A stretch of 64,000 bases of DNA. Origin: Erythrobacteraceae bacterium CFH 75059. Its GTDB lineage: Bacteria; Pseudomonadota; Alphaproteobacteria; Sphingomonadales; Sphingomonadaceae. Position numbers and translations under genes: made by a program. Location of the stretch: contig SJSR01000001.1 in assembly GCA_004331795.1 (NCBI GenBank), forward strand, positions 558,001 through 622,000, read 5' to 3'. Shown here piece after piece: positions 1 to 64,000 of the stretch. Under the pieces are notes generated by a model. It was not told where the DNA came from. It did no database searches and saw only the letters and a list, made by a program, of their open reading frames with translations. Within the stretch, counting starts at the first letter, position 1. Every line of letters begins with the position of its first letter.

Positions 1-1
1 G

Positions 2-118
2 CGCGGCTTCACCGCGACCCAGCTGGAGATCAGCCTGACCCCTGCCCTGTCGATCCTCAGCCAGGTGGGAGGATCAGGGCTGTCGAGCATCAACGTGCGG
101 TATCGGCGGAACTATTGA
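2..118 (+). CDS. C-terminal end of a TamB-like (DUF490) translocation/assembly protein, partial
   Basis: Only the last 38 codons are present; the gene enters from the left. The residues show alternating hydrophobic and polar strands (LEISLTPALSIL) and end in RYRRNY with a terminal aromatic residue. This is the usual look of the C-terminus of TamB proteins, which bridge inner and outer membrane and assist outer-membrane protein or lipid transport. Its TGA overlaps the ATG of the next gene (TGATG), so the two are translationally coupled. Assignment rests on a short tail and is tentative; another beta-rich outer-membrane protein is possible. Confidence 0.45.
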   Translation, partial: RGFTATQLEISLTPALSILSQVGGSGLSSINVRYRRNY

Positions 119-315
119 TGCGCCGCGCCCTGCCCATCGCTGCCCTGGCGCTCATGACGCTGGCCGCGTGCCGGCAGGAGCCGACCTTCGACGAACGCTA
201 CGCCGCGACTCACGCGCGGATCGAGGCCAAATCGCAGGAGATCGATTCCGACCTGCATGGCAGGTCCGGGGCCGCCGCTCAGTCCCCGGCGCCTGCCGCC
301 CAGCCGGAGCGCTGA
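118..315 (+). CDS. small putative lipoprotein
   Basis: A 65-residue protein with a basic N-terminus, a hydrophobic stretch and a lipobox (LAAC, Cys18) indicating signal peptidase II processing. The mature part is about 47 residues: a short charged helix (DERYAATHARIEAKSQEID) followed by an Ala/Pro-rich tail. It starts on the last base of the upstream TamB-like stop codon. An in-frame TTG lies one codon earlier, but the ATG fits the overlap better. No family recognised. Its 3' end overlaps the convergent cutA end by 37 bases. Confidence 0.6.
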   Translation: MRRALPIAALALMTLAACRQEPTFDERYAATHARIEAKSQEIDSDLHGRSGAAAQSPAPAAQPER

Positions 316-647
316 ACCGGCCCACCACGCCGCCCTGCGCCTGTCAGCGCGGACAGCCAGCCGGCTGTGCCTGCGGTCGCCGCCGTGCACGGCCAGCCGA
401 GCACGGCCGGACAGTCGTAGGGATGCGCCTCGGCCACGGCCTGAACCACCTCTTCAAGCAGCGCCGCATCCGTCTTGAACAGCACGCCCACCTCGTCGGC
501 CGCTCCGCGCTCGCCGTTCCAGACGAACAGCGACTGCATCCCGCCGATGATGTTGGCGCAGGCGACAAGGCCGCGGTCGAGCAAGCGGTCCGCCGCAGCC
601 TCCGCGCTGCCGCGATCCGGGAAGGGGCACCAGACGAGCGCCGTCAT
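279..647 (-). CDS. cutA: CutA-like divalent cation tolerance protein
   Basis: A 122-residue protein of the CutA1 family, small trimeric proteins linked to divalent metal tolerance; their molecular role is unsettled. The family pattern is visible throughout: the N-terminal strand (TALVWCPFPD), the RGLVACANI segment, an FVWNGE turn, the KTDAALLEEV helix and the signature AEAHPYDCPAVL. The C-terminal 25 residues, rich in Gly and Arg, run past the usual end of the fold. The start ATG overlaps the stop of the upstream heme A synthase gene (ATGA), so both are likely co-transcribed. The tail overlaps the convergent lipoprotein gene. Confidence 0.85.
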   Translation of the reverse strand: MTALVWCPFPDRGSAEAAADRLLDRGLVACANIIGGMQSLFVWNGERGAADEVGVLFKTDAALLEEVVQAVAEAHPYDCPAVLGWPCTAATAGTAGWLSALTGAGRRGGPVQRSGWAAGAGD

Positions 648-1774
648 GCCGGACCCGGCAGCGGCCTCGCCGCAGCCGTGCCGCGCTGACGGAGGGAAGG
701 CACATCCTTCCCGGCAGCATGGGCACCCCAGGCGACCGCCGCAACGAGCAGCGCCCCGACAAGCTGATGCGCCACGGCGAGCCACAGGCTGACCTGCGTC
801 ATGACGGTGGCGATGCCGAGCAGGATCTGCACGCCCAAGGTGGCATTGATGGCGATCGATGCCCGGCGATCGACAGTCCGCGCCCTTCGTGCGAGCACGA
901 TCACGGCGGCCGCCGCGACGAACGCCCACCACCGGTGGAGAAAATGCAGCAGGAACGGATCATGCGTCAGCGTCCACCAGAGACCCCCGCTCCAGGCGAT
1001 CTCCGGCACCAGTCGTCCGTTCATCAGCGGCCAGTCGCTGGCCGCCAGACCGGCGTTCAGACCCGCGACCCAGGCTCCCAGCAGGAGCTGGATGAAAAGG
1101 ATCAGCGCCGCCGCCCCCGCCAACCCTGTCAGCCGGGCCGGACGCCCGCTTGTGCCGCGAGCCAGGGCCCGCATGTCGAGCGCCGTCCACACCAGCAGCG
1201 CCAGCGTGAGCAGCGCCGTCAGCAGATGGACGGACAGCCAGAAATGGCTGACATCCGTCATGTCCTCGCCCAGACCCGAGCGCACCATCAGCCAGCCGAA
1301 CACCCCCTGCATTCCGCCCAGCGCGAGCAATCCGAGCAGGCGCGGCTTGTAACCGGCGGGGATGGCACCCCGGACCCAGAACCATGCCAGCGGCACCGCA
1401 TAGGCCAGCCCGATCAGCCGCCCGAGCAGACGGTGGAACCATTCCCAGAAGAAGATGAACTTGTAATCGTCGAGCGTCATGCCGGCAGGCCCGGCATGAT
1501 GGATGTATTCGCCCGTTTGCCGGTACTGGGCGAACTGCGCCTCCCACGCGCTCTCGCTCAGGGGCGGCAGGATGCCGGTGACCGGTTGCCAGCGCGTGAT
1601 CGACAGGCCCGACTCGGTCAGTCGCGTGATGCCGCCGACCGCCACCATCAGGAGAACCAACCCCGCCACGACGAACAGCCACAGGGCGATGGCGCCGGGT
1701 CGCGGTCCGCGCATGCCTGTCGCCGCGCTTGCCGTCCTGTCGACGGCGACGGGCCTGCCAGAGTGCTCAGCCAT
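644..1774 (-). CDS. ctaA: heme A synthase (COX15/CtaA family)
   Basis: A 376-residue integral membrane protein that oxidises the C8 methyl of heme O to the formyl group of heme A for aa3-type cytochrome oxidases. Visible marks are the hydrophobic first helix followed by GGITRLTESGLSI and a WQPVTGILPP loop, about eight membrane spans, and the four heme-ligand histidines in EWFHRLLG, DVSHFWLSVHL, HFLHRWWAF and AVAHQLVGALL. The length and the long loop after the first span fit the type-2 (COX15) form of Proteobacteria and mitochondria. Met21 is an alternative start. It lies upstream of and overlaps cutA. A cytochrome oxidase gene is present at the far end of this window. Confidence 0.93.
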   Translation of the reverse strand: MAEHSGRPVAVDRTASAATGMRGPRPGAIALWLFVVAGLVLLMVAVGGITRLTESGLSITRWQPVTGILPPLSESAWEAQFAQYRQTGEYIHHAGPAGMTLDDYKFIFFWEWFHRLLGRLIGLAYAVPLAWFWVRGAIPAGYKPRLLGLLALGGMQGVFGWLMVRSGLGEDMTDVSHFWLSVHLLTALLTLALLVWTALDMRALARGTSGRPARLTGLAGAAALILFIQLLLGAWVAGLNAGLAASDWPLMNGRLVPEIAWSGGLWWTLTHDPFLLHFLHRWWAFVAAAAVIVLARRARTVDRRASIAINATLGVQILLGIATVMTQVSLWLAVAHQLVGALLVAAVAWGAHAAGKDVPSLRQRGTAAARPLPGPA

Positions 1775-1877
1775 CCCGCCTTCTTGCGCATGCCCGCGCC
1801 GGTTTTCAAGGCAAGGCGCCCGTCGGTGCGCGGCGGCGTATCCGAACGGGCGGAACCCGTTCGCGGCTCTTGCGTAA

Positions 1878-1890
1878 TGATACTATGTCA
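1878..1890. promoter_or_regulatory. short dyad upstream of the MerC-like gene (possible metal-regulator site)
   Basis: TGATA-CTA-TGTCA is an imperfect inverted repeat in an A/T-rich patch inside very GC-rich surroundings, between divergent ctaA and the MerC-like gene. It overlaps the upstream in-frame ATG at 1885, which argues for the start at 1909. Fur/Zur-type sites are A/T-rich dyads of this kind, but the match to any consensus is weak. Confidence 0.22.
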
Positions 1891-1908
1891 CATAAGAGCG
1901 GCGGCGAC

Positions 1909-2280
1909 ATGACGGATCGGTCCCCCTTGATGTTCGGACGCCTGGACCGGGCGGGAATCGTGCTTTCGGGCCTGTGCGCCGTTCATTGCCTGATGACGAT
2001 CGTGCTGGTGTCGGTGCTTGGTGTCGGCAGCCAATTCCTGCTCGCCCCCGCCGTGCACGAATACGGCCTCGGGGCGGCCGCGCTGATCGCCGCCGTGTCG
2101 GTCGGCTGGAACGCGGCCAGCTACCGCCGGCGCGCTCCCCTAGTGACCGGCCTTGCCGGTCTTGGCTGCATGAGCGCGGCGCTGCTGGGGCCGCACGGCC
2201 TGAGCGAGGCGGTGCTGACACTGGCAGGCGTTGCGCTGGTCGCGCTGTCGCACGTGCTGAGCTTGCGCGCCGCGCGTTGA
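1909..2280 (+). CDS. MerC domain-containing membrane protein
   Basis: A 123-residue protein with four predicted membrane spans and the signature [12 protein letters not shown] in the first span. This Cys-Ala-Val-His-Cys motif is characteristic of the MerC family of small inner-membrane proteins, some of which move mercury ions. Chromosomal copies without other mer genes, as here, are common in alphaproteobacteria and may handle another metal. I chose ATG 1909; an in-frame ATG at 1885 would add eight polar residues and would overlap a possible operator. No merR, merA or merP gene is nearby, so mercury resistance is not implied. Confidence 0.75.
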
Positions 2281-2296
2281 GGTCTATCTGGCGGGA

Positions 2297-3292
2297 ATGG
2301 CATCCCCCATCACAGTGACGGTCAACGGCGAAGCGCGGCGCACGGCGGCCGGCGACCTTGCCGCCCTGCTCGGCGAACTCGGGCTCGACGCCGCGCGCGT
2401 GGCGGTGGAGCACAACGGTGCGATCGCGCCGCGCTCGGCCCTCGCGTCACGGACGCTCGAGGATGGGGACGTCGTGGAGATCGTCCATTTCGTCGGCGGC
2501 GGCGATCACGCATCGCCGGCCGACGAGGACAGCTGGAGCGTCGCCGGCCGGACCTTCCGATCGCGCCTCATCGTGGGCACCGGCAAGTACAAGGACTTCG
2601 AAACGAACGCGGCGGCCGTGGCGGCAAGCGGCGCGCAGATCGTCACCGTGGCGGTGCGCCGGGTCAACATCTCCGATCCGGCGCAGCCGCGGCTGACGGA
2701 TTTCCTCGACCCTTCCGTTTACACCTATCTGCCGAACACCGCCGGCTGCTTCACCGCCGACGAGGCGGTGCGGACCCTGCGCCTCGCGCGGGAGGCAGGC
2801 GGGTGGGATCTCGTCAAGCTGGAGGTCCTTGGCGAGGCGCGCACGCTGTATCCCGACATGCGCGAGACGTTGCGCGCCACGGAGACGCTCGCGCGGGAGG
2901 GATTCCTGCCGATGGTCTATTGCGCCGACGACCCCATCGCGGCGCGGCAGCTGGAGGAGGCGGGCGCGGTGGCGATCATGCCGCTGGGCGCCCCGATCGG
3001 ATCGGGGCTCGGCATCCAGAACCGCGTCACCATCCGCCTGATCGTCGAGGGGGCGAAGGTGCCGGTGCTCGTCGATGCGGGCGTGGGCACGGCTTCCGAT
3101 GCGGCGGTGGCGATGGAGCTGGGCTGCGACGGGGTGCTGATGAACACCGCCATTGCCGAAGCGCGGGAACCGGTGCGCATGGCCCGGGCCATGAGACTGG
3201 CGGTGGAGGCGGGGCGCGAGGCCTACCGCGCCGGCCGCATGGCTCAGCGCCGGTACGCCGACCCGTCAAGCCCGCTGGCCGGGCTCATCTGA
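2297..3292 (+). CDS. thiG: fused sulfur carrier ThiS - thiazole synthase ThiG
   Basis: 331 residues in two parts. Residues 1-69 are a ThiS ubiquitin-like sulfur carrier ([11 protein letters not shown], then a Gly-Gly-Gly at 67-69). Residues 80-331 are a complete ThiG, which makes the thiamine thiazole from 1-deoxyxylulose 5-phosphate, dehydroglycine and ThiS-thiocarboxylate. ThiG marks are [11 protein letters not shown], the Schiff-base lysine in DLVKLEVLG (Lys174), [11 protein letters not shown] and [12 protein letters not shown]. The ThiS glycines are followed by DHASPADED rather than a free carboxyl end, so the carrier must either be cut free or work by another route. Such fusions are annotated in several alphaproteobacteria. 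No other thiamine gene and no obvious TPP riboswitch is adjacent. Confidence 0.95.
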
Positions 3293-3389
3293 CCTGCCGC
3301 CTTTGCACTCGGCGGACGCGCCGCTCACCGCGCGTTAACTATATTGGCGGACACTCCTTCCTGACGACGGAGGAAGGGACTCGGATCAG

Positions 3390-3917
3390 ATGGCTACGAC
3401 CCGCTGCGCATCGATGATGATCGCCGAAATGCGCGAGTTTGCGGCCTTCGCGCCGGAGGAGCAGCGCTACATCAGCTATGCGCTCGACATCGGGCTGGCG
3501 CGCCGCGACGCGTTTCGCAACTGGACCGGCGTGGAGGGCGACAGCGAGGCCATCCGCCGGCACTATGTCGTCTACAACGACCTTCCCTGTCTGCGCGCCG
3601 CGATGCCGAGCCGGGGCGACCTGCACGGTTCCGAGGCGTTCTTCGTCACCCTGCTGGGTGTCGTGGCGCACGACCTCGGACGCGAGCGGATCGGCTCGTT
3701 CTCCGCGCTGCGTTTCCTTTACGAACGGCTCCTGGGTTCCGCGGTGCGGCCCTGGCTTCCGGCCGCGTTCTGCGCCGCCGCCGCCCTGCCGCAGATCCCG
3801 CCGCACCGGCGCAAGCTGCTGCTGCACTCCCTGAGCGAGGCGGCGGCCACCGCAGCCGGCTGGTCGCTGCGCGAGCCGGTGTTCCTGCCCGACGCGGTGG
3901 CGGCCGAGGCGGCCTGA
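3390..3917 (+). CDS. hypothetical protein, about 175 aa
   Basis: A soluble, mostly helical protein without recognised domains. Visible segments are RRHYVVYNDLPCLRAAMP near residue 55 and a C-terminal helical region rich in Ala, Leu and Arg. There is no signal peptide. An AGGAAGGG sequence about 11 bases before ATG 3390 is a good ribosome-binding site, and TATATT at 3340-3345 is a plausible -10 element, which supports a separate transcription unit. In-frame ATGs at 3414 and 3417 are alternatives. I do not recognise a family; codon use matches its neighbours. Confidence 0.7.
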   Translation: MATTRCASMMIAEMREFAAFAPEEQRYISYALDIGLARRDAFRNWTGVEGDSEAIRRHYVVYNDLPCLRAAMPSRGDLHGSEAFFVTLLGVVAHDLGRERIGSFSALRFLYERLLGSAVRPWLPAAFCAAAALPQIPPHRRKLLLHSLSEAAATAAGWSLREPVFLPDAVAAEAA

Positions 3918-3992
3918 AACGCCATGCGGCACGCCGCGGCCGCGGGTGCACGAGAGGGCAAGGCAGGGGACGCGAAAGCCGCTGCGGACGGA

Positions 3993-5795
3993 TCAGCTCC
4001 TGTAGAGCGCGTCGAGGCGGTCGCCGTACCGCTCCCGGATCTTGTGCCGGCGGATCTTCATGGACGGCGTCATCTCCTCGTTCTCGATCGAGAACGGCTC
4101 GTCGGCGATGGCGAAGCTGCGCACCTTCTCGATCACCGACACCTCCGCGTTGACGCGGTCGACCGCCGCGCGCAGGGCTGAACGGAAGGCCGGATCCTCC
4201 TTCAGCGCGGCGAGGTCCGCCGCCTTCCCCCGCGCGCCGGCCCATTCCGCCATCCATTCGGCATCGGGAACGAGCAGCCCCACCACGTAGGGCCGCCGGT
4301 CGCCCGCAACCAGCGCCTGCCCGATCTCCGGCTGCAGGGTCAGCATGCCCTCGAGCTTCTGCGGCGCGACGTTGTCGCCCTTGTCGTTGACGATCATGTC
4401 CTTCTTGCGGTCGGTGATGACGATGCGGCCCTTCTCGTCGAGATGGCCGATGTCGCCCGTATGCAGCCATCCGTCCTTCAGCGCGCGGGCGCTTTCGGCC
4501 GGATTCTGCCAGTAGCCCTGCATCACCAGCTCTCCGCGGCACAGGATCTCGCCATCCTCGGCGATGCGCACCTCTACCCCGCGCAGCGGCGGACCGACCG
4601 AGGCCATGGCAATGCCGGCGCGCGGCCGGTTGCAGGAGATGATCGGCCCCGACTCCGTCTGGCCGTATCCCTGCAGGAGCGTGATGCCCATGGCCTCGAA
4701 GAACACGCCGACCTCCGGGTTAAGGGGGGCGCCGCCGGACACCATGGCCTTGATCCGTCCGCCGAACCTGGCGCGGATCTTGGGCCTGAGCAGCCGTTCG
4801 AGGATGAAGTTGAGCGTCTTGTCGCCGAGCCGGTACCTGCCCGCAGCGCGCCGCTGTCCCAGCGCCAGCGCCTCGTCCATGAGCCGCTTTGCCGCGCCGC
4901 CCTGCTTCTCGACCTGCTTCATGATGCGTGTGCGCAGCACCTCGAACAGGCGCGGCACGACGACCATCACGGTGGGGCGCGTCTCCTCGATGTTGGAGGC
5001 GAGTTTCTCCAGCCCTTCGGCGTAGAAGATCTGCGCCCCGACCCCGATCGGCAGATACTGCCCCCCGGTGTGCTCGTAGGCATGGGAAAGCGGCAGGAAG
5101 GAGAGGAAGCGGTCGTCATCGTCGAGACCGAAATCGTCGATCAGCACCTCTGCCGCACCCGCCACATTGCACAGGATCATGCCATGGTGCTGCAGCACGC
5201 CGCGCGGGGCCCCGCCGGTGCCGCTGGTGTAGATGATGCAGGCGGTCTGATCCCGGGCAATTCCGGCGATGCGGGCGTCCACCGCCCGGCGCGCCGCGGC
5301 CGCGTCGCCGCTGGTCATCTGCGACCAGGCATGACAGCGCAGATTGCCGCTCTGATACGGGCGAACGTGATCGATCGGGATGATGTGCTCGACCAGACCG
5401 GTGCGCATGATCGCCGGGATGAGCGGCTGCGCCAGCCGGTCGGAGGAGACTATCGCCGCCCGTGCGCCCGAATTGTCGAGGATGTGCTGGTGATCGCGCT
5501 CGGTGTTGGTGGTGTAGGCCGGAACGGTGATGCAGCCCGCCGCCATGATGGCCAGATCGGCGATGCACCACTCGGGGCGGTTCTCGCTGACCAGCACGAC
5601 GCGGTCCCCGTCCGCCAGCCCCAGCGCGCGCAGGTTCTGCGCCAGGATGCAGACCTGGTCGGCCGCTTCGCGCCAGCTGATCGTTTGCCAGGCACCGCCC
5701 CGCTTGGCGCCGAGAAACGGCTGCGCGCCCCGGGCGTCGGCGCGCTTGAGGAACAGTTCCACCAGATTCCTGGCGCCGTCGATGTCTGCCAACAT
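3993..5795 (-). CDS. AMP-dependent long-chain acyl-CoA synthetase
   Basis: A 600-residue member of the ANL (adenylate-forming) superfamily, most like long-chain fatty acyl-CoA ligases. These activate a fatty acid to the acyl-adenylate and transfer it to CoA, feeding beta-oxidation or lipid synthesis. Motifs in order are the P-loop-like YTSGTGGAPRG (189-199; the common form has TTG, so the second Thr is Gly here), SFLPLSHAYE, GYGQTESGP, the GWLHTGDIG Asp and ITDRKKDMIV. I chose ATG 5795 because GGAGAG lies a good distance upstream; ATG 5810 has no such site. It stands alone, so the substrate cannot be told from context. Confidence 0.9.
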   Translation of the reverse strand: MLADIDGARNLVELFLKRADARGAQPFLGAKRGGAWQTISWREAADQVCILAQNLRALGLADGDRVVLVSENRPEWCIADLAIMAAGCITVPAYTTNTERDHQHILDNSGARAAIVSSDRLAQPLIPAIMRTGLVEHIIPIDHVRPYQSGNLRCHAWSQMTSGDAAAARRAVDARIAGIARDQTACIIYTSGTGGAPRGVLQHHGMILCNVAGAAEVLIDDFGLDDDDRFLSFLPLSHAYEHTGGQYLPIGVGAQIFYAEGLEKLASNIEETRPTVMVVVPRLFEVLRTRIMKQVEKQGGAAKRLMDEALALGQRRAAGRYRLGDKTLNFILERLLRPKIRARFGGRIKAMVSGGAPLNPEVGVFFEAMGITLLQGYGQTESGPIISCNRPRAGIAMASVGPPLRGVEVRIAEDGEILCRGELVMQGYWQNPAESARALKDGWLHTGDIGHLDEKGRIVITDRKKDMIVNDKGDNVAPQKLEGMLTLQPEIGQALVAGDRRPYVVGLLVPDAEWMAEWAGARGKAADLAALKEDPAFRSALRAAVDRVNAEVSVIEKVRSFAIADEPFSIENEEMTPSMKIRRHKIRERYGDRLDALYRS

Positions 5796-5897
5796 GGCTG
5801 CTCTCCACATGGGGCCGGCGTCTGTCGCGCCGCTGGGCGGAGCGTCTAGGCCGCCCCGTGGCGACCATCAAGCGGTGGCGTTGGGGCGCGGCAGAGT

Positions 5898-7613
5898 TCA
5901 GGGGGTGGTGGCCAGCGCCTGATCGAGGCGGGGATCGCTGGCCGCAACCCATCCCTCCGAGGAACGCACCAGCGCGTTCGCCTTGAGACCGACGTCGCGG
6001 ACCACGGTGCGGCTGTGGCCGAGACGCTGAAGCGCCGGCACCAGCTCTGCCAGCCACGTGCCCTGCTCCACCAGCAGCGTGTCCCCGCTGGTCATCAGGA
6101 ACGGCAGGCCCAGCGCCTCACGAGCGGGGAGCTGGAAGTCGATCACCCCGATGATGGCGCGCGCCGTCTGCACCGGGATGGTGGGACCGCCCGCGGCACC
6201 GATGACCATGAACGGTTCTCCGGCCGGGTCGTAGATCACCATGGGCGCCATGGAGCTTCGCGGCCGCTTGCCGCCTTCGACCCGGTTGGCGACCGGAACG
6301 CCATCCCGCTCGGGCGCGAAGCTGAAATCCGTCAGCTCGTTGTTGAGGAAAAAGCCGTTCGTCACCAGCCCGGAGCCGAACGCCGCCTCGATGGTCGAGG
6401 TGTAGCTGACCATGGTGCCCCCCGCATCGACCACGGCGAAGTGCGAGGTGCCGTGTTCGGGCGCGGCGTGGCCGGCTCGGACGGACGTCACGGCGCCCGC
6501 GGGCTGGCCGGCCGGGGCCTGTGGCATCCGACGGTCCGGTGCGATCAGGGCCGCTCGGCGGGCGAGGTAATCCGGCGCGATCAGCCCGGCGACCGGCACG
6601 GCGACGAAGTCGCTGTCGGCGACATAAAGCTCGCGGTCGGCATAGGCGAGCCGCTGCGACTCCGTGAACAGGTGCCAGGTCACCGGGTTGCGGACGCCAA
6701 GCCCGCGCAGATCGAAGCGTTCGAGCTGTCCGAGGATCTGGACCACGGCGATGCCGCCCGAGGAGGGCGGCCCCATGCCGCAGATCCGGTATGCGCGGTA
6801 GGTGCCGCACACCGGTGCCCGCCGCGCGGCGCGGTAGGTGGCAAGATCGCTGGCGGTCATGCTCCGCTCGCCCGGCGTTGCGGCCCGCACCGTGGCCACG
6901 ATCCCGGCTGCCGTCGCGCCGCGATAGAATTCGGCCGGTCCCTGGCGTGACAGCCGCTCGAGAGTGCGGGCGAGCGCCGGGTTGCGCACCCGCGCGCCGA
7001 CCGCGACCGGCGCCCCACGCGCATCGCGGTAGAGTGCCCGCCCCGCGGCGGTGCTGTTCGAGCGTGTGCCGGCGTCACTAAGGGATGCATGCAGCCGCCG
7101 GTTCATCACGAACCCGTCACGAGCAAGGGCGATGGCCGGGGCGAACAGCGCACGCCAGGGCAGGCGGCCGCTGCGCCGGTGGGCCTCGGCCGCCAGCGCG
7201 ATGTTGCCGGGCACCCCGACGCTCAGGCCCGTTCCCACCACCTCCGCATAGGGACGCGGCGCGCCGTCCGGGGTCAGGAACCAGTCGGGCCCGGCGGCCG
7301 CCGGCGCCGTTTCGCGCCCGTCGATGGTGTGCACGGCGCCATCGGGGGTGGCATGCACCAGAAAGCCGCCGCCGCCGATGCCCGAGGATTGCGGCTCCAC
7401 CACCGTCAGCGCCAGCATGACGGCGATCGCCGCGTCGGTCGCGCTGCCGCCTTGAGCCAGGATGGCGAGACCCGCCTCAGCCGCGCGCGGGTCGGCCGCG
7501 CTCACCGCGCCGCCAGCCGGCGCAGCGGGCGCGGCCGGACGCGCCACCGGCGCGGACTGGCAGCCGCCCGCGAACAGGGCGAAGGCAGCAAGGATCACCC
7601 TGGCAGGACGCAT
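5898..7613 (-). CDS. ggt: gamma-glutamyltransferase
   Basis: A 571-residue Ntn-hydrolase precursor that cleaves the gamma-glutamyl bond of glutathione and related compounds outside the cytoplasm. The N-terminus is a lipoprotein-type signal (ALFAGGC, Cys18), so the enzyme is probably anchored in the periplasm. Family marks are QGGSATDAAIA, SGIGGGGF, DGRETAP with the substrate-binding Arg, and the autocatalytic site PEHGTSHFAVVD, where Thr389 becomes the new N-terminal nucleophile and splits the large and small subunits. The start at 7613 lies 10 bases after the pyrD stop; a longer frame would overlap pyrD and spoil the signal peptide. Confidence 0.93.
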   Translation of the reverse strand: MRPARVILAAFALFAGGCQSAPVARPAAPAAPAGGAVSAADPRAAEAGLAILAQGGSATDAAIAVMLALTVVEPQSSGIGGGGFLVHATPDGAVHTIDGRETAPAAAGPDWFLTPDGAPRPYAEVVGTGLSVGVPGNIALAAEAHRRSGRLPWRALFAPAIALARDGFVMNRRLHASLSDAGTRSNSTAAGRALYRDARGAPVAVGARVRNPALARTLERLSRQGPAEFYRGATAAGIVATVRAATPGERSMTASDLATYRAARRAPVCGTYRAYRICGMGPPSSGGIAVVQILGQLERFDLRGLGVRNPVTWHLFTESQRLAYADRELYVADSDFVAVPVAGLIAPDYLARRAALIAPDRRMPQAPAGQPAGAVTSVRAGHAAPEHGTSHFAVVDAGGTMVSYTSTIEAAFGSGLVTNGFFLNNELTDFSFAPERDGVPVANRVEGGKRPRSSMAPMVIYDPAGEPFMVIGAAGGPTIPVQTARAIIGVIDFQLPAREALGLPFLMTSGDTLLVEQGTWLAELVPALQRLGHSRTVVRDVGLKANALVRSSEGWVAASDPRLDQALATTP

Positions 7614-7623
7614 GACGGTGACG

Positions 7624-8670
7624 CTATTGCGTGCCGACCGCTTGCGCAACCGACGCGAAGCCGTCCCGCCGCATCAGCCGCGCAAGGTCGCGCAGAATCC
7701 GGCGCGGGAGTCCGGGTCCGCCGTAGACGAGCGCGCTGTACAGCTGGACGAGGCTCGCGCCCGCACGGATCCGCTCCCATGCGTCCGCCCCCGTGGCGAT
7801 GCCGCCGACGCCGACGAGGGGGATTGTGCCGCCGGTTGCCTGCCGCATGTCGCGCAGCGCCTGCACAGCCAGGGTGCGCAGCGGCGCCCCCGACAGGCCC
7901 CCCGCCTCGTCCCGCCAGCGCGAATGCAGGGGCGGCCGCGACACCGTGGTGTTGGCGACGATCAGGGCGTCGAGCCGCTCCTCGACCGCGACGCGCGCCA
8001 CCGCGTCGATGCTGTCCGGAGACAGATCGGGCGCCACCTTGAGGAAGATCGGCACCGGCCGCGCTCCCGCCCCTTCCCGCACGGCCGCGACGACCTCCCG
8101 CAGGGCCGCCTCTTCCTGCAGCGCCCGCAAACCGGGCGTGTTGGGGCTGGAGATGTTGACGGACAGGTAATCAGCCAGCGGGGCCATCATCGCCGCCATG
8201 CGGCGGTAATCGTCCACCCGGTCGCGGCTGTCCTTGTTGGCGCCGATGTTGATGCCCAGCGGTCCGGGTAGCGGCCCGGCGCGCCGCAGCTGCGCCACGG
8301 TGCGCTTGGCCGCCGCCCCGCCGGCATTGTTGAACCCCATGCGGTTGACGATGGCGGCGTCTTCCTCGAGGCGGAACAGCCGCGGACGCGGGTTGCCCTC
8401 CTGCGCCTCGGGGGTGATGGTGCCTGCCTCGACCGAGCCGAAACCCAGGCCGAACAGGGGCGCGACCGCGACCGCGTTCTTGTCGAAGCCTGCCGCCAGC
8501 CCGACGGGGTTGGGGAACATCAGCCCGGCGATGCGCATGCTCAGCGCCTCGTTTGCGACGGGCCGCGTCGCCGCCGGCAGCGCGCCGCGCAGGCGCAGAG
8601 CGGCAAGCGTCAACGCGTGCGCACGCTCGGGATCGAGCTGAAAGAGCAGCGGGCGCAGCAGCGGATACAT
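7624..8670 (-). CDS. pyrD: dihydroorotate dehydrogenase (quinone), class 2
   Basis: A 348-residue FMN enzyme that oxidises dihydroorotate to orotate with quinone as acceptor, the fourth step of pyrimidine synthesis, at the inner membrane. The class 2 N-terminal membrane-associating helix (LLRPLLFQLDPERAH) is present. Further marks are GLAAGFDKNA, GFGSVEAGTITP, NRMGFNNAG, the catalytic-serine segment SVNISSPNTPG, VANTTVSRP and GVGGIATG. The frame stays open upstream, but ATG 8670 with AAGGGG before it gives the family's usual N-terminus. ggt follows after 10 bases, so the two probably share a transcript. Confidence 0.96.
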   Translation of the reverse strand: MYPLLRPLLFQLDPERAHALTLAALRLRGALPAATRPVANEALSMRIAGLMFPNPVGLAAGFDKNAVAVAPLFGLGFGSVEAGTITPEAQEGNPRPRLFRLEEDAAIVNRMGFNNAGGAAAKRTVAQLRRAGPLPGPLGINIGANKDSRDRVDDYRRMAAMMAPLADYLSVNISSPNTPGLRALQEEAALREVVAAVREGAGARPVPIFLKVAPDLSPDSIDAVARVAVEERLDALIVANTTVSRPPLHSRWRDEAGGLSGAPLRTLAVQALRDMRQATGGTIPLVGVGGIATGADAWERIRAGASLVQLYSALVYGGPGLPRRILRDLARLMRRDGFASVAQAVGTQ

Positions 8671-8832
8671 CGCCGCCCCTTGCCACGGGATCGCGGACCG
8701 CGACAAGCACGCCGCGAGCAACCGGCTGCGCGGCCGGATGTCGCATCCATACAATCCTCTCGCCCGGTTCTGCGCTAAGAGGACGCCGCGACCCGATGAA
8801 CCTCGTGCTTTCGTGCGGAGTTCACCAACTCG

Positions 8833-8865
8833 AGGCGGCTTCGTTCCGGCGGAGCCGCCTTTTTT
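8833..8865 (+). terminator. Rho-independent terminator in the pyrD/AraC intergenic region
   Basis: An 8-bp perfect stem (AGGCGGCT at 8833-8840 with AGCCGCCT at 8853-8860), a 12-base loop and a run of six T at 8860-8865. It sits before the plus-strand AraC-type gene with no plus-strand gene ending upstream. It may end a small RNA or an attenuated leader starting near a TACAAT at 8750-8755. Confidence 0.55.
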
Positions 8866-8923
8866 GTTTAGGCCGCGCCCGCAATGGATTAGTGTCACGT
8901 GCGGGGTTTGCGGGGGCGCAGCA

Positions 8924-9832
8924 TTGGCAGACGGCGATTCGGGCGCAAAAGGCGACGGCTCAGCGGAGCTGACCCGCCGTTCAAGCATCAGTCTGACCTA
9001 CCTGCCCGTCGGCGCCGAGCTGTCTCCATACATCACCACCTGCTATCATTTCCGCTGCGACGAACTGGAGGTGCACGACGTGCAGCCGGCGGCGGTGGGG
9101 CAGCTCACCGTGTTTCCGTACGGCAAGGGCTTCATGCGCTTCCGCGACGGGCGAAGCGAACCGTCTCACCGGGTGAACGTGCTCACCCCGTTCAGCGTCG
9201 CCGCGCCTTTCCACATGCGCGGACCGTTTCACGCGCTCGGGGCCGTGCTCAGCCCGCTTGGCTGGGCGTCGCTGACCGGGCTGTGCGCCGCCCGCCACGG
9301 CAACCGGCTGATGGACGCCTGCGATCTGTGGGGCGACGCCGCGCGCGATCTCGGCGACGTGGTGTGCGACCGCTACACGGCGGCCGGGGCCGATCCGCAG
9401 GAGCTGACCCGCCTCATCGGCGCCTTCATCGCCGAGCGGCTGCGCCCGATTGCGCCGGAGCACGCGCAGCTCATCCAGGCGACCAACGCCTGGCTGTCGA
9501 CCTCGCTCAATCCTCCCGTCGCCGCGCTGTACGACGCGCTGCCCTACAGCCGGCGTCAGGTGCAGCGGCTGGTGGAGCGCTTCTTCGGGCTGCCGCCACG
9601 CGCGCTGGTGCGCAAATACCGGGCCCTGCGCGCCGCGGCCTGGCTGTCCCTGCCGCAGCTTTCCGAAGAGGCCGAGGCACAGCTCAGCGAGGCGTTCTAC
9701 GACCAGTCGCACCTGATCCGCGAGATCCACCTGTTTGTCGGGCGCACGCCGGCGCGGCTGGGCGATGCGGCAACCCCCTACCTCACCGAGCTTCTCGACC
9801 TGCGGAATTTCCGCGAGATCTCGGCGATTTGA
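8924..9832 (+). CDS. AraC-family transcriptional regulator
   Basis: A 302-residue protein with a variable N-terminal sensing half and a C-terminal AraC/XylS-type DNA-binding half. The DNA-binding part has a first helix-turn-helix (PPVAALYDALPYSRRQVQRLVERFFG) and a second around AFYDQSHLIREIHLFVGRTPARL. The latter fits the usual F-x-DQSHF-x-R-F-x-G-TP pattern, although the consensus Phe is Leu. No ATG lies between the upstream terminator and the conserved N-terminus; TTG 8924 with GCGGGGGCG five bases before it is the best start. The gene is divergent from pyrD. The ligand is unknown. Confidence 0.82.
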   Translation: MADGDSGAKGDGSAELTRRSSISLTYLPVGAELSPYITTCYHFRCDELEVHDVQPAAVGQLTVFPYGKGFMRFRDGRSEPSHRVNVLTPFSVAAPFHMRGPFHALGAVLSPLGWASLTGLCAARHGNRLMDACDLWGDAARDLGDVVCDRYTAAGADPQELTRLIGAFIAERLRPIAPEHAQLIQATNAWLSTSLNPPVAALYDALPYSRRQVQRLVERFFGLPPRALVRKYRALRAAAWLSLPQLSEEAEAQLSEAFYDQSHLIREIHLFVGRTPARLGDAATPYLTELLDLRNFREISAI

Positions 9833-9903
9833 CAGGGGCTGGCGGACGGGGCCAAATGCCGGCCCGCTTCACCTTCTTCGCCCTGCAAAGGATTGTACCG
9901 CCC

Positions 9904-11718
9904 ATGCCAGCACGATCGCTGCTCCTGTGCACCGCCGCCGCCATGCTCGCCGCCTGCGCAACGGTGCCCGCGCCCCAGGCCGCAGCGCCCCGGCCCGTGG
10001 CCGCGGCTCCCGTCGAGGCGCCGCAGCGGGCGATCAACGCCCTGTTCGAGGACTATGACCGGGCGCAGCTCGCCCTGTCGCCGGTGTCGCGCGCCTACCG
10101 GGGAATCCGCGACGACGACTACGGCCGGTGGGACGAATACACCCGGGCCGCGGACGAGCGCCGCGATGCGCTGCTTCAGGACACGGCGGCCCGGATGCGG
10201 GCGCAGTTCGATCCGGCAACCCTGCCCGAGGCGGACGCCCTTTCGTGGCGGCTGTTCGACGCCATGGCCCGCCGGTCGGCCAGTCTCGTCCCGTTTCGCG
10301 AGTACGGCTACATCTTCGACCAGATGAACGGGCAGCAGAGCCAGTTGCCGGCGTTCCTCATCAACATCCACTCCGTCGGCGACGCTGCGCAGGCGCGCGC
10401 CTATGTGAGCCGCATCGCCGGGCTTGGCACCGCGCTGGACCAGCTTGCCGCCGAGTCGCGGCGCCGCGCGGACGCCGGGGTGATGCCGCCGCGCTGGGTC
10501 TATGCCCACGTCCTGTCGGACATCCGCAACCTGCTGGACGCGGGCGACGGGAACGCCGTTCTCACCGACTTTTCGGGCAAGGTCGACCGGCTTGACCTGC
10601 CGGCGGCCGAGAAGAGCCGGTTGAAGGCGGCGGCCGTGGCGGCGTGGAACGCCCAGGCGCGTCCGGCCTACGAGCGTCTGCGCGCCGAGATGGAACGGCA
10701 GCAGGCGCTGGCCGGGACCGATGACGGCGTCTGGCGGTTCCCGCGCGGCGGTGAATATTACAGTGCGCTGCTCGCCAGCTACACCACGACCGACCTCACC
10801 GCCGACCAGATCCACCAGCTCGGCCTGGACGAGGTGGCGCGCATCCACGCCGCCATGCGGGCGATCATGCAGCAGGTCGGCTATCGCGGCACGCTGCAGC
10901 AGTTCTTCGAGTACACCCGCACCGATCCACGCTTCTATCACACCAGCCGCGAGGCCTATCTCGCGGATGTCGACCGGGTGATGGCGGCCATGACGGCGCG
11001 GCTGCCCGACTACTTCGCCACCCTGCCCACGCATCCGCTCGAGGTGCGGCCGGTCGAGGCCTTCCGCGAACGTTCCGCCGGCAAGGCCTTCTACTCCCGC
11101 CCGGCGCCCGACGGCTCGCGGCCGGGCATCTACTACGTCAATCTCTACAATCTGCGCGACATGTCGAGGAACGAGCTGGAAGCGCTCGCCTATCACGAGG
11201 GGGTGCCGGGCCACCACCTCCAGCTCTCGATCCAGACGGCGCTCGGCGAGGTGCCGCCGTTCCGGCGCTTCGGCGGCGTGACGGTCTACTCCGAAGGCTG
11301 GGGCCTGTATTCCGAGGAACTGGGCAAGGACATGGGGTTCTACACCGACCCCTACTCCGACTTTGGCCGGCTCGGCATGGAGCTGTGGCGCGCCGCGCGG
11401 CTGGTGGTCGACACCGGCATTCACCACAAGCGCTGGAGCCGCGAACAGGCGATCCGCTACCTTGCCGACAACACTCCCAACCCGCCGGGCGACATCGAGA
11501 AGGCGATCGAACGCTACATCGTCTATCCGGGACAGGCGACCGCCTACACCATCGGCAAGCTTGAGATCATGGCCCTGCGCGAACGCGCACGCCGCGAACT
11601 CGGGCCACGGTTCAACATCAAGGGGTTCCACGACGCCGTGCTGCTCAGCGGACCGGTGCCGCTCGACATCCTGCGCGAGAATGTCGACCGGTGGATCGCG
11701 GCGCAGCGCGCCCGCTGA
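9904..11718 (+). CDS. DUF885 family lipoprotein, putative metallopeptidase
   Basis: 604 residues with a lipoprotein signal (AAMLAAC, Cys18) and then a DUF885 domain filling the rest. DUF885 proteins have an M32-like metallopeptidase fold. The zinc site is visible as HEGVPGHH with a downstream Glu-rich helix (YSEGWGLYSEELG). Other marks are YYVNLYNL before the zinc site and a Gln-Ala-Thr-Ala-Tyr (GQATAYTIGKLE) segment near the C-terminus. Location is probably the periplasmic face of a membrane. Substrate is unknown; oligopeptides are the usual guess. It follows the AraC-type gene by 71 bases and may be co-transcribed. Confidence 0.88.
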   Translation: MPARSLLLCTAAAMLAACATVPAPQAAAPRPVAAAPVEAPQRAINALFEDYDRAQLALSPVSRAYRGIRDDDYGRWDEYTRAADERRDALLQDTAARMRAQFDPATLPEADALSWRLFDAMARRSASLVPFREYGYIFDQMNGQQSQLPAFLINIHSVGDAAQARAYVSRIAGLGTALDQLAAESRRRADAGVMPPRWVYAHVLSDIRNLLDAGDGNAVLTDFSGKVDRLDLPAAEKSRLKAAAVAAWNAQARPAYERLRAEMERQQALAGTDDGVWRFPRGGEYYSALLASYTTTDLTADQIHQLGLDEVARIHAAMRAIMQQVGYRGTLQQFFEYTRTDPRFYHTSREAYLADVDRVMAAMTARLPDYFATLPTHPLEVRPVEAFRERSAGKAFYSRPAPDGSRPGIYYVNLYNLRDMSRNELEALAYHEGVPGHHLQLSIQTALGEVPPFRRFGGVTVYSEGWGLYSEELGKDMGFYTDPYSDFGRLGMELWRAARLVVDTGIHHKRWSREQAIRYLADNTPNPPGDIEKAIERYIVYPGQATAYTIGKLEIMALRERARRELGPRFNIKGFHDAVLLSGPVPLDILRENVDRWIAAQRAR

Positions 11719-11762
11719 CCTCCACGACAACATGCTAACGACTCGCAACAGGCGGCGGCGAG

Positions 11763-11813
11763 TTGAAAGGAGGATGCGGCGCGCATAGATGCGAAGCGGA
11801 ACGAATTGGTCCG
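11763..11813 (+). promoter_or_regulatory. sufR promoter and dyad operator candidate
   Basis: TTGAAA (11763-11768), a 16-base spacer and ATAGAT (11785-11790) form a plausible sigma-70 promoter. An imperfect dyad, CGGAAC-GAATT-GGTCCG (11797-11813), starts where transcription would begin and ends eight bases before sufR. That position would allow self-repression by the Rrf2 protein. The dyad does not match the E. coli IscR sites. Confidence 0.4.
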
Positions 11814-11821
11814 ATTAGCTC

Positions 11822-12241
11822 ATGCGCCTGTCCAACCTCTGCGATTACGCCGTCGTCACCATGTCGGCCGCCGCCCGCCACTGCGGCGGTGTGCGGGTGT
11901 CGGCGGCCGCGCTGGCGCGCGAGACCGGCCTGCCGCCACCCACCGTGCAGAAGGTGGTGAGCCGCCTCACCGCCGCGGGTCTGCTGCGCGGCACCCGCGG
12001 GGCGGGAGGCGGGTTGCAGCTCGGGCGGCCGGCGGCGGCGATCACGCTGGCCGACATCGTCGAGGCGGTGGAAGGCCCGATCGTCCTCACCCCTTGCGCC
12101 GCCGGCGGTCAGTGCGGCTTCGACCATGCCTGCACCGTGCGCCCGCACTGGCCGATCGTGAATGCGGCGATGCGCGATGCGCTCGCAGGGATCAGCCTGG
12201 TGACGCTGGCCCGGGCGCCGGAAACACGGGAAACGACATGA
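11822..12241 (+). CDS. sufR: Rrf2-family SUF operon regulator
   Basis: A 139-residue Rrf2-type regulator of the IscR/SufR kind. The N-terminal winged helix is clear ([10 protein letters not shown], then a recognition helix [13 protein letters not shown] and wing [14 protein letters not shown]). The cluster-binding cysteines lie in [15 protein letters not shown], matching the three-cysteine pattern that holds a Fe-S cluster in IscR-like sensors. By family knowledge it should repress the suf genes when clusters are sufficient and release them under iron or oxidative stress. The stop overlaps the sufB start (ATGA). A promoter with a dyad lies just upstream, suggesting self-regulation. Confidence 0.92.
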
Positions 12242-13737
12242 CCGATCACGCGACACTGGACGTCCCCCGCGAGGAAATGGACGCCGCGGCACGCGCCGCC
12301 GCCGCGCGCGTCGCCGAATACGAGCACGGCTGGTCGAGCGAGATCGAGACCGAGTTCGCACCCAAGGGACTCACCGAGGACACAGTGCGCTACATCTCGG
12401 CCAAGAAGGGCGAGCCGGAATGGCTGCTCGACTGGCGGCTGAAGGCGTTCCGCCTGTGGCAGACGATGGACGCGCCCAACTGGGCCAAGCTGAACGTCGC
12501 GCCGATCGACTATCAGGACGCCTATTACTACGCGGAGCCGAAGAAGAAGCCGGAACTCGACAGCCTCGATGCGCTCGATCCCGCCATCAAGGCGGTGTAC
12601 GACAAGCTGGGCATCCCGCTGGCGGAGCAGGAGGTGCTCGCCGGGGTGAAGGGCGCGCGCAAGGTCGCGGTGGACGCGGTGTTCGACAGCGTGTCCGTCG
12701 CGACCACCTTCCGCGAGGAGCTGGAGTCCGCCGGCGTCATCTTCCGCTCGATCAGCGAAGCGGTGCGCGAATATCCCGATCTGGTGCGCCGCTGGCTCGG
12801 CCGCGTCGTGCCGATGCACGACAACTTCTTCGCCACGCTCAACAGCGCGGTCTTTTCCGACGGCACCTTCGTCTACATCCCCGAAGGGGTGCGTTGCCCG
12901 ATGGAGCTGTCCACCTATTTCCGCATCAATGCGGAAAATACCGGCCAGTTCGAACGCACGCTGATCGTTGCCGAGAGGGGCAGCTACGTCAGCTACCTCG
13001 AAGGCTGCACCGCGCCGATGCGCGACGAGAATCAGCTGCACGCCGCTGTCGTCGAGCTGGTCGCGCTGGAGGATGCGGAGATCAAGTACTCCACCGTGCA
13101 GAACTGGTATCCGGGCGATGCCGAGGGCAAGGGCGGCATCTACAACTTCGTCACCAAACGCGGCCTGTGCCAGGGCGCGCGGTCAAAGATCAGCTGGACG
13201 CAGGTCGAGACCGGCAGCGCGGTGACGTGGAAGTATCCCTCCTGCGTGCTCAACGGCGAGGACTCCGTAGGCGAGTTTTACTCGGTCGCGGTGACGAACA
13301 ACCACCAGCAGGCGGACACCGGTACCAAGATGGTTCACAACGCGCCCGGCACCCGTTCCACCATCATCTCCAAGGGCATCTCCGCGGGCAAGTCGAACAA
13401 CACCTATCGCGGCCTTGTCCGCATGGGCCCCAACGCGGAGAACGCGCGCAATTTCACCCAGTGCGATAGCCTGTTGCTGGGCGAGCGGTGCGGGGCGCAC
13501 ACCGTGCCCTACATCGAGGTGAAGAACCCGTCGGCCACCATCGAGCACGAGGCGACCACCAGCAAGATCAGCGACGACCAGCTGTTCTACGCCCAGCAGC
13601 GCGGGCTGGGGACGGAAGAAGCGGTCGCCCTCATCGTCAACGGCTTCGCCCGCGAAGTGCTGAAGGAGCTGCCGATGGAGTTCGCGGTGGAAGCGCAGAA
13701 GCTGCTGGCGATTTCGCTTGAGGGGAGCGTGGGGTGA
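12238..13737 (+). CDS. sufB: Fe-S cluster assembly scaffold SufB
   Basis: A 499-residue SufB, core of the SufBCD scaffold on which Fe-S clusters are built in the cytoplasm. The N-terminus matches the family ([16 protein letters not shown]). The beta-helix core is well conserved: [46 protein letters not shown], and near the end [10 protein letters not shown], which carries the cysteine for sulfur transfer from SufS/SufE. Length is typical. It overlaps sufR by four bases and is followed by an unrelated DUF559 gene instead of sufC. Confidence 0.98.
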
Positions 13738-13755
13738 GGGTCGGCGCGTCGCGAA

Positions 13756-13790
13756 CCCCTCCCCTTCAGGAAAGGGGCAAGGGGTGGGGC
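13756..13790. repeat. GC-rich palindromic repeat before the DUF559 gene
   Basis: CCCCTCCCCTTC with a complementary run ending in GGGGTGGGG, directly after sufB. It is a variant of the perfect palindrome at 14138-14159 inside the following gene. Repeats of this form are commonly scattered between sphingomonad genes. It supplies the G-rich tract used as the ribosome-binding site of the DUF559 gene. Confidence 0.6.
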
Positions 13791-14672
13791 ATGTCAAGGG
13801 ACACGCTCGCCGTGCTGCAAGAGCGCGCGCGCGCAATGCGCAACAATCCCACGGAACCAGAGAAGCGGCTGTGGCGGCATCTGTCGAATGGCCAGCTCGG
13901 GGGCCACAAGTTCCGCCGGCAGGAGGTCATTGGGCATAGGATCGCCGATTTCGCGTGCCCGGTCGCAAAGGTGGTCGTTGAAGTCGACGGCGACGCGCAT
14001 GATGCGGATGACGATGCTGTCCGCGACGACCGGCTCGAAGCGTTCGGCTATCGTGTCGTGCATGTGAGCAACGCGGACGTGATGAACAACATGGAAGGCG
14101 TGCTGGAGCGTATCCGGCAGGCTCTTCCCCACCCCGACCCCTCCCCTGAAGGGGAGGGGCTTGCACGGACCACCCTCCGCCTCCGCTCCCCCGGCGAGCA
14201 CTCCACCGCCCCCGCGCTCAAGAAAAAGGGTCGCGGGTGGGAGATTTCGGAGTCGCGCCTCGACGCGCTGCACGAACGCGCGCGGGAGATGCGGCGGCAT
14301 TCCTCGGACGCGCACAAGGCGCTGGCCGCGCGTTTCGCCAAGGCGGACCTTGGGCGCTACACCTTCAAGCGGCACGCCGTCGTCGGCAGCGCGATCGTCG
14401 ACTTCAACTGCCACAACCTCGGCATGGCCATCGCCATCGACGAGGAGGAGCAGGACGACGCCATCGCCCGGCGCCGCGACAGGAGCCTGGAGGCGGTCGG
14501 CATCCGCGTCATGCGCCTCAAGGCCAGCGACATCCTGACCAACATCGACGCGGTTCTGGCGCGGATCACCGCCGGCATGCGGCTCCGCATCGCCGACAAG
14601 AAGGAAGCGGCACGGGCGCATCGCGACGCCACCCCGCGCCAGACCTACAACCGTCGAGAGGCGCGGCAGTGA
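13791..14672 (+). CDS. tandem DUF559 (Vsr-like fold) protein inside the suf operon
   Basis: 293 residues made of two DUF559 domains, a small fold related to Vsr mismatch endonucleases. Domain 1 (1-110) has EPEKRLWRHL, then IADFAC (Asp53) and VVVEVDGDAH (Glu64, Asp66, His70), so the acidic site looks intact. Domain 2 (154-260) repeats the layout (HKALAARF, IVDFNC, AIAIDEEEQ), but alanine replaces the glutamate matching Glu64, so it is probably inactive. The linker (residues 113-126, PHPDPSPEGEGLAR) is encoded by a palindromic repeat. The gene looks like an insertion and duplication between sufB and sufC; a role in Fe-S assembly is unlikely. ATG 13791 is preferred over an upstream GTG because the G-rich tract lies just before it. 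Confidence 0.8.
   Translation: MSRDTLAVLQERARAMRNNPTEPEKRLWRHLSNGQLGGHKFRRQEVIGHRIADFACPVAKVVVEVDGDAHDADDDAVRDDRLEAFGYRVVHVSNADVMNNMEGVLERIRQALPHPDPSPEGEGLARTTLRLRSPGEHSTAPALKKKGRGWEISESRLDALHERAREMRRHSSDAHKALAARFAKADLGRYTFKRHAVVGSAIVDFNCHNLGMAIAIDEEEQDDAIARRRDRSLEAVGIRVMRLKASDILTNIDAVLARITAGMRLRIADKKEAARAHRDATPRQTYNRREARQ
14138..14159. repeat. perfect 10-bp-arm palindrome within the DUF559 coding region
   Basis: CCCCTCCCCT (14138-14147), GA, AGGGGAGGGG (14150-14159). The reading frame passes through it without a stop and it encodes part of the linker between the two DUF559 domains. A related copy precedes the gene at 13756-13790. Confidence 0.75.
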
Positions 14673-14694
14673 TGCCACCTTTCCGCCCCCACTC

Positions 14695-14783
14695 CGTCAT
14701 ACCGGACTTGATCCGGGATCCCGCTTTTCTTTCTTCCTGCGCCGTACAAGGCAGCGGGACCCCGGATCGGGTCCGGGGTGACG
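14695..14783. repeat. long imperfect inverted repeat before sufC
   Basis: About 31-base arms at 14695-14725 and 14753-14783 contain CCGGACTTGATCCGGGAT and its near complement, with a 27-base A/T-richer spacer. This type of dispersed inverted repeat (GTCAYnCCGGACTTGATCCGGGATC) is common in alphaproteobacteria. In the transcript it would fold into a strong stem between the DUF559 gene and sufC, 16 bases before the sufC start, without a T-run to terminate transcription. Confidence 0.8.
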
Positions 14784-14799
14784 AAACAGGTAGAATGCC

Positions 14800-15552
14800 A
14801 TGCTGACCATCGACAACCTCCACGCCGAAATCGACGGCAAGCCGATCCTGAATGGTCTTTCGCTCACCGTACAGGCGGGTGAGGTGCACGCGATCATGGG
14901 GCCGAACGGGGCCGGCAAATCCACTCTTGCCTATGTGCTTGGCGGCCGGCCGGGTTACGAGGTGACGCAAGGCAGCGTGACCTTCGCCGGGCAGGATCTG
15001 CTCGCCCTCGAACCCCACGAGCGTGCCGCCGCCGGCCTGTTTCTCGGCTTCCAGTATCCGGTCGAGATCCCCGGTGTGTCGAACGTCCAGTTCCTTCGCG
15101 AGGCGCTGAACGCGCAGCGGCGGAGCCGGGGCGAAGAGCCGCTGTCGGGCGGAGAGTTCCTGAGGCTCGCGCGCGAGAAGGCCGCCTTGCTCAACCTCGA
15201 CATGGAGATGCTCAAACGCCACGTGAACGTCGGCTTTTCGGGCGGCGAGAAGAAGCGGGCGGAGATGGTGCAGATGGGCATCCTCGACCCGCGCTTCGCC
15301 ATCCTGGACGAGACGGACAGCGGCCTCGACATCGACGCGCTGCGCGTGGTCGGCGAGGGGATCAACGCGATCATGCGCGCGCCGGCCAAGGGCGTGCTGC
15401 TGATCACGCATTACCAGCGGCTGCTCGACTATGTGCGGCCGGATTATGTCCACATCCTTTCGGGCGGGCGCATCGTGCGCAGCGGCGGGGCGGATCTTGC
15501 CCGCCGCCTCGAGGCCGAAGGGTATGACGCGGTGATGGAGCAGGCGGCATGA
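14800..15552 (+). CDS. sufC: Fe-S cluster assembly ATPase SufC
   Basis: A 250-residue ABC-type ATPase that drives conformational change in the SufBCD scaffold. The Walker A is GPNGAGKST, the Q-loop region GLFLGFQYPVEIPGV is the SufC form, the signature is FSGGEKKR, the Walker B is FAILDETDSGLDID and the H-loop is LLITHYQRLL. Length and motifs are standard for the family. A long inverted repeat separates it from the DUF559 gene, so its translation may be partly uncoupled from sufB. Confidence 0.98.
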   Translation: MLTIDNLHAEIDGKPILNGLSLTVQAGEVHAIMGPNGAGKSTLAYVLGGRPGYEVTQGSVTFAGQDLLALEPHERAAAGLFLGFQYPVEIPGVSNVQFLREALNAQRRSRGEEPLSGGEFLRLAREKAALLNLDMEMLKRHVNVGFSGGEKKRAEMVQMGILDPRFAILDETDSGLDIDALRVVGEGINAIMRAPAKGVLLITHYQRLLDYVRPDYVHILSGGRIVRSGGADLARRLEAEGYDAVMEQAA

Positions 15553-15598
15553 CCGTGTCATCGTCAATCGCCGGAAAGACGCCGGAGGCGGCTTGGCG

Positions 15599-16369
15599 AT
15601 GAGCGAATCCGTCATCCTCCCCACCCGCCGCGACGAGGCATGGCGCTATTCCGACACGGATGCGGTTGCGGGGATGGACCTCGGCCGCTTCGACCATTGG
15701 GACGATGTCGACGTTCCGGCCGGCGAAACGGTGCGCCGGTGCGTGGTCATTGCCGATGCCGGCGAGCCGTCCGACACTACCGAGCTGCGCCGCCTGCGCG
15801 TGCGGGTTGCGGATGGTGGACGCTGCGAGCTGTTCGTCGTGGTGTCCTCCGGCCGCCTCGGGCGGGTGGAGGTGGTCGCCATGCTGGGCGACGGCGCCCA
15901 TCTGGAACTGGGCGGCGTAACGATCGGCGGGCGCGACACCACGCGCGAAATCGTCAGCCGCGTGGCGCATGAAAAGCCGAACGGAACCAGCAATCAGGTC
16001 GTGCGCGCTGTGCACTGGGGGCGCGGCACGGGCAACTTCCTCGGCCGTATCGACGTCGCCAGCGGGGCGCAGAAGACCGATGCGGCGCAGTCGTTCCGCG
16101 GGCTCATCCTGGAACGCGGGGCGAGCGTGAACGCCGTGCCGCAGCTGGAGATCTTCGCAGATGACGTGAAATGCGCGCATGGCGCGACCGTCGGCCAGCT
16201 GGACGAGCAGGCCCGCTTCTACATGGCGGCGCGCGGGCTGCCGCCAGAGGTTGCCCGGCGATTGCTGGTGCAGGCGTTCGTCGCTGACGCATTCGTCGCG
16301 CTGGACGACGCGGACGATCGCGAACGGCTGATGCGTGTCGTGCTGGGCAAGCTGGACAGGCATCTGTGA
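15599..16369 (+). CDS. sufD: Fe-S cluster assembly protein SufD
   Basis: A 256-residue SufD, partner of SufB in the SufBC2D scaffold. It starts with the family's PTRRDEAWRYSD segment, which corresponds to the EEWKYT-like region of SufD. It continues with the beta-helix core and ends with the helical C-terminus GLPPEVARRLLVQAFV and a conserved Asp/Glu segment. It is shorter than E. coli SufD (423 residues), as is usual in sphingomonads, because the N-terminal domain is reduced. GGAGG precedes the start; a TTG two codons earlier is possible. The stop overlaps the sufS start. Confidence 0.94.
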   Translation: MSESVILPTRRDEAWRYSDTDAVAGMDLGRFDHWDDVDVPAGETVRRCVVIADAGEPSDTTELRRLRVRVADGGRCELFVVVSSGRLGRVEVVAMLGDGAHLELGGVTIGGRDTTREIVSRVAHEKPNGTSNQVVRAVHWGRGTGNFLGRIDVASGAQKTDAAQSFRGLILERGASVNAVPQLEIFADDVKCAHGATVGQLDEQARFYMAARGLPPEVARRLLVQAFVADAFVALDDADDRERLMRVVLGKLDRHL

Positions 16370-17655
16370 TGGACGCGCCGGTGACAGCTCGCAAGGATGC
16401 GGACGCGGAACGGGCGGACGTCATCGTCGCGACAGGCCGCGCGCCTGGCGCGGCGCGGCTAGGCAGCAAGGCGGACTTCCCCGGCCTGCTGATGCCCGAC
16501 GGGTCGCCCTGGCATTACCTCGACACCGCCGCCACGGCGCAGAAACCGCGCGCCGTGATCGACGCGATGGCGCGGGCGCTGGGCGAGGATTACGCCACGG
16601 TGCACCGCGGCGTCTATACGCGGTCGGCCAACATGACGCTGGGGTACGAGGCGGCGCGGCGGCGCGTGGCCCGCTTCATCGGCGCGGACGAGGGCGAGAT
16701 CGTGTTCACCCGCGGGGCCACCGAAGCCATCAACCTGGTCGCGAACAGCTGGGGCAACGCGAACCTGAAATCCGGCGACCGCATCCTGCTGAGCCAGCTC
16801 GAGCATCATTCGAACATCGTGCCGTGGCAGCTGCTGGCCGAACGCACCGGAGCGGTGATCGACGTGTGCCCGCTGACGCCGGACGGGCGGATCGATCTCG
16901 ATGCGGCGGAGCGGATGCTGACGGCGCGGCACAGGCTGGTGGCGCTGTGCCATGTGTCGAACGTTCTGGGCAGCGTCCTTGACGCACCGCGCGCCGCTGC
17001 CCTCGCCCGCTCCGTCGGCGCGAAGCTGCTGCTCGACGGCTGCCAGGCCGCGCCGCGCCTCGCCCTCGACATGGCGGCGCTGGGCTGCGACTTCTACGCC
17101 TTTTCCGGTCACAAGCTCTACGGCCCGACCGGCATCGGCGCGCTGTGGGCGCGCGCGGACCTGCTGGAGGCGATGCCGCCGTGGGAAGGCGGCGGGGCGA
17201 TGATCGACAGCGTGACCTTCGCCCGCACCACCTACGCCCCGGCGCCGCAGCGGTTCGAAGCCGGAACGCCTGCCATCACCGAAGCTATCGCCTTGGCCGC
17301 TGCCATCGCCTATGTGGAGGAGATCGGCCTCGACCACATCCACGCGGCGGAACAGGCGCTGGTGCGGCAGACGCGCGAGGGATTGGCCGCAATGAAAGGG
17401 GTGACGCTGTTCGGCCCGGAAGACAGCTGCGGCATCGTCAGCTTCTGCGTCGAGGGGGTGCATCCGCACGATCTGGGCACCATATTGGACGAGGAGAACG
17501 TGGCGATCCGCGCCGGCCATCACTGCGCGCAACCGCTGATGGCGCATCTGGGCGTGCCGGCCACCGCCCGAGCCAGCTTCGGCCTGTATTCGGACGAGGC
17601 GGACGTGGCGGCGCTGATCCGGGGGATCGAGCGCACGAAAAGGATATTCGGATGA
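16369..17655 (+). CDS. sufS: cysteine desulfurase SufS
   Basis: A 428-residue PLP enzyme of the group II cysteine desulfurases, which takes sulfur from cysteine for the SUF scaffold. Marks are YLDTAATAQKPRAVIDAM, TVHRGVYTRSA, FTRGATEAINLVA, LSQLEHHSNIVPW, the PLP-lysine motif FSGHKLYGPTGIG, and the active-site cysteine in IRAGHHCAQPLM. An N-terminal extension of about 35 residues precedes the usual start. Its ATG overlaps the sufD stop, and its own stop overlaps sufT. No sufE or sufU, the usual sulfur relay, is in this operon. Confidence 0.97.
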   Translation: MDAPVTARKDADAERADVIVATGRAPGAARLGSKADFPGLLMPDGSPWHYLDTAATAQKPRAVIDAMARALGEDYATVHRGVYTRSANMTLGYEAARRRVARFIGADEGEIVFTRGATEAINLVANSWGNANLKSGDRILLSQLEHHSNIVPWQLLAERTGAVIDVCPLTPDGRIDLDAAERMLTARHRLVALCHVSNVLGSVLDAPRAAALARSVGAKLLLDGCQAAPRLALDMAALGCDFYAFSGHKLYGPTGIGALWARADLLEAMPPWEGGGAMIDSVTFARTTYAPAPQRFEAGTPAITEAIALAAAIAYVEEIGLDHIHAAEQALVRQTREGLAAMKGVTLFGPEDSCGIVSFCVEGVHPHDLGTILDEENVAIRAGHHCAQPLMAHLGVPATARASFGLYSDEADVAALIRGIERTKRIFG

Positions 17656-18194
17656 CCGACGGCACAGACAAGACCTTCATTGCCGCCCCGTCGCCGGCCG
17701 ATGCGCTGTCGCAGCTCGCCCCGCACCTTCCGCGCACGGATGAGCGTCCCGCCAAACCCCGCCGCGCCCGGGTCGAGGACGCAGTCGATCCGGACGAGGA
17801 GACCCCGCGCGACAAGCTGGAGCGCAAACGGGACTATCTCGACGGGTTCCTCGCTCGCAAACCGGAAACCGTCCCGGCCGGAGAACCCGGAGGCGCGCTT
17901 TATGAACAGGTGGTCGCTGCGCTCAAGGAAATCTACGATCCGGAGATTCCGGTGAACATCTATGATCTGGGCCTCATCTATGGCGTCGATGCCAGTGACG
18001 ATGGCGACGTGGTCGTCACCATGACGCTGACGACCCCGCATTGCCCCGTCGCCGAGTCCATGCCCGCGGAGGTGGAGCTGCGCGCCGCCTCGGTTCCCGG
18101 TGTCCGCGACGCGCAGGTCAAGCTGGTGTGGGATCCCCCTTGGGGACCGGACAAGATGAGCGACGAGGCGCGCCTCGAACTGGGGATGCTGTGA
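17652..18194 (+). CDS. sufT: SUF system protein SufT (MIP18/DUF59 family)
   Basis: 180 residues. The C-terminal 105 or so are a DUF59/MIP18 domain with LKEIYDPEIPVNIYDLGLIY and the cysteine-containing TTPHCPVAESMP, followed by VKLVWDPPWGPDKMS. These mark SufT, which helps mature Fe-S proteins. The N-terminal 75 residues are charged, Pro-rich and low in complexity, probably disordered. It overlaps sufS (ATGA) and sufA (TGATG), so it belongs firmly to the operon. Confidence 0.93.
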   Translation: MTDGTDKTFIAAPSPADALSQLAPHLPRTDERPAKPRRARVEDAVDPDEETPRDKLERKRDYLDGFLARKPETVPAGEPGGALYEQVVAALKEIYDPEIPVNIYDLGLIYGVDASDDGDVVVTMTLTTPHCPVAESMPAEVELRAASVPGVRDAQVKLVWDPPWGPDKMSDEARLELGML

Positions 18195-18550
18195 TGCAGG
18201 ACGCGAAAACCCGCAGCCGTCCTGCCGCCGTGCTGCTGACCCCGGCGGCCGAAGCGCGCATCGCGCATTTGATGGCGCAAGCCCCGGCAGACGCCATTGG
18301 CGTCAAGCTGTCCACTCCGCGACGCGGCTGTTCGGGCCTTGCTTACTCGGTCGACTACGTGACGCAGGAAGCCACTTTCGACGAGAAGATCGAAACGCCC
18401 GGCGGCACCTTCTATATCGACGGTGCTTCGGTGCTTTATCTCGTCGGCAGCACGATGGACTGGGTAGAGGACGACTTCACAGCCGGATTCGTCTTCAACA
18501 ATCCCAACGCCAAGGGGGCGTGTGGCTGCGGCGAAAGTTTCATGGTATAG
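18194..18550 (+). CDS. sufA: A-type Fe-S carrier SufA
   Basis: A 118-residue HesB/IscA-type carrier that receives clusters from the SUF scaffold and passes them to target enzymes. The three conserved cysteines are in RRGCSGLAYSV and the C-terminal GACGCGESF. Other marks are IDGASVLYLVGSTMDWVED and FVFNNPNAKG. It is the last clear gene of the operon and begins on the final base of the sufT stop. Confidence 0.95.
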   Translation: MQDAKTRSRPAAVLLTPAAEARIAHLMAQAPADAIGVKLSTPRRGCSGLAYSVDYVTQEATFDEKIETPGGTFYIDGASVLYLVGSTMDWVEDDFTAGFVFNNPNAKGACGCGESFMV

Positions 18551-18559
18551 CGGGGCATC

Positions 18560-18793
18560 ATGAACCCCCGCGCACGACTCCGTCAAAAAATGCGCCAGAT
18601 GGACGCTGCCATGCGTCACGCGAGGGTCGATGATGTAACGTGCCGGATCGTGCTTCAACACTTCGCGCGGCGAACCCGGCGTTCAGGGCGCCGCAAGCCG
18701 CCCGAGGCCGGGATCGCAGTGCCGGCTATACCTCCTCGCGGCCCGCTCCCGCTTCAGGGCGGCGCCGAAGCTCCGCTTGATTTCACGCCCTAG
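18560..18793 (+). CDS. possible small basic protein after sufA
   Basis: A 77-codon frame starting nine bases after the sufA stop with GCGGGGC upstream. The N-terminal half is rich in Arg and could form a helix (RARLRQKMRQMDAAMRHAR); the rest is Pro/Gly-rich and lacks character. No family recognised. It may simply be open by chance in GC-rich DNA; the stretch 18551-18789 otherwise holds nothing I can name. Confidence 0.2.
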   Translation: MNPRARLRQKMRQMDAAMRHARVDDVTCRIVLQHFARRTRRSGRRKPPEAGIAVPAIPPRGPLPLQGGAEAPLDFTP

Positions 18794-19218
18794 CGCCTGA
18801 GCGCACGGACACAGGCGGCACGGTCCACCTCTTCCGCGTCACTTGCCCGGCGCGCCTCGACATGGGTGGCGACCGGTTCGGCGCCCTCGCGCAAGGGATA
18901 AAGGTAGATGTCGAGCACGCAGCGCGGTCCCGCCCACTGCAGGATCAGCGCATCCCCCTCGGGCACGACCAGCCGCGCCGGACCGAACTGGCGCAGGAGG
19001 GCGGCGCGGTTCTGGCCGATGACGCCATCGAGACCCGGCCCCTGCATGACGGTCGGCGCGCGAAAGCCGGAGCGCGGCGGCGCCGGATCGGTGGCCGGAA
19101 CTCCCGCCGGTGCGCGCGCGGCGGGCGGGGGACCGGACGTGCCCGGCTGCGGCACCACGGTGGCACATCCTGCGGCAAGGGGCAGCAGCACTAGCGCTGC
19201 GGCGCGGCGATGGTTCAT
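18790..19218 (-). CDS. hypothetical lipoprotein, 142 aa
   Basis: The N-terminus is a lipoprotein signal (LLPLAAGC, Cys18). A Pro/Ala-rich linker follows to about residue 50, then a small folded region with VIGQNRAALLRQFGPARLVVPEGDALILQW and CVLDIYLYPL. That region resembles the small periplasmic SmpA/OmlA-like folds in which a helix leads into strands that end in a tyrosine-rich hairpin; this is only a resemblance. Its start overlaps the stop of the upstream EI24 gene, so the two are co-transcribed. Two cysteines after the lipobox could form a disulfide. Confidence 0.7.
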   Translation of the reverse strand: MNHRRAAALVLLPLAAGCATVVPQPGTSGPPPAARAPAGVPATDPAPPRSGFRAPTVMQGPGLDGVIGQNRAALLRQFGPARLVVPEGDALILQWAGPRCVLDIYLYPLREGAEPVATHVEARRASDAEEVDRAACVRALRR

Positions 19219-19904
19219 CGGGCTCCTCTGAAACGGCTTTGGTGAACGAGATGTGTCGCGGCCGCCGCGCCGATCACGGGCGCAAGCAGTCCGGCCACCG
19301 GCACCAGCAGCAGCAAGGCGATGACGGCACCGAGAGCGAAGCGCATGCGGGCGGGGATCGGGTGCGTTCCAGCCGCGTGGTCAGGATGGCGAAGCCACAC
19401 CATGTCCTGCAGCTCCCGTCCGAGCAGGGCCGCGTTGACCAATCCGAACAGGAGCGCCGGACCGATCGCAGTCGGGACGAGCAGCAGCGCGGGGACGAGA
19501 ACGATGCCGTTCGCGGCGAGCGCGCGGCTGCTGGCCCGCATCGCCTGGGCAAGCTCGCGCCCAAGGGGGAGCGGGCGCATCCGCGCGGCAATGGCGGGAT
19601 AGTGCCGCCCTTCCACCGCCCGCACCACGTCTTCGGCAAAGAACTGCATCACGGCGAGCGCGACGATGCGGAACAGCACCCAGCCGCCGAGAACGGCAGC
19701 GGCAAGGCCCAGCAGCGCACCGGCCTCGCGCGCCAGCGGCATCTGCACCCGGTCGAGCAGCCAGCCGAACCCGGCCGCGACCGCCACGCCGAGCGCAGCG
19801 AACGCCAGCACGGTGAGTGCCGCGACCTTGACCAGCACCGCCACGACGCGGCGATCGCCAAGCTGGGCCACCGCCAGCAGCAGCGCGCGGGGAAGGGACA
19901 TCAT
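19215..19904 (-). CDS. EI24 domain-containing membrane protein
   Basis: A 229-residue inner-membrane protein with four or more spans and the EI24/CysZ-like layout: an early two-span hairpin, a soluble stretch (DVVRAVEGRHYPAIAARM), then a second hydrophobic hairpin and LFGLVNAALLGRELQDMVWLRH. CysZ members import sulfate, but the family is broader and no cys gene is nearby, so I leave the function open. It overlaps the downstream lipoprotein gene and is divergent from the PfkB kinase gene. Confidence 0.75.
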   Translation of the reverse strand: MMSLPRALLLAVAQLGDRRVVAVLVKVAALTVLAFAALGVAVAAGFGWLLDRVQMPLAREAGALLGLAAAVLGGWVLFRIVALAVMQFFAEDVVRAVEGRHYPAIAARMRPLPLGRELAQAMRASSRALAANGIVLVPALLLVPTAIGPALLFGLVNAALLGRELQDMVWLRHPDHAAGTHPIPARMRFALGAVIALLLLVPVAGLLAPVIGAAAATHLVHQSRFRGAR

Positions 19905-20015
19905 CGCTCCGAGAATGGCGACCGCCGCGCTGCGAAGTCAACGCTTCCTCTTGGCCTTGTGACGCGCGGCGGCTAGGGCGCGCCTGTCCCTGATCCTCCC
20001 TGTCCCGGAGAACGC

Positions 20016-21026
20016 ATGCCCCAGCCCCGCTACGACGTGATCGCCATCGGCAACGCCATCGTCGATGTCATGGCCCCGTGCGACGATGCGTTGCTGGAGG
20101 AGCTGGAGCTGCGCAAGGGCGGGATGACCCTGGTCGACACGGCGCGCGCCCGCACGCTCTATGACGCCATGGGCCCCGCGCGCGAGATTTCCGGAGGGTC
20201 GGCCGCCAACACCCTTGCCGGGCTGGCTGCGCTTGGCCTCGAATGCGCCTTCATCGGCCAGGTCGCCGACGATCAGCTGGGCGAGGTGTTCGCGCACGAC
20301 ATCCGCGCCGCCGGAATCGACTTCGACACGCCGGCCCGGGCCGGCGACCCGCCGACCGCGCGCTGCCTCATCTTCGTGACCCCGGACGGCGAGCGGACGA
20401 TGAACACCTTTCTGGGCGCAAGCCAGTTCCTGCCCCCGGCGGCGCTGGACGAGGACACCATCGCCTCCGCCGCGATCCTCTACCTCGAAGGCTATCTGTG
20501 GGATCCCGAAGAGCCGCGCCGGGCCATGCGCCGGGCCATCGAGGTGGCCCGCGGGGCGGGACGGCAGGTCGCCTTCACCGCCTCGGAGAGCTTCGTCATC
20601 GAACGGCACGGCGACGACTTCCGCGCGCTCATCGCCGACGGGCTGATCGACATCCTCTTCGTCAACGAAAGCGAGCTGGCCAGCCTGACCGGCAAGGCGA
20701 GCTTCGAGGACGGAGTGGCCAGTCTGGCCGGCCAGGTCCCGGTGCTGGTCGCCACCCGCAGCGCCCGCGGCGCGGTGGCGGTGGCCGGGGGCGAGCGGGT
20801 CGACATTGCCGCCGAGCCGGTCGACCGGGTGGTGGACACGACCGGCGCGGGCGATCTGTTCGCCGCCGGCTTCCTTTCCGGCCATGTCTCCGGCGCGCCG
20901 CTGCGCGAATGCCTGCGCCGGGGTGCGGTCTGCGCGGCCGAGATCATCAGCCATTACGGCGCGCGGCCGGAAGCCGATCTTGCCCGTCTCGTCGCGGAGA
21001 GGACCGACAGCTTGCTCCAGGGTTAA
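20016..21026 (+). CDS. PfkB-family kinase, adenosine kinase-like
   Basis: A 336-residue sugar/nucleoside kinase of the ribokinase (PfkB) family. The N-terminus YDVIAIGNAIVDVMA and the Gly-Gly motif EISGGSAANTLAGLA are typical of the adenosine kinase branch. The catalytic base lies in the DTTGAGDLFAAGFL motif; NESELASLTG is the second family signature. Adenosine kinase makes AMP from adenosine; in bacteria this branch can also act on other nucleosides or sugars, so the exact substrate is uncertain. It stands divergent from the EI24 gene, 70 bases before a LytTR regulator. Confidence 0.88.
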   Translation: MPQPRYDVIAIGNAIVDVMAPCDDALLEELELRKGGMTLVDTARARTLYDAMGPAREISGGSAANTLAGLAALGLECAFIGQVADDQLGEVFAHDIRAAGIDFDTPARAGDPPTARCLIFVTPDGERTMNTFLGASQFLPPAALDEDTIASAAILYLEGYLWDPEEPRRAMRRAIEVARGAGRQVAFTASESFVIERHGDDFRALIADGLIDILFVNESELASLTGKASFEDGVASLAGQVPVLVATRSARGAVAVAGGERVDIAAEPVDRVVDTTGAGDLFAAGFLSGHVSGAPLRECLRRGAVCAAEIISHYGARPEADLARLVAERTDSLLQG

Positions 21027-21096
21027 TGTTCCGTTCCGAAACATCCTGCCAGTTTGCTCGTTTGCCGGACATCCCCTCATTGCGAGCGACCGCTTC

Positions 21097-21894
21097 ATGA
21101 CCATCCGCACCATTCTCGTCGATGACGAGAAACTCGCCATTCAGGGCCTTCAGCTCCGCCTCGAACCGTTCGAGGACATCGAGATCATCGGCACCTGCGC
21201 CAACGGCCGCGAGGCCATCCGGCGCATCAAGACGGACAAGCCCGACCTCGTCTTTCTCGACATCCAGATGCCCGGCTTCGACGGCTTCTCCGTGGTCTCG
21301 GGCGTGATGGACATCGAACCGCCCCTGTTCGTCTTCGTGACGGCGTATCAGGAACACGCCATCCGCGCCTTCGAGGCGAACGCCGTCAACTACCTGATGA
21401 AGCCGGTCGACGAGGACAAGCTTGCCGACACGGTTGAACGGGTCCGCACCCGTCTCGCCGAGAAGCGTTCGGCCGAGGAGGCTTCCAAGCTGATGAACGT
21501 GCTGGCCGAAGTCGCGCCCGACGCAGCCGAGGAGCTGTCCGCCGACGCGGGCGAAAGCGCCGACCGGTTCGAGAAGCTCATCAACATCAAGGACCGGGGG
21601 CAGATCTTCCGCGTCGAGGTGAACACGATCGAGCATATCGAGGCGGCCGGCGACTACATGTGCATTTACACCGGCGACAATTCGCTGATCCTGCGCGAGA
21701 CGATGAAGGATCTCGAGCGCCGCCTCGACCCGCGCAAGTTCCAGCGGGTCCATCGCTCGACCATCGTCAACCTGGACCAGGTGCGGCAGGTCAAGCCGCA
21801 CACGAACGGCGAATGTTTCCTCGTGCTCGAGTCTGGTGCGGAGGTGAAGGTGTCCCGCTCCTATCGCGACGTGGTGGCGCGCTTCGTCCATTGA
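21097..21894 (+). CDS. LytTR-family response regulator
   Basis: A 265-residue two-component regulator. The receiver domain (1-125) has the acidic pair in ILVDDEK, the phosphoacceptor Asp55 in LVFLDIQMPG, FVTAYQEHAI and the lysine in YLMKPVDED. A linker of about 40 residues is acidic. The C-terminal LytTR DNA-binding domain has HIEAAGDYMCIYT, FQRVHRSTIVNL and the closing VSRSYRDVVARF. A matching LytS-type kinase lies at 28238-29383 on the other strand and is the likely partner. A short ATGTT/AACAT dyad at 21026-21044 lies in its leader. Confidence 0.93.
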   Translation: MTIRTILVDDEKLAIQGLQLRLEPFEDIEIIGTCANGREAIRRIKTDKPDLVFLDIQMPGFDGFSVVSGVMDIEPPLFVFVTAYQEHAIRAFEANAVNYLMKPVDEDKLADTVERVRTRLAEKRSAEEASKLMNVLAEVAPDAAEELSADAGESADRFEKLINIKDRGQIFRVEVNTIEHIEAAGDYMCIYTGDNSLILRETMKDLERRLDPRKFQRVHRSTIVNLDQVRQVKPHTNGECFLVLESGAEVKVSRSYRDVVARFVH

Positions 21895-21949
21895 CGGGGC
21901 GACAAGCCGCGGTTGCGCCCGCCGCACGGATGGCGCACGGGTCCGGTGC

Positions 21950-22813
21950 ATGAGCACCTTTGCCCTTGTGGGTTTCGACCTTGACCGCTTCGTCGCCGAC
22001 ACGCTGGCCGAGGATCTGGGCACCGCCCACCCGGACGGCGGCATTGATGTCACCAGCACGGCGGTCATCCCCGCCGGAACGCGCTTTGCCGGAGAGATGC
22101 GCACGCGCGAACCCGTCACGGTGGCCGGCCTGCCGCTGGCCGAGGCGTTCTTTCGCGCGCTCGACCCGTGTGTGCGGTGCGAGCTCCGGATCGCGGAGGG
22201 AGAGGAGATCGCCGCCGGCACGGTCCTGCTGCGTCTCGAAGGAGACGCACGGGCGCTGCTGACCGCGGAACGCAGCGCGCTCAACACAGTGCAGCACCTT
22301 TCGGGCATCGCGACGCTCACCCGCCGCTACGTGCAGGCAATGAACCGCGCATCCTGCACCCTGCTCGACACGCGCAAGACCCTGCCGGGGCTGCGGGCGC
22401 TGGAGAAATACGCGGTGCGCATGGGCGGCGGGGAGAACCACCGCATGGGCCTGTGGGACGCGGCGATGATCAAGGACAACCACGTGCTCGTCGCCGGCTC
22501 CGTCGCCGAGGCGGTCCGGCGGGCGCGGGAGGCCGGCATTGCCGACATCATCTGCGAAGTCGACAGCCTCGACCAGATCGAGCCGGCGCTGCGCGCGGGA
22601 GCGACCCGCCTGCTGCTCGACAACATGGATGCGGACACGCTGCGCGAGGCGGTGGCGCGCGTTGCCGGCCGCGTGCCGACCGAGGCGAGCGGCGGCATCA
22701 CGCTCGACACCATTGCCGCCAAGGCCGCCGCCGGCGTCGACTACATCTCGGTCGGCCGGCTGACGCAGAGCGCGCCGGCAGCCGACATCGGCCTCGACTT
22801 CACCCCGCTGTAA
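21950..22813 (+). CDS. nadC: nicotinate-nucleotide pyrophosphorylase (quinolinate phosphoribosyltransferase)
   Basis: A 287-residue enzyme that makes nicotinate mononucleotide from quinolinate and PRPP in de novo NAD synthesis. Family marks are EDLGTAHPDGGIDVTS, LTAERSALNTVQHLSG, the LDTRKTLPGLRALEKYAVRMGGGENHR region with substrate-binding Arg, Lys and His residues, IKDNH, LLLDNMDAD, EASGGITLDTI and DYISVGRLTQSAP. nadA and nadB are not in this window. Confidence 0.97.
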   Translation: MSTFALVGFDLDRFVADTLAEDLGTAHPDGGIDVTSTAVIPAGTRFAGEMRTREPVTVAGLPLAEAFFRALDPCVRCELRIAEGEEIAAGTVLLRLEGDARALLTAERSALNTVQHLSGIATLTRRYVQAMNRASCTLLDTRKTLPGLRALEKYAVRMGGGENHRMGLWDAAMIKDNHVLVAGSVAEAVRRAREAGIADIICEVDSLDQIEPALRAGATRLLLDNMDADTLREAVARVAGRVPTEASGGITLDTIAAKAAAGVDYISVGRLTQSAPAADIGLDFTPL

Positions 22814-22836
22814 GGCTGCACGCGCGGGCGCCGCTT

Positions 22837-23442
22837 TCAGCCGGCGAGCAGATTGACCGACAGCGACAGCACGCCGAGGTTGAACACGAAGGCGAACAGC
22901 CCATGCCCGGTGACCACCCGGCGCAGCGCCTTGCCGGTGATGGCGATGTCGGCCGTCTGGCACGTCATGCCGATCACCGCCGCGAAGTGGACGAAGTCGG
23001 CGAAATCGGGAACGGCGGTGCCGGGGAACTCCAGCCCTGACCCGTGGCCCTCGTTCCAGAACAGGCGCGCATAGTGGAGGGCGAAGATCAGATTGGCGAA
23101 GACCCACGCCGCGGCGAGCGCCACGAGCAGCAGGATGCGCTCGAGCGCAGCGAGCGAGGCGCGCTCGAGCAGCAGCAGCGACAGCGCCACGAGCACCGTG
23201 CTGCTGATCGTCACCGTGAGCGCGAGGAGCAGCAGCCCGCCGGCATCGTCGCGTCGGGCCTCGCGCCGCAGAGTCTCCGGATCGCCTCCCCGCCACAGCG
23301 GGATGAAGGAGAGGGCAAAGACCAGCACGGCGATGCTGAAGCCGCAGAGAAGCGCCAGGCGCGTAGGCAGCACCAGCGTCAGCGCCGCGCTGCCGACCGC
23401 GCAGGTGACGAGAAACAGCAGATAGCGCGGGTGCTTCAGCAC
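22837..23442 (-). CDS. DUF1345 membrane protein
   Basis: A 201-residue inner-membrane protein with about six spans. The DUF1345 signature lies in the C-terminal half: FALHYARLFW, then FPGTAVPDFADFVHFAAVIGMTCQTADI and VVTGHGLFAFVFNLGVLSL. Function is unknown in the family. No ATG fits; GTG 23442 overlaps the end of tadA and is preceded by GGCAGG, which indicates translational coupling. The upstream in-frame extension is only the shadow of tadA. Confidence 0.85.
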   Translation of the reverse strand: MLKHPRYLLFLVTCAVGSAALTLVLPTRLALLCGFSIAVLVFALSFIPLWRGGDPETLRREARRDDAGGLLLLALTVTISSTVLVALSLLLLERASLAALERILLLVALAAAWVFANLIFALHYARLFWNEGHGSGLEFPGTAVPDFADFVHFAAVIGMTCQTADIAITGKALRRVVTGHGLFAFVFNLGVLSLSVNLLAG

Positions 23443-23930
23443 CGCCTGCCCGCAAAAAACCGGCGCAGCAGCGCGGCGCTCGCGCAGGCGCCGATGCCGC
23501 CGTAAATGTCGGGGCGGTGCAGCGTCTGGGGCTGCGTGAACAGCCGCGCGCCATGTTCCACTGCGCCCCCCTTCGGGTCGGAGGCGCCGTAATACAGCCG
23601 GCGGATGCGGGCGTGGGCGATGGCGCCGGCGCACATGGCGCACGGCTCGAGCGTGACCCACAGGTCGCACTCGCCCAGCCGTTCTGCGCCCAGCCGCGCG
23701 GCGGCCTGACGCAGCGCGAGGATCTCGGCATGGGCGGTCGGGTCGCTCAGACCGCGCGGCGCGTTGTGCGCCGCGGCCAGCACCTCGCCGCTGCGCACGA
23801 TCACCGCGCCGACAGGCACCTCTCCTGCCGCGGCGGCCCGCTGTGCCTGCGCAAGCGCCTCCTCCATGGGCGCGGGCAAGGGCCAGCGCTCGGCACGCCG
23901 TCCGTTCCCGCTCCCGTGTGCACCGGTCAT
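23436..23930 (-). CDS. tadA: tRNA(Arg)-specific adenosine-34 deaminase TadA
   Basis: A 164-residue zinc-dependent deaminase that converts wobble adenosine to inosine in tRNA-Arg(ACG). The zinc and catalytic motifs are THAEILALR (His, Glu) and LEPCAMCAGAI (two Cys). The family start VGAVIVRSGEVLAAAHN and the C-terminal DPKGGAVEHG segment are present. The first 21 residues are polar and may not be translated; Met22 (MEEALAQAQ) is an alternative start. It lies upstream of DUF1345 and overlaps it by seven bases. Confidence 0.95.
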   Translation of the reverse strand: MTGAHGSGNGRRAERWPLPAPMEEALAQAQRAAAAGEVPVGAVIVRSGEVLAAAHNAPRGLSDPTAHAEILALRQAAARLGAERLGECDLWVTLEPCAMCAGAIAHARIRRLYYGASDPKGGAVEHGARLFTQPQTLHRPDIYGGIGACASAALLRRFFAGRRC

Positions 23931-23978
23931 GCCCGCCTGCTAGCGCATGGCCGGTACGGGCGATAGTGCCGCATCGGC

Positions 23979-24007
23979 TTGACCTGACCGCCCGCCGCCG
24001 CTAAGCG
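23979..24007 (+). promoter_or_regulatory. candidate promoter of rpmB
   Basis: TTGACC (23979-23984) is followed after 16-17 bases by CTAAGC (24001-24006). The spacing is that of a housekeeping promoter; the -10 is poor by E. coli standards, but GC-rich alphaproteobacteria tolerate this. It lies 52 bases before the rpmB start. Confidence 0.4.
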
Positions 24008-24058
24008 CGCGGCTTTCCCGGCAACGCCGTCCTTATTCAGATTCGAACGAGAGCAACC

Positions 24059-24349
24059 ATGTCGCGCATCTGCGAACTCACGGGCAAGGGCCGTCAGGTC
24101 GGCCACAATGTCAGCCACGCCAACAACAAGACGAAGCGCGTGTTCCTGCCCAATCTGCAGAACGTCACGCTGATGAGCGACACACTTGAACGCGCGTTCA
24201 AGTTTCGCGTGTCGACGCACGGGCTGCGGTCGGTCGAACACAATGGCGGGCTCGACAACTGGCTGCTTAAGACCGCGGACGACAAGCTGTCGGCCAGCGC
24301 CCTCAAGGTGAAGCGCGAGCTCAAGAAGGCGGCGAACACCGGCTCCTGA
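24059..24349 (+). CDS. rpmB: 50S ribosomal protein L28
   Basis: A 96-residue ribosomal protein of the large subunit. The N-terminus [19 protein letters not shown] and the basic [12 protein letters not shown] segment are diagnostic. The C-terminal region ([14 protein letters not shown]) is the longer alphaproteobacterial form. A monocistronic unit, divergent from tadA and convergent with an M23 peptidase gene. GCCTCCG/CGGAGGC just after the stop could form a hairpin but lacks a T-run. Confidence 0.98.
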
Positions 24350-24365
24350 GAGCGGAGCCTCCGGC

Positions 24366-25268
24366 TTAGCGCGGAGGCACGAAAAGCAGCGGGTCGAGCC
24401 GCTCGCCATTCCACGTCAGACCCCAGTGCAGGTGCGGCCCGCTGGCGCGTCCGCTCGCCCCGACTGTGCCCAGCACCTGTCCCTGCCGCACCGTCTGCCC
24501 CTCGCTCACCGCGAGACTGTCGGCATGGAGAAAGGCGCTGCCCAGCCCCTGTCCGTGGTCGATCAGCAGGAGCTTGCCCTCGAGGGTGAAGTCCTCGCGC
24601 GCCGCCAGCACCACCACCCCGTCCGCCGGAGCGGTGAACGGCGTTCCGCGCGGCGTGGCAATGTCCAGTCCCGTGTGGTAGGAGCCCGGCTCCCCGCGAT
24701 AGATCCGCTGCGCGCCGAACAGGCCTGAAATCCTTCCTTCTGCCGGCCAGGCGAACACCTGTCGCCACCCCTGCGCGCCGGTCCGACGTGCGCGGGCGGC
24801 GGCGATCCGCTCCAGCTCAGGGCGTCTGCGGGCAAGAAAGGTCTCGCTGCTCCCCGGCGGGCGGATTGCGGCATTGACATGCTCGATCCGCCATTCGCGC
24901 CGCTGCAGGACGACCTCGCGCCGCAGGGCGTCATCCTCGCCGTCGACGCCGATCGCCAGACGCAGGGGCGCATCACGGTCGAAGCCGGCGAAGAACTGCC
25001 CGTCTGCCTCCGGCTCGATGCGATGCCGCCCGAGCAGCACCGCGCCCGTTCCACGTGGAACCCGGCCGCGCATCCAGCCGCCCTGCTCGAACACACCGGA
25101 AAAGGTCAGGGCAGACTCCGCCGGACGCGGTGCCGCAGAGGTGTCGGGCGTGGGAGGAGGCGTCGGCGGCGCCCCATCCGCTGCTCGCCGCTCGGCCGCC
25201 ACGCAGCCGGCCAGAATGGCGAGGCCGCCAAGACCGGCGGCCAGACGTGCGGCGCGGCGAAACTTCAC
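24366..25268 (-). CDS. M23 family metallopeptidase lipoprotein
   Basis: A 300-residue envelope protein with a lipoprotein signal (LAILAGC) and a Pro-rich linker. An N-terminal beta domain like that of many LytM proteins is followed by an M23/LytM endopeptidase domain. The zinc motifs are SYHTGLDIATPRGTP (H-x(3)-D) and GPHLHWGLTW (HxH). These enzymes cut peptidoglycan cross-links or activate amidases. GTG 25268 overlaps the upstream DUF2093 stop (GTGA) and places the signal peptide at the N-terminus; further upstream the frame merely shadows DUF2093. Confidence 0.9.
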   Translation of the reverse strand: MKFRRAARLAAGLGGLAILAGCVAAERRAADGAPPTPPPTPDTSAAPRPAESALTFSGVFEQGGWMRGRVPRGTGAVLLGRHRIEPEADGQFFAGFDRDAPLRLAIGVDGEDDALRREVVLQRREWRIEHVNAAIRPPGSSETFLARRRPELERIAAARARRTGAQGWRQVFAWPAEGRISGLFGAQRIYRGEPGSYHTGLDIATPRGTPFTAPADGVVVLAAREDFTLEGKLLLIDHGQGLGSAFLHADSLAVSEGQTVRQGQVLGTVGASGRASGPHLHWGLTWNGERLDPLLFVPPR

Positions 25269-25468
25269 GCCTGGCCTGTCATGCGCCGCGTCGCGAGAAT
25301 GGCCGAGGCGTAGGGTTCCTGCGCCTCGACACTCCAGTAGCGCAGCTCCGCCAGCGGGATGGGCATGCCCGACACGGCACAAGTGACGTAACGGCCCGGT
25401 CTGAGCACCCGGAACCCGTTGGGTCCATAGGTCAGCTTGGCTTCTTCATCGGTCGCGTTCATCAGCAT
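25265..25468 (-). CDS. DUF2093 domain-containing protein
   Basis: A 67-residue protein with the DUF2093 pattern AKLTYGPNGFRVLRPGRYVTCAVSG and IPLAELRYWSVEAQEPYASA. The family is confined mostly to alphaproteobacteria and its role is unknown. It sits between xseA and the M23 peptidase gene, all on one strand, and overlaps the peptidase start. Confidence 0.9.
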   Translation of the reverse strand: MLMNATDEEAKLTYGPNGFRVLRPGRYVTCAVSGMPIPLAELRYWSVEAQEPYASAILATRRMTGQA

Positions 25469-25492
25469 GCCCGCATGCCTATCACCTGCCGC

Positions 25493-26950
25493 TCAGCCGA
25501 ACAAATCTTCCTGCGCGCCTGATGCTGGCGAGGGATGCGGCGGGCGCTCGCGAACGGACACGGGAACGGCCTCCACCCGGCCATCGGCGAATTCCAGCCA
25601 CAGCCGCCGTTCGCGTTCCGCCTGTGCGCGACCCGTGACCACCCCGCCGCGGGCGCCGCGCACGAGCGCGAAGCCCCGGGCCAGCGGCGCGCGCGGATCG
25701 AGCGTCCGGTGTGTGCGGGCAATGGCGGCGAACCGCTCCATCTCCCTGCCGAAACGGCGCTCCAGCAGCCGCGGGTGCAGCGGCACACGGCCGAGTGCGG
25801 CCGCCCGGCTGCGCCACATCTGCCGCAGCAGCGGAAGCGACAGGCGGCCGGCTTGGCGCTGCAGCCGGTGGCGGGCGACGATCACCCGGTCCTGCAGGCC
25901 GCGGCGCAGCCGCTCGGCCAGCTCGTCGAGACGCTGCGCCTGGGGCTGAAGGACGCTTTCGAGGCGGGGCAGGCGCCGCGCCCGGGCCTCGAGCCGCTCC
26001 GCGCCCAGCGCAGTCAGGCGCAGCACCGCGCGCCGCATCCGCCCCGTCGCCTCCAACAACCCGGCCGCAAGATCGGCGCGCACGGGCACTGCCATTTCCG
26101 CAGCCGCCGTCGGCGTGGGCGCCCGGCGGTCCGCCGCGTGGTCGCACAAGGTTGTGTCCGTCTCGTGGCCGACCGCGCTGATCACCGGGATCGGGCTTGC
26201 CGCCACCGCGCGCACGACGGCCTCGTCGTTGAAGCTCCACAGATCCTCGATCGAGCCGCCCCCCCGCGCCACGATCAGCAGGTCGGGACGCGGCAGCCCT
26301 GCGCCAGGGCCGAGAGCGCCGAAGCCGCGCACCGCGGCGGCAATCTGGCGGGCGGCATCGGGCCCTTGGACGAGCACCGGCCAGACCAGAACCTCGACCG
26401 GAAACCGCTCCGTCAGGCGGTGAAGGATGTCGCGGATCACCGCCCCGGTGGGCGAGGTGACGACGCCGATCACCCGCGGCAGCAGCGGAAGCGGCCGCTT
26501 GCGTGCGGCGGAGAACAGTCCCTCCGCCTCCAGCCGCAGGCGCGTCCGCTCGAGCAGCGCCAGCAGCGCGCCCTCCCCGGCAAGTTCCATCGCGTCGATG
26601 ACGATCTGGTACTTGGATCGGCCGGCATAGGTGGTCAGCCTGCCGGTCGCGACCACCTCCAGCCCGTCCTCAGGCTGGAAGGCGAGGCGCTGCACACCCC
26701 CGCGCCACATGACCCCGTCGATCACCGCCTTGTCATCCTTGAGCGCGCAATACAGATGGCCCGAGGATGCGTGTTTCACTCCGGACAGTTCGCCCCGCAG
26801 CCTGACGAGGCCGAACCGCTCCTCGATGGTGCGCTTGAGCAATCCGGCAAGCTCCGAGACGCCGAGCGGCTCGGCGTTGCCGCCCGGCTGCGGGCGCGCT
26901 ACCAGCCGGGCGGCACTCTCGCCGTCGGTACGGGGATCGGAAGCAGGCAT
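25493..26950 (-). CDS. xseA: exodeoxyribonuclease VII large subunit
   Basis: A 485-residue protein, the catalytic subunit of ExoVII, which degrades single-stranded DNA to oligonucleotides. The N-terminal OB fold is visible (VRLRGELSGVKHASSGHLYCALKDD). The core follows with VIGVVTSPTGAVIRDI, LLIVARGGGSIEDLWSFNDE and ISAVGHETDTTLCDHAADRRAPTPTAAAE. A long Arg/Leu-rich helical region comes after it. I chose ATG 26950, with AAGGAT upstream; it shares the bases CATG with the purD start on the other strand. The small subunit gene xseB is not adjacent. Confidence 0.96.
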   Translation of the reverse strand: MPASDPRTDGESAARLVARPQPGGNAEPLGVSELAGLLKRTIEERFGLVRLRGELSGVKHASSGHLYCALKDDKAVIDGVMWRGGVQRLAFQPEDGLEVVATGRLTTYAGRSKYQIVIDAMELAGEGALLALLERTRLRLEAEGLFSAARKRPLPLLPRVIGVVTSPTGAVIRDILHRLTERFPVEVLVWPVLVQGPDAARQIAAAVRGFGALGPGAGLPRPDLLIVARGGGSIEDLWSFNDEAVVRAVAASPIPVISAVGHETDTTLCDHAADRRAPTPTAAAEMAVPVRADLAAGLLEATGRMRRAVLRLTALGAERLEARARRLPRLESVLQPQAQRLDELAERLRRGLQDRVIVARHRLQRQAGRLSLPLLRQMWRSRAAALGRVPLHPRLLERRFGREMERFAAIARTHRTLDPRAPLARGFALVRGARGGVVTGRAQAERERRLWLEFADGRVEAVPVSVRERPPHPSPASGAQEDLFG

Positions 26951-28229
26951 GAACATCCTTCTGGTGGGCGGCGGCGGGCGCGAGCATGCGCTCGCGTGGA
27001 AGCTGGCGCAATCCCCGTCGCTGACGACCCTGTACGCGGCGCCCGGCAACCCCGGCATCGCGCAGCATGCGCGGACCGTGCCGCTGGACATCGACGATCA
27101 TGCGGCGGTCGGCGCCTTCTGCCGCGCCCACGCCGTTTCGCTGGTGGTGATCGGCCCCGAAGCCCCGCTGGTCGCGGGCCTTGCCGACGCGCTGCGCCGC
27201 GATGGAGTGGCCGTCTTCGGGCCCTCGGCGGCGGCGGCACGGCTCGAGGGCAGCAAGGGCTTCGCCAAGGACCTGTGCCAGCGGTCAGGGATCCCGACTG
27301 CCCGCTATGTCCGCACGGCTTCGCTCGAGGAAGCCCGCCGCGCCGTGCTGGCCTTTCAGGCGCCGTTCGTCCTCAAGGCCGACGGGCTGGCCGCGGGCAA
27401 GGGTGTGGTGATCGCCGAGACGCTTGCCGAAGCCGAGCTCGCGCTGGCCGATCTGTTTGCCGGTCCGGGCGGCGCGGAGGTGGTGATCGAGGAATATCTG
27501 CACGGCGAAGAGGTGAGCGTCTTTGCGCTGACCGACGGCACCCGCATCCTCCCCTTCGGCAGCGCGCAGGACCACAAGCGCGTGGGCGACGGCGACACCG
27601 GTCCGAACACCGGTGGCATGGGCGCGTACGCGCCGGCGCCGGTTCTCACCCCTGAGCTGTGTGAACGGGTTTACAGCCAGATCATCGCCCCGACGGTCGA
27701 CACCCTGCGTGCGGACGGGAACCCCTATGTCGGCGCTCTCTACGCGGGAGTGATGCTGACGGCCAGCGGACCGCGGCTGATCGAATACAACTGCCGCTTT
27801 GGTGACCCGGAGTGCCAAGTGCTGATGATGCTTTACCGCGGCGATCTGGCCGCCCTGCTGCTCCGCTGCGCGCAGGGCGAACTGGACGACGCGCCGGCAC
27901 CCGATGCTCATTTTGCGTCGCGATCGGCGCTGACGGTCGTGGTGGCGGCAAAAGGGTATCCCGGCCAGCCGCGCCTTGGCGGGCGTGTCGAGCTTGGCGG
28001 TGCGGAAGACGGCGGCGCCGTCGTCTTTCAGGCCGGCACCCGGCGCGAGGGCGATCACCTCGTCGCCAGCGGCGGGCGGGTGCTGGCCGTGACCGCAACG
28101 GGCGACACACTGCCGGAGGCGCGCGACGCGGCGTACCGCGCCGTGGAGCGGATCGGCTTCGCGGACGGGTTCTGGCGCCGCGACATAGGCTGGCGCGAGC
28201 TGCGGCGCGCGGCGTTGCGGAGCCGCTGA
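26949..28229 (+). CDS. purD: phosphoribosylamine-glycine ligase
   Basis: A 426-residue ATP-grasp enzyme for the second step of purine synthesis, joining glycine to phosphoribosylamine. The N-terminus [17 protein letters not shown] and the motifs [55 protein letters not shown] and [13 protein letters not shown] are standard. Its ATG overlaps the xseA start on the opposite strand by two bases, so its promoter and ribosome-binding site (GGAAGCAGG) lie inside xseA. Its end is eight bases from the convergent kinase gene. Confidence 0.97.
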
Positions 28230-28237
28230 CCCGACAA

Positions 28238-29383
28238 TCAGGCGGGTTGCGCGGCGACGGGCCGGGCGGGTGCGGGCTCGCGCGGCGCGGTCTCGAACGG
28301 CAGTTCGATGGTCACGGCAAAGCCGCCTTCCTCGCTCCGCCCGATGGCGAAGCTGTGGTCCTCGCCATAGCCCTGCTCGAGCCGGTTGCGGATGTTGACG
28401 AGTCCCACGCCGGTCGACGTGCGCGCACGGTGGCCGAGTTCGGCCGCGGTCAAAGGCCCCGCAGCGGCCGGTCCCGGCCCGGTGTCGCTGACCTCGATCC
28501 GCAGGCGGTCACCGCGGCGCTGCGCGTCGATGGAGATGCGCGCGCCCTCTTCCTGCGCGCTCACTGCGTATTTGATGGCGTTTTCCACCAGCGGCTGCAG
28601 CAGCAGCGACGGGATCAGCCCGTCGGCAGCCTCGTGACTGACCCGGAAGGAGGTGCGCAGCCGTTCCTCGAACCGCATCCGCTCGATCTCGAGATATAGC
28701 TTCAGTGTCTCGACCTCCTGCGCCACCGTGTGCTTGGCGCTGGGCTGCGCGACCAGCGTGTGCCGCAGGAAGGCGGACAGGCGCGTCAGCATCGCGTTGG
28801 CCGGATCGGTCTGCTTCAGCAGCACCAGCGTGCTGATCGAGTTGAGGGTGTTGAACAGGAAATGCGGGTTGAGCTGGTAGCGCAGCATGGCGAGCTGGGC
28901 ATTGGCGGCCTGAGCCTCCAGCCGCAGCAGCCGGTCGGCCTGCTGCTCGATCTTGAGGAAGAAATTGATGGCGAAATAGAGGCCCGACCACGCGCCAAGG
29001 AGGGTCAGCGGATAGATCAGGATGCCCACGAACAGCTGGGCAAAGCCGGTCGTCGACTCCGGCCGGTAGAGCGTGATCACCCAGGCGTCGATGGCGGTGA
29101 GCACCGTGACCGCAACCACCAGCGCCAGGACGGCGCCCGTCCACAGCAGGATCGGGCGCAGCTGCATCAGGTGCCGGTAGATGACCGCCAGAATGAGGCT
29201 GATGGAAAAGCCGCTCACCATCTCGATCAGCGTGATGATGAGGAAATCCCATTCCTGCCGGCCGGCGATGGCCGAAGCCGAGCGCAGCACGAAGGCGCCG
29301 GTCCAGCCGGCGAACTGGAGCTGCCAGAAGGCGCGGTTCTTGTTCTCGAAGAACGGAACGGGCTTGATCGGCAGGGCAACCAT
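28238..29383 (-). CDS. LytS/YehU-type sensor histidine kinase
   Basis: A 381-residue membrane kinase. The N-terminal 140 residues hold four hydrophobic spans, followed by a short helix (FFLKIEQQADRLLRLEAQ). The His-kinase domain of the LytS type has the phosphoacceptor in YQLNPHFLFNTLNS (His174) and LEIERMRFEERL. The ATPase part has LLQPLVENAIKYA (N box), VSDTGPG and the G box TGVGLVNIRNRL. The C-terminal tail is Pro/Ala-rich. No response regulator is adjacent; the LytTR regulator at 21097-21894 is the likely partner. Confidence 0.92.
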   Translation of the reverse strand: MVALPIKPVPFFENKNRAFWQLQFAGWTGAFVLRSASAIAGRQEWDFLIITLIEMVSGFSISLILAVIYRHLMQLRPILLWTGAVLALVVAVTVLTAIDAWVITLYRPESTTGFAQLFVGILIYPLTLLGAWSGLYFAINFFLKIEQQADRLLRLEAQAANAQLAMLRYQLNPHFLFNTLNSISTLVLLKQTDPANAMLTRLSAFLRHTLVAQPSAKHTVAQEVETLKLYLEIERMRFEERLRTSFRVSHEAADGLIPSLLLQPLVENAIKYAVSAQEEGARISIDAQRRGDRLRIEVSDTGPGPAAAGPLTAAELGHRARTSTGVGLVNIRNRLEQGYGEDHSFAIGRSEEGGFAVTIELPFETAPREPAPARPVAAQPA

Positions 29384-29462
29384 GGCTGCGGCCGGTCATA
29401 GCGCAATTGTGCCGGCGCTCGCCAGCGCGTAGTGTCCGGCTGCGGCGGCTGGAGACAGGGCG

Positions 29463-30074
29463 ATGGACGAGGGCAACGACAGCGGGAAAGGCGCCGCGCC
29501 GCCGCGCGCGCGCTTCCGCGAAATGAAGGAAGGAACGGCGGCCGACTGGGCGATCATCGCCGGCGAATATGGCCGCTTTGCCAAGGGACTGCCGGACCGG
29601 GTGCTGGACCACCTGCGCCTCCTCGAGGGGGATTTCGGCGGTTTTCCGGTCTGCCGGCTGGAGCACTCCCTGCAGACGGCCACGCGGGCGTGGCGCGACG
29701 GCCGCGACGAAGCCTACACGGTGATGGCCCTGCTGCACGACATCGGCGACACGCTCGGCAGCTACAACCATCCCGACGTCGCGGCGGCCATCCTGCAGCC
29801 GTTCGTCTCGGACGAACTGCACTGGATCTGCAAGCATCACGGCGCCTTTCAGGGGCACTACTACTTCCACTTCCTCGGCATGGACCGCGACGCGCGCGAC
29901 GCGTTTCGCGAGCACCCGCACTACGAGGCCTGCCGCACCTTCTGCGAACTCTATGACCAGGCAGCCTTCGACCCGGACTATCGAAGCGAGCCGCTGGAAT
30001 TCTTCGAGCCGATGGTGCGCCGCGTGCTGGCGCGGCCGCTCCGCTCGCCGCTTGCCCGAGCGCTCGACGCCTAG
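29463..30074 (+). CDS. HD domain-containing protein (PhnZ-like branch)
   Basis: A 203-residue metal-dependent HD-domain protein. The metal ligands appear in CRLEHSLQTATRA (His), LLHDIGDTLGSYNH (His-Asp) and KHHGAFQGHYYFH (His). The order resembles a branch that includes the PhnZ phosphonate-cleaving oxygenase and inositol oxygenase, mixed-valence di-iron enzymes, rather than plain phosphohydrolases. Whether this protein oxidises or hydrolyses is not known. Divergent from the kinase gene; four bases overlap the end of the convergent peptidase gene. Confidence 0.82.
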   Translation: MDEGNDSGKGAAPPRARFREMKEGTAADWAIIAGEYGRFAKGLPDRVLDHLRLLEGDFGGFPVCRLEHSLQTATRAWRDGRDEAYTVMALLHDIGDTLGSYNHPDVAAAILQPFVSDELHWICKHHGAFQGHYYFHFLGMDRDARDAFREHPHYEACRTFCELYDQAAFDPDYRSEPLEFFEPMVRRVLARPLRSPLARALDA

Positions 30075-31099
30075 CGGATGGGGGCGGGATCGGCGGCTGC
30101 GGCGGCGGGAAAACGCGCCCGCCAGTCGGCAGCGCCGGAACCCTCACGGGCCGCCGCAATGAGCGGCAGCTCGGCAGCGATGGCAGCCGCACGCTCGTCC
30201 CATCCGTCATGGGTCCGGCGCCGCATGATGCCTCCCAGCGCGCCCGCGGCGCTGCGCGGACCCCATTGGCGCATGAACTGCACCGCCGCCTCGGGAGGAT
30301 AGCCGGCGTTGGCGAGAAGCCACGGCATCATCCGGTCGGCCTCGCGCTCGGTCGCACGGATCTTTGCCTGGCTGCGTCCGTTGGCATCAAGCCAGGCCCG
30401 GTGGCCCAGCAGGTTGTGCGCAACCTCGTGGGCGACAGCCGCCGCGAGCAGCGGGTCGGGCAAGGCAAAGCCGCTGAACCGGCGGCCGATCAGCACCCGC
30501 TCGCCATCGGCCATGACCCGGCGCCCGTCATGCAGCAGCTCGAACCGGCTGACGCAGGCCGGCACACCGGCGATGCGCGCATGCGCGGTGGCGCCATCCT
30601 GCCGCCGCCACGCGAGTTCCGCGACCCCGTCACGGCGCAGCGAGGCGTCGATGGCCTCGTTGATCCGCGCCATCCGCTGCCAGGCGGCCGTGTCCGCAGC
30701 CTGTTCCAGCGGCAAGGATTCGCCGTCCAGCGCCAGCACCGCATCGTTCGCCCGCAGTCCGGCAGCCTCGGCCGGCGAGGCGGGCGCAACCGCCTGCACC
30801 CCGATCGGCCCGGCAAGGCCCAGCGCCGCACGCACAGCAGCGGGATCGGTGTAGCTGCCCGCATCGTGCAGCAGCAGCCCGAGCGCCGGGTTCCGGCGGG
30901 CGCAGAAGGCCGCATTTCCCGAGACTATCTGCCAGCCGATGCGGTGAAGGCGGGCCTCCTGCTCCTGCCACGCCGACAGCGGCGCCGCGAGCGGAGCGCC
31001 CGGCCCGGTGTCATCGGTGTGAGCCACCACGGGAGCACTGGCGAGCACGCACGCCATCAGCATTATTGGCGCAGGCGTTCGCCGCCCGGATCGTGTCAT
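30071..31099 (-). CDS. M48-type metallopeptidase with a PDZ domain
   Basis: 342 residues with a signal peptide (MLMACVLASAPVVA) and then a PDZ-like region around residues 95-165 (VQAVAPASPAEAAGLRANDAVLALDG). The zinc site HEVAHNLLGH (HExxH) follows, with READRMMPW supplying the third ligand and PEAAVQFMRQWG completing the fold. Order and location suggest a periplasmic quality-control protease. It overlaps the DsbA-like gene by four bases and lies near a second M48 gene, so an envelope protein-folding cluster is likely. Three cysteines follow the signal peptide. Confidence 0.82.
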   Translation of the reverse strand: MTRSGRRTPAPIMLMACVLASAPVVAHTDDTGPGAPLAAPLSAWQEQEARLHRIGWQIVSGNAAFCARRNPALGLLLHDAGSYTDPAAVRAALGLAGPIGVQAVAPASPAEAAGLRANDAVLALDGESLPLEQAADTAAWQRMARINEAIDASLRRDGVAELAWRRQDGATAHARIAGVPACVSRFELLHDGRRVMADGERVLIGRRFSGFALPDPLLAAAVAHEVAHNLLGHRAWLDANGRSQAKIRATEREADRMMPWLLANAGYPPEAAVQFMRQWGPRSAAGALGGIMRRRTHDGWDERAAAIAAELPLIAAAREGSGAADWRARFPAAAAADPAPIR

Positions 31100-31815
31100 C
31101 GCGCCGCCGTCCGCGTGCCCGCCAAAGCCGCCGCGAGAGCACGCTCGCCCACGGCTCCCTGGATCAGCTGGTCTCCCGCCACCCAGCTCGGCGTGCCGGT
31201 GAAGCCCAGCTGCGCGGCGAAGGCGCGCGTGCGTTCCAGCTCCTGCTCGATCTCGGGAGAACGCAGGGCGAGCCGGGCCGCGTCGAGATCGAGCCCCGCC
31301 GCGCGGGCGGCCGCAGCGATGCTCGCGTCATCGACCCGTCCGGCCGCGAACATGGCGTCGTGAAAGGCTGCGAACCGCCCCTGCCGCGCCGCCGCCAGCG
31401 CCCACCGCGCCGCTTCCTCGCTGCCGGGGAAGATGGCCCATTCGCGGATCACCACCTTGAGCTCGGGATCCGCGGCGACGAGACGGGCGACATCGGCGAC
31501 GCTCGCCTTGCAGTAGCCGCAGGCGTAGTCGGTGAACTCCACCAGCACCCGCGAGCCGTTCGGATTGCCGAGCACAGCGCCGGGAAACGGGGTGGCAACG
31601 TCGTCGCGGATCGACTGGAGCCGGCTTTGCGCCTCGCGATGCTGCAGGTTCTCGACCATGGCCGGAAGCAGTTCGGGATGGTCGAGCAGATAGGACCGGA
31701 TGTGCCGATCTGCAAAGCCGCCGGCAAACCACAGCATGGTGCCGCCAAACCCGGCCGCCAGCGCCAGGACAGCTCCCGCCGCCCAAGGAAGCACACGACG
31801 CGCGAACGTGCTCAT
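31096..31815 (-). CDS. DsbA-family thiol:disulfide oxidoreductase
   Basis: 239 residues: an N-terminal membrane anchor (residues 8-30), a helical segment (HIRSYLLDHPELLPAMVENLQ) and a thioredoxin-fold domain. The active site is TDYACGYCKAS (CGYC), the cis-proline loop is TGTPSWVAG. The helical insert and CxxC fit the DsbA/BdbD-like (COG1651) group, which form or isomerise disulfides in the periplasm. It sits between two M48 peptidase genes. Confidence 0.92.
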   Translation of the reverse strand: MSTFARRVLPWAAGAVLALAAGFGGTMLWFAGGFADRHIRSYLLDHPELLPAMVENLQHREAQSRLQSIRDDVATPFPGAVLGNPNGSRVLVEFTDYACGYCKASVADVARLVAADPELKVVIREWAIFPGSEEAARWALAAARQGRFAAFHDAMFAAGRVDDASIAAAARAAGLDLDAARLALRSPEIEQELERTRAFAAQLGFTGTPSWVAGDQLIQGAVGERALAAALAGTRTAAR

Positions 31816-31816
31816 G

Positions 31817-33199
31817 TCAGCGCCGCGGCCGTGAACGCTCGCGCTCCAGCGCCGCCTGCGCCGCCATGCCGATGTCCTGGGCGCGCAGCCAGTCCGGCGA
31901 GCCGACCGGCAGACCCGCCTCCGCCCCGCGGGCGTTGCGCAGGGCCGCGGCGTGGTCGCGTCTCAGCGCCTGCTGCTCGGCGCTGGCCAGCATGGCGCGT
32001 GCCTGATCCCCCTGCTGGGCGTAGATGACGCCGAGCTGATGCCAAGCAAAGGCGTTGGCGCGATCGCGCGCCACGGACGCGCGAAGCACCCTCAGCGCTT
32101 CCTCGTGATAGGCCGGATCTTCCGCCGCGATCAGGGCATGGCCGTAGATCGATCCGATCAGCGGCGCATTGCCTGTCAACCGCGTCGCCTCGCGCAGCGG
32201 CGCGATCGCCTCGCGCGGGCGCCCCGATTCCAGCAGCACCTGACCCTTCAGCTCGAGAAAATACGGATTGTCCGGCTCCTTCGCGAGCAGGGCACGCGTT
32301 TCGGCCAGCGCCTGCTCGATCCGCGCGTCCTTGTGAAAGGCGTAGGCCCGGGCATAGTGCGCCGCCACGCTCGTGTCGCTCGGGGGGTAGGCGCGCAGGA
32401 TCTGCTCGGGCTGGCCAAGATAGCCGGCGAGCTTGGCCTTGACCGCTTCGAAGCGCGCCTGGAGGCGAGGATCATCCGGCGCGTCCCAGGCCGGGTCGGC
32501 GACATAGGTCTCGCGCAGCCGCTGGATCCGGTCCACCGACAGCGGATGGGTCTGCAGGAATTCCGTCTCGTCGTTGCGGCGATAGCCACGCATCGACAGC
32601 TCGCCCTGCAGCTTGCGGAAGAACGACAGCGACCCGCGGCCCGAAATGCCGGCAGCCGACAGATATTGCGCGCCGGCGGCGTCGGCGCTCGCTTCCTGGA
32701 CGCGGCTGAAGGCGAGGAAGCTCCCGATGGCGGCCCGCTGTCCGGCCATCATGATCCCCGGCGCGACTTCGCCCGCCCCCGCAGCCGCCGCAGCAACGCC
32801 GAGAAGCAGCGACAGCAGGCTGACCCGCGCCGCATTGCCCATGCCTTCGTGGAGGCGGTTGATGTGGCCGCCGGTGATGTGGCCGAGTTCGTGGGCGATC
32901 ACGCCCTGCACCTCGTTGGCCGTGTCGGCCGCTTCGATCAGGCCGCTGTGGATGTAGATGATCTGTCCGCCCGCGACGAAGGCATTGATCGACGGGTTGG
33001 CGACCAGCACGATCTGCACATTGCCCGGCTCGAGCCCCGCCGCCTTGACCAGCGGTGCGGCCATGTCGTTCAGCAGGGCCTCGGTCTCCGTGTCGCGCAG
33101 GATCGACTGCGCCAGCACCGGCCGGGCGGTGAGCATCAGCAGCGCAAGGCTGGCGAAGGCCGCGGCAAGCAGGCGCAGGGCGGTCGGGATGCGGTTCAT
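31817..33199 (-). CDS. M48 family metalloprotease with TPR domain (BepA-like)
   Basis: 460 residues: a signal peptide (LLMLTARPVLA), then an M48 peptidase domain with ALLNDMAAPLVKAAGL, NAFVAGGQIIYIHSGL, the zinc site GVIAHELGHITGGH and QEASADAAGAQYL for the third ligand. The C-terminal 200 residues are tetratricopeptide-like helices (YARAYAFHKDARIEQALAETRALL and onward). This matches BepA/YfgC, a periplasmic protease and chaperone for outer-membrane proteins such as LptD. ATG 33199 is chosen for the signal peptide; a longer upstream frame shadows the next gene. Confidence 0.93.
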   Translation of the reverse strand: MNRIPTALRLLAAAFASLALLMLTARPVLAQSILRDTETEALLNDMAAPLVKAAGLEPGNVQIVLVANPSINAFVAGGQIIYIHSGLIEAADTANEVQGVIAHELGHITGGHINRLHEGMGNAARVSLLSLLLGVAAAAAGAGEVAPGIMMAGQRAAIGSFLAFSRVQEASADAAGAQYLSAAGISGRGSLSFFRKLQGELSMRGYRRNDETEFLQTHPLSVDRIQRLRETYVADPAWDAPDDPRLQARFEAVKAKLAGYLGQPEQILRAYPPSDTSVAAHYARAYAFHKDARIEQALAETRALLAKEPDNPYFLELKGQVLLESGRPREAIAPLREATRLTGNAPLIGSIYGHALIAAEDPAYHEEALRVLRASVARDRANAFAWHQLGVIYAQQGDQARAMLASAEQQALRRDHAAALRNARGAEAGLPVGSPDWLRAQDIGMAAQAALERERSRPRR

Positions 33200-33212
33200 G
33201 GCCGGTGCAACG

Positions 33213-34352
33213 CTAAGATGCCCCGGCATGAATGGGCGCTGAAGTGCCGGGCGAGGACGGGTCCGGGCGGTGATCGGGGACAAGGGCACGGTGGGCAGGG
33301 CCATCTGCGCCGAGCCCCAGCATCTCGAGGAAGCCGTGTGCGGCGGCGTAGTCCGGCCCCTGCCACAGCGGCACGCCGGCAGCGGCGATGGCGGTGGCAA
33401 GCGGTCCGTCGGCGGCGCGCGGCGGCCGTCCGGTTGTGCGGATGAAGATCCCGCGCACGCGGCCGGGATGCTCCTCCACGAAGGCGCCGAACGCGGGCAG
33501 GTCGTCCTGCGTGTCGTCGCCGACAAGAATGAAGGCAAGATCGGGGTAGAACGCCGCCAGGTGGCGCAGCGCATCCCGCTTGTGCGCGCCATGACCTGAC
33601 CGGCCGAGAGTGGCGCGGTTGAACCCCCAGTCGCGCAGCAGCATGGGTCCGGGCGGCAGCGCCCTGCCCGCCTTGAAGGCGGCGAGATAGGGAAACAGGT
33701 TCCAGGGGCTGGAGGAGATGTAGAACACCGGATTGGCCGGCGCGGCCAGGCGGGTGCCGCCGGGAACTCCGCCGTGCCCCTGATCCGCGCTCCGGCTGCC
33801 GAGCGCGGCGTAGAACGCGTCGGCACCCGGGACGAGCAGGCGTTCGCCGGGCCGCTCCAGCAGCACGCGCCGCCAGTTGCGCGCGAGCGATCGCCAGCCC
33901 CCGGTGATGCCGGTTTCGATGATCGTGTCGTCGATGTCGGAGACGATGGCGGGGCTGGCGGCGCCGGGCGCGAGAACGAACGCCGTGCTGCGGCGCTCGT
34001 GCCGCCCGTCCCGCCAGCGCAGCGTCACCGTTTCCCAACGCGGAGAGAGATCCGGCGGCTGTGGCACGGGCGCGGGGATGTCCCACACGGCGAATCCTTC
34101 GTCATCGGTCGTCGCCTCGTGCACCGTGCGGGCCACCCCGTGCCCGAGTTCCAGCCGCACCGGAAGGCGAGGGACCTCGCGCGACAGGTACTGGCCGGCC
34201 ATCAGCCTCAGCGTCCGCCAGCGCCCGGCGCGCGTGGCGTCGAAATCCGGCGGCGCGGCGCGCAAGGCCCGGGCGCGCAGCCGCAACCGCTCCGCGTTGC
34301 GATATCCGTGGAAGGGGTGCAGGCAGATGGAACGCAGCAGCAGGTCGGGCAC
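33213..34352 (-). CDS. App1-like phosphatidate phosphatase domain protein (DUF2183)
   Basis: A 379-residue protein of the DUF2183/App1 family. The HAD-type catalytic motif is SDIDDTIIETG; NPVFYISSSPWNLFPYL and DWGFNRATLG follow, then KRDALRHLAAFYPDLAFILVGDDTQDD. Yeast App1 is a phosphatidate phosphatase; bacterial members are poorly studied. The N-terminal 130 residues form a beta-rich region. There is no signal peptide. It lies 13 bases upstream of the BepA-like gene on the same strand. Confidence 0.88.
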   Translation of the reverse strand: MPDLLLRSICLHPFHGYRNAERLRLRARALRAAPPDFDATRAGRWRTLRLMAGQYLSREVPRLPVRLELGHGVARTVHEATTDDEGFAVWDIPAPVPQPPDLSPRWETVTLRWRDGRHERRSTAFVLAPGAASPAIVSDIDDTIIETGITGGWRSLARNWRRVLLERPGERLLVPGADAFYAALGSRSADQGHGGVPGGTRLAAPANPVFYISSSPWNLFPYLAAFKAGRALPPGPMLLRDWGFNRATLGRSGHGAHKRDALRHLAAFYPDLAFILVGDDTQDDLPAFGAFVEEHPGRVRGIFIRTTGRPPRAADGPLATAIAAAGVPLWQGPDYAAAHGFLEMLGLGADGPAHRALVPDHRPDPSSPGTSAPIHAGAS

Positions 34353-34403
34353 CAGCCTCCCCTAGCCGCAACGATGCCGGGGAACCAGCGCGCCGACGGG
34401 CCG

Positions 34404-36281
34404 TCAGAGCATGTTCGCCAGCCGCCGCAGCAGCGTCATGTCCTCGGCGGCGCCGCCAACAACGGACACCGTGCCATCCGCATTGCGTCGCAGCATGGCG
34501 ACAGCGAATTCCGCGCCGTCGTTCAGCACGTCGAGCGGGTCAAGCGCGGCGAGCGCCCGCAGCCGGCATATGGTTTCCTGAGGCAGCGCCGCGGTGCGTC
34601 CTCGGGCGGCATCCTGCCCCCGGCGCAGCGCCCGTTCCTCCGCGACGAGGCCCTTGAGCCCGCCCGCCGCGCCCTGCAGCAGGCCGGCAAGCTCGCCCTG
34701 CCCGACCTGCCGCCGCCGCGCGTGCATCAGCACCGCCGCGTATTCCGCAAGGCGTGTCTTGTCGTAGTCGGCGCCGAACACGAGCTTCACCACCGGGGTC
34801 ATCGGCGCGCGAGGCGAGACGGCAAGGCCGCTGTCGGCGAGCAGTTCGCGCCACTCGTCCGGCGCCGCCTCGGCGGCGATGCTGACGTCGTAGGCACGGC
34901 TGATCGCCTGGTAGAGCGCCTGCCTCGTGCGGTCCTCGCTGTTGCGCGCGGCATGGGCAAGCTCGCGGGCGGAGGCGAGGCAGTCGTGAAGCCCGTCCGG
35001 CGCATCCGGCGATGCCAGCGCCGCCGCAATCCGCTCGATCATGGCTGCGGGAGAATCCGCCGGCGGTGTGGACAGGGCGGGATGCGCCTGCGCAGGCCCG
35101 GCGAGTGCCAGCGCAGTCTCAGACGCGCCGTCCGCGGGCACGGGAAGCGCGTGGACGACCGCCGCTTCGTGGGACACGGCGGCCGCATCGTCCGTGCTGT
35201 CGGCGTCGGGAAGCAGGGCCGCTTCGGCATAGTCGTCGAAGAGGGGCATCGGCGCGTTGACCGCATAGCGCGGCATGGCGCCCAGCGCGCCTCCGGCCGC
35301 GATGACCGGTGTCTTGCGCAGCCGGGGCCTGCTCCCCGGAGCGGCGGTCGTCGGCGCGGCGAGCGCCAGCACGGCGGCCGGTTCGCACCCCGCATCGGGC
35401 TCTTCGTCCTCGTCTGCTGCCGCGCCGCCGTTCTCCTCGCCGCTGGCCGCCGGCGCCGAAGCGGCCGTGTCGGGCTCGGTCACGAGCAGGTCGAACGAGG
35501 CGAGATCGAGCACGTCGGCGTCGCCATCGGTGCGGGCCGGTTCGGGATCGGCTTCGAGACAAGGTTCGCGCACGGCGAGCGCAGTCGTCAATTCATCGAG
35601 GAGCGCGTCAGCCGTCTGCGGGTCGGCCAGCTCCTTCCAGTTGATGACCCCGTAGATGAAGTCGATCGTCTCGTCGTCGCTCGAAAAGGGCAGCAGGATG
35701 CCGCGATACAGCACCGCGACTCCGCGCTCGTTGGTGAACTCCGCCTCGAACCCGATCGGCGCCTGGTTGGCGAGGATCTGCATGTAATGGTCGGTGATGC
35801 GGCTGAGGAGGGAGCGGCTCGGCACGTCGCCGAGCTGCGCCACCGTTCCTTCGGCGCCGCATTCGGCGGCAAGGCGGGCGCCGAGAAAGGCGACCAGGGG
35901 ATCGTCGATGCCGCGGCTGAAATCGAGCAGGACGCTGTTCGGTCCGAAATCGGGCAGATTCGCCGGATCGAGATCATCGATCGAGGGGAAGTTCCGGTCG
36001 CCCAGCATGCTCGCCCAGTGATTGTAGGCGCGCACCTGCATGCGACGCTCGTCCTGCCCGACCGGCGAGGGCGGCGGGTCGCTTGGCGCGGCGTGATCCT
36101 CTTCTTCCGCGTCACTCCGGGCGATGAGGTCGGCGGTTGCGGACAGCGGGGGAGAGGCTTCGCTCCACTCGCCTGCGTCCGCTGCGCCGAACCCACCGAA
36201 AAATCCGCGCCAGCCGTCCATGCCGTTTTCCGCCCCTGCATCCGCGAGTCCATCGCCTGTGTGGAGGGGCGTGGTAAACAT
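34404..36281 (-). CDS. PAS-like domain protein, large, function unknown
   Basis: 625 residues. The N-terminal 60 are acidic and Pro-rich. Residues 80-250 have a PAS-type layout (LDFSRGIDDPLVAFLGARLAAECG, ITDHYMQILANQAPIGFEAEF, LYRGILLPFSSDDETIDFIYGVINW). This resembles the 'PAS_5-like' domain of alphaproteobacterial proteins. The middle is a long low-complexity stretch rich in Ala, Asp and Pro; the last 170 residues are helical. No output domain was recognised. ATG 36281 has a weak ribosome-binding site, and ATG 36221 has a better one, so the start is open. Confidence 0.7.
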   Translation of the reverse strand: MFTTPLHTGDGLADAGAENGMDGWRGFFGGFGAADAGEWSEASPPLSATADLIARSDAEEEDHAAPSDPPPSPVGQDERRMQVRAYNHWASMLGDRNFPSIDDLDPANLPDFGPNSVLLDFSRGIDDPLVAFLGARLAAECGAEGTVAQLGDVPSRSLLSRITDHYMQILANQAPIGFEAEFTNERGVAVLYRGILLPFSSDDETIDFIYGVINWKELADPQTADALLDELTTALAVREPCLEADPEPARTDGDADVLDLASFDLLVTEPDTAASAPAASGEENGGAAADEDEEPDAGCEPAAVLALAAPTTAAPGSRPRLRKTPVIAAGGALGAMPRYAVNAPMPLFDDYAEAALLPDADSTDDAAAVSHEAAVVHALPVPADGASETALALAGPAQAHPALSTPPADSPAAMIERIAAALASPDAPDGLHDCLASARELAHAARNSEDRTRQALYQAISRAYDVSIAAEAAPDEWRELLADSGLAVSPRAPMTPVVKLVFGADYDKTRLAEYAAVLMHARRRQVGQGELAGLLQGAAGGLKGLVAEERALRRGQDAARGRTAALPQETICRLRALAALDPLDVLNDGAEFAVAMLRRNADGTVSVVGGAAEDMTLLRRLANML

Positions 36282-36324
36282 TTCGTGAAAATCGTGGCCG
36301 CTGACGCCGTGGCGGCTCGGCTGT

Positions 36325-36804
36325 TCAGAGCATGTAGCGCACCGTGATCGCCAGCCGCGTCTCTCCGCCGGAGGTCGTGAATGCGGCATCGTCGAACCGG
36401 GGCGGACCCATGCGCACCGGAGCATCGCGCGAAAAGCCGAATCCTTCGCGCGGGATCATGCCGAGCGACCGGTCCGCGCGGCCATTGCCGTTCTCGTCGT
36501 GAAGCAGGGCGACGGCGTAGCGTCCGGGTGCCACGTTGCGGAAGACCAGCGCGTGCCCCCTGCCCGCGGGGACGACGAGCCGCTGTGCGTTGGGATCGTC
36601 GTTGCAGCGCGGGAACGTCACCGGGTCTCCGGTGAGGCAAGCCATGACGCTGCCCCTGGCCGAACGCAGGTCGCTGACCGCCACCTCCACCCGGCCGCTG
36701 CCCGCCATGGCAGGCGGTGCCGGCGCGTGACCCGTGGCGGGCGCTGCAAGGAGTGTCGCCGCCAGAACGGCGGGCGCGATAAAGGCGCGTGTCGTCGAGT
36801 TCAT
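36325..36804 (-). CDS. DUF2141 domain-containing periplasmic protein
   Basis: A 159-residue protein with a signal peptide (VLAATLLAAPATGHA) and a DUF2141 domain. The family pattern is RVEVAVSDLRSARGSVMACL, FRNVAPGRYAVALLHDENGNGRADRSLGMIPREGFGFS and the C-terminal strand. The loop DENGNGRADR looks calcium-binding. It overlaps the upstream lipid hydroxylase gene by four bases (ATGA), and this pairing is common among sphingomonads, which hints at a shared envelope or carotenoid-lipid role; that is inference. Confidence 0.9.
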   Translation of the reverse strand: MNSTTRAFIAPAVLAATLLAAPATGHAPAPPAMAGSGRVEVAVSDLRSARGSVMACLTGDPVTFPRCNDDPNAQRLVVPAGRGHALVFRNVAPGRYAVALLHDENGNGRADRSLGMIPREGFGFSRDAPVRMGPPRFDDAAFTTSGGETRLAITVRYML

Positions 36805-37541
36805 CCCTTCTCCTCCCCGAGGGCGGCCGACAACCCCCGGTCGGTTCCGCACCATCGATCCCAGTGCCTGAAATACAGGCCGTAATTGCAGCGGTAGTTC
36901 TCGTGATGCCGCTGGTGGTGGCTGGCGGTGATGACCCATCGCCCGACCGGTCCTTTCACCAGGCGCCCCGGAAAGATTTCCCAGCCCAGGTGGTTGGTGG
37001 CCCCAAACACCGTCATGATCGTCAGCACCAGCCCGAGCACCGCGACGTGGACCGGCACCACGAACACCAGCGCGGGAAGGATGGCCGCACCGACGAGCGA
37101 CTCGCCGGGGTGGAAGCTCATCGCCGTCCAGGCCGTCGGCCGGCGTCCCGCATGATGCACCGCATGATAACGGCGAAACAGCGCCGGCCGGTGCAGCAGC
37201 CGGTGGGTCCAGTAAAACCACGTGTCGTGGACCAGAAGATAGACGGCCAGCGAGAGCGGCGCATACCACCAGGGGAAGGCGCTCCAGTCGGTGTAGATGC
37301 GCGTCGCCCCAAGGTGGTGCCAGGCCCACAGCATCAGCCCGCCGAGCGCCCCGTAGATCGCGGCGGCGCTCATCGACCAGCCGATCTCGCGGCGGATCTG
37401 CGCGCCGAGGTCCGCCACATGGCCCGGCCGCAGGCGCAAAGTCAGCCAGTGCAGCGCACCGCTGACCAGCAGATAGCGGACCGCAACAATCACTGTGGTG
37501 GCAAGCAGAGCCACGAGCAGGGCAGCCGGCGTCGACATCAC
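36801..37541 (-). CDS. sterol desaturase / fatty acid hydroxylase family protein
   Basis: A 246-residue membrane di-iron hydroxylase. The histidine clusters are HDTWFYWTHRLLH, RRYHAVHHAGR and a third with ASHHQRHHENYR; membrane spans surround them. The family acts on the hydrocarbon part of sterols, ceramides, fatty acids or carotenoids. In sphingomonads a sphingolipid or carotenoid substrate is plausible, but the sequence does not settle it. Upstream of and overlapping the DUF2141 gene. Confidence 0.9.
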   Translation of the reverse strand: MMSTPAALLVALLATTVIVAVRYLLVSGALHWLTLRLRPGHVADLGAQIRREIGWSMSAAAIYGALGGLMLWAWHHLGATRIYTDWSAFPWWYAPLSLAVYLLVHDTWFYWTHRLLHRPALFRRYHAVHHAGRRPTAWTAMSFHPGESLVGAAILPALVFVVPVHVAVLGLVLTIMTVFGATNHLGWEIFPGRLVKGPVGRWVITASHHQRHHENYRCNYGLYFRHWDRWCGTDRGLSAALGEEKG

Positions 37542-37652
37542 GGCTCAGCCTTATGCGCCGCGGCCGATGGACGCGAGGTTAAACTGAAGACGGAGGCTGG
37601 GGCGGTGGCGGGCCGCGCCGCCCGGTCGCCCGGCGCGCCGCCGCCAGTTTGC

Positions 37653-38192
37653 TCAGCCCGTCTCGCCATGCTCGGCGCAGGAGGGATCGGCGGCAAAGCA
37701 CAGCCGCCGCATCGCCGTGCGGGCGAGGCGCTCGACCTCCTTGCGCCGCCGCGCCGGAGCCAGCGGCACGGATGCGGCGGGCCGGACGATCTCCGCGTCA
37801 TAGCCGTCGGACACGATGGTTCCGCACCGCTCCGGCAGGAACGCCGCATCGTCCAGCGGCCCTCGGCACAGCGTCGGCGGCAATCCCCAGTAGAAGCGGT
37901 CACAGTACGCGAGGTAGTCGGCCCACTTGCAATCGCCCAGAAGATCGGCGCGGCTGACCTTGATCTCGACGATGATGACGCAGCCTTTCGGGTCGATGCC
38001 CATCAGGTCGGCGCGGCGGCCGTTGCGCAGCGGCATTTCCGGCAGGCACCAGATGCCGTTGCGGGCGAACAGCCGGGCGATGCCGCGCGCCACGCGCAGC
38101 GCGTCGACCGCTCCCGCGCCCCCTTCGGGCAGGTCGCGCCGATGTGATTCATCGGAGGAAACGGTGGCGGAGGAGCGGGGCGTCTCGAGCAT
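37653..38192 (-). CDS. mmcB: MmcB-family DNA repair protein
   Basis: A 179-residue protein with a nuclease-like core: GIARLFARNGIWCLPEMPLRNGRRADLMGID, then VIIVEIKVSRADLLGDCKWADYL, which has the Asp and Glu-x-Lys of a PD-(D/E)xK fold. YCDRFYWGLPP follows. This matches MmcB (DUF1052), described in Caulobacter as an SOS-regulated protein needed for mitomycin C resistance. A LexA-type box lies 14 bases before ATG 38192 and supports both the identity and the start; a longer frame from 38258 would run through the operator. Confidence 0.9.
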   Translation of the reverse strand: MLETPRSSATVSSDESHRRDLPEGGAGAVDALRVARGIARLFARNGIWCLPEMPLRNGRRADLMGIDPKGCVIIVEIKVSRADLLGDCKWADYLAYCDRFYWGLPPTLCRGPLDDAAFLPERCGTIVSDGYDAEIVRPAASVPLAPARRRKEVERLARTAMRRLCFAADPSCAEHGETG

Positions 38193-38205
38193 GCCTCCCG
38201 CCCTG

Positions 38206-38220
38206 GAACACAGAGGGAAC
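38206..38220. promoter_or_regulatory. LexA (SOS) box of mmcB
   Basis: GAAC-N7-GAAC on the plus strand (38206-38209 and 38217-38220) reads GTTC-N7-GTTC toward mmcB. This is exactly the alphaproteobacterial LexA consensus, located just before the mmcB start. mmcB is LexA-regulated in Caulobacter. Confidence 0.78.
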
Positions 38221-38307
38221 AAAAGCAAGGCAGCAATGACGCGCCCCCCGGTGCCCAAATCCCGCTGGCGCGGCGTCGCCGCCTTTGCTAGAGCACCGCC
38301 CTCACCG

Positions 38308-38384
<77 letters not shown>

Positions 38385-38679
38385 TAATTTCAGTGACTTC
38401 CGCCACAGCGGCCACGAGCTAGACACTTCCGGATGGCCGAAAGGGGTCTTCTTAGGGGTCTTTCTGCCTGATGTGTGACTCCCGCGCTGTTGGTGGACTG
38501 GGCTAGGCAGGAGCAGGAGACTTGCCAACCTGCGTGCAGCCGTTTGCGTTCTGCGATCCGCCAACGCCAACGTGTCCGGCGCGCGAGCAACAAACTGTTT
38601 GGCTACAGCTCCGACTTTCGTAAGGAGTATTTTGTCGAATTAGAAACCGCGCGCCCCGCTGGCGCGCAGGGGGGGCCGC
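38385..38679. other. left end of the element, leader of the defence operon
   Basis: About 295 bases without a convincing gene. They hold the arm-type repeats (38442-38464), presumably the operon promoter, and a hairpin GCGCGCC-CCGCT-GGCGCGC (38649-38667) followed at once by AGGGGGGG, the ribosome-binding site of the methyltransferase. No good -35/-10 pair stands out; TTTTGTCGAATTAGAAA near 38630-38646 is the only A/T-rich stretch. Confidence 0.5.
38442..38464 (+). repeat. probable integrase arm-type sites, left end
   Basis: Two direct copies of AGGGGTCTT (38442-38450 and 38454-38462; the second continues as TTTC) 12 bases apart, 58 bases inside the left core. The same paired motif occurs inside the right end at 51414-51435 in the same orientation. 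Paired short repeats near both ends are typical of tyrosine integrase arm sites. Confidence 0.6.
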
Positions 38680-39753
38680 GTGGCAGGTTTGTTTGATCGC
38701 TTTGAATGGTTTCACGAAGGCGCACACGGGCGCATTTTTCATGGCGATTCGTATCACCTGATTTCCAATCTGCGCGCCTCATCCGTCGATCTTTTCGTCA
38801 CAAGCCCGCCCTTTGGTCTCGTACGTGAAAAGGAATACGGCAACGTCCAAGCCGACAATTACATCGACTGGTTTCGACCATTCGCCACGGAACTACACCG
38901 GACTTTAAAGAACACGGGCAGTCTTGTAATCGACATCGGCGGCACTTGGAACAAGGGATTGCCAACGCGTCACCTTTACCACTTCAAGCTTCTCATCATG
39001 CTCTGCGAAGAGTTCGGCTTCCACCTAGCGCAAGATTTTTATTGGTGGAATCCGGCTAAGCTGCCGACCCCGGCCGAATGGGTGACTGTCCGGCGCATCC
39101 GCGTGAAGGACGCCATCAACAAAGTTTGGTGGCTGTCGAAAACGCCGTGGCCAAAGGCCAGCAACAAGCGCATTCTGCAGCCGTACAGCGATCACATGAA
39201 AGACTTGCTGAAGAATGGATATCAGCCGAAAATGCGGCCTTCGGGTCATGACATCAGCCAAAAATTTGGAACCGATAATGGCGCAGCTATTCCACCAAAC
39301 TTGATCGCTGTCGCCAACACCGAGAGCAACAGCAGCTATTTGCGCTACTGCCGGGCAAATGACATCAAGCCGCACCCGGCCCGCTTTCCCGTTGAGTTGC
39401 CCGAGTTCTTCGTTCGAATGCTCACAGACGAAAATGATCTTGTGATCGACCCCTTTGCAGGGAGCTGTGTTACTGGCGAAATCTGTGAACGATTGAAGCG
39501 GCGCTGGATATGCGCTGAATTGCGACGCGATTACGTTCAAGGTGCAGTCGGCCGCTTTTTGACCGACGAATTTCCGCCAAACGTGGCCAATCGTAACGCT
39601 GAAAATGTGAGCTACCGCATCGCGCGACCCGGTGCGAACTGGACGGACAGGACCACCGACCAACTTGATGCAACCGGCGGCCAATCCGCGAAAGCGGTGG
39701 CAGCTTCCCCGGTCAAGCGCCCAGTTGGCAGACCAAGGAAGGTCCGGCCATGA
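38680..39753 (+). CDS. DNA methyltransferase, beta class, m4C-type
   Basis: A 357-residue DNA modification enzyme. The catalytic motif is TSPPF (41-45), followed by GLVREKEYGN, and the AdoMet motif DPFAGS (257-262) comes later, so motif IV precedes motif I as in the beta class. TSPPF with a following KEYGN is the pattern of N4-cytosine methyltransferases such as M.PvuII. The stretch between the motifs (about 90-240) should hold target recognition. The C-terminus is basic (KRPVGRPRKVRP), resembling an AT-hook. The start is GTG 38680 with AGGGGGGG before it. First gene of a five-gene operon; its stop overlaps the helicase ATG. Target sequence unknown. Confidence 0.9.
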   Translation: MAGLFDRFEWFHEGAHGRIFHGDSYHLISNLRASSVDLFVTSPPFGLVREKEYGNVQADNYIDWFRPFATELHRTLKNTGSLVIDIGGTWNKGLPTRHLYHFKLLIMLCEEFGFHLAQDFYWWNPAKLPTPAEWVTVRRIRVKDAINKVWWLSKTPWPKASNKRILQPYSDHMKDLLKNGYQPKMRPSGHDISQKFGTDNGAAIPPNLIAVANTESNSSYLRYCRANDIKPHPARFPVELPEFFVRMLTDENDLVIDPFAGSCVTGEICERLKRRWICAELRRDYVQGAVGRFLTDEFPPNVANRNAENVSYRIARPGANWTDRTTDQLDATGGQSAKAVAASPVKRPVGRPRKVRP

Positions 39754-40973
39754 GCGCGCCGCCCGGTGCTGGCTGGAAGGTCAAATACTCGCTTCGCGCG
39801 TGGCAGCAGACTGCGAGCCAAAAGTGGCGCGACAAGCGAAAGGGCGTCGTGTCGGTTGTGACCGGCGGTGGAAAGACCGTCTTTGCCGAAACATGCCTCG
39901 CGGAGTTTTTCGATGCGCATCCCGATGGGCTGGCTGTCATCATCGTGCCAACAAGCGCACTTCTCGATCAATGGTATCTCTCGTTACAAGACGAGTTAGG
40001 CGTTGAGAAAGAAGCAATCGGGGTGCTTGGTAGCGGCGAGCGCCCGCATGAGGACGCCAAGATAGTTATCGCGGTGATTAACTCCGCTCGACGCGTCGCG
40101 GGCAAATGGGCGCAAGACGGCCGCCCGGTGATGCTGGTTGTCGATGAGTGCCACCGCGCTGGATCGCCTGAAAACGCAAAGGCGCTAGAGGGCGTGTTTT
40201 TGGCGACGCTTGGGCTGTCCGCAACGCCCGTCCGCGAATACGATGATGGCTTCGCAGCATATATCGAACCGGCGCTTGGGCCGGTCATTTACGAATACAC
40301 TTACGTAGAGGCCTATGCTGATGGCGTTATTACGCCGTTCGAACTGCACAACGTCCGCGTGGCGATGCTCGAAGACGAACAAGATAAATACGACAGGCTC
40401 AACAAGCGGGTTCGCACGGCTTTTGCGCGAGGCGCATCGGCCGATGACGATGAAAGTTTGCGGCGGCTTTTGCAGCAGCGCGCGGCGGTCAGCGGCACAG
40501 CTCTTATGCGCATCCCAGTCGCGGTGAAACTAATTGAGGATCATCGTGGCGAGCGGGCGATCATCTTCCACGAGCGAACTGACGCCGCCGATCATATCCT
40601 CAAGCTGCTTCAACAGCGCGGCCATTCGGCGACAGTCTACCATGCAGGTCTTGCGCCTGCGCTCCGCCGCGAGAATTTGAGGCTGTTCCGGCGCGGCGTC
40701 TTCGATGTGCTCGTCTGCTGTCGTGCGCTTGACGAAGGCATGAACGTTCCCGAGACCAGCGTTGCCGTTATCGCCAGCTCGACCGCGAGCGAGCGGCAGC
40801 GCATACAGCGGTTGGGGCGAATCTTAAGGCCCGCAAAGGGTAAGGCCGCCGCGACTGTTTACACGATCTTTGCAACGAACGAGGAGCATGACCGCTTGGC
40901 AGCCGAGGCCGACAAACTGAGCGGCATTGCCGCCACTATTTGGCACGAAGGCAGGGCTGCTGTTCGTGGCTAG
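39750..40973 (+). CDS. superfamily 2 DEAD/DEAH-type helicase
   Basis: A 407-residue helicase containing just the two RecA-like domains. Motifs are VTGGGKT (37-43, Walker A), a DECH Walker B (132-135), SAT (157-159), FHERTDAA (273-280) and QRLGRILR (353-360, motif VI). An N-terminal RAWQQTASQKW acts as the Q-motif-like entry. It resembles the UvsW/ERCC3-like helicases found in restriction systems. The short length and lack of an HsdR- or Res-type nuclease suggest it works with the neighbouring protein. It overlaps the methyltransferase stop (ATGA) and the next gene by eight bases. Confidence 0.93.
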   Translation: MSAPPGAGWKVKYSLRAWQQTASQKWRDKRKGVVSVVTGGGKTVFAETCLAEFFDAHPDGLAVIIVPTSALLDQWYLSLQDELGVEKEAIGVLGSGERPHEDAKIVIAVINSARRVAGKWAQDGRPVMLVVDECHRAGSPENAKALEGVFLATLGLSATPVREYDDGFAAYIEPALGPVIYEYTYVEAYADGVITPFELHNVRVAMLEDEQDKYDRLNKRVRTAFARGASADDDESLRRLLQQRAAVSGTALMRIPVAVKLIEDHRGERAIIFHERTDAADHILKLLQQRGHSATVYHAGLAPALRRENLRLFRRGVFDVLVCCRALDEGMNVPETSVAVIASSTASERQRIQRLGRILRPAKGKAAATVYTIFATNEEHDRLAAEADKLSGIAATIWHEGRAAVRG

Positions 40974-41766
40974 GCTACGTTTCAAGAATGATTGGTTCTA
41001 CCCGCTCTCGCCAACCACATTAAGCGAGATGCAGTTTGAAGACCTGCTCATCCAGAACTCGGAAGTTTTTCGGGCATCAAGCTGGATCGTGCGGTTCAAA
41101 AAGGCTATTTACGCCGCCGAAAGCTCCGCGCGGGCTGATCTTGCGATCATCGACCGAGACTACAGAGAATGGTTTGTGGTCGAGGTCGAGATGACCAGGC
41201 ACAGCCTGTACGGGCACGTGCTGCCGCAAGTGAGGACACTTCGCGACGGCTTCTACGGCCAGCCGGAAGCAGAATATCTTTCGGAGCGGCTTCCCGCTGC
41301 GGACCCGGCGCGCGTCGCGGACTTAGTGCGCGGCAAGAGCCCCCGTATTGTCGTGATCGCTGACCGCGCCTCGCAGGACTGGGGCAAAGTGCTGGCCGGG
41401 GCCGATGTCGAGTTCATAACCCTCGAAGTTTATAAGTCCGAACTGAATGCCTACATTTTCTCGGTCGATGGCGGTCTGCCGCAGCGAGCGCACGATCTCG
41501 TGAGCTATTGCACCATTCACCCCATGCTGCCGCGCCAACTGATCGTTGAGTCTCCAGCGTCACTTGGCATTGCCGCCAACGAGCGGCTGTCGGTATTGTG
41601 GGAAGGCCAGATGATTGAGTGGGTCCGAATGGATTCTGGCGATAGCTGTTACTTGCGCACACGGGGGCCGGTGAGGCTAAAGACGGGAATTCGTTACGCC
41701 CTTCTGGTTGTGGAAGATGGCCAGATTGAACTAAAAGCCGTTGGCAAAGAGGGGATTGAGTCATGA
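40966..41766 (+). CDS. uncharacterised protein, possible PD-(D/E)xK-like nuclease
   Basis: 266 residues from GTG 40966, which overlaps the helicase stop. The N-terminal 100 residues have a nuclease-like layout: an early acidic helix (MQFEDLLIQNSEVF), a strand with Asp58 (SARADLAIID) and a strand WFVVEVEMTR with Glu73 and Glu75. A PD-(D/E)xK enzyme would have Lys where Met or Glu stands here, so the site is unusual or degenerate. The C-terminal half is beta-rich. Its place between a helicase and a MORC-type ATPase favours a DNA-cutting or DNA-recognition role. I do not recognise a named family. Confidence 0.7.
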   Translation: MARLRFKNDWFYPLSPTTLSEMQFEDLLIQNSEVFRASSWIVRFKKAIYAAESSARADLAIIDRDYREWFVVEVEMTRHSLYGHVLPQVRTLRDGFYGQPEAEYLSERLPAADPARVADLVRGKSPRIVVIADRASQDWGKVLAGADVEFITLEVYKSELNAYIFSVDGGLPQRAHDLVSYCTIHPMLPRQLIVESPASLGIAANERLSVLWEGQMIEWVRMDSGDSCYLRTRGPVRLKTGIRYALLVVEDGQIELKAVGKEGIES

Positions 41767-43271
41767 GCGTGAAGTTCGGGATCGGGAACAACACGATTCG
41801 ATCCTATCGACGGCTGGCCTACACACCATGGCACGCGATGGCCGAGTTTGTCGACAACAGTAGCCAAGCGTACTTTAACAACAAGGCTACGCTAGACGAG
41901 GCGTATGCGGCAGCTGGTGAGAAGCTGCATGTTCATATTGCTTATGATGCCGATGAGGGTGTCTTAAGCATTGCTGACAACTCCATCGGCATGAACCTTG
42001 AGGAGCTAGCTCGCGCACTTCGCGTCGGAATCCCGCCTGAGAACGCAGACGGTCGGTCGCGCTACGGTATGGGGATGAAAACAGCGAGTTGCTGGATCGG
42101 TAACGTCTGGACTGTTGAAACCAAAAAGCTCGGAGAGGACACTGCCTACCGGGTAACGATTGACGTTGAGAAGGTGGCCGATGGCGAGGAGGATCTGCCG
42201 ATACAGACCTTCTCCAAGCCTGCCGACCTTCATTACACACTCATCCGCATCACAGCGCATAACCGCCGCTTCCACGGCCGCACCCTTGGCAAGATCAAGG
42301 AGTTCCTTAGTTCTATGTATCGCGAGGATTTCCGTGCCGGCATAATGGAGCTGCGCTGGCAGGGTGCCATCCTTTCTTGGGATGAGATCGATAACCGCCT
42401 CCTGCGCGACAAATCAGGCGCGCTTTACAAAATGCCCTTCAATTTCGAGATCAATGGGAAGAAGGCTAGCGGTTGGGCAGGCGTTCTTGAAACCGGCGGC
42501 CGAGCTTACGCCGGGTTTTCGATCATTCATTCTGGTCGCGTAGTTAAGGGCTATCCCGATTCATGGCGCCCCGAGAAAATCTACGGCGGTGGCGGAGGCA
42601 GAAATGATCTGATCAACCAACGCCTCATTGGTGAAATTCATCTAGACGACTTCGACGTGTCTCACACGAAGGATGATATTCTTTGGTATAACGATGAGGA
42701 AGAACAGGTCGAAGCGAAGCTCGAAGAAGCAATCAAGGACTACATCGCTGCAGCTCGCCAAGTGAAAAAGAACCGCTCCGGCGATGGACCATCAGAAGGC
42801 GAAATCGATGCAGCCCTTGCAGCTTTGAAGCAGGAACTCCTCTCCAAGGAAATGATTGACTTAATCCAAGTTGATGTTGTTCCATCTGAAGAGGACATAA
42901 AAAATGCCCGGCACGCTATCGCCGCTGAAATCATAGGCACTGAGCCTGATTTTATCGCTAAGATTGGGGAACAGCTTCAGGTCGCCATATTTATTGAAGA
43001 AGGCATGAGTCTGAACGATCCTTACGTGATTTATGAATCCGCCAAACCTGATCAGGTATGCGTAATCATCAATCAGAACCATCCGCACTTTAGTCAAATT
43101 GAGGGTACTGAGGGCGTAGCTAACTATTTTCGGCACTGCATCTATGATGCGATTGCGGAATGGCAGGCCGCTAGGAAGGTGGGCTCGATAGATCCAGACA
43201 CGATCAAATCGTTCAAAGACGGTTTGCTGCGCGTGGGCATTCGAATTGAGCAGTCAGACCCTGCTGCTTGA
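41763..43271 (+). CDS. MORC/MutL-type GHKL ATPase
   Basis: 502 residues. The GHKL ATP-binding fold is clear: N-box MAEFVDNSSQAY (Glu28, Asp31, Asn32), DNSIGM (72-77) and the ATP-lid motif GRSRYGMGMKTAS (97-109). An S5-like domain follows with the lysine segment FDVSHTKDDI (298-306); this SHTKDD form is shared by MORC ATPases and their bacterial relatives. The C-terminal 180 residues are a helical region and a small alpha/beta tail. By comparison with the prokaryotic MORC systems described by Iyer, Abhiman and Aravind, it is expected to clamp or compact DNA in a restriction or defence system. It overlaps the preceding gene (ATGA). Confidence 0.92.
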   Translation: MSVKFGIGNNTIRSYRRLAYTPWHAMAEFVDNSSQAYFNNKATLDEAYAAAGEKLHVHIAYDADEGVLSIADNSIGMNLEELARALRVGIPPENADGRSRYGMGMKTASCWIGNVWTVETKKLGEDTAYRVTIDVEKVADGEEDLPIQTFSKPADLHYTLIRITAHNRRFHGRTLGKIKEFLSSMYREDFRAGIMELRWQGAILSWDEIDNRLLRDKSGALYKMPFNFEINGKKASGWAGVLETGGRAYAGFSIIHSGRVVKGYPDSWRPEKIYGGGGGRNDLINQRLIGEIHLDDFDVSHTKDDILWYNDEEEQVEAKLEEAIKDYIAAARQVKKNRSGDGPSEGEIDAALAALKQELLSKEMIDLIQVDVVPSEEDIKNARHAIAAEIIGTEPDFIAKIGEQLQVAIFIEEGMSLNDPYVIYESAKPDQVCVIINQNHPHFSQIEGTEGVANYFRHCIYDAIAEWQAARKVGSIDPDTIKSFKDGLLRVGIRIEQSDPAA

Positions 43272-43359
43272 TAGATTGCGACGCGGAGTCGAGTTTAGCA
43301 TCTAACTTGGGCGTGTTGCCCCCCCCTGCATCACATTTGGCTTTGAGGGGTAAGTAAAG

Positions 43360-44973
43360 ATGAATGCATTCCGTGAGGCGCTGACGCCCTTGGCCCAACG
43401 ATTGCCCCGCATTGCGCGGGAGCACGAGATACTGCGCTTTGCGGCAGATTTGCCGACCGTTGGTAATGGTGCCAACGCGGCGGTGATCGCGCGCCAGCAG
43501 ATTTTGCAATGGGCTCAGAAACGAAGTGGCGGCTCGTTTCCAGCAATGGCCTTTGCCGGTGAAAGTTTCGAACATCTTGCTGCTGGTCGAAACAGTGCTG
43601 CCCTCAGGCTTCAAACAAATGATCTCGATATATGGGCAATCCGCCAAGATGATCCCGATAAGCAGGTTCCGGGTCGGATTTGGACCACGGAGGCGGTTGT
43701 CTGGAAATCAAAGGACGACATTGCTCATGTTGCAGGCCGATTGCTGGTGGGAACGAGCGAAGCGCAAATAGATATTGCGCCCGCTGTGCCTGGATTTGCG
43801 ATGCAGCTTGTCGAGCATTGCGGGATTTGTTCGGCTGGCCACCCCGTTCGCTCAACACCATGGTATATCAATTCACAGGGCGATCAGGACGATTTTCTTG
43901 ATTTATTGACAGACCAGAGAAGGCGGCTCCCGATCGTCGTCATCACCACCATTGACGAGAACGAAACGCGCACTCTGGTTGACCCGGCAGTTCTTGCCCG
44001 TGCGCTAACTGGATTGGCGTTTGTAGTAGCGATTTTGCCGGCCACATCATGGGAGATAACACAACGTTTCGATAAGCGCCGCTCCGTGTTCGGCGGAGCT
44101 GCCCGCGTGTATATGCCGGGCTTCGATGAAGATTCAGACGCGTATGCTCATCCGTTGCTTTTGGCCACCAGCCTGAACACGGTTGAAAAAGGAGCATTGG
44201 GCGAGCGGCGCATCCGGGAGATGGTGTCGCAGTTCAGTTTGCGTGCTGTGCGATTGGGCGAGCACGTGATCCCCTTTTCACGGCTCCGCAGCCTTGCACT
44301 GGAAGCCAAGCAAGAAGTGCTGACCGCAGAAGGGGCGGCCGACGAAGATCAGCTGGCGGCGTCTAATGAACGAATTGCGTCACTAGAGGTGGAATTGCAC
44401 GAAGCCAGGGAAATCGAAAGGCTAGCTATCGAAGAATCGGCAATGGCCGAAGAGCGTGCGCGATTGGCGGAGGCGCAAAGTGCCAACGCGGCGGCGAGGG
44501 TTCAGCAACTCCTACAACAATTGAAGGAACGCGGAATTGATCCAGACGACGGCGCGCAGCTTCCCGAGCAGTGGGGCAGCTTTGTCGATTGGTGTGATGA
44601 GCAGTTGGTCGGCCGGGTTGTGCTCACTGGGGCAGCGCGAAGGGGATGCAAAAAGGCTATCTTTGGCAACGTTCAGCTAGTTGCGCGCTGTATGCTTTGG
44701 CTCGCGACGGAATGCCGATCACGCTTCATGGAAGGCGGCGGGTCGTTGCGCGATGAGGCGCTGGAATCTGGTATTCGCAATGCGCCCTGCGGCAGTGATG
44801 CGTTTGATAGCATTTGGATGAGCGGCAAGATCAAGATCGACTGGCACATTAAGACGGGCGGCAATTCTCGCGCCCCCGAGAATTGTTTGAGAATTTATTA
44901 CGGATGGGACGACGCAACCCAACAGATTATCGTGGCAGATATGCCTGCGCATAGGACCACTGCCGCGTCTTGA
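43360..44973 (+). CDS. coiled-coil protein with unrecognised N-terminal domain, last gene of the defence operon
   Basis: 537 residues in three parts. Residues 1-320 are an alpha/beta region (LDIWAIRQDDPDKQVPGRIWTTE, then PIVVITTIDENETRT and LTGLAFVVAILPATSW). Residues 329-392 are a clear coiled coil rich in Glu, Arg and Ala. Residues 400-537 are helical and then beta (KIKIDWHIKTGGN, CLRIYYGWD, IIVADMPAHR); the strand-rich end faintly resembles small RelE/ParE-type toxins. An 88-base gap and GAGGGG precede it, so it may have its own expression level. Not assigned to a family. Position implies an effector, sensor or DNA-bridging part of the system. Confidence 0.8.
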   Translation: MNAFREALTPLAQRLPRIAREHEILRFAADLPTVGNGANAAVIARQQILQWAQKRSGGSFPAMAFAGESFEHLAAGRNSAALRLQTNDLDIWAIRQDDPDKQVPGRIWTTEAVVWKSKDDIAHVAGRLLVGTSEAQIDIAPAVPGFAMQLVEHCGICSAGHPVRSTPWYINSQGDQDDFLDLLTDQRRRLPIVVITTIDENETRTLVDPAVLARALTGLAFVVAILPATSWEITQRFDKRRSVFGGAARVYMPGFDEDSDAYAHPLLLATSLNTVEKGALGERRIREMVSQFSLRAVRLGEHVIPFSRLRSLALEAKQEVLTAEGAADEDQLAASNERIASLEVELHEAREIERLAIEESAMAEERARLAEAQSANAAARVQQLLQQLKERGIDPDDGAQLPEQWGSFVDWCDEQLVGRVVLTGAARRGCKKAIFGNVQLVARCMLWLATECRSRFMEGGGSLRDEALESGIRNAPCGSDAFDSIWMSGKIKIDWHIKTGGNSRAPENCLRIYYGWDDATQQIIVADMPAHRTTAAS

Positions 44974-45088
44974 GTGCCCTCTGCCTTTGAAGGGCGGCGC
45001 TCATAAGGAACAAGCGTCCCAGTAATCACTATACGCCAGTATCTTACGGACAGCGCAGTGCAATTCGAACGTGCCGATCAGTTGGAAA

Positions 45089-45107
45089 AGGGTCTATTCG
45101 GGGGTCT
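45089..45107 (+). repeat. third, degenerate copy of the arm-type repeat
   Basis: AGGGTCTATTCGGGGGTCT keeps the spacing and most bases of the paired AGGGGTCTT motif seen at both element ends. It lies between the defence operon and the palindromic element, possibly an old internal boundary. Confidence 0.35.
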
Positions 45108-45158
45108 CCATGCTCGGTTGATCCTGATCGTACCCTGTTGGCAGGCCGCTAGACCTAG

Positions 45159-45421
45159 GCCGTGAACTCATAAACGTTGTATCCCGGCACGCATTTGAGA
45201 GGCCCGTCACGAGTGAGCAAGCGCAGTGGCGGTAGCAGAGCTACCGCCACTGCGCCGCGAGCGCTGTGCCGGGCCTCTCAAATGCGCCCTGCGGGTGGAA
45301 CGCGGCCAAATGGCGTCGTTGCGTGGCCTTGCCGGGGGGGCGAAGCCCCGCCTGCGGCCCCGCGCCTAGCCATTTGGCCGCCTCAGTCCATGACGGGGCA
45401 CGACGTTTATGAGTTCACGGC
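45159..45421. mobile_element. 263-bp nested-palindrome element, MITE-like
   Basis: Terminal inverted repeats GCCGTGAACTCATAAACG (45159-45176) and its complement (ending 45421) are flanked on both sides by CTAG, a possible 4-bp target duplication of the IS5 type. Inside are a 16-bp inverted pair (45191-45206 with 45270-45285) enclosing a perfect 15-bp hairpin with 5-base loop (45221-45255), and a second pair (45302-45314 with 45369-45381) enclosing a short GC hairpin. No reading frame encodes a transposase. The element sits between the convergent halves of the island; in 44974-45436 I see no gene. Confidence 0.65.
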
Positions 45422-45436
45422 CTAGTTCTTGACCAG

Positions 45437-45700
45437 TTATGTGGCGCTGCCGAAGTTTTGCTCCCACTCGAACCGGTCCCACTTGGCGGCGGAAATCAGG
45501 TGGGGCGCAACTTGGCAAATGCGCTTCACCTCGTCGGCCTCGACAGAGAGTTCGAGTTCCGTCGCGCCGTCCGCACCTGCCAGCGGGCCGGGACCGGGTG
45601 GCCAGACGATGAGGGTGAACAGGCGTTCCCCCAATTCCTTGCGGGGCGGCTTCACCCGAATGTAGCCGATGCTGGGCAGATCGATGCCGCCGATAATCAT
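45437..45700 (-). CDS. hypothetical protein, 87 aa
   Basis: A small acidic protein that begins MIIGGIDLPSIGYIRVK and has an acidic centre (LELSVEADEVKRICQ). GAAGGAAGC before the start is a good ribosome-binding site. Last gene of the leftward accessory operon of the element. No family recognised; single-strand DNA-binding or adaptor roles are common for such genes, but nothing in the sequence shows one. Confidence 0.6.
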   Translation of the reverse strand: MIIGGIDLPSIGYIRVKPPRKELGERLFTLIVWPPGPGPLAGADGATELELSVEADEVKRICQVAPHLISAAKWDRFEWEQNFGSAT

Positions 45701-45847
45701 GGGTAGCTTCCTTCAGCTTGTGGCCCTTCGGCCCCGGCGCTGAGGCCGGGGCCGGGCGGGCGGGTGCGGAGAACGGGTGCACCCCCAGCCGCCGGGCAAG
45801 GGCGGAACCATACCCCGCCCGGCAAGACGAACTTGGGCGTCAGAGCC

Positions 45848-46087
45848 TCACCGCTTGTTGGCGGGCGTAGGCTCGGACTGGAGATTGGCCGGGTCCGGCG
45901 CGTCGATGACATGCCGCCGGGTGCCCACCTCCACCGGCAGGATGCCCGGCGTCCTCGGCTGGCGCAGGTCCATGGGTTCGAGCGCCTCGTAGGTGTAGCC
46001 GCCCTTGCCGTCCGGGATGGCGATGTTGGCAGGCGGCACGACCGGCGGTTCGGTCTCGTGCGGAGGCTTTGTGGTTTTAGAGTTCAT
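45848..46087 (-). CDS. hypothetical protein, 79 aa
   Basis: A short Pro-rich, probably unstructured protein (KPPHETEPPVVPPAN, then DGKGGYTYEALEPMDLRQP). AAAGGAAC precedes the ATG. It lies 18 bases after the coiled-coil gene on the same strand. A strong GC hairpin (45730-45753) follows in the gap before the next gene. Function unknown. Confidence 0.55.
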   Translation of the reverse strand: MNSKTTKPPHETEPPVVPPANIAIPDGKGGYTYEALEPMDLRQPRTPGILPVEVGTRRHVIDAPDPANLQSEPTPANKR

Positions 46088-46105
46088 GATTTGTTCCTTT
46101 CATGG

Positions 46106-46702
46106 TTAAAGTCCGAGTTCGGCCACAAGCGCCGCGCTCTTGTCCGGCCCGAAGCCGTCGCCAACGACCGTGGCGACAAATTTCGAGATGTCGTGGAAGC
46201 CAGCACCTTCAACGCGGAAGATGGGCTGCCCTGCGGTTTGGGCCCAATGCCAATGTTCTTGCGGCAGCCGCGCCAGCAGGGACTTGTGCAAGGTGGCGAT
46301 GCGTGCGGCCTCCCGAGTCTGCGCTTCCGCCGCCGCGTGCAGTGCCGAAAGGACGGCCCGCCATAGCGCTTCCCGCAGCGGCTCCACCTCGGCCAACAGC
46401 CGGGTGTGTTCCTCGCGCAAGGCATTCACGCGCTGCTCGGCCTCGGCAATGTCGCGGGCATAGCGGCTGGCGGCAAAAGTGTGCTGGTCGCGGGCGGTGC
46501 TCCATTCCTCTGCGCTGGCGTAGGCCTCCGGCGTGGGTTGCGGCCCCAGCCGGACCTGCCCGTCCGCCAATGCCGACAAGCGGGCAGATGCCGCGTCCAG
46601 TTCGGCGCGGGCAAAGGCGGCAGCCTTCCGCTGCGCCGCATCGAGCGCTGCCCTTCGCGCGGCGAAGTGCTGCCGGGCCTGTTCGTCGAATAGATCAATC
46701 AT
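46106..46702 (-). CDS. coiled-coil accessory protein of the element
   Basis: 198 residues, mostly helical with Ala, Arg and Glu heptad-like spacing (residues 10-150: FAARRAALDAAQRKAAAFAR, REEHTRLLAEVEPLREAL). The C-terminal 45 residues are a small folded tail. ATG 46702 has GAGGAG upstream; an ATG eight codons earlier is less likely. It follows the probable origin and may be a partitioning, replication or phage-interference helper; the sequence does not decide. Confidence 0.65.
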   Translation of the reverse strand: MIDLFDEQARQHFAARRAALDAAQRKAAAFARAELDAASARLSALADGQVRLGPQPTPEAYASAEEWSTARDQHTFAASRYARDIAEAEQRVNALREEHTRLLAEVEPLREALWRAVLSALHAAAEAQTREAARIATLHKSLLARLPQEHWHWAQTAGQPIFRVEGAGFHDISKFVATVVGDGFGPDKSAALVAELGL

Positions 46703-46731
46703 GGTGCCGCTCTCCTCAGTCAGCATGGACA

Positions 46732-46866
46732 GGCCCCGAAAAGGCCCCGATGGCCCCGAAAGCCCCGATGTTTAGGGTCTTGCGAACGAATAATTCCTGG
46801 GTGGGAATTAACTTCGTCTAAGGGTCGATTTGGCGGGGCCTGCGGGGCCATCGGGGCCTTTTTCGG
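46732..46866. other. candidate replication origin of the element (inverted iteron arrays)
   Basis: Four copies of GCCCCGA about 10 bases apart (46733-46769) and, in the opposite orientation, three copies of CGGGGCC about nine bases apart (46834-46858) flank an A/T-rich core. The core has a dyad TAATTCC-TGGGT-GGGAATTA (46790-46809). The outer 22-23 bases form an almost perfect inverted repeat (46736-46757 with 46844-46866). The region lies directly downstream of the primase-helicase gene, as the origin does in several P4-type elements. Confidence 0.5.
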
Positions 46867-46877
46867 TCTGGCCATGG

Positions 46878-49334
46878 CTACATGCCCCCCAAATCGTCCG
46901 GCGTGCGCCGATATTGCCTCAATTCGGCCCAGCCCCGGCCTGCCAGCGGGCTATCGCCAGACAGCGGCAGAGTGGCAGCGATGTATTGGTTGCGCCCGTC
47001 CACCTTTGGGCGCTCCTCGTGCTTGCAGACGTGCAGCCCGGCGCTGGCCAGCCATCCACGGATGACATGCGCTGGCACGTCGCTGCCCGCGCGGCGCTTG
47101 CCACCGGCAGCGCGCACCCATGGCAAATAGTCTTGCTCCACCAAGATGACCGGCTGCCCTTGCGCCTTGGCCATTTCGGCCAGATCGAGCGCCGCCCGTT
47201 CTTCGGCAGAACGGCTATCCTCGATGAGATGGCTCTTCCGTTTGGTGCCCGGTGCCGTCTCGCCGGGGCGAACAGCGTGGCCCTTGCCCTTCACGAACTC
47301 CTGCGCCCAATGCACGATTGCGCCATGGCCGCCGCTGGCCAGCCAGCCGTGGAAGCGCGCCCAAAAGCCCGCATCGCCATCGGGATGCTTGGCCTCAGTC
47401 ACGCGCGGTACCAGCCACCGCCGGTCGCTCTGCTCGATCATCAATGCGCGCTCGGAGTTTGACCCAAGCAGAAAGTGCGCCTGATTGCGGACGTTGTAGG
47501 TCGCGGTGAACTTCTCATTCACCAGCAGCAATTCGTCTGTGATGGCGGACTTGAGCCGGTTGTAGGCCTTCCAGCTTCCGCCTTCGTAGATTTCATGGAC
47601 GGCGACCAGCCGCTTGCGCGCCAGCCAGCCGTTGAAATCCGAGTTGACGATGAGGGAGGCCGAAGGCGTGCTGCAATTCTGCAATCCGACCAGCGCACAC
47701 ACTATGTCGAACAGCGTGGACTTGCCGACGCCTTGCATGACCGACACCAGCAATACGCCATACATCATCCGCACGCTCGGCAAGGCGACGAGCGTGGCGA
47801 GCCACCGGCAGAACTCGTGGCGATCCTCTTTGTCCGGGAACAGGTGCGCAAGGAACTGCTCCCAGATGCCGCTGGTGTCTTTCCACGGCGCAATGTGCGG
47901 CGGCATGTGCGTATTCAGCACCCGCTGCCCGCCCAGATTGATGATGCCCGGCAAGCGCCCCGGCTCGTAGGCAATGCCATGCACGATCGACTTGTAGGCC
48001 TGTGCCTCGAACACTTCGGACAGGCGGCGCACGTGACTGAATACCCGGTTGATCGCGTCGAACTGCTGCGGATTGAACAACAGCGCCGGGTTGTGCTTCG
48101 GCGCGAACATCGTGCCGCTCGGCGTCACGATCTGAATCCAGAGCGCCGCGAACTCCTGCCGCAAGATTATTGGTGGTGTGCTCGGACGGCCCCGGCCAGT
48201 GGCAGGGGGCGGATTGCCGAGGCGCGTGGCCTGCGTTGCGGGCAGCGTGCAGTCGCGCATGGTAGGCCCGGCATAGCGCGGTGGCCCGTCGCCAGCCTTC
48301 TTGAACAGCTTCGCGGGGAACGGGTCGGCCAAGTCGAAACTCAACGGCCATTGTTCGGTGGTGAACCGCACCGCCTCGACAGTGACCGGATATGCCGCCA
48401 GCAGCCGCGCAATCTTGGGCACCGCGTCGTGCCCCGGCCCGTCATTGTCGGCGACGATGACAATGCGTTCGGCATTGGCCAGCGGCGACCAATCCGTCCT
48501 GTGCGGGTTCAGCGCCCCGCCAATCCAACCCAAGTGCGCCGCGTGCTGCAATTCCTTGCCCCACGGATGGGCGGCGAGCGCGGCCTTGGCTTCCGGAGTG
48601 GCCGCCTCCACCATGCGCCGCACGGCGCGCGCGGCCTTCGCCCCTTCGTGCAGAAAGACGATGCTATGCGTCTTGAGTTGATCGAGACCCCATAGGGGCA
48701 ACAGCCCTTCCGGCTCCAAGCGCCGCCACTGGTTGTCGTCCCAATAGGTCCAAGGTAGACAGGCCTTATCGCCGTTGGCTCTATAGACCCGCTGTTCGAG
48801 CATGATGATCTGACTGTGCCCGGCGGCGTCGGGAATTGTGCGGAACTCGAACAAGTCACCAGCCTTTTGCGCTTCTCGCAGCGCGTCGGGCAGGTATCTT
48901 GCTTCCCAAGGGGTGACGTGCTCTGGCCAGAGCGCCGCCGCCGCCGCTGCGACAATGAGCAGGCGCTCGCTATCTGTGGGCTCGAAATCCGCGGCATTCT
49001 CGCCTTCCGCCGCGCGGACAGGCATCCGCCATTCTGCACCCTCTTTGGTCAGCCTAATGGTGGCGCGCGACTGCACATATTTGCCGTCACGTTGCTCCAC
49101 CCGCGCTGTGCGCATGCCGGTCACTGTCGCACCGATGCGGTCGAGATATGCGCGCACGGGCGGGAGCCACCCCCAATCTGCGATCATGTGCCGGGCGTCC
49201 GCCGCCGGGCCGCTCCCGTCGCCGCTCGCCACAGAGGCGGCGTCGCCGGTAGGTTCGCCCTCGTCCGGTCCCGGCGGTGCTCCCTGAGGCTGCAAACCGG
49301 CTGCCCTGGCGTCGTGCTCCGGGTCGGTCGTCAC
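46878..49334 (-). CDS. P4-type primase-helicase (Toprim plus SF3 helicase)
   Basis: An 818-residue replication protein. An N-terminal 120 residues are variable and acidic. A Toprim-like region spans about 224-302 (IVFLHEGAKAARA with Glu230; IVIVADNDGPG with Asp296 and Asp298), implying primer synthesis. The C-terminal half is an SF3 helicase of the DUF5906 kind with Walker A QGVGKST (534-540) and a Walker B-like VAVHEIYEG. The C-terminal 120 residues may bind the origin. It overlaps the AlpA-like gene by four bases and is followed by the iteron region. The element probably replicates autonomously after excision. Confidence 0.9.
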   Translation of the reverse strand: MTTDPEHDARAAGLQPQGAPPGPDEGEPTGDAASVASGDGSGPAADARHMIADWGWLPPVRAYLDRIGATVTGMRTARVEQRDGKYVQSRATIRLTKEGAEWRMPVRAAEGENAADFEPTDSERLLIVAAAAAALWPEHVTPWEARYLPDALREAQKAGDLFEFRTIPDAAGHSQIIMLEQRVYRANGDKACLPWTYWDDNQWRRLEPEGLLPLWGLDQLKTHSIVFLHEGAKAARAVRRMVEAATPEAKAALAAHPWGKELQHAAHLGWIGGALNPHRTDWSPLANAERIVIVADNDGPGHDAVPKIARLLAAYPVTVEAVRFTTEQWPLSFDLADPFPAKLFKKAGDGPPRYAGPTMRDCTLPATQATRLGNPPPATGRGRPSTPPIILRQEFAALWIQIVTPSGTMFAPKHNPALLFNPQQFDAINRVFSHVRRLSEVFEAQAYKSIVHGIAYEPGRLPGIINLGGQRVLNTHMPPHIAPWKDTSGIWEQFLAHLFPDKEDRHEFCRWLATLVALPSVRMMYGVLLVSVMQGVGKSTLFDIVCALVGLQNCSTPSASLIVNSDFNGWLARKRLVAVHEIYEGGSWKAYNRLKSAITDELLLVNEKFTATYNVRNQAHFLLGSNSERALMIEQSDRRWLVPRVTEAKHPDGDAGFWARFHGWLASGGHGAIVHWAQEFVKGKGHAVRPGETAPGTKRKSHLIEDSRSAEERAALDLAEMAKAQGQPVILVEQDYLPWVRAAGGKRRAGSDVPAHVIRGWLASAGLHVCKHEERPKVDGRNQYIAATLPLSGDSPLAGRGWAELRQYRRTPDDLGGM

Positions 49335-49639
49335 GCGGCGTCGTCCGGACGAACGGCACCCATGCGAGCTTCAACCGCCGCCTCCATGTCCGCGAGACGC
49401 CAGCCGAACACCTTGGGACTGAAAGTCACACGCGGGGGGAGCTTGCCATCCGCTTCCAGTTCCCGAAGTGTCTTGGGCGTGATGCCGAGCATAGCCGCCG
49501 CCTCGATAAGGCGGACGAGCGTATGGCCGCTGAGGCGCTTGGCGCGTTCGCGGGCGAGGTCCATCTGTTCAACGCGCCGCTGCTTGCGGGCTTCCCATTC
49601 AGCTAGATCGGCACCGTCACGGTGCTTGCGTGCAGGCAT
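49331..49639 (-). CDS. AlpA-like helix-turn-helix regulator / excisionase
   Basis: A 102-residue protein with a basic N-terminal helix and a MerR/AlpA-type helix-turn-helix: VRLIEAAAMLGITPKTLRELEADGKLPPRVTFSPKVFGWRLADMEA. P4 AlpA activates integrase and guides excision. Its stop overlaps the primase-helicase start, so they share a transcript. A 12-bp palindrome lies about 110 bases before its start and may be its operator. Confidence 0.85.
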   Translation of the reverse strand: MPARKHRDGADLAEWEARKQRRVEQMDLARERAKRLSGHTLVRLIEAAAMLGITPKTLRELEADGKLPPRVTFSPKVFGWRLADMEAAVEARMGAVRPDDAA

Positions 49640-49747
49640 AGGTCACCACCCTTCTCAACCGCCAAGCGGCTAAATGTTGGATGATGCCGAGAGCCTTTAC
49701 GCCGGTTTGATGGGGTGTCCGGTCCCCCCGCTCTGGCAGTCAAGATC

Positions 49748-49775
49748 GCGTTCGAACGCCAATACATTCGAACGC
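49748..49775. promoter_or_regulatory. candidate operator between alpA-like and integrase genes
   Basis: GCGTTCGAACGC (49748-49759) is a perfect 12-bp palindrome; a second TTCGAACGC follows at 49767-49775, 16 bases on. The repeats lie in the 302-base gap (49640-49941) between the AlpA-like and integrase genes, which otherwise holds only A/T-rich promoter-like sequence. Confidence 0.45.
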
Positions 49776-49941
49776 AACCTTTATGCCTCGACTCGCCGGT
49801 GAAGAAAACAACTTTTCTTTCCCGGCCTATGCGACCCAAAAAGTTGTAATTTGAGCGAGAGCTTAGCTCCTTTCTTTTCCGTCTCCGCGCCAATTCAAAT
49901 TTCTGGTAAGATGGACGCATGTTGTTTTGGTGCTTGCGCGC

Positions 49942-51387
49942 TCACCGAAACGACATCTGAACTACGTTTTCGGCTGCCGTCCCCTCCACAATCGTCAACA
50001 GTTTGCGGCTCCACCACTCCAGCAGCTCGCGCTTCCTCAGGCGGTAGCGGCGCTGGAGGTCGCCGTGGTCATAGACGCGAGTGACACCAGCGGTAATTTC
50101 GTGGTTCACGGTCGCTTGCAGCACGTCGAGCGGGGCGGACCATGTGATTTCGCCTGCCGCATTCTCTTCGCCGTCGCGGCAGCGGGTTATGAAAGTGTGC
50201 CGCAGGTCGTGTAGCCGCCATGGCGTCACCGGGGTCGCGCCGATCTTGGCCAAAGCCTCCGCCTTCAACTTCCGGGTGTCGGGTCGCAATGCGCCGCCCG
50301 CGCGGATGGACCGCCATTCGGCGTCTGAGAGGTTGGCGAGCTCGCCTTGCACGGTGCGGTTGAGCTTGGCGCGAAGCGGGGTCCAGCCGCTGATGGGCGT
50401 GTCACCTGCCTCTGAGGGGAACACCAAGCCGGACTTGTGCCCTAGCGCCTCGTAGGCCTCCTGCATCTCCCGCAGAATGGCGAGCGCCGGGGCGGTCAGC
50501 GGCACTTCATGTGTGCCCGCGCGATTCTTCACCCGGTCAGCCGAGATGATGAGCAACTGCCGGTCCCAATCGACCTCATCCCAACGCAGCTCTGCAATCT
50601 CCGACCGGCGCTGGCCCGTCAGCATAAGCATACGCACGACCGCGCCGAACGAACCGCCCTGTCGGTTCGTAGCGCGCCAGATGGCGCGCAATTCTTCGTC
50701 AGCGAGAGCCCGAACCTCCTTCACTGGCGCTTGCCGCGCCGTCATGCCGGACGTGGGCAATTGTCCGTGGAACAGACCGCGCGACTGGGCGAAGCGGAAC
50801 ACCATGCGGACGTTCTTCAAAGCTGCATCGACCGGGCCACCGTCTTTCTCAATGCACGACAGAAGGCGGGCAATCATAGCCGGAGTGATCTCATCCAAAC
50901 GGGTGTCGCCCAGCGTCGGCAGCACCAGCCGGGTTAACAGGCTTTCGCGCCCAATGGCGGTGCCCGGTGTCACTGGCCGCTTGCGACCGCCCACCAGTTT
51001 GCTGGCCTTCATGGCCGCCACATATTCCTCGGCCACGTTCGCGAAGGATTGCGCTCGACGGTTTGCTTCTTCCCGCTCCTCAGCCCTGCGCTCCTCAGCG
51101 GCTTTGACCTCTGGGTCGATGCCCTGGGCAGCAAGGACCATAATCTCGTTAGCCGCCTTGCGCGCCGACGCGACGCCTATAGCCGGAAAGCGCCCCAAAA
51201 CCATTTTGCGGCGCTGACTGCGCTTGCCAGCGGTATCGGGCAGCCGGAAGATGGTGACCCAACTCTTGGTGCCGTTCGGCGTGATCCAAAGGAACAACCC
51301 CGGCTCCGTGTCAGATACTTCCGTGCGGCCCTTCGCTGGGCGGCGATAGCGCTCGACTGCGGTGTCGGTCAGATGCGTCTTGGCCAT
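49942..51387 (-). CDS. tyrosine integrase (P4-type, DUF4102 N-terminus)
   Basis: A 481-residue site-specific recombinase. The N-terminal DUF4102 arm-binding domain is visible (LTDTAVERYRRPAKGRTEVSD, LWITPNGTKSWV, LGRFPAIGVASARKAA). The catalytic residues are Arg260 (LTGQRRSEI), His393 and Arg396 (RLHDLRHTF), His429 (NHEITAG) and Tyr439 (RVYDHGD). It reads away from the right end with its 5' side facing the attachment core, and P4-type integrases usually target tRNA genes, which matches the 48-base repeat. All catalytic residues are present, so excision may still be possible. Confidence 0.97.
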   Translation of the reverse strand: MAKTHLTDTAVERYRRPAKGRTEVSDTEPGLFLWITPNGTKSWVTIFRLPDTAGKRSQRRKMVLGRFPAIGVASARKAANEIMVLAAQGIDPEVKAAEERRAEEREEANRRAQSFANVAEEYVAAMKASKLVGGRKRPVTPGTAIGRESLLTRLVLPTLGDTRLDEITPAMIARLLSCIEKDGGPVDAALKNVRMVFRFAQSRGLFHGQLPTSGMTARQAPVKEVRALADEELRAIWRATNRQGGSFGAVVRMLMLTGQRRSEIAELRWDEVDWDRQLLIISADRVKNRAGTHEVPLTAPALAILREMQEAYEALGHKSGLVFPSEAGDTPISGWTPLRAKLNRTVQGELANLSDAEWRSIRAGGALRPDTRKLKAEALAKIGATPVTPWRLHDLRHTFITRCRDGEENAAGEITWSAPLDVLQATVNHEITAGVTRVYDHGDLQRRYRLRKRELLEWWSRKLLTIVEGTAAENVVQMSFR

Positions 51388-51413
51388 GCCTTTTCTCTGT
51401 CGGTTTGCCCGCG

Positions 51414-51435
51414 AGGGGTCTTTTAGGGGTCTTTC
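51414..51435 (+). repeat. probable integrase arm-type sites, right end
   Basis: AGGGGTCTT at 51414-51422 and AGGGGTCTTTC at 51425-51435, 11 bases apart, in the same orientation as the pair inside the left end. They lie between the integrase start and the right core. Confidence 0.6.
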
Positions 51436-51571
51436 CGTCCGTTTTTCAGCGGTCGGCTCCGTTCGCTATCCCCTACGCTTCTCGCTCCAAAACGACAAAA
51501 AGAAAAGCTAAAATAACATCTTAGATGGGACCAAAGGTTGCCTGCGTTCGCCTCCGTTTGTCATGCAGGCC

Positions 51572-51619
51572 GCCCTCCGAAGGCAGAGGTCACAGGTTCG
51601 AATCCTGTCGGGTGCGCCA
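51572..51619 (+). repeat. attR core (48-bp direct repeat)
   Basis: An exact copy of tRNA-Arg bases 38337-38384. No D arm or 5' acceptor strand precedes it, so it is a duplicated attachment core and not a second tRNA gene. Confidence 0.95.
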
Positions 51620-51925
51620 GCTGCTTTGAGTCCAGGCGACGATCCCGCTCCTCGGGGTGCGTGTTCGTCAGCGACCCGCAGCAGATCCCCACCAAGGCTG
51701 CATTCGGAGCGAACGGCGCCATCGAAACAAAGTCCCGTTCGGTGTCGAACCTGCTGCCGGGCCGGTTCCTCGGCAAACGCGCCCTCCGGCATCAAGGGCA
51801 AGGATGGTCTGATGCAGCATGGCGTCGTGCGAAGAGCCGTACACGTCGTCACCAGTCCCGCACCCGTTACTCCCCCGCCGCGCCGCGGCGGCGCTGTCGC
51901 CAGCCGGTGCGTGGCGAGGCCGGTC
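51620..51925. other. intergenic region after the element
   Basis: About 306 bases between attR and the end of the TonB receptor gene. Reading frames in both directions are short and lack a ribosome-binding site or a familiar sequence. I see no RNA gene or clear terminator. Confidence 0.6.
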
Positions 51926-54322
51926 CTAGAAGCTCACCCGTCCGGTCACGCCGAAGTACCGGTCGGCCTCGCGCGGGATGATGTAGCGGTAGCTTCCACC
52001 CGGTCCTCCCGACGTGATGGCGGCGGCGAAGCTCTGGTCGAAGAGGTTGCGGACCTGGAAGGCAAGGCGGAAGCGGTCGCGCGCGTCGATGACGGCCAGC
52101 GACAGGTCGACGAGCGCATAGCCGTCGATCGTGGTCGCCGCGCGCACCGCCGGATTGGCGTCGAACTGGCTGATCTGCTCGGACTGCCACGAGGCGATGG
52201 CATTGACGCCGAAATCGACTGCCCCGCCGGTGCGCAGACGCCAGTCACCGGCGAGCGAGGCCTTCCACTCCGGCGCATAGGCAAGGCGCGTTCCCGGCGG
52301 GATGACGCCGGTGACATTCCCTGCCGGCTGGCGGAACTGGTCCACGCGGGCGTCGGTGTAGGCGATGCCGCCCGACAGCGACAGGTCGCGGGTGGGGGCG
52401 AAGATCAGGTCGAGCTCGGCTCCGCGAGTCGAGATGCGTCCGGCATTGGTAAACCGGGTCACGACCACCCCCGCAACCACGTCGGGATTGTTGGCCTGGA
52501 AGTTGTCGTAGCGCGCGTAATAACCGGACAGGTTCAGCACCAGACGGCCGTCGAGGAAGCTGTTCTTGATCCCCGCCTCGTAGCTGTCGACCGTTTCCGG
52601 CTCGATGACATTGGTGCCGGTGCTCGCCAGATTGAAGAAGATGTTGAAGGCCGGCCCCTTGTAGCCGCGCGTCCACGTCGCATAGAGGACGTTGTCCGGC
52701 GTCAGGTCGAACTGCGCGCCCGCCATGCCGGACCAGTTGTCGTTGGTGGTCTTGGCGGTGAAGGGCACGCCGTTGGAGGCGGCCACGGCCTGTCCTTGGG
52801 CGATGTTAGGCGCCACGCCCGCGGCGACGAGCTGCTGGTAACGGTCGAACACGCCCTGATCGAAGTTCGGCTGGATTCCCGGACCGGCGAGCGCGGTGCG
52901 GCGGATGTGGAACACGTCGAGCTGGTCATGCGTGAACCGAAGACCGCCCAGCAGGCGGAACTGGTCGGTGATGTTCAGCGTCACCCGCGCGAACGCGGCC
53001 AGGTTCTTGAAGGTTGAGCCGAACGTCGCTGTGCCCGACGGCCGGGTGACGACGATGCCGGGCGCGTCGCAGGCCGTGAGGACGGGCTGCGCCGGCGTGC
53101 ACAGCACCACGTCGCGAGTGAAGGTGCGCTCCGTGTCCGCCCAGCTGTAGAACAGCCCGCCGACATATTCGAGCAGTCCGCCCTGCGGCGATGTCAGGCG
53201 CAGCTCCTGGGTGAAGGTCTTGCCGGTCTGCGGCCCGACGTCGTGCAGCTCGTTGAGGCCGGCATTGGCGAAGGGTCGCGGCAGCCAGTCGCCGTCGCGG
53301 ATCTCCTCGTTGTCGTAGCGCCGCCACGAGGTGATCGAGGTCACGGTGTTGGTGCCCAGCGTGGCGTCGATCTGGACCGAGGCGCCGTAGGACTCCTCGT
53401 TGGTCGCGGTGACGAGGTTCTGCCGCACGCGGCGGGTCGCGTCCCCCTGCGGCGCGGGCAGCACCTGGGCGGCAAGGTTCGCCGGAACGGTGCCGATCGC
53501 CTCGGCGCAGCAGTCGTCCTTGGCGCGGCGGTAATCGGCAATGACGGTGATGCTGAGGTCGGGCGTGGGCTCGATCACCGCGAGGCCGCGCACTCCCCAG
53601 CGATCATAGCCGTTCACCCGGCGTGAGACACCGGGCGCCTCGTTGAACAGGTTGCCGTCATAGTCGCTCACGAAGCCCGTGAGGCGCAGGCCCGCGCCGG
53701 CGCCCAGCGGAAGGTCGAGCGCGGCGCGCACCCGGTACTCGTTGCCCTCCCCGAAGAAGTAGCCCGCGTCGACATAGCCGCCCAGCGTGTCGCCCGGCCG
53801 CCGGCTGACGATGCTGATCACCCCGGCGCTGGCATTCTTGCCGAACAGCGTGCCCTGCGGCCCGCGCAGCACCTCGATCCGCTCGATGTCGACGAGGTCG
53901 CTGAAGGCCTCGCCCGCGCGCGAGAACACCACGCCGTCCACCACCGTCGACACCGACGGCTCGCCGGCGATGGAGAAGGTGGAGGTGCCGACCCCGCGCA
54001 GGAACAGCGACTGGTTGATGCTCGTCCCCGATTTGCGGAAGTTCAGCGTCGGCACGAGATACTGCGCATTCTCGAGATTGATGCCGCCCTGCTGTTCGAC
54101 GAGGCTGCCGCCGACGACGGAGACGGACAGGGGCACGTCCTGCAGCCGCTCCTCCCGCTTCTGTGCGGTGACGATGATTTCGGTGCCGACGGTCGTGTCA
54201 TCCCGCTGTTCGGGCAGTGCCGCCTGTCCCGCCTGCGCCTGGGCCGGTGCCGGCGCGGCGACCATGGCGGCCAGCGCGATGGTGGCGGCTCCTGCGAGCG
54301 AGCCCTTGTCGATTGCCTTCAT
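51926..54322 (-). CDS. TonB-dependent receptor
   Basis: A 798-residue outer-membrane receptor. After the signal peptide (ending APAQAQA) comes a TonB box-like TVGTEIIVTAQKREERLQDVPLSVSVV. The plug domain follows with LFLRGVGTSTFSIAG and DIERIEVLRGPQGTLFGKNASAGVISIVSRRP. The beta-barrel ends in RYFGVTGRVSF with a terminal Phe. The variant belongs to the large sphingomonad group thought to import sugars, polyphenols and other organic compounds, not only siderophores. It is placed with a transporter and oxidoreductases, which supports a carbon substrate. Confidence 0.95.
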   Translation of the reverse strand: MKAIDKGSLAGAATIALAAMVAAPAPAQAQAGQAALPEQRDDTTVGTEIIVTAQKREERLQDVPLSVSVVGGSLVEQQGGINLENAQYLVPTLNFRKSGTSINQSLFLRGVGTSTFSIAGEPSVSTVVDGVVFSRAGEAFSDLVDIERIEVLRGPQGTLFGKNASAGVISIVSRRPGDTLGGYVDAGYFFGEGNEYRVRAALDLPLGAGAGLRLTGFVSDYDGNLFNEAPGVSRRVNGYDRWGVRGLAVIEPTPDLSITVIADYRRAKDDCCAEAIGTVPANLAAQVLPAPQGDATRRVRQNLVTATNEESYGASVQIDATLGTNTVTSITSWRRYDNEEIRDGDWLPRPFANAGLNELHDVGPQTGKTFTQELRLTSPQGGLLEYVGGLFYSWADTERTFTRDVVLCTPAQPVLTACDAPGIVVTRPSGTATFGSTFKNLAAFARVTLNITDQFRLLGGLRFTHDQLDVFHIRRTALAGPGIQPNFDQGVFDRYQQLVAAGVAPNIAQGQAVAASNGVPFTAKTTNDNWSGMAGAQFDLTPDNVLYATWTRGYKGPAFNIFFNLASTGTNVIEPETVDSYEAGIKNSFLDGRLVLNLSGYYARYDNFQANNPDVVAGVVVTRFTNAGRISTRGAELDLIFAPTRDLSLSGGIAYTDARVDQFRQPAGNVTGVIPPGTRLAYAPEWKASLAGDWRLRTGGAVDFGVNAIASWQSEQISQFDANPAVRAATTIDGYALVDLSLAVIDARDRFRLAFQVRNLFDQSFAAAITSGGPGGSYRYIIPREADRYFGVTGRVSF

Positions 54323-54382
54323 CCCCGTTCCCCCTGTCTTGGTCCCCTATACACCCCCCGGCGCCGGCAGAGAAGCGAACCC

Positions 54383-55624
54383 TCAGGCCGACAGGGCCGC
54401 ATGGCGTCCCTCCCCCGGCATGACCAGCCGGAGCCAGCCAAGCGCGAAAAGATACGACACCGCGGCAAACAGGAACAGCGGGGTGTAGCCGATCTGCGCC
54501 GCCAGCACCTCGCCCGCCACCCAGACCATCGCCATGCCGCCGATGTTGCCGAAAAACGCGCCGAACGCGGTCACGCGCCCGACCTTGGCGCGGGGCACGA
54601 CGTCGGTGATCGTGCCGAAGATGCTGAGCGAAAAGCCTTGATGCCCGGCCAGCACCACGGCCATCATCACCGCCACGGCCCAGAAACTGTCGAGCTGAAG
54701 CACCAGCGGAACGGGCAGAACCACCAGCGCCGAGGTGAGCATCACCGACTGCCGGACCTGACGGGCGCTCCAGCCGCGCGCCAGCAGGCGGCCGGAAATC
54801 CACCCGGCGAACAGCGCCCCCAGTCCCGATCCGGCGTAGGCGATGGCGAGCGGCAGCGCGAGCTCCTGCGTCGACAGGTCATAGGTGCGGCGGTAGAAGT
54901 CGGGCAGCCAGAAGGCGAGCAGCCACCAGGTCGAATCCGACAGCGCCTTGGCGATGACGATGGCCCAGGTGCGCCTTTCGCGCAGGATCGGTCCATAGGG
55001 GCGGCCATCATCGGAGAAGTCGAGCGCGGGATCCTCGGCCCGGTCGGCGAACACCACGCCGCGCGCCGCGATCCACCAGAGCGCCAGGATCACGAACCCT
55101 CCCAGACCCGCGAACAGCAGGGCGCCGCGCCAGCCATAGCTCGCCGCGAGCACCGGGATGAAGAAGGGGAACACGATGGTGCCGAACGCCGCGATCAGCG
55201 TGCCGACCCCGATGGCCAGGCTGCGCAGCCGCGGTCCGAACAGCGTCGCCACCGTCTTGATCGTGAGCGGCGTCTGCACCGCCTCCGTCGCGCCCAGCCC
55301 GAGCCGCGCCGCCACCACCTGCCACCCGCTCACGGCCCAGCCATGCGCCATGGCGGCAAGGCTCCAGGCCGTGACGCCGACCGCCATTGACCGCCGCACG
55401 CCCAGCCGGTCGATCATCCAGCCGGTGAACAGGAAGGAGCAGGCGGCGGCGAACTGCGTCACCGCCGCCAGCCGGCCGAAATCCGCATCCGACCAGCCGA
55501 ACTCTGCCGACATGTCGGGCTTGAGGATGGCGATGATCGGCCGGTCCATGGCGTTGAAGATGCCGGCCGCGCACAGCAGGCCGAACAGGAGCCAGGCCCG
55601 CCACGGCCGCACCACGCCGGTCAA
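54383..55624 (-). CDS. MFS transporter (anion:cation symporter-like)
   Basis: A 413-residue transporter with 12 predicted spans. The first span ends in AAGIFNAMDRPIIAILKPDM, a pattern of the ACS (hexuronate/sialate/phthalate) family. The loop between spans 2 and 3 is GWMIDRLGVRRSM (the G-x(3)-D-x(2)-G-x-R motif), and GLGATEAVQTP lies in span 4. It lies 60 bases after the receptor start region on the same strand and probably carries the imported compound, likely an organic acid or sugar acid, across the inner membrane. Confidence 0.9.
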   Translation of the reverse strand: MTGVVRPWRAWLLFGLLCAAGIFNAMDRPIIAILKPDMSAEFGWSDADFGRLAAVTQFAAACSFLFTGWMIDRLGVRRSMAVGVTAWSLAAMAHGWAVSGWQVVAARLGLGATEAVQTPLTIKTVATLFGPRLRSLAIGVGTLIAAFGTIVFPFFIPVLAASYGWRGALLFAGLGGFVILALWWIAARGVVFADRAEDPALDFSDDGRPYGPILRERRTWAIVIAKALSDSTWWLLAFWLPDFYRRTYDLSTQELALPLAIAYAGSGLGALFAGWISGRLLARGWSARQVRQSVMLTSALVVLPVPLVLQLDSFWAVAVMMAVVLAGHQGFSLSIFGTITDVVPRAKVGRVTAFGAFFGNIGGMAMVWVAGEVLAAQIGYTPLFLFAAVSYLFALGWLRLVMPGEGRHAALSA

Positions 55625-55627
55625 GCG

Positions 55628-56719
55628 TCAGACACCGAGCGGGGCATGGTCGAGCCGGGGCAGCACATGGCGGGCGAACAGGTCCGCCTCGGCGGCGTGG
55701 GGGTATCCGGACAGGATGAAGGCGTCGATGCCTTCCGCGCGGTACGCCTCAAGCTTGGCAAGCACCTGGTCCGGATCGCCGACGATCGCCGCGCCGCAGC
55801 CTGACCGGGCGCGGCCGATGCCCGTCCATAGATTCGCCTCGATATAGCCGTCCTGCCGCGCCGCCTCCTCGCGCAGCTCTGCTTGACGGGCGACCCCGGC
55901 AGACTGGCTGTCGAGCGACTTCGCGCGGATCGCCTCCCCCGTGGCCGCGTCGAGCCGCGACAGCAGCCGGTCGGCCGCGGCCCGCGCCTGTGCCTCCGTC
56001 TCGCGCACGATGACGTGCACGCGGAAGCCGAACCTCAGCGTTCTTCCGAAGCGGGCGGCGCGCGCACGCAGATCGGCGACGATGCCGCGCACGCCTTCCA
56101 GCGTGTCTGGCCACATCAGATAGACGTCGCATCCTCGCGCCGCCGCGTCCCGAGCGGCCGGAGACAGGCCGCCGAAATAGAGCGGCGGACAGCGTCCGGA
56201 AAGCGTGCCGACACGAGGCGGATCGAGGTCGAAGGACCAGAATTCGCCGCGGTGAGACAGGTGTTCGCCGTTCAGCAGGGTGCGCAGGATGTGCATCGCC
56301 TCGACCGTGCGGGCGTAGCGCGGTTCGCTCGCCAGCGTTTCGCCGGGCAGGTCGCTGGAGATGATGTTCACCGTCAGCCGCGGCAGGCCGCCGATCATCC
56401 CCAGCATCCGGTCCAGCGTCGCGATCTGACGGGCAAGCTGCGGTGGCCAGCTTTCTCCGACCCGCACCGCCATCAGCATCCGGATGCGCCGGGTGAGCGC
56501 GGCCATGCCGGCGACGAATGCGGTCGTGTCGATGCCGAGCTGGTAGCCCGAGGGGCACAGGATGTTGTCGAACCCGCCGGTCTCGGCCTGAAGAACGATG
56601 TCGCGGCAATGGTCCCAGGACGACTGCAGCCGCGCGTCCGGCATGCCCAGAAACTCGTAATCGTCATCGCACAGCGCCGCAAACCAGCTCACCTCGCATG
56701 GTTGCAGCGCCGTGGTCAT
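55628..56719 (-). CDS. LLM-class flavin-dependent oxidoreductase (SsuD-like)
   Basis: A 363-residue TIM-barrel flavin monooxygenase of the bacterial-luciferase group. Segments typical of SsuD/alkanesulfonate monooxygenase relatives are GGFDNILCPSGYQLGIDTT, RIRMLMAVRVGESWPPQLARQIATLDRML, RLTVNIISSDLPGE, PPLYFGGLSPAARDAAARGCDVYLMWPD and AIVGDPDQVLAKLEAYRAEGIDAFILSGYPH. They use FMNH2 and oxygen. The gene overlaps the aldo/keto reductase stop, and the MFS gene follows three bases on. The substrate is unknown; sulfonate is not implied by context. Confidence 0.92.
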   Translation of the reverse strand: MTTALQPCEVSWFAALCDDDYEFLGMPDARLQSSWDHCRDIVLQAETGGFDNILCPSGYQLGIDTTAFVAGMAALTRRIRMLMAVRVGESWPPQLARQIATLDRMLGMIGGLPRLTVNIISSDLPGETLASEPRYARTVEAMHILRTLLNGEHLSHRGEFWSFDLDPPRVGTLSGRCPPLYFGGLSPAARDAAARGCDVYLMWPDTLEGVRGIVADLRARAARFGRTLRFGFRVHVIVRETEAQARAAADRLLSRLDAATGEAIRAKSLDSQSAGVARQAELREEAARQDGYIEANLWTGIGRARSGCGAAIVGDPDQVLAKLEAYRAEGIDAFILSGYPHAAEADLFARHVLPRLDHAPLGV

Positions 56720-57609
56720 GGCAAAGGCTCCCCCGTTCCCGCCTGCAGCACCGCGTACCACTGTTCGCGCGTCCATTCCACCTGCAATGCCGCCGCTGCG
56801 CCCCGGATGCGTTCGGGCTGCTGGCTACCGACGATGGGGATGACGCGGGCGGGATGCACCATCAGCCAGCTCAGCGCGGCAGCGGTGGCGTCGGCGCCGA
56901 AGGCGGCACCCTGCCGGGCGAGAAGGTGCCCCGCCGGATTGCCGTCCGCGAGCAGCCGGCCTCCGCCCAGCGGCGACCATGCCAGCACCGCCATCCCCTC
57001 GGCCATCGCCTGATCGAGGGTGCCGTCGTACAGCGGCGCCGCGCGGAGCGGCGAAAACTCGGGCTGAGTGGAAACGATCGGCAGGTCAAGGAAGGTCTTG
57101 AGCGCCGTCACCTCGGCGGGGGCATGGTTGGACACGCCGAGCGCCCGCACCTTGCCAGCCTCGACCATCCGCGTCAGCGCCGCCGCAACCTCCTGCGGAT
57201 GGGTGAGGAAATCCCGGCGGTGGATCTGGTAAAGCTCCACGCGCTCGGTCCGGAGCCGCCGCAGCGATGCCTCCAGCGCCTGCGCCAGATAGCTGGCGGC
57301 CGAATTGTAGGGGACCGGCGGGGTGATGCCGCCCTTCGTCGCCAGCACCACCTGCTCGCGCAGGCCGGGCGCCTCGGCGAAGGCCTCGCCCAGCAACTCT
57401 TCCGCGCCGCCGAAGCCGAGCGGCGACCCGTAGCCGTAGATGTCGGCCGTGTCGAACAGGGTGATCCCGGCATCGAGGGCCGCGTCGATGCGCGCGCGCA
57501 CGGCCCGCACGTCGCCGTCGAGCCGCCACATCCCCCAGGCCAGCGGGCTGATGGTGATGCCGCTGGAGCCGAGCGGGCGAGGCTGGCGCGGCGGGACAAG
57601 TTCGGTCAT
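56716..57609 (-). CDS. aldo/keto reductase
   Basis: A 297-residue NADPH-dependent TIM-barrel reductase. The catalytic tetrad is visible: Asp and Tyr in DAGITLFDTADIYGYG, Lys in VVLATKGG and His in VELYQIHRRDF. The end has IPIVGSQQPERIRGAAAAL, the usual cofactor site. It resembles YdhF-type enzymes. First gene of the leftward catabolic operon, divergent from the Gfo/Idh/MocA gene across 39 bases. Confidence 0.94.
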   Translation of the reverse strand: MTELVPPRQPRPLGSSGITISPLAWGMWRLDGDVRAVRARIDAALDAGITLFDTADIYGYGSPLGFGGAEELLGEAFAEAPGLREQVVLATKGGITPPVPYNSAASYLAQALEASLRRLRTERVELYQIHRRDFLTHPQEVAAALTRMVEAGKVRALGVSNHAPAEVTALKTFLDLPIVSTQPEFSPLRAAPLYDGTLDQAMAEGMAVLAWSPLGGGRLLADGNPAGHLLARQGAAFGADATAAALSWLMVHPARVIPIVGSQQPERIRGAAAALQVEWTREQWYAVLQAGTGEPLP

Positions 57610-57648
57610 AGCTCGCCTTGTAGAGCCTCAGGGGGAAGACAGGCAATC

Positions 57649-58725
57649 ATGCGCTACGGCATCGTCGGAACCGGCATGATGGGTGTGGAGCACATCCGCA
57701 ACATCCTGCTCCAGGAAGACGCGCAGATCGTGGCGCTGGCCGATCCGGTGGACACCTCGCTCGGCTGGGCGAGGGCGGCTCTTGGCGATGCCGCCGGCGA
57801 GGTCGTGTGCCATGCCAGCGCCGCGGAGCTGGCGCGCGCGGCGCCGCTCGATGCGGTCGTGGTGGCCTCGCCCAACCACACGCATCGCGCGGTGCTGGAG
57901 CCGCTGCTCGACACCGATGCCGCCATCCTCTGCGAGAAGCCGCTCGCCACGACGGTCGAGGACGCGCGCTGGATCGTGGACGCTGCCGCCGGGCGCGCCG
58001 CGCCGTTCTGGTGCGGCATGGAATACCGGTTCATGCCGCCGGCCGGTGCGTTCATCGAGGAGGTTCACGGCGGACGGGTCGGCACGCTGCGCATGCTGTC
58101 GATCCGCGAGCATCGCTTTCCCTTTCTGCCGAAGGTCGGCGACTGGAACAGGTTTGCGCGCAACACCGGCGGCACGATGGTCGAGAAATGCTGCCACTTC
58201 TTCGACCTGATGCGGCTGATCGTGGGGTCGGAGCCGGTGCGGGTGTTCTGTTCGGGCGCGATGGACGTCAACCATCTCGACGAACGCTATGACGGCAAGC
58301 GCCCCGACATCATCGACAACAGCTTCACCACCGTCGAGTTCGCTAACGGCGCGCGGGCCATGCTCGACCTGTGCATGTTCGCCGAAGGGACAGAGCACCA
58401 GGAGGAGATGTCCGCCACCGGCGAGCGGGGACGGCTAGACGTGCTGATCCCGCCCGGCGATCTCGTGTGGAGCCCGCGCGTCCCGTTTGGCAGCCCCAAG
58501 GCGGTCGAGCGGCGGCATGTGCCCGTCGACGTCGCGGCGATGGCGGCCGGTTCCCATCACGGTGCCAGCTTCTACCAGCACCGGGCCTTTGCCGCCGCGG
58601 CGCGCGGCGAGGCAGAGGTGCAGGTGTCCGCCGACGACGGGCTTCGGGCCGTTGCAATGGGCGTTGCCGCCGAAATCAGCGCGCGCGAGCACCGCGTGGT
58701 GATGATGGAGGAACTTGGCCTGTGA
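57649..58725 (+). CDS. Gfo/Idh/MocA-family oxidoreductase
   Basis: A 358-residue NAD(P)-dependent dehydrogenase. The Rossmann fold starts MRYGIVGTGMMGVEHI. ADPV, VVVASPNHTHRAVLEPLLDT and the EKP motif (LCEKPLATT) follow. The second domain has EYRFMPPAGAFIEEV, then GGTMVEKCCHFFDLMRLIVG with the catalytic His. These enzymes oxidise hydroxyls of sugars, inositols or nucleotide sugars. Its stop overlaps the GTG of the next gene, forming a two-gene operon. Confidence 0.94.
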   Translation: MRYGIVGTGMMGVEHIRNILLQEDAQIVALADPVDTSLGWARAALGDAAGEVVCHASAAELARAAPLDAVVVASPNHTHRAVLEPLLDTDAAILCEKPLATTVEDARWIVDAAAGRAAPFWCGMEYRFMPPAGAFIEEVHGGRVGTLRMLSIREHRFPFLPKVGDWNRFARNTGGTMVEKCCHFFDLMRLIVGSEPVRVFCSGAMDVNHLDERYDGKRPDIIDNSFTTVEFANGARAMLDLCMFAEGTEHQEEMSATGERGRLDVLIPPGDLVWSPRVPFGSPKAVERRHVPVDVAAMAAGSHHGASFYQHRAFAAAARGEAEVQVSADDGLRAVAMGVAAEISAREHRVVMMEELGL

Positions 58726-60092
58726 ACGGCGGGCAGGCCCGCCGCGACGGGTCGGACGTGCTGATCGTCGGCGGCGGCGCTTCGGGCACCCTGCTCGCGC
58801 TCAACCTCCTGCGGTCGGGTACGCTCCGCGTGACTTTGGCCGAGCGGGTGGACCGCCAATGGGCGCGCGGCATCGCCTACTCGGCGGCCGATCCCGTGCA
58901 CCTTCTCAACGTCCGCGCTGGCGGGATGAGCGCCTTTCCCGACGAGCCGGCGCACTTTGCCCGCTGGCTCGAAGCCCGTGCGGCGGGCGCTGCGGACAGC
59001 TTCGTGCCGCGCACCCTCTATGGCGATTACCTCGCCGACCTGCTCGAGGGGGCACAGCGTGCGCAGCCGGACCGGCTGCACCGGCTCGGCCGGGCCATCA
59101 CTGCACTGGAGCCGGTGCCCGGCGGGTGGCGCGCGCATGCGCCGCCATGCGCGCCGATGGTCTTTGCCCATGCGGTGCTGGCTCCCGGCAATTTCGCCCC
59201 GCTCGCCCCGCCCGGTCTCGACCCTGCCGCGCTGGGCGCGGACCTGTATTGCGGCGACCCGTGGAGCGACACGCTGGCGCAAGGACTGGCCGCGGGGGAC
59301 ACGGTGCTGCTGCTGGGAACGGGGCTGACCGCCATCGACGCGGCGCTGCTGCTCGCCGCGCGGGGGTTTGCCGGCACCGTCATCGCCCTCTCGCGTCGCG
59401 GCCTCATGCCCCGCGCGCACGATCCGGCGCAGCCGCCGGTCGAGCTGCGGCGCGATGTGCCGGCAGGACCGCTCTCCCGGCTGGTGCGGGAGGTCAGGGC
59501 CGCCGCGGCACGGCAGGGATGGCGGGGCGCCGTGGATGCGCTGCGTCCGGTGACACAGCCCCTGTGGGCCGCTGCCGACCCCGCCGCCAGACGCCGCTTC
59601 CTGCGCCACCTGCGGCCCTACTGGGACGTTCACCGGCACCGCGTGGCGCCCGAGATCGCCCGGCGCGTGGCGGAGATGGAGGAAAGCGGGCGCCTCAAGG
59701 TCGCTGCCGGCCGGCTGCTGGCGACCGAGGCGCAGGGACGTCACGTGGCGGTCACGTGGCGCGCCCGCGGCGGCGGCGAGCCACAGCGCCTGCGCGTGCG
59801 CCGCATCGTCAACTGCACCGGCCCGCAGGGCGACCTGCGCCGGACAGACGATCCGCTGCTCACGCAGATGCTTGCCGAGGGGCACATCCGTCCCGATCCA
59901 CTCGACCTCGGCATCGACGTGACGCCTGCCCTGCAGGTCATCGGCCGCTCGGGATCGCCGGTTTCGGGACTGCACGCCCTCGGCCCGGTGACGCGCGGAA
60001 CGTTCTGGGAGACGGTGGCCGTGCCGGACATCCGGGTGCAGGCGCAGACGCTCTCCGTCCGCCTTGCCGGAGCCGAGGTTCCCGCTGTCTGA
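58722..60092 (+). CDS. FAD/NAD(P)-binding protein (YdhS-like)
   Basis: 456 residues with two nucleotide-binding sites: DVLIVGGGASGTLLALNLL near the N-terminus for FAD and VLLLGTGLTAIDAALLL around 195-215. Segments ARGIAYSAADPVHLLNVRAGGMSAFPDEP and PVELRRDVPAGPLSRLVREVR are those of the YdhS/FAD-NAD(P)-binding (Pfam NAD_binding_9) group, whose reaction is unknown. GTG 58722 overlaps the dehydrogenase stop. It ends convergent to the PQQ dehydrogenase gene; a GGCGGC/GCCGCC hairpin (60093-60108) lies between them without a T-run. Confidence 0.9.
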   Translation: MNGGQARRDGSDVLIVGGGASGTLLALNLLRSGTLRVTLAERVDRQWARGIAYSAADPVHLLNVRAGGMSAFPDEPAHFARWLEARAAGAADSFVPRTLYGDYLADLLEGAQRAQPDRLHRLGRAITALEPVPGGWRAHAPPCAPMVFAHAVLAPGNFAPLAPPGLDPAALGADLYCGDPWSDTLAQGLAAGDTVLLLGTGLTAIDAALLLAARGFAGTVIALSRRGLMPRAHDPAQPPVELRRDVPAGPLSRLVREVRAAAARQGWRGAVDALRPVTQPLWAAADPAARRRFLRHLRPYWDVHRHRVAPEIARRVAEMEESGRLKVAAGRLLATEAQGRHVAVTWRARGGGEPQRLRVRRIVNCTGPQGDLRRTDDPLLTQMLAEGHIRPDPLDLGIDVTPALQVIGRSGSPVSGLHALGPVTRGTFWETVAVPDIRVQAQTLSVRLAGAEVPAV

Positions 60093-60116
60093 GGCGGCCT
60101 GCGCCGCCGGCTCTGC

Positions 60117-62648
60117 TCAGCGCGGCAGGGCGTACACCACGACGTGATCCCCCGGAGTCGTCTCGAAACGGTCATGCCCCGTGGCGGTGACGGCGACATA
60201 CTGGCGGCCGTTGTGCTCGTAGGTCATCGGCCCGGCCTGCCCCCCGGCGGGAAGCCGTCCCTGCCACAGCAGCCGGCCGGTGGCCGTCTCGAAGGCGCGC
60301 AGGAAATTGTCCTGCGCGGCGGCGATGAAGGTGACGCCGCCGGCCGTGACGAGCGGCCCGCCCAGATTGGGGGTGCCGGTCGGGATTTTGAGACGGGTCG
60401 GAATGCCGAGCGGACCGGTGTCGAAGCCGGTGCCGAGCGGCTTCGACCAGACGAGTTCCCCCGTGTCGATGTTGATGGCCGAGATGAACCCCCATGGCGG
60501 CGAGTTGCAGGGCATGCCGAGGACCGACAGCCAGGTCGGCCGGGTCACGCCGAACGGCGTGCCAAGATGCGGCGCGATCGCCTGATCCGGCCGCGACCCG
60601 CCGGACCCGATCGCCTTGTCCTCCACCTCCTCGCGCGGGTGAAGCACCACCGAGTTGGGAAAGCGGGTGTTGTTGACGATCAGCAGCCGCCGCACCGGGT
60701 CGAAACCGCCTCCGCCCCAGTTCATGCCCCCCACCGTGCCGGGGAACAGCAGCATGCCCGCCTTCTCGGTGGTGGGCGGGGTGAACATGCCTTCGTAGCG
60801 GTGCCGGTGGAAGCTGATCCGGCACAGCGCGGCGTCGATGGGCGACAGGCCGAAGGCGTGGCGGGCGTCGATCTCCTCCGGCTCGCGCTGAGGGATGCCG
60901 CCGATGTTGGGAAAGAAGCTCGACTGCGGCTGCCATGGTGACACCCAGTCCCCGGGCGCCGGCCCTTGCGGCGTCGGGCGGCGCTCGACCGGGCGCAGCG
61001 GCTGACCGGTGAGCGCGTCGAGCAGGAAGATGTTGCCCGTCTTTGTCGCCTGCATGATCGCCCGTCGCGGGGCTCCGTCGATCACCACGTCGAGCAGCAT
61101 CGGCGCGGCGCCGGTGTCATAGTCCCACACGTCGTGGATGACCGTGGTGAACACCCAGCGCGTCTGCCCGGTTGCGAGATCCACCGCGACCACGGCGTCG
61201 GTGAAGCGGTCCTCCTCGGGCGTGCGGTTGCCGCCCCACTGGTCGGCGCCGGCGTTGCCGGTGCCGATGAAGGCAAGGCCCAGCCCCTCGTCCGCGGTGA
61301 TGACGTTCCAGGCGTTGGGGGTGCCGCGCGGATAGATGGCGCCCGGCGCGAGGGGCGCCTGCGGATCTGGGCGCAGCGCGTCCCACGCCCAGCGCAGCTC
61401 GCCGGTCACCGCATCCCAAGCCCGCACGACTCCCGACGGAGCGTCGCGCCGCTGGTTGTCGCTGACCTGCTGTCCCAGGATCAGCAATCCGCCCGCCACC
61501 GTCGCGCCCGAGGTGTTGGAGGCAAAGCCGTCGGCCCGCAGACCCATGCCTTCGGTCATGTCGACCGTGCCGCCATTGCCGAACGAGCGGCAGACATAGC
61601 CGCCAAGCGCGTCGAGAGCGATCAGCCGCCCGTCGGCGGTGGCGACGAAGATGCGCCGGTGGCAATTGCTGCCCTCGCGCGGCACCGGGCCGATGACGCC
61701 CGGCACCGCGGGCATCCGCGACACCGCCTCATCCCGTCCGGCGGGATCGCCGTCATCATGGTAAGCGACGGCCCGGCAGGCGGCGGTGAACAGCGGCTCC
61801 TTGGCGCGGGACGGAACCTGCGGATCGAATTGCCACACCGCTTCTCCGGTGGCGGGGTCGAGCGCGAACACCTGGTTCGACGGCGTGCAGACGTAGAGCA
61901 GGTCGCCGATCTTCACCGGCGTGTTCTGCGACGAGTAGAACACCCGCCCTTCGGCCTCGTTGGTGTCGCGGGTCCGGAACGTCCATGCCTCCTCGAGATC
62001 GGCGACCGTGTCCGTGTTGATCTGGCTGAGGGTGGAGAAGCGGCGATTGGCGCTGGTGCCTCCGAAGGTGCCCCATTCCGCGCCCGCCTCGCCTCCTGCG
62101 CCGGGTGCCACGGGAGCAGACAGGGCAAAGCGGGTGGCAGGCGCCTGCGTCCGCTCCCACAGCGCCGCAAGGAGCGCCACCACCGCGACAAGCGCCGCCG
62201 CCACGCCGCCCAGCGCCCAGCGGCGCGCCGCCGCGCCCGGCGGCACCCGCCAGAACAGGTAGGCAAGGCCGGTCGCCACCACGAGCGCGGTGACAAGACC
62301 GGTGCGCCCCGCGAGATCGATGATCCATGCGGGCATCCACCCCTTGCCGGCGATCTCGACCAGCGCCCAGATGCCGGTCAGGACCACCGCGCCGCCCAGC
62401 AGCGCCAGAGCCGGCAGATGCCGGTCGCGCCACGCCAGCACACCCCCCGCCAGCAGCAAGGCTCCGGCGACGAGGTAGTACCACGTCCCGCCCATGGTGA
62501 CGATCGCCACGCCAAGCGCGAAGGTCGCCAGCCCGAGCAGCGCAAGAAGCGCCGCCAGGGCAAGATAGGTCCAGCGCCAGCCGCGCCGCTGGCGCTCGCG
62601 GCGTGCCTTGGGAAGGGCGGGAGCGGAAGCGGCGTCGGCGGTGGTCAT
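60117..62648 (-). CDS. gcd: membrane-bound PQQ-dependent dehydrogenase (glucose/quinate/shikimate type)
   Basis: An 843-residue inner-membrane enzyme. The N-terminal 170 residues hold five hydrophobic spans that pass electrons to ubiquinone; the rest is a periplasmic eight-bladed PQQ propeller (WGTFGGTSANRRFSTLSQI, FYSSQNTPVKIGDLLYVCTP, HDVWDYDTGAAPMLLDV, PGTVGGMNWGGGGFDP). The segment ARHAFGLSPIDAALCR and the close match in layout to glucose dehydrogenase support oxidation of glucose or a similar polyol/sugar to the lactone. Quinate-type enzymes are a real alternative. PQQ synthesis genes are not in this window. Confidence 0.92.
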   Translation of the reverse strand: MTTADAASAPALPKARRERQRRGWRWTYLALAALLALLGLATFALGVAIVTMGGTWYYLVAGALLLAGGVLAWRDRHLPALALLGGAVVLTGIWALVEIAGKGWMPAWIIDLAGRTGLVTALVVATGLAYLFWRVPPGAAARRWALGGVAAALVAVVALLAALWERTQAPATRFALSAPVAPGAGGEAGAEWGTFGGTSANRRFSTLSQINTDTVADLEEAWTFRTRDTNEAEGRVFYSSQNTPVKIGDLLYVCTPSNQVFALDPATGEAVWQFDPQVPSRAKEPLFTAACRAVAYHDDGDPAGRDEAVSRMPAVPGVIGPVPREGSNCHRRIFVATADGRLIALDALGGYVCRSFGNGGTVDMTEGMGLRADGFASNTSGATVAGGLLILGQQVSDNQRRDAPSGVVRAWDAVTGELRWAWDALRPDPQAPLAPGAIYPRGTPNAWNVITADEGLGLAFIGTGNAGADQWGGNRTPEEDRFTDAVVAVDLATGQTRWVFTTVIHDVWDYDTGAAPMLLDVVIDGAPRRAIMQATKTGNIFLLDALTGQPLRPVERRPTPQGPAPGDWVSPWQPQSSFFPNIGGIPQREPEEIDARHAFGLSPIDAALCRISFHRHRYEGMFTPPTTEKAGMLLFPGTVGGMNWGGGGFDPVRRLLIVNNTRFPNSVVLHPREEVEDKAIGSGGSRPDQAIAPHLGTPFGVTRPTWLSVLGMPCNSPPWGFISAINIDTGELVWSKPLGTGFDTGPLGIPTRLKIPTGTPNLGGPLVTAGGVTFIAAAQDNFLRAFETATGRLLWQGRLPAGGQAGPMTYEHNGRQYVAVTATGHDRFETTPGDHVVVYALPR

Positions 62649-62698
62649 CGGTCAGCCTCGCGGGTCAGCCTCGGACAGGAGGTGGAAGGGAGCGCAGT

Positions 62699-63061
62699 TC
62701 ACAGGCACACGCTGGTGAACACGACCGGGATCCCGGTCCAGACGGTTGCAACAAGGCCGCCGATGGCGCTGACGAGCGCGACGAAGCGCAGCAGGCGGGT
62801 CATGCCGGGGACCAGCGCGGCGCCGCCGAGGCGCCAGCACAGCCACCCCAGAACGGCGATGAACGCCAGCCAGATGGCGCAGAGCAGCACCTGCGCGAGC
62901 GAGGTTCCTGCCACGCCGATGGTGTTCCAGCGGTAGGCGCAGGACAGCCCCTGGACGCCGTAGAGCACGGAGAACGCGACCGCCCAGACGATCCAGCCTG
63001 TCGTGCTGGCCAGCAGCGCCCGGGCGGTGGCGGCCGGCGCGCTCACGGTCCCGCGACCCAT
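62699..63061 (-). CDS. small membrane protein of the terminal oxidase locus
   Basis: 120 residues with three or four membrane spans (GWIVWAVAFSVLYGVQGL, LLCAIWLAFIAVLGWLCW, VALVSAIGGLVATVWTG). ATG 63061 and GTG 63046 are both possible; the GTG overlaps the upstream stop (GTGA) and may be the true start. Small proteins of this size after coxI+III genes are often annotated as hypothetical accessory subunits. Function not known. Confidence 0.75.
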   Translation of the reverse strand: MGRGTVSAPAATARALLASTTGWIVWAVAFSVLYGVQGLSCAYRWNTIGVAGTSLAQVLLCAIWLAFIAVLGWLCWRLGGAALVPGMTRLLRFVALVSAIGGLVATVWTGIPVVFTSVCL

Positions 63062-64000
63062 GGCGCACCATGGATGACGAGGAGCGCCAGCGAGCCGGCA
63101 AAGGCGGCCCACGCCTGCCAGTGCAGCGTCACCCGCAGATCCAGCGTTCGCGCCGGCGAGACGAAGCCGCGCTTCACCCGAGCCCAGCAGAACAGCGCCA
63201 TGATCGCCGCGACGGCGCAGTGGAACGCGCCATAGGCTGCCAGCAGCGCCGTCACCGAGGCGTAGGCGTGTCCCGAGGGCGGAGGAGCGAGCCACAGCGG
63301 CACCAGCGCCAGCATGACGCCACCGAAAATCTGCCCGGCCGCCGCCGCGAGCAGGGTGCCGCTGACCGAAGCTGTCCGGCCCGCGGACATCGCCAGCGTC
63401 GCCCGGCGCATGGCTGCCCAGCCGCCGATCACGCCGAGGAGGCCGAGCGCCAGGTTGGCGCTGTTCGGCTCCAGCAGGGCCGGCGGCGGCCAGCCGGGTG
63501 CGATGGTCCACAGATAGGCGTAACCGAACAGCAGGGATCCGAACAGCGAGGCGTCGGCGGTCAGCGTGAACAGGCTGCCCCAGTGACCCGGCGCCTCCCG
63601 CACTTCGGGATGGGGCGGCAGCACGAGTCCGGCGCCCGCGTCCTGCGCGCCCTCGTCCTGCCGCTGGCCGTTGTTCCATGCCCAGACGAGGAACAGCACC
63701 AGCGCCACCGCGACCCCCGCAAGGCTCAGCAGATACTGCTTGAGCAGGATGCCGAGGAAGAACGCCCCTGTCGGCAGCGCCGCGAAGAGCGGCAGGAACG
63801 TCGGTCCGGGCAGCAGCACGACCTGTTCGGCCGCGCCGCTGACCATGTCGACGCCGATGGTTTCCCGCCGCTCGCCGCGCCGGCGCCCGAGCGCGCCCTC
63901 GCCCCGCGCCAGCCGGACGGCGAGATCGGGATCGGCCTGCAGCGGGTCGCGTCCGGTGACGAGCGGCAGGCTGGCGAAGTTGTAGGATGGCGGCGGCTTG
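63043..64000 (-). CDS. cytochrome c oxidase subunit I+III fusion, C-terminal part
   Basis: A partial gene whose N-terminus lies beyond the right edge. The visible 318 codons begin in the tail of subunit I (PPPSYNFASLPLVTGRDPL, then a linker with RRETIGVDM). They run into a complete subunit III-like region of about seven spans (AAEQVVLLPGPTFLPLFAAL, PGHWGSLFTLTADASLFGSLLFGYAYLW, GAFHCAVAAIMALFCW). This is the coxI-III fusion form of heme-copper oxidases known in some alphaproteobacteria. Catalytic heme and copper ligands are off the window, so oxidase class cannot be checked. Confidence 0.88.
   Translation of the reverse strand, partial: KPPPSYNFASLPLVTGRDPLQADPDLAVRLARGEGALGRRRGERRETIGVDMVSGAAEQVVLLPGPTFLPLFAALPTGAFFLGILLKQYLLSLAGVAVALVLFLVWAWNNGQRQDEGAQDAGAGLVLPPHPEVREAPGHWGSLFTLTADASLFGSLLFGYAYLWTIAPGWPPPALLEPNSANLALGLLGVIGGWAAMRRATLAMSAGRTASVSGTLLAAAAGQIFGGVMLALVPLWLAPPPSGHAYASVTALLAAYGAFHCAVAAIMALFCWARVKRGFVSPARTLDLRVTLHWQAWAAFAGSLALLVIHGAPWVAGP

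Follow-up and report, generated by a model that had tools for sequence, protein, structure and literature searches.

P4 alpha is a fused primase-helicase that recognises repeats, and P4 uses an ori together with a separate crr. Gram-negative PICIs have an origin of another design, in which two sets of iterons flank an A+T-rich core located 3' of rep, a layout which that study ascribes to PICIs and to 'no other known bacterial replicon' (PMC6092414, Fillol-Salom 2018). The Gram-negative PICIs of that report were found in Gammaproteobacteria. When rep-ori of one such island, EcCICFT073 of E. coli, was cloned, the temperature-sensitive plasmid formed colonies at the restrictive temperature; deletion of rep left no colonies under these conditions, and deletion of ori significantly reduced them (PMC6092414). 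A related arrangement has been described for the Rep/PriRep-ori systems of the SaPIs of staphylococci. There the helicase gene is followed directly by the origin, recognition of the iterons falls to the C-terminal domain, and the involvement of two hexamers has been suggested; the primases of SaPIbov1 and SaPI5 belong to the AEP family (PMC7581432).

The window analysed here, a stretch of 64,000 nucleotides from Erythrobacteraceae bacterium CFH 75059, contains a site with this organization, and we consider it highly probable that positions 46733-46858 are the replication origin of a 13.2-kb PICI-type integrative island, with binding and replication by the island's own primase-helicase predicted. 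The four GCCCCGA repeats, the three opposed CGGGGCC repeats and the A/T-rich core with TAATTCC and GGAATTA that were called in the initial annotation were all confirmed at the positions listed in Table 1. The spacing of about 10 bases given there was inexact, the copies being separated mostly by 9 bp (11, 9 and 9 in array 1; 9 and 9 in array 2). Both arrays fit within 126 bp, and the two arms contribute a 29-nt inverted repeat (46739-46767 / 46834-46862) that is 93% complementary. Array 2 ends 19 bp from the primase-helicase stop codon (46878-46880, minus strand), bearing out the annotated position just downstream of that gene. The core has 55% A+T compared to 35% for the primase gene, a relative rather than an extreme enrichment, and the core dyad alone is modest, since 37 of 2000 shuffled cores contained one as good.

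Table 1. Positions of the proposed origin and of the surrounding island features in the window.
Feature	Position	Strand	Basis or detail
tRNA-Arg(CCG), site of integration; the 3'-terminal 51 bp (38334-38384) are one of the two end repeats	38308-38384	+	
Defence-like cargo block	38680-44973	+	Family profile matches
Gene downstream of the proposed origin, 206-aa ORF	46106-46702	-	Likely start ATG 46702; ORF open from 46726
Iteron array 1, GCCCCGA x4 at 46733, 46744, 46753, 46762	46733-46768	+	Sequence reading, facing-array scan
Core between arrays, proposed melting region	46769-46833	.	65 bp, 55% A+T
Core dyad TAATTCC-N6-GGAATTA	46791-46810	.	TAATTCC 46791-46797, GGAATTA 46804-46810
Iteron array 2, inverted, CGGGGCC x3 at 46834, 46843, 46852	46834-46858	-	Sequence reading, facing-array scan
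818-aa primase-helicase, proposed initiator	46878-49334	-	Pfam, PHROGs, structure model
Excisionase/AlpA-like HTH protein	49331-49639	-	phrog_66 match
Tyrosine integrase, adjoining the second tRNA-Arg copy	49942-51387	-	Family profile matches
Second copy of the 51-bp tRNA-Arg 3' end (98%), other island end	51569-51619	+	

Facing arrays were quantified with a scan for 7-mers that allowed one mismatch and accepted at least two copies per side, a spacing of 7-13 and a gap of 30-200, the score being the number of copies plus the number of exact copies. An earlier, looser score, which asked for at least five copies with up to one mismatch, was reached by 20 of the 30 family loci described below, yet also by 34 other tiles out of 318 overlapping tiles in this G+C-rich window, and the counts were therefore redone with exact copies added. 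The site scored 13, a value found in the three tiles containing it among 636 overlapping 400-bp window tiles; 16 of the other tiles scored 7 and none scored higher. When the window was divided into 159 non-overlapping tiles, so that the site itself straddled two of them, 22 tiles reached 6, four reached 7 and none reached 8. None of 2000 dinucleotide shuffles of 46601-47000 reached a score of 13. Three GCCCCG copies at 9-bp spacing occur only at this site, once per strand, in the 2.26-Mb host assembly; a backwards-pattern control for this genome count was uninformative, since the reversed pattern is the same string.

Judged by its sequence, the stretch 38334-51619 is an integrated island, because it is bounded by tRNA-Arg end repeats and carries an integrase, an excisionase-like HTH protein and the primase-helicase between them. 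The 51-bp copies of the tRNA-Arg(CCG) 3' end are 98% identical and 13,235 bp apart, with the integrase at one end, as in PICI-type elements, which are about 10-15 kb in size. In the sole other genome of the genus, the tRNA-Arg is present with a left flank that is 71% similar, without a primase match and without a common right flank, and this empty-site comparison gives partial support for insertion. PICIs as whole elements carry an AlpA activator between int and pri-rep and show phage-dependent induction, interference and packaging. The HTH protein of the window island matched the phrog_66 excisionase/regulator family, with MerR/HTH_17 just below the cut-off, and was not recovered by a phmmer search with the EcCICFT073 HTH protein. 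The primase, downstream, HTH and integrase genes all have intact open reading frames. Within the cargo block we found a DNA methyltransferase (PDLC03323, 9.1e-119), an SF2 helicase whose nearest models are PbeA and dnd-type restriction, a 279-aa protein with no family assigned, an HSP90/MORC-type ATPase with a weak MzaB match, and a HEC-07-like protein (HEC-07 model PDLC04161, 1.8e-166). Phage structural families were absent among the part of the island protein set that was scanned.

The 818-aa proposed initiator has a Toprim-like region at residues ~139-364, a DUF5906/D5-like helicase at ~386-700 and a C-terminal part extending to residue 818. DUF5906 was its single Pfam match (4.8e-18), and its PHROGs matches were mainly to DNA primase families. 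In a structure model with a mean pLDDT of 85, the top solved relative of the helicase part was the NrS-1 helicase (Z 24.3, rmsd 5.2, 366 aligned), followed by AEP/D5-type viral primase-helicases, and the SaPI5 primase-helicase also aligned (Z 17.6, rmsd 6.0, 372 aligned); residues 139-364 matched a T7 primase fragment (Z 11.5, rmsd 4.0, 163 aligned). Based on the T7 match for one part and the NrS-1 and SaPI5 matches for the other, we interpret the modeled protein as a fusion in which a Toprim-like primase precedes a D5/SF3-like helicase.

A sister island was found at tRNA-Arg(CCG) in Sphingomonas echinoides ATCC 14820 (L039/L044, L086), where 54-bp end repeats that are 94% identical lie 15,759 bp apart and the integrase and HTH gene are related to those of the window island. 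The two islands share 54% identity in the primase and 52% in the downstream gene, and the interval between these genes in S. echinoides keeps the facing layout at 9-bp spacing with a different unit, AGGGGCG/CGCCCCT. Its core dyad, AAATTC/GAATTT, was equalled by 18 of 100 shuffles. Reading of the open reading frames in its cargo (L044, 12913-16789) revealed type I restriction-modification-like ORFs, which are flanked by the HTH gene on one side and the integrase on the other; the cargo of the window island lies beyond the predicted origin.

We extended the comparison to primase genes in other genomes, counting a locus as positive when a paired array scored at least 7 in the 400 nt that follow the stop codon of the primase gene. 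Primase similarity identified 29 further family loci in 397 genomes. The stop codon and the DNA beyond it could be read in 28 of them (L036, which has no stop codon in the locus, was dropped), giving a family set of 30 with the window and S. echinoides islands. A phylum set of 28 PF19263 loci was taken from 30 matches listed with loci after removal of L137, a family member, and L140, from the window's own genome. Among the family loci 22/30 scored at least 7 and 16/30 at least 8, leaving eight below threshold, and outside the family 12/28 phylum loci scored at least 7, the same number at least 8, leaving 16 below. The corresponding controls at a score of at least 7 were 0/177 coding tiles, 4/159 window tiles and 1/1800 and 5/1680 shuffles, and at a score of at least 8 they were 0/177, 0/159, 0/1800 and 1/1680, respectively.

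The geometry is conserved across these loci and the units change, with locus-specific examples including TCGGTGA, AGCGCGT, GTCAGTG, AGCGCTA, GGTAGAC, TAGACGG and AGGTCGG. In the 34 loci above threshold, the copy-to-copy interval was 9 bp in 83 of 119 cases and the gap between arrays had a median of 98 nt and a range of 33-196 nt, the scan having allowed 30-200. The core was richer in A+T than the gene in all 20 family loci tested, DUF5906 was present in 8/8 family primases scanned, and an integrase-like ORF (E <= 1e-4) was located within ~10 kb of the primase in 17/20 family regions examined, namely the 20 of the 28 family loci that were taken with wider flanks.

Several features of individual loci were recorded alongside the survey. 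A conserved core dyad was considered and rejected, as fewer than 10 of 100 shuffles were as good in just 5/34 loci, S. echinoides not among them; the inter-array stretch of L139 has a perfect 15-bp dyad that none of 100 shuffles equalled. In L018, L021, L130 and L132 the first iteron begins 0-5 nt from the start of the stop codon, so the stop codon is part of the repeat in some loci. The unit GGTAGAC/GTCTACC is common to L012 and L014, both from the Sphingomonas family, and to the E. coli island (L167, from ~12000), which could reflect either shared specificity or convergence.

Viral and plasmid homologues were scanned as well. None of 37 viral-contig homologues from IMG/VR reached a score of 6, though these are nearest in sequence over the full length; this set contains some near-duplicates and was obtained after eight of 45 loci with a broken frame or contig end were dropped. 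Because two of 11 named phages scored exactly 7, the contrast with phages is clear for the IMG/VR contigs only. For plasmids with a DUF5906-type protein, a search of 600 nt found three of six with a score of at least 8, two of them near-identical, and in the three that passed the arrays do not adjoin the primase stop but begin ~300 nt beyond it; the facing-array scan returned nothing for two of the six, in which same-direction repeats are visible by eye. Also by eye, AATAATCCCA repeats flank an A+T-rich stretch after the primase gene of two 6.5-kb Klebsiella plasmids (L120, L121) in the same direction, possibly a variant of the layout. Taken at the sequence level, these loci suggest that the PICI-type layout has a wider distribution, being common behind primase-helicase genes of Alphaproteobacteria and of hosts outside this class, and present close to such genes on some plasmids.

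We also weighed whether the site could act in RNA, as a hairpin that serves as a terminator or attenuator between the primase and downstream genes on one or both strands. Such a role is possible at this locus because a very stable hairpin forms on either strand, with folds of -88.6 kcal/mol (z -7.8) on the plus strand and -84.7 kcal/mol (z -8.1) on the minus strand that 0/200 shuffles matched in stability; the arms here form a long, nearly continuous hairpin and are followed by T-runs of 5 (+) and 4 (-). A terminator scan found none at the locus, a result with no bearing on a long hairpin since only loops of 3-8 were accepted. A hairpin could form, however, without each arm being built of a unit repeated several times in tandem, and the next gene on the same strand begins ~30 bp past the outermost unit. 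In the relatives, moreover, the inter-array stretch varies from 33 to 196 nt, and in 14/34 loci the spacing between copies in one arm does not mirror that in the other, so that a single continuous helix would not be expected there. An RNA hairpin is thus an improbable account of the site. It is about equally improbable that the repeats serve another protein of the island as operator or arm-type sites, whether the HTH/excisionase protein, the integrase or a repressor. Direct repeats near 10-bp spacing are typical of such sites too, and genes for an HTH protein and an integrase are found in the vicinity, but in the window ~5 kb separate the arrays from the att site and 2.8 kb separate them from the HTH gene. 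Across the loci, arrays instead follow primase-helicase genes whose primase parts differ, and their location agrees with that of described PICI origins.

An inverted repeat that arose by chance or has decayed, and that serves no function, is the least probable explanation, and we give it hardly any credence. It would fit the rarity of close relatives of the island, since in 396 genomes of the order the downstream gene, its own entry aside, had a single strong match, with four further matches that were weak (E 2.6e-4 to 6.9e-4), and a search in 295 genomes of the partner island's genus found a match in the partner alone. Decay or chance is nevertheless at odds with the open primase, downstream, HTH and integrase genes, with a score that no shuffle in 2000 reached, and with the retention of the geometry in relatives. 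The annotated proposal of a probable origin near the primase-helicase gene is instead supported, as a prediction, by its position, its geometry, its recurrence with changed units in relatives and its likeness to the stretch taken as the origin of EcCICFT073, which PMC6092414 reports to be functional, and we favor the origin reading for these reasons. The family and phylum loci below threshold, the viral-contig homologues without arrays, the two plasmids negative in the scan and the stable hairpin at this locus count against it, as does the weak outcome of the distance comparison given below.

As a replication origin, the site would be bound by the primase-helicase at its GCCCCGA/CGGGGCC iterons, most likely through the C-terminal domain, and each array would be the assembly site of one oligomer, probably a hexamer. 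Their facing orientation would place a pair of helicases on opposite strands, from where they could melt the A+T-richer core and travel outward, with the fused Toprim-like primase laying primers for the host polymerase. The origin would be expected to act on the excised circle. We also compared iteron distances with protein distances: in 20 family loci, iteron distance correlated with that of the ATPase domain (r 0.26, p 0.005) and less strongly with that of the C-terminal part (r 0.14, p 0.04), with nothing left for the C-terminal part given the ATPase (r -0.02, p 0.60). Across 33 loci there was no significant correlation. Most of the distances look saturated, and no signal specific to the C-terminal domain emerged from this weak test.

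These results raise a broader hypothesis, to which we assign roughly even chances: that a portable origin grammar accompanies the DUF5906 helicases which integrative islands and some plasmids encode throughout Proteobacteria. In this grammar two facing arrays of 8-9-bp units would surround an A+T-rich core immediately behind the gene, each lineage re-inventing the unit and the geometry staying constant whatever primase part is fused (Toprim-like, Prim-Pol or RepB-type). If true, a layout reported for PICIs alone would become a general replicon type, with compatibility groups that are readable from DNA. Since every locus pairs a repeat of its own with the neighbouring initiator, comparison of the loci could reveal which helicase residues read which iteron, and sharing or exclusion between islands and plasmids could be predicted from it. 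For an island of the Sphingomonas family that carries defence-like genes, the window site itself provides a candidate origin open to testing; a literature search of partial coverage found no earlier report of such an origin in Sphingomonadaceae.

Compared to described systems, the initial choice of a P4-like system as the reference does not hold up well. P4 shares the fused primase-helicase, but the P4-family model TIGR01613 gave the window protein 29.1 bits against a curated cut-off of 108.7, and P4 has an ori and a separate crr whereas both arrays here lie within 126 bp. The NrS-1 primase-polymerase (6k9c, 6lrb) is the top match of the helicase part in both structure and sequence, but this match is restricted to the C-terminal region (model residues 390-789). 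The SaPI systems resemble the window island in having an origin downstream of the helicase gene and in the fold match to the SaPI5 primase-helicase (7om0, 7ola), and they differ in their AEP-family primases, where the window protein has a Toprim-like part, with 10% identity in the structural alignment.

The nearest tested counterpart is the PICI Pri-Rep origin. We identified the EcCICFT073 island in CFT073 by its place and gene content (integrase, HTH protein, primase, PerC-type regulator and capsid gene) and not by a label, the sequence record giving it no name, and the putative origin stretch after its primase stop has facing TCTACCT arrays that score at least 8; on the looser scale it scored 6, and 0/500 shuffles reached 5. 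The EcCICFT073 origin and the predicted window origin both lie directly 3' of a Pri-Rep gene with two sets of short iterons around an A+T-rich stretch, both initiators have a DUF5906 helicase domain (5.1e-10 for EcCICFT073), and both islands have the integrase and HTH gene upstream. They differ in the iteron, which is TCTACCT there and GGCCCCG here, and in the primase part, which is Toprim-like here whereas Pfam shows just D5_N, DUF5906 and Pox_D5 there, as well as in the alphaproteobacterial host and defence-like cargo of the window island. The window locus presents the sequence features of a PICI Pri-Rep/ori system, with a putative origin 3' of the proposed initiator, two iteron sets, an A+T-richer core and a D5/SF3-type helicase with a fused primase. 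The predicted window origin would add to the known PICI-type origins, and of greater interest is how widely their layout occurs while its unit changes from locus to locus.
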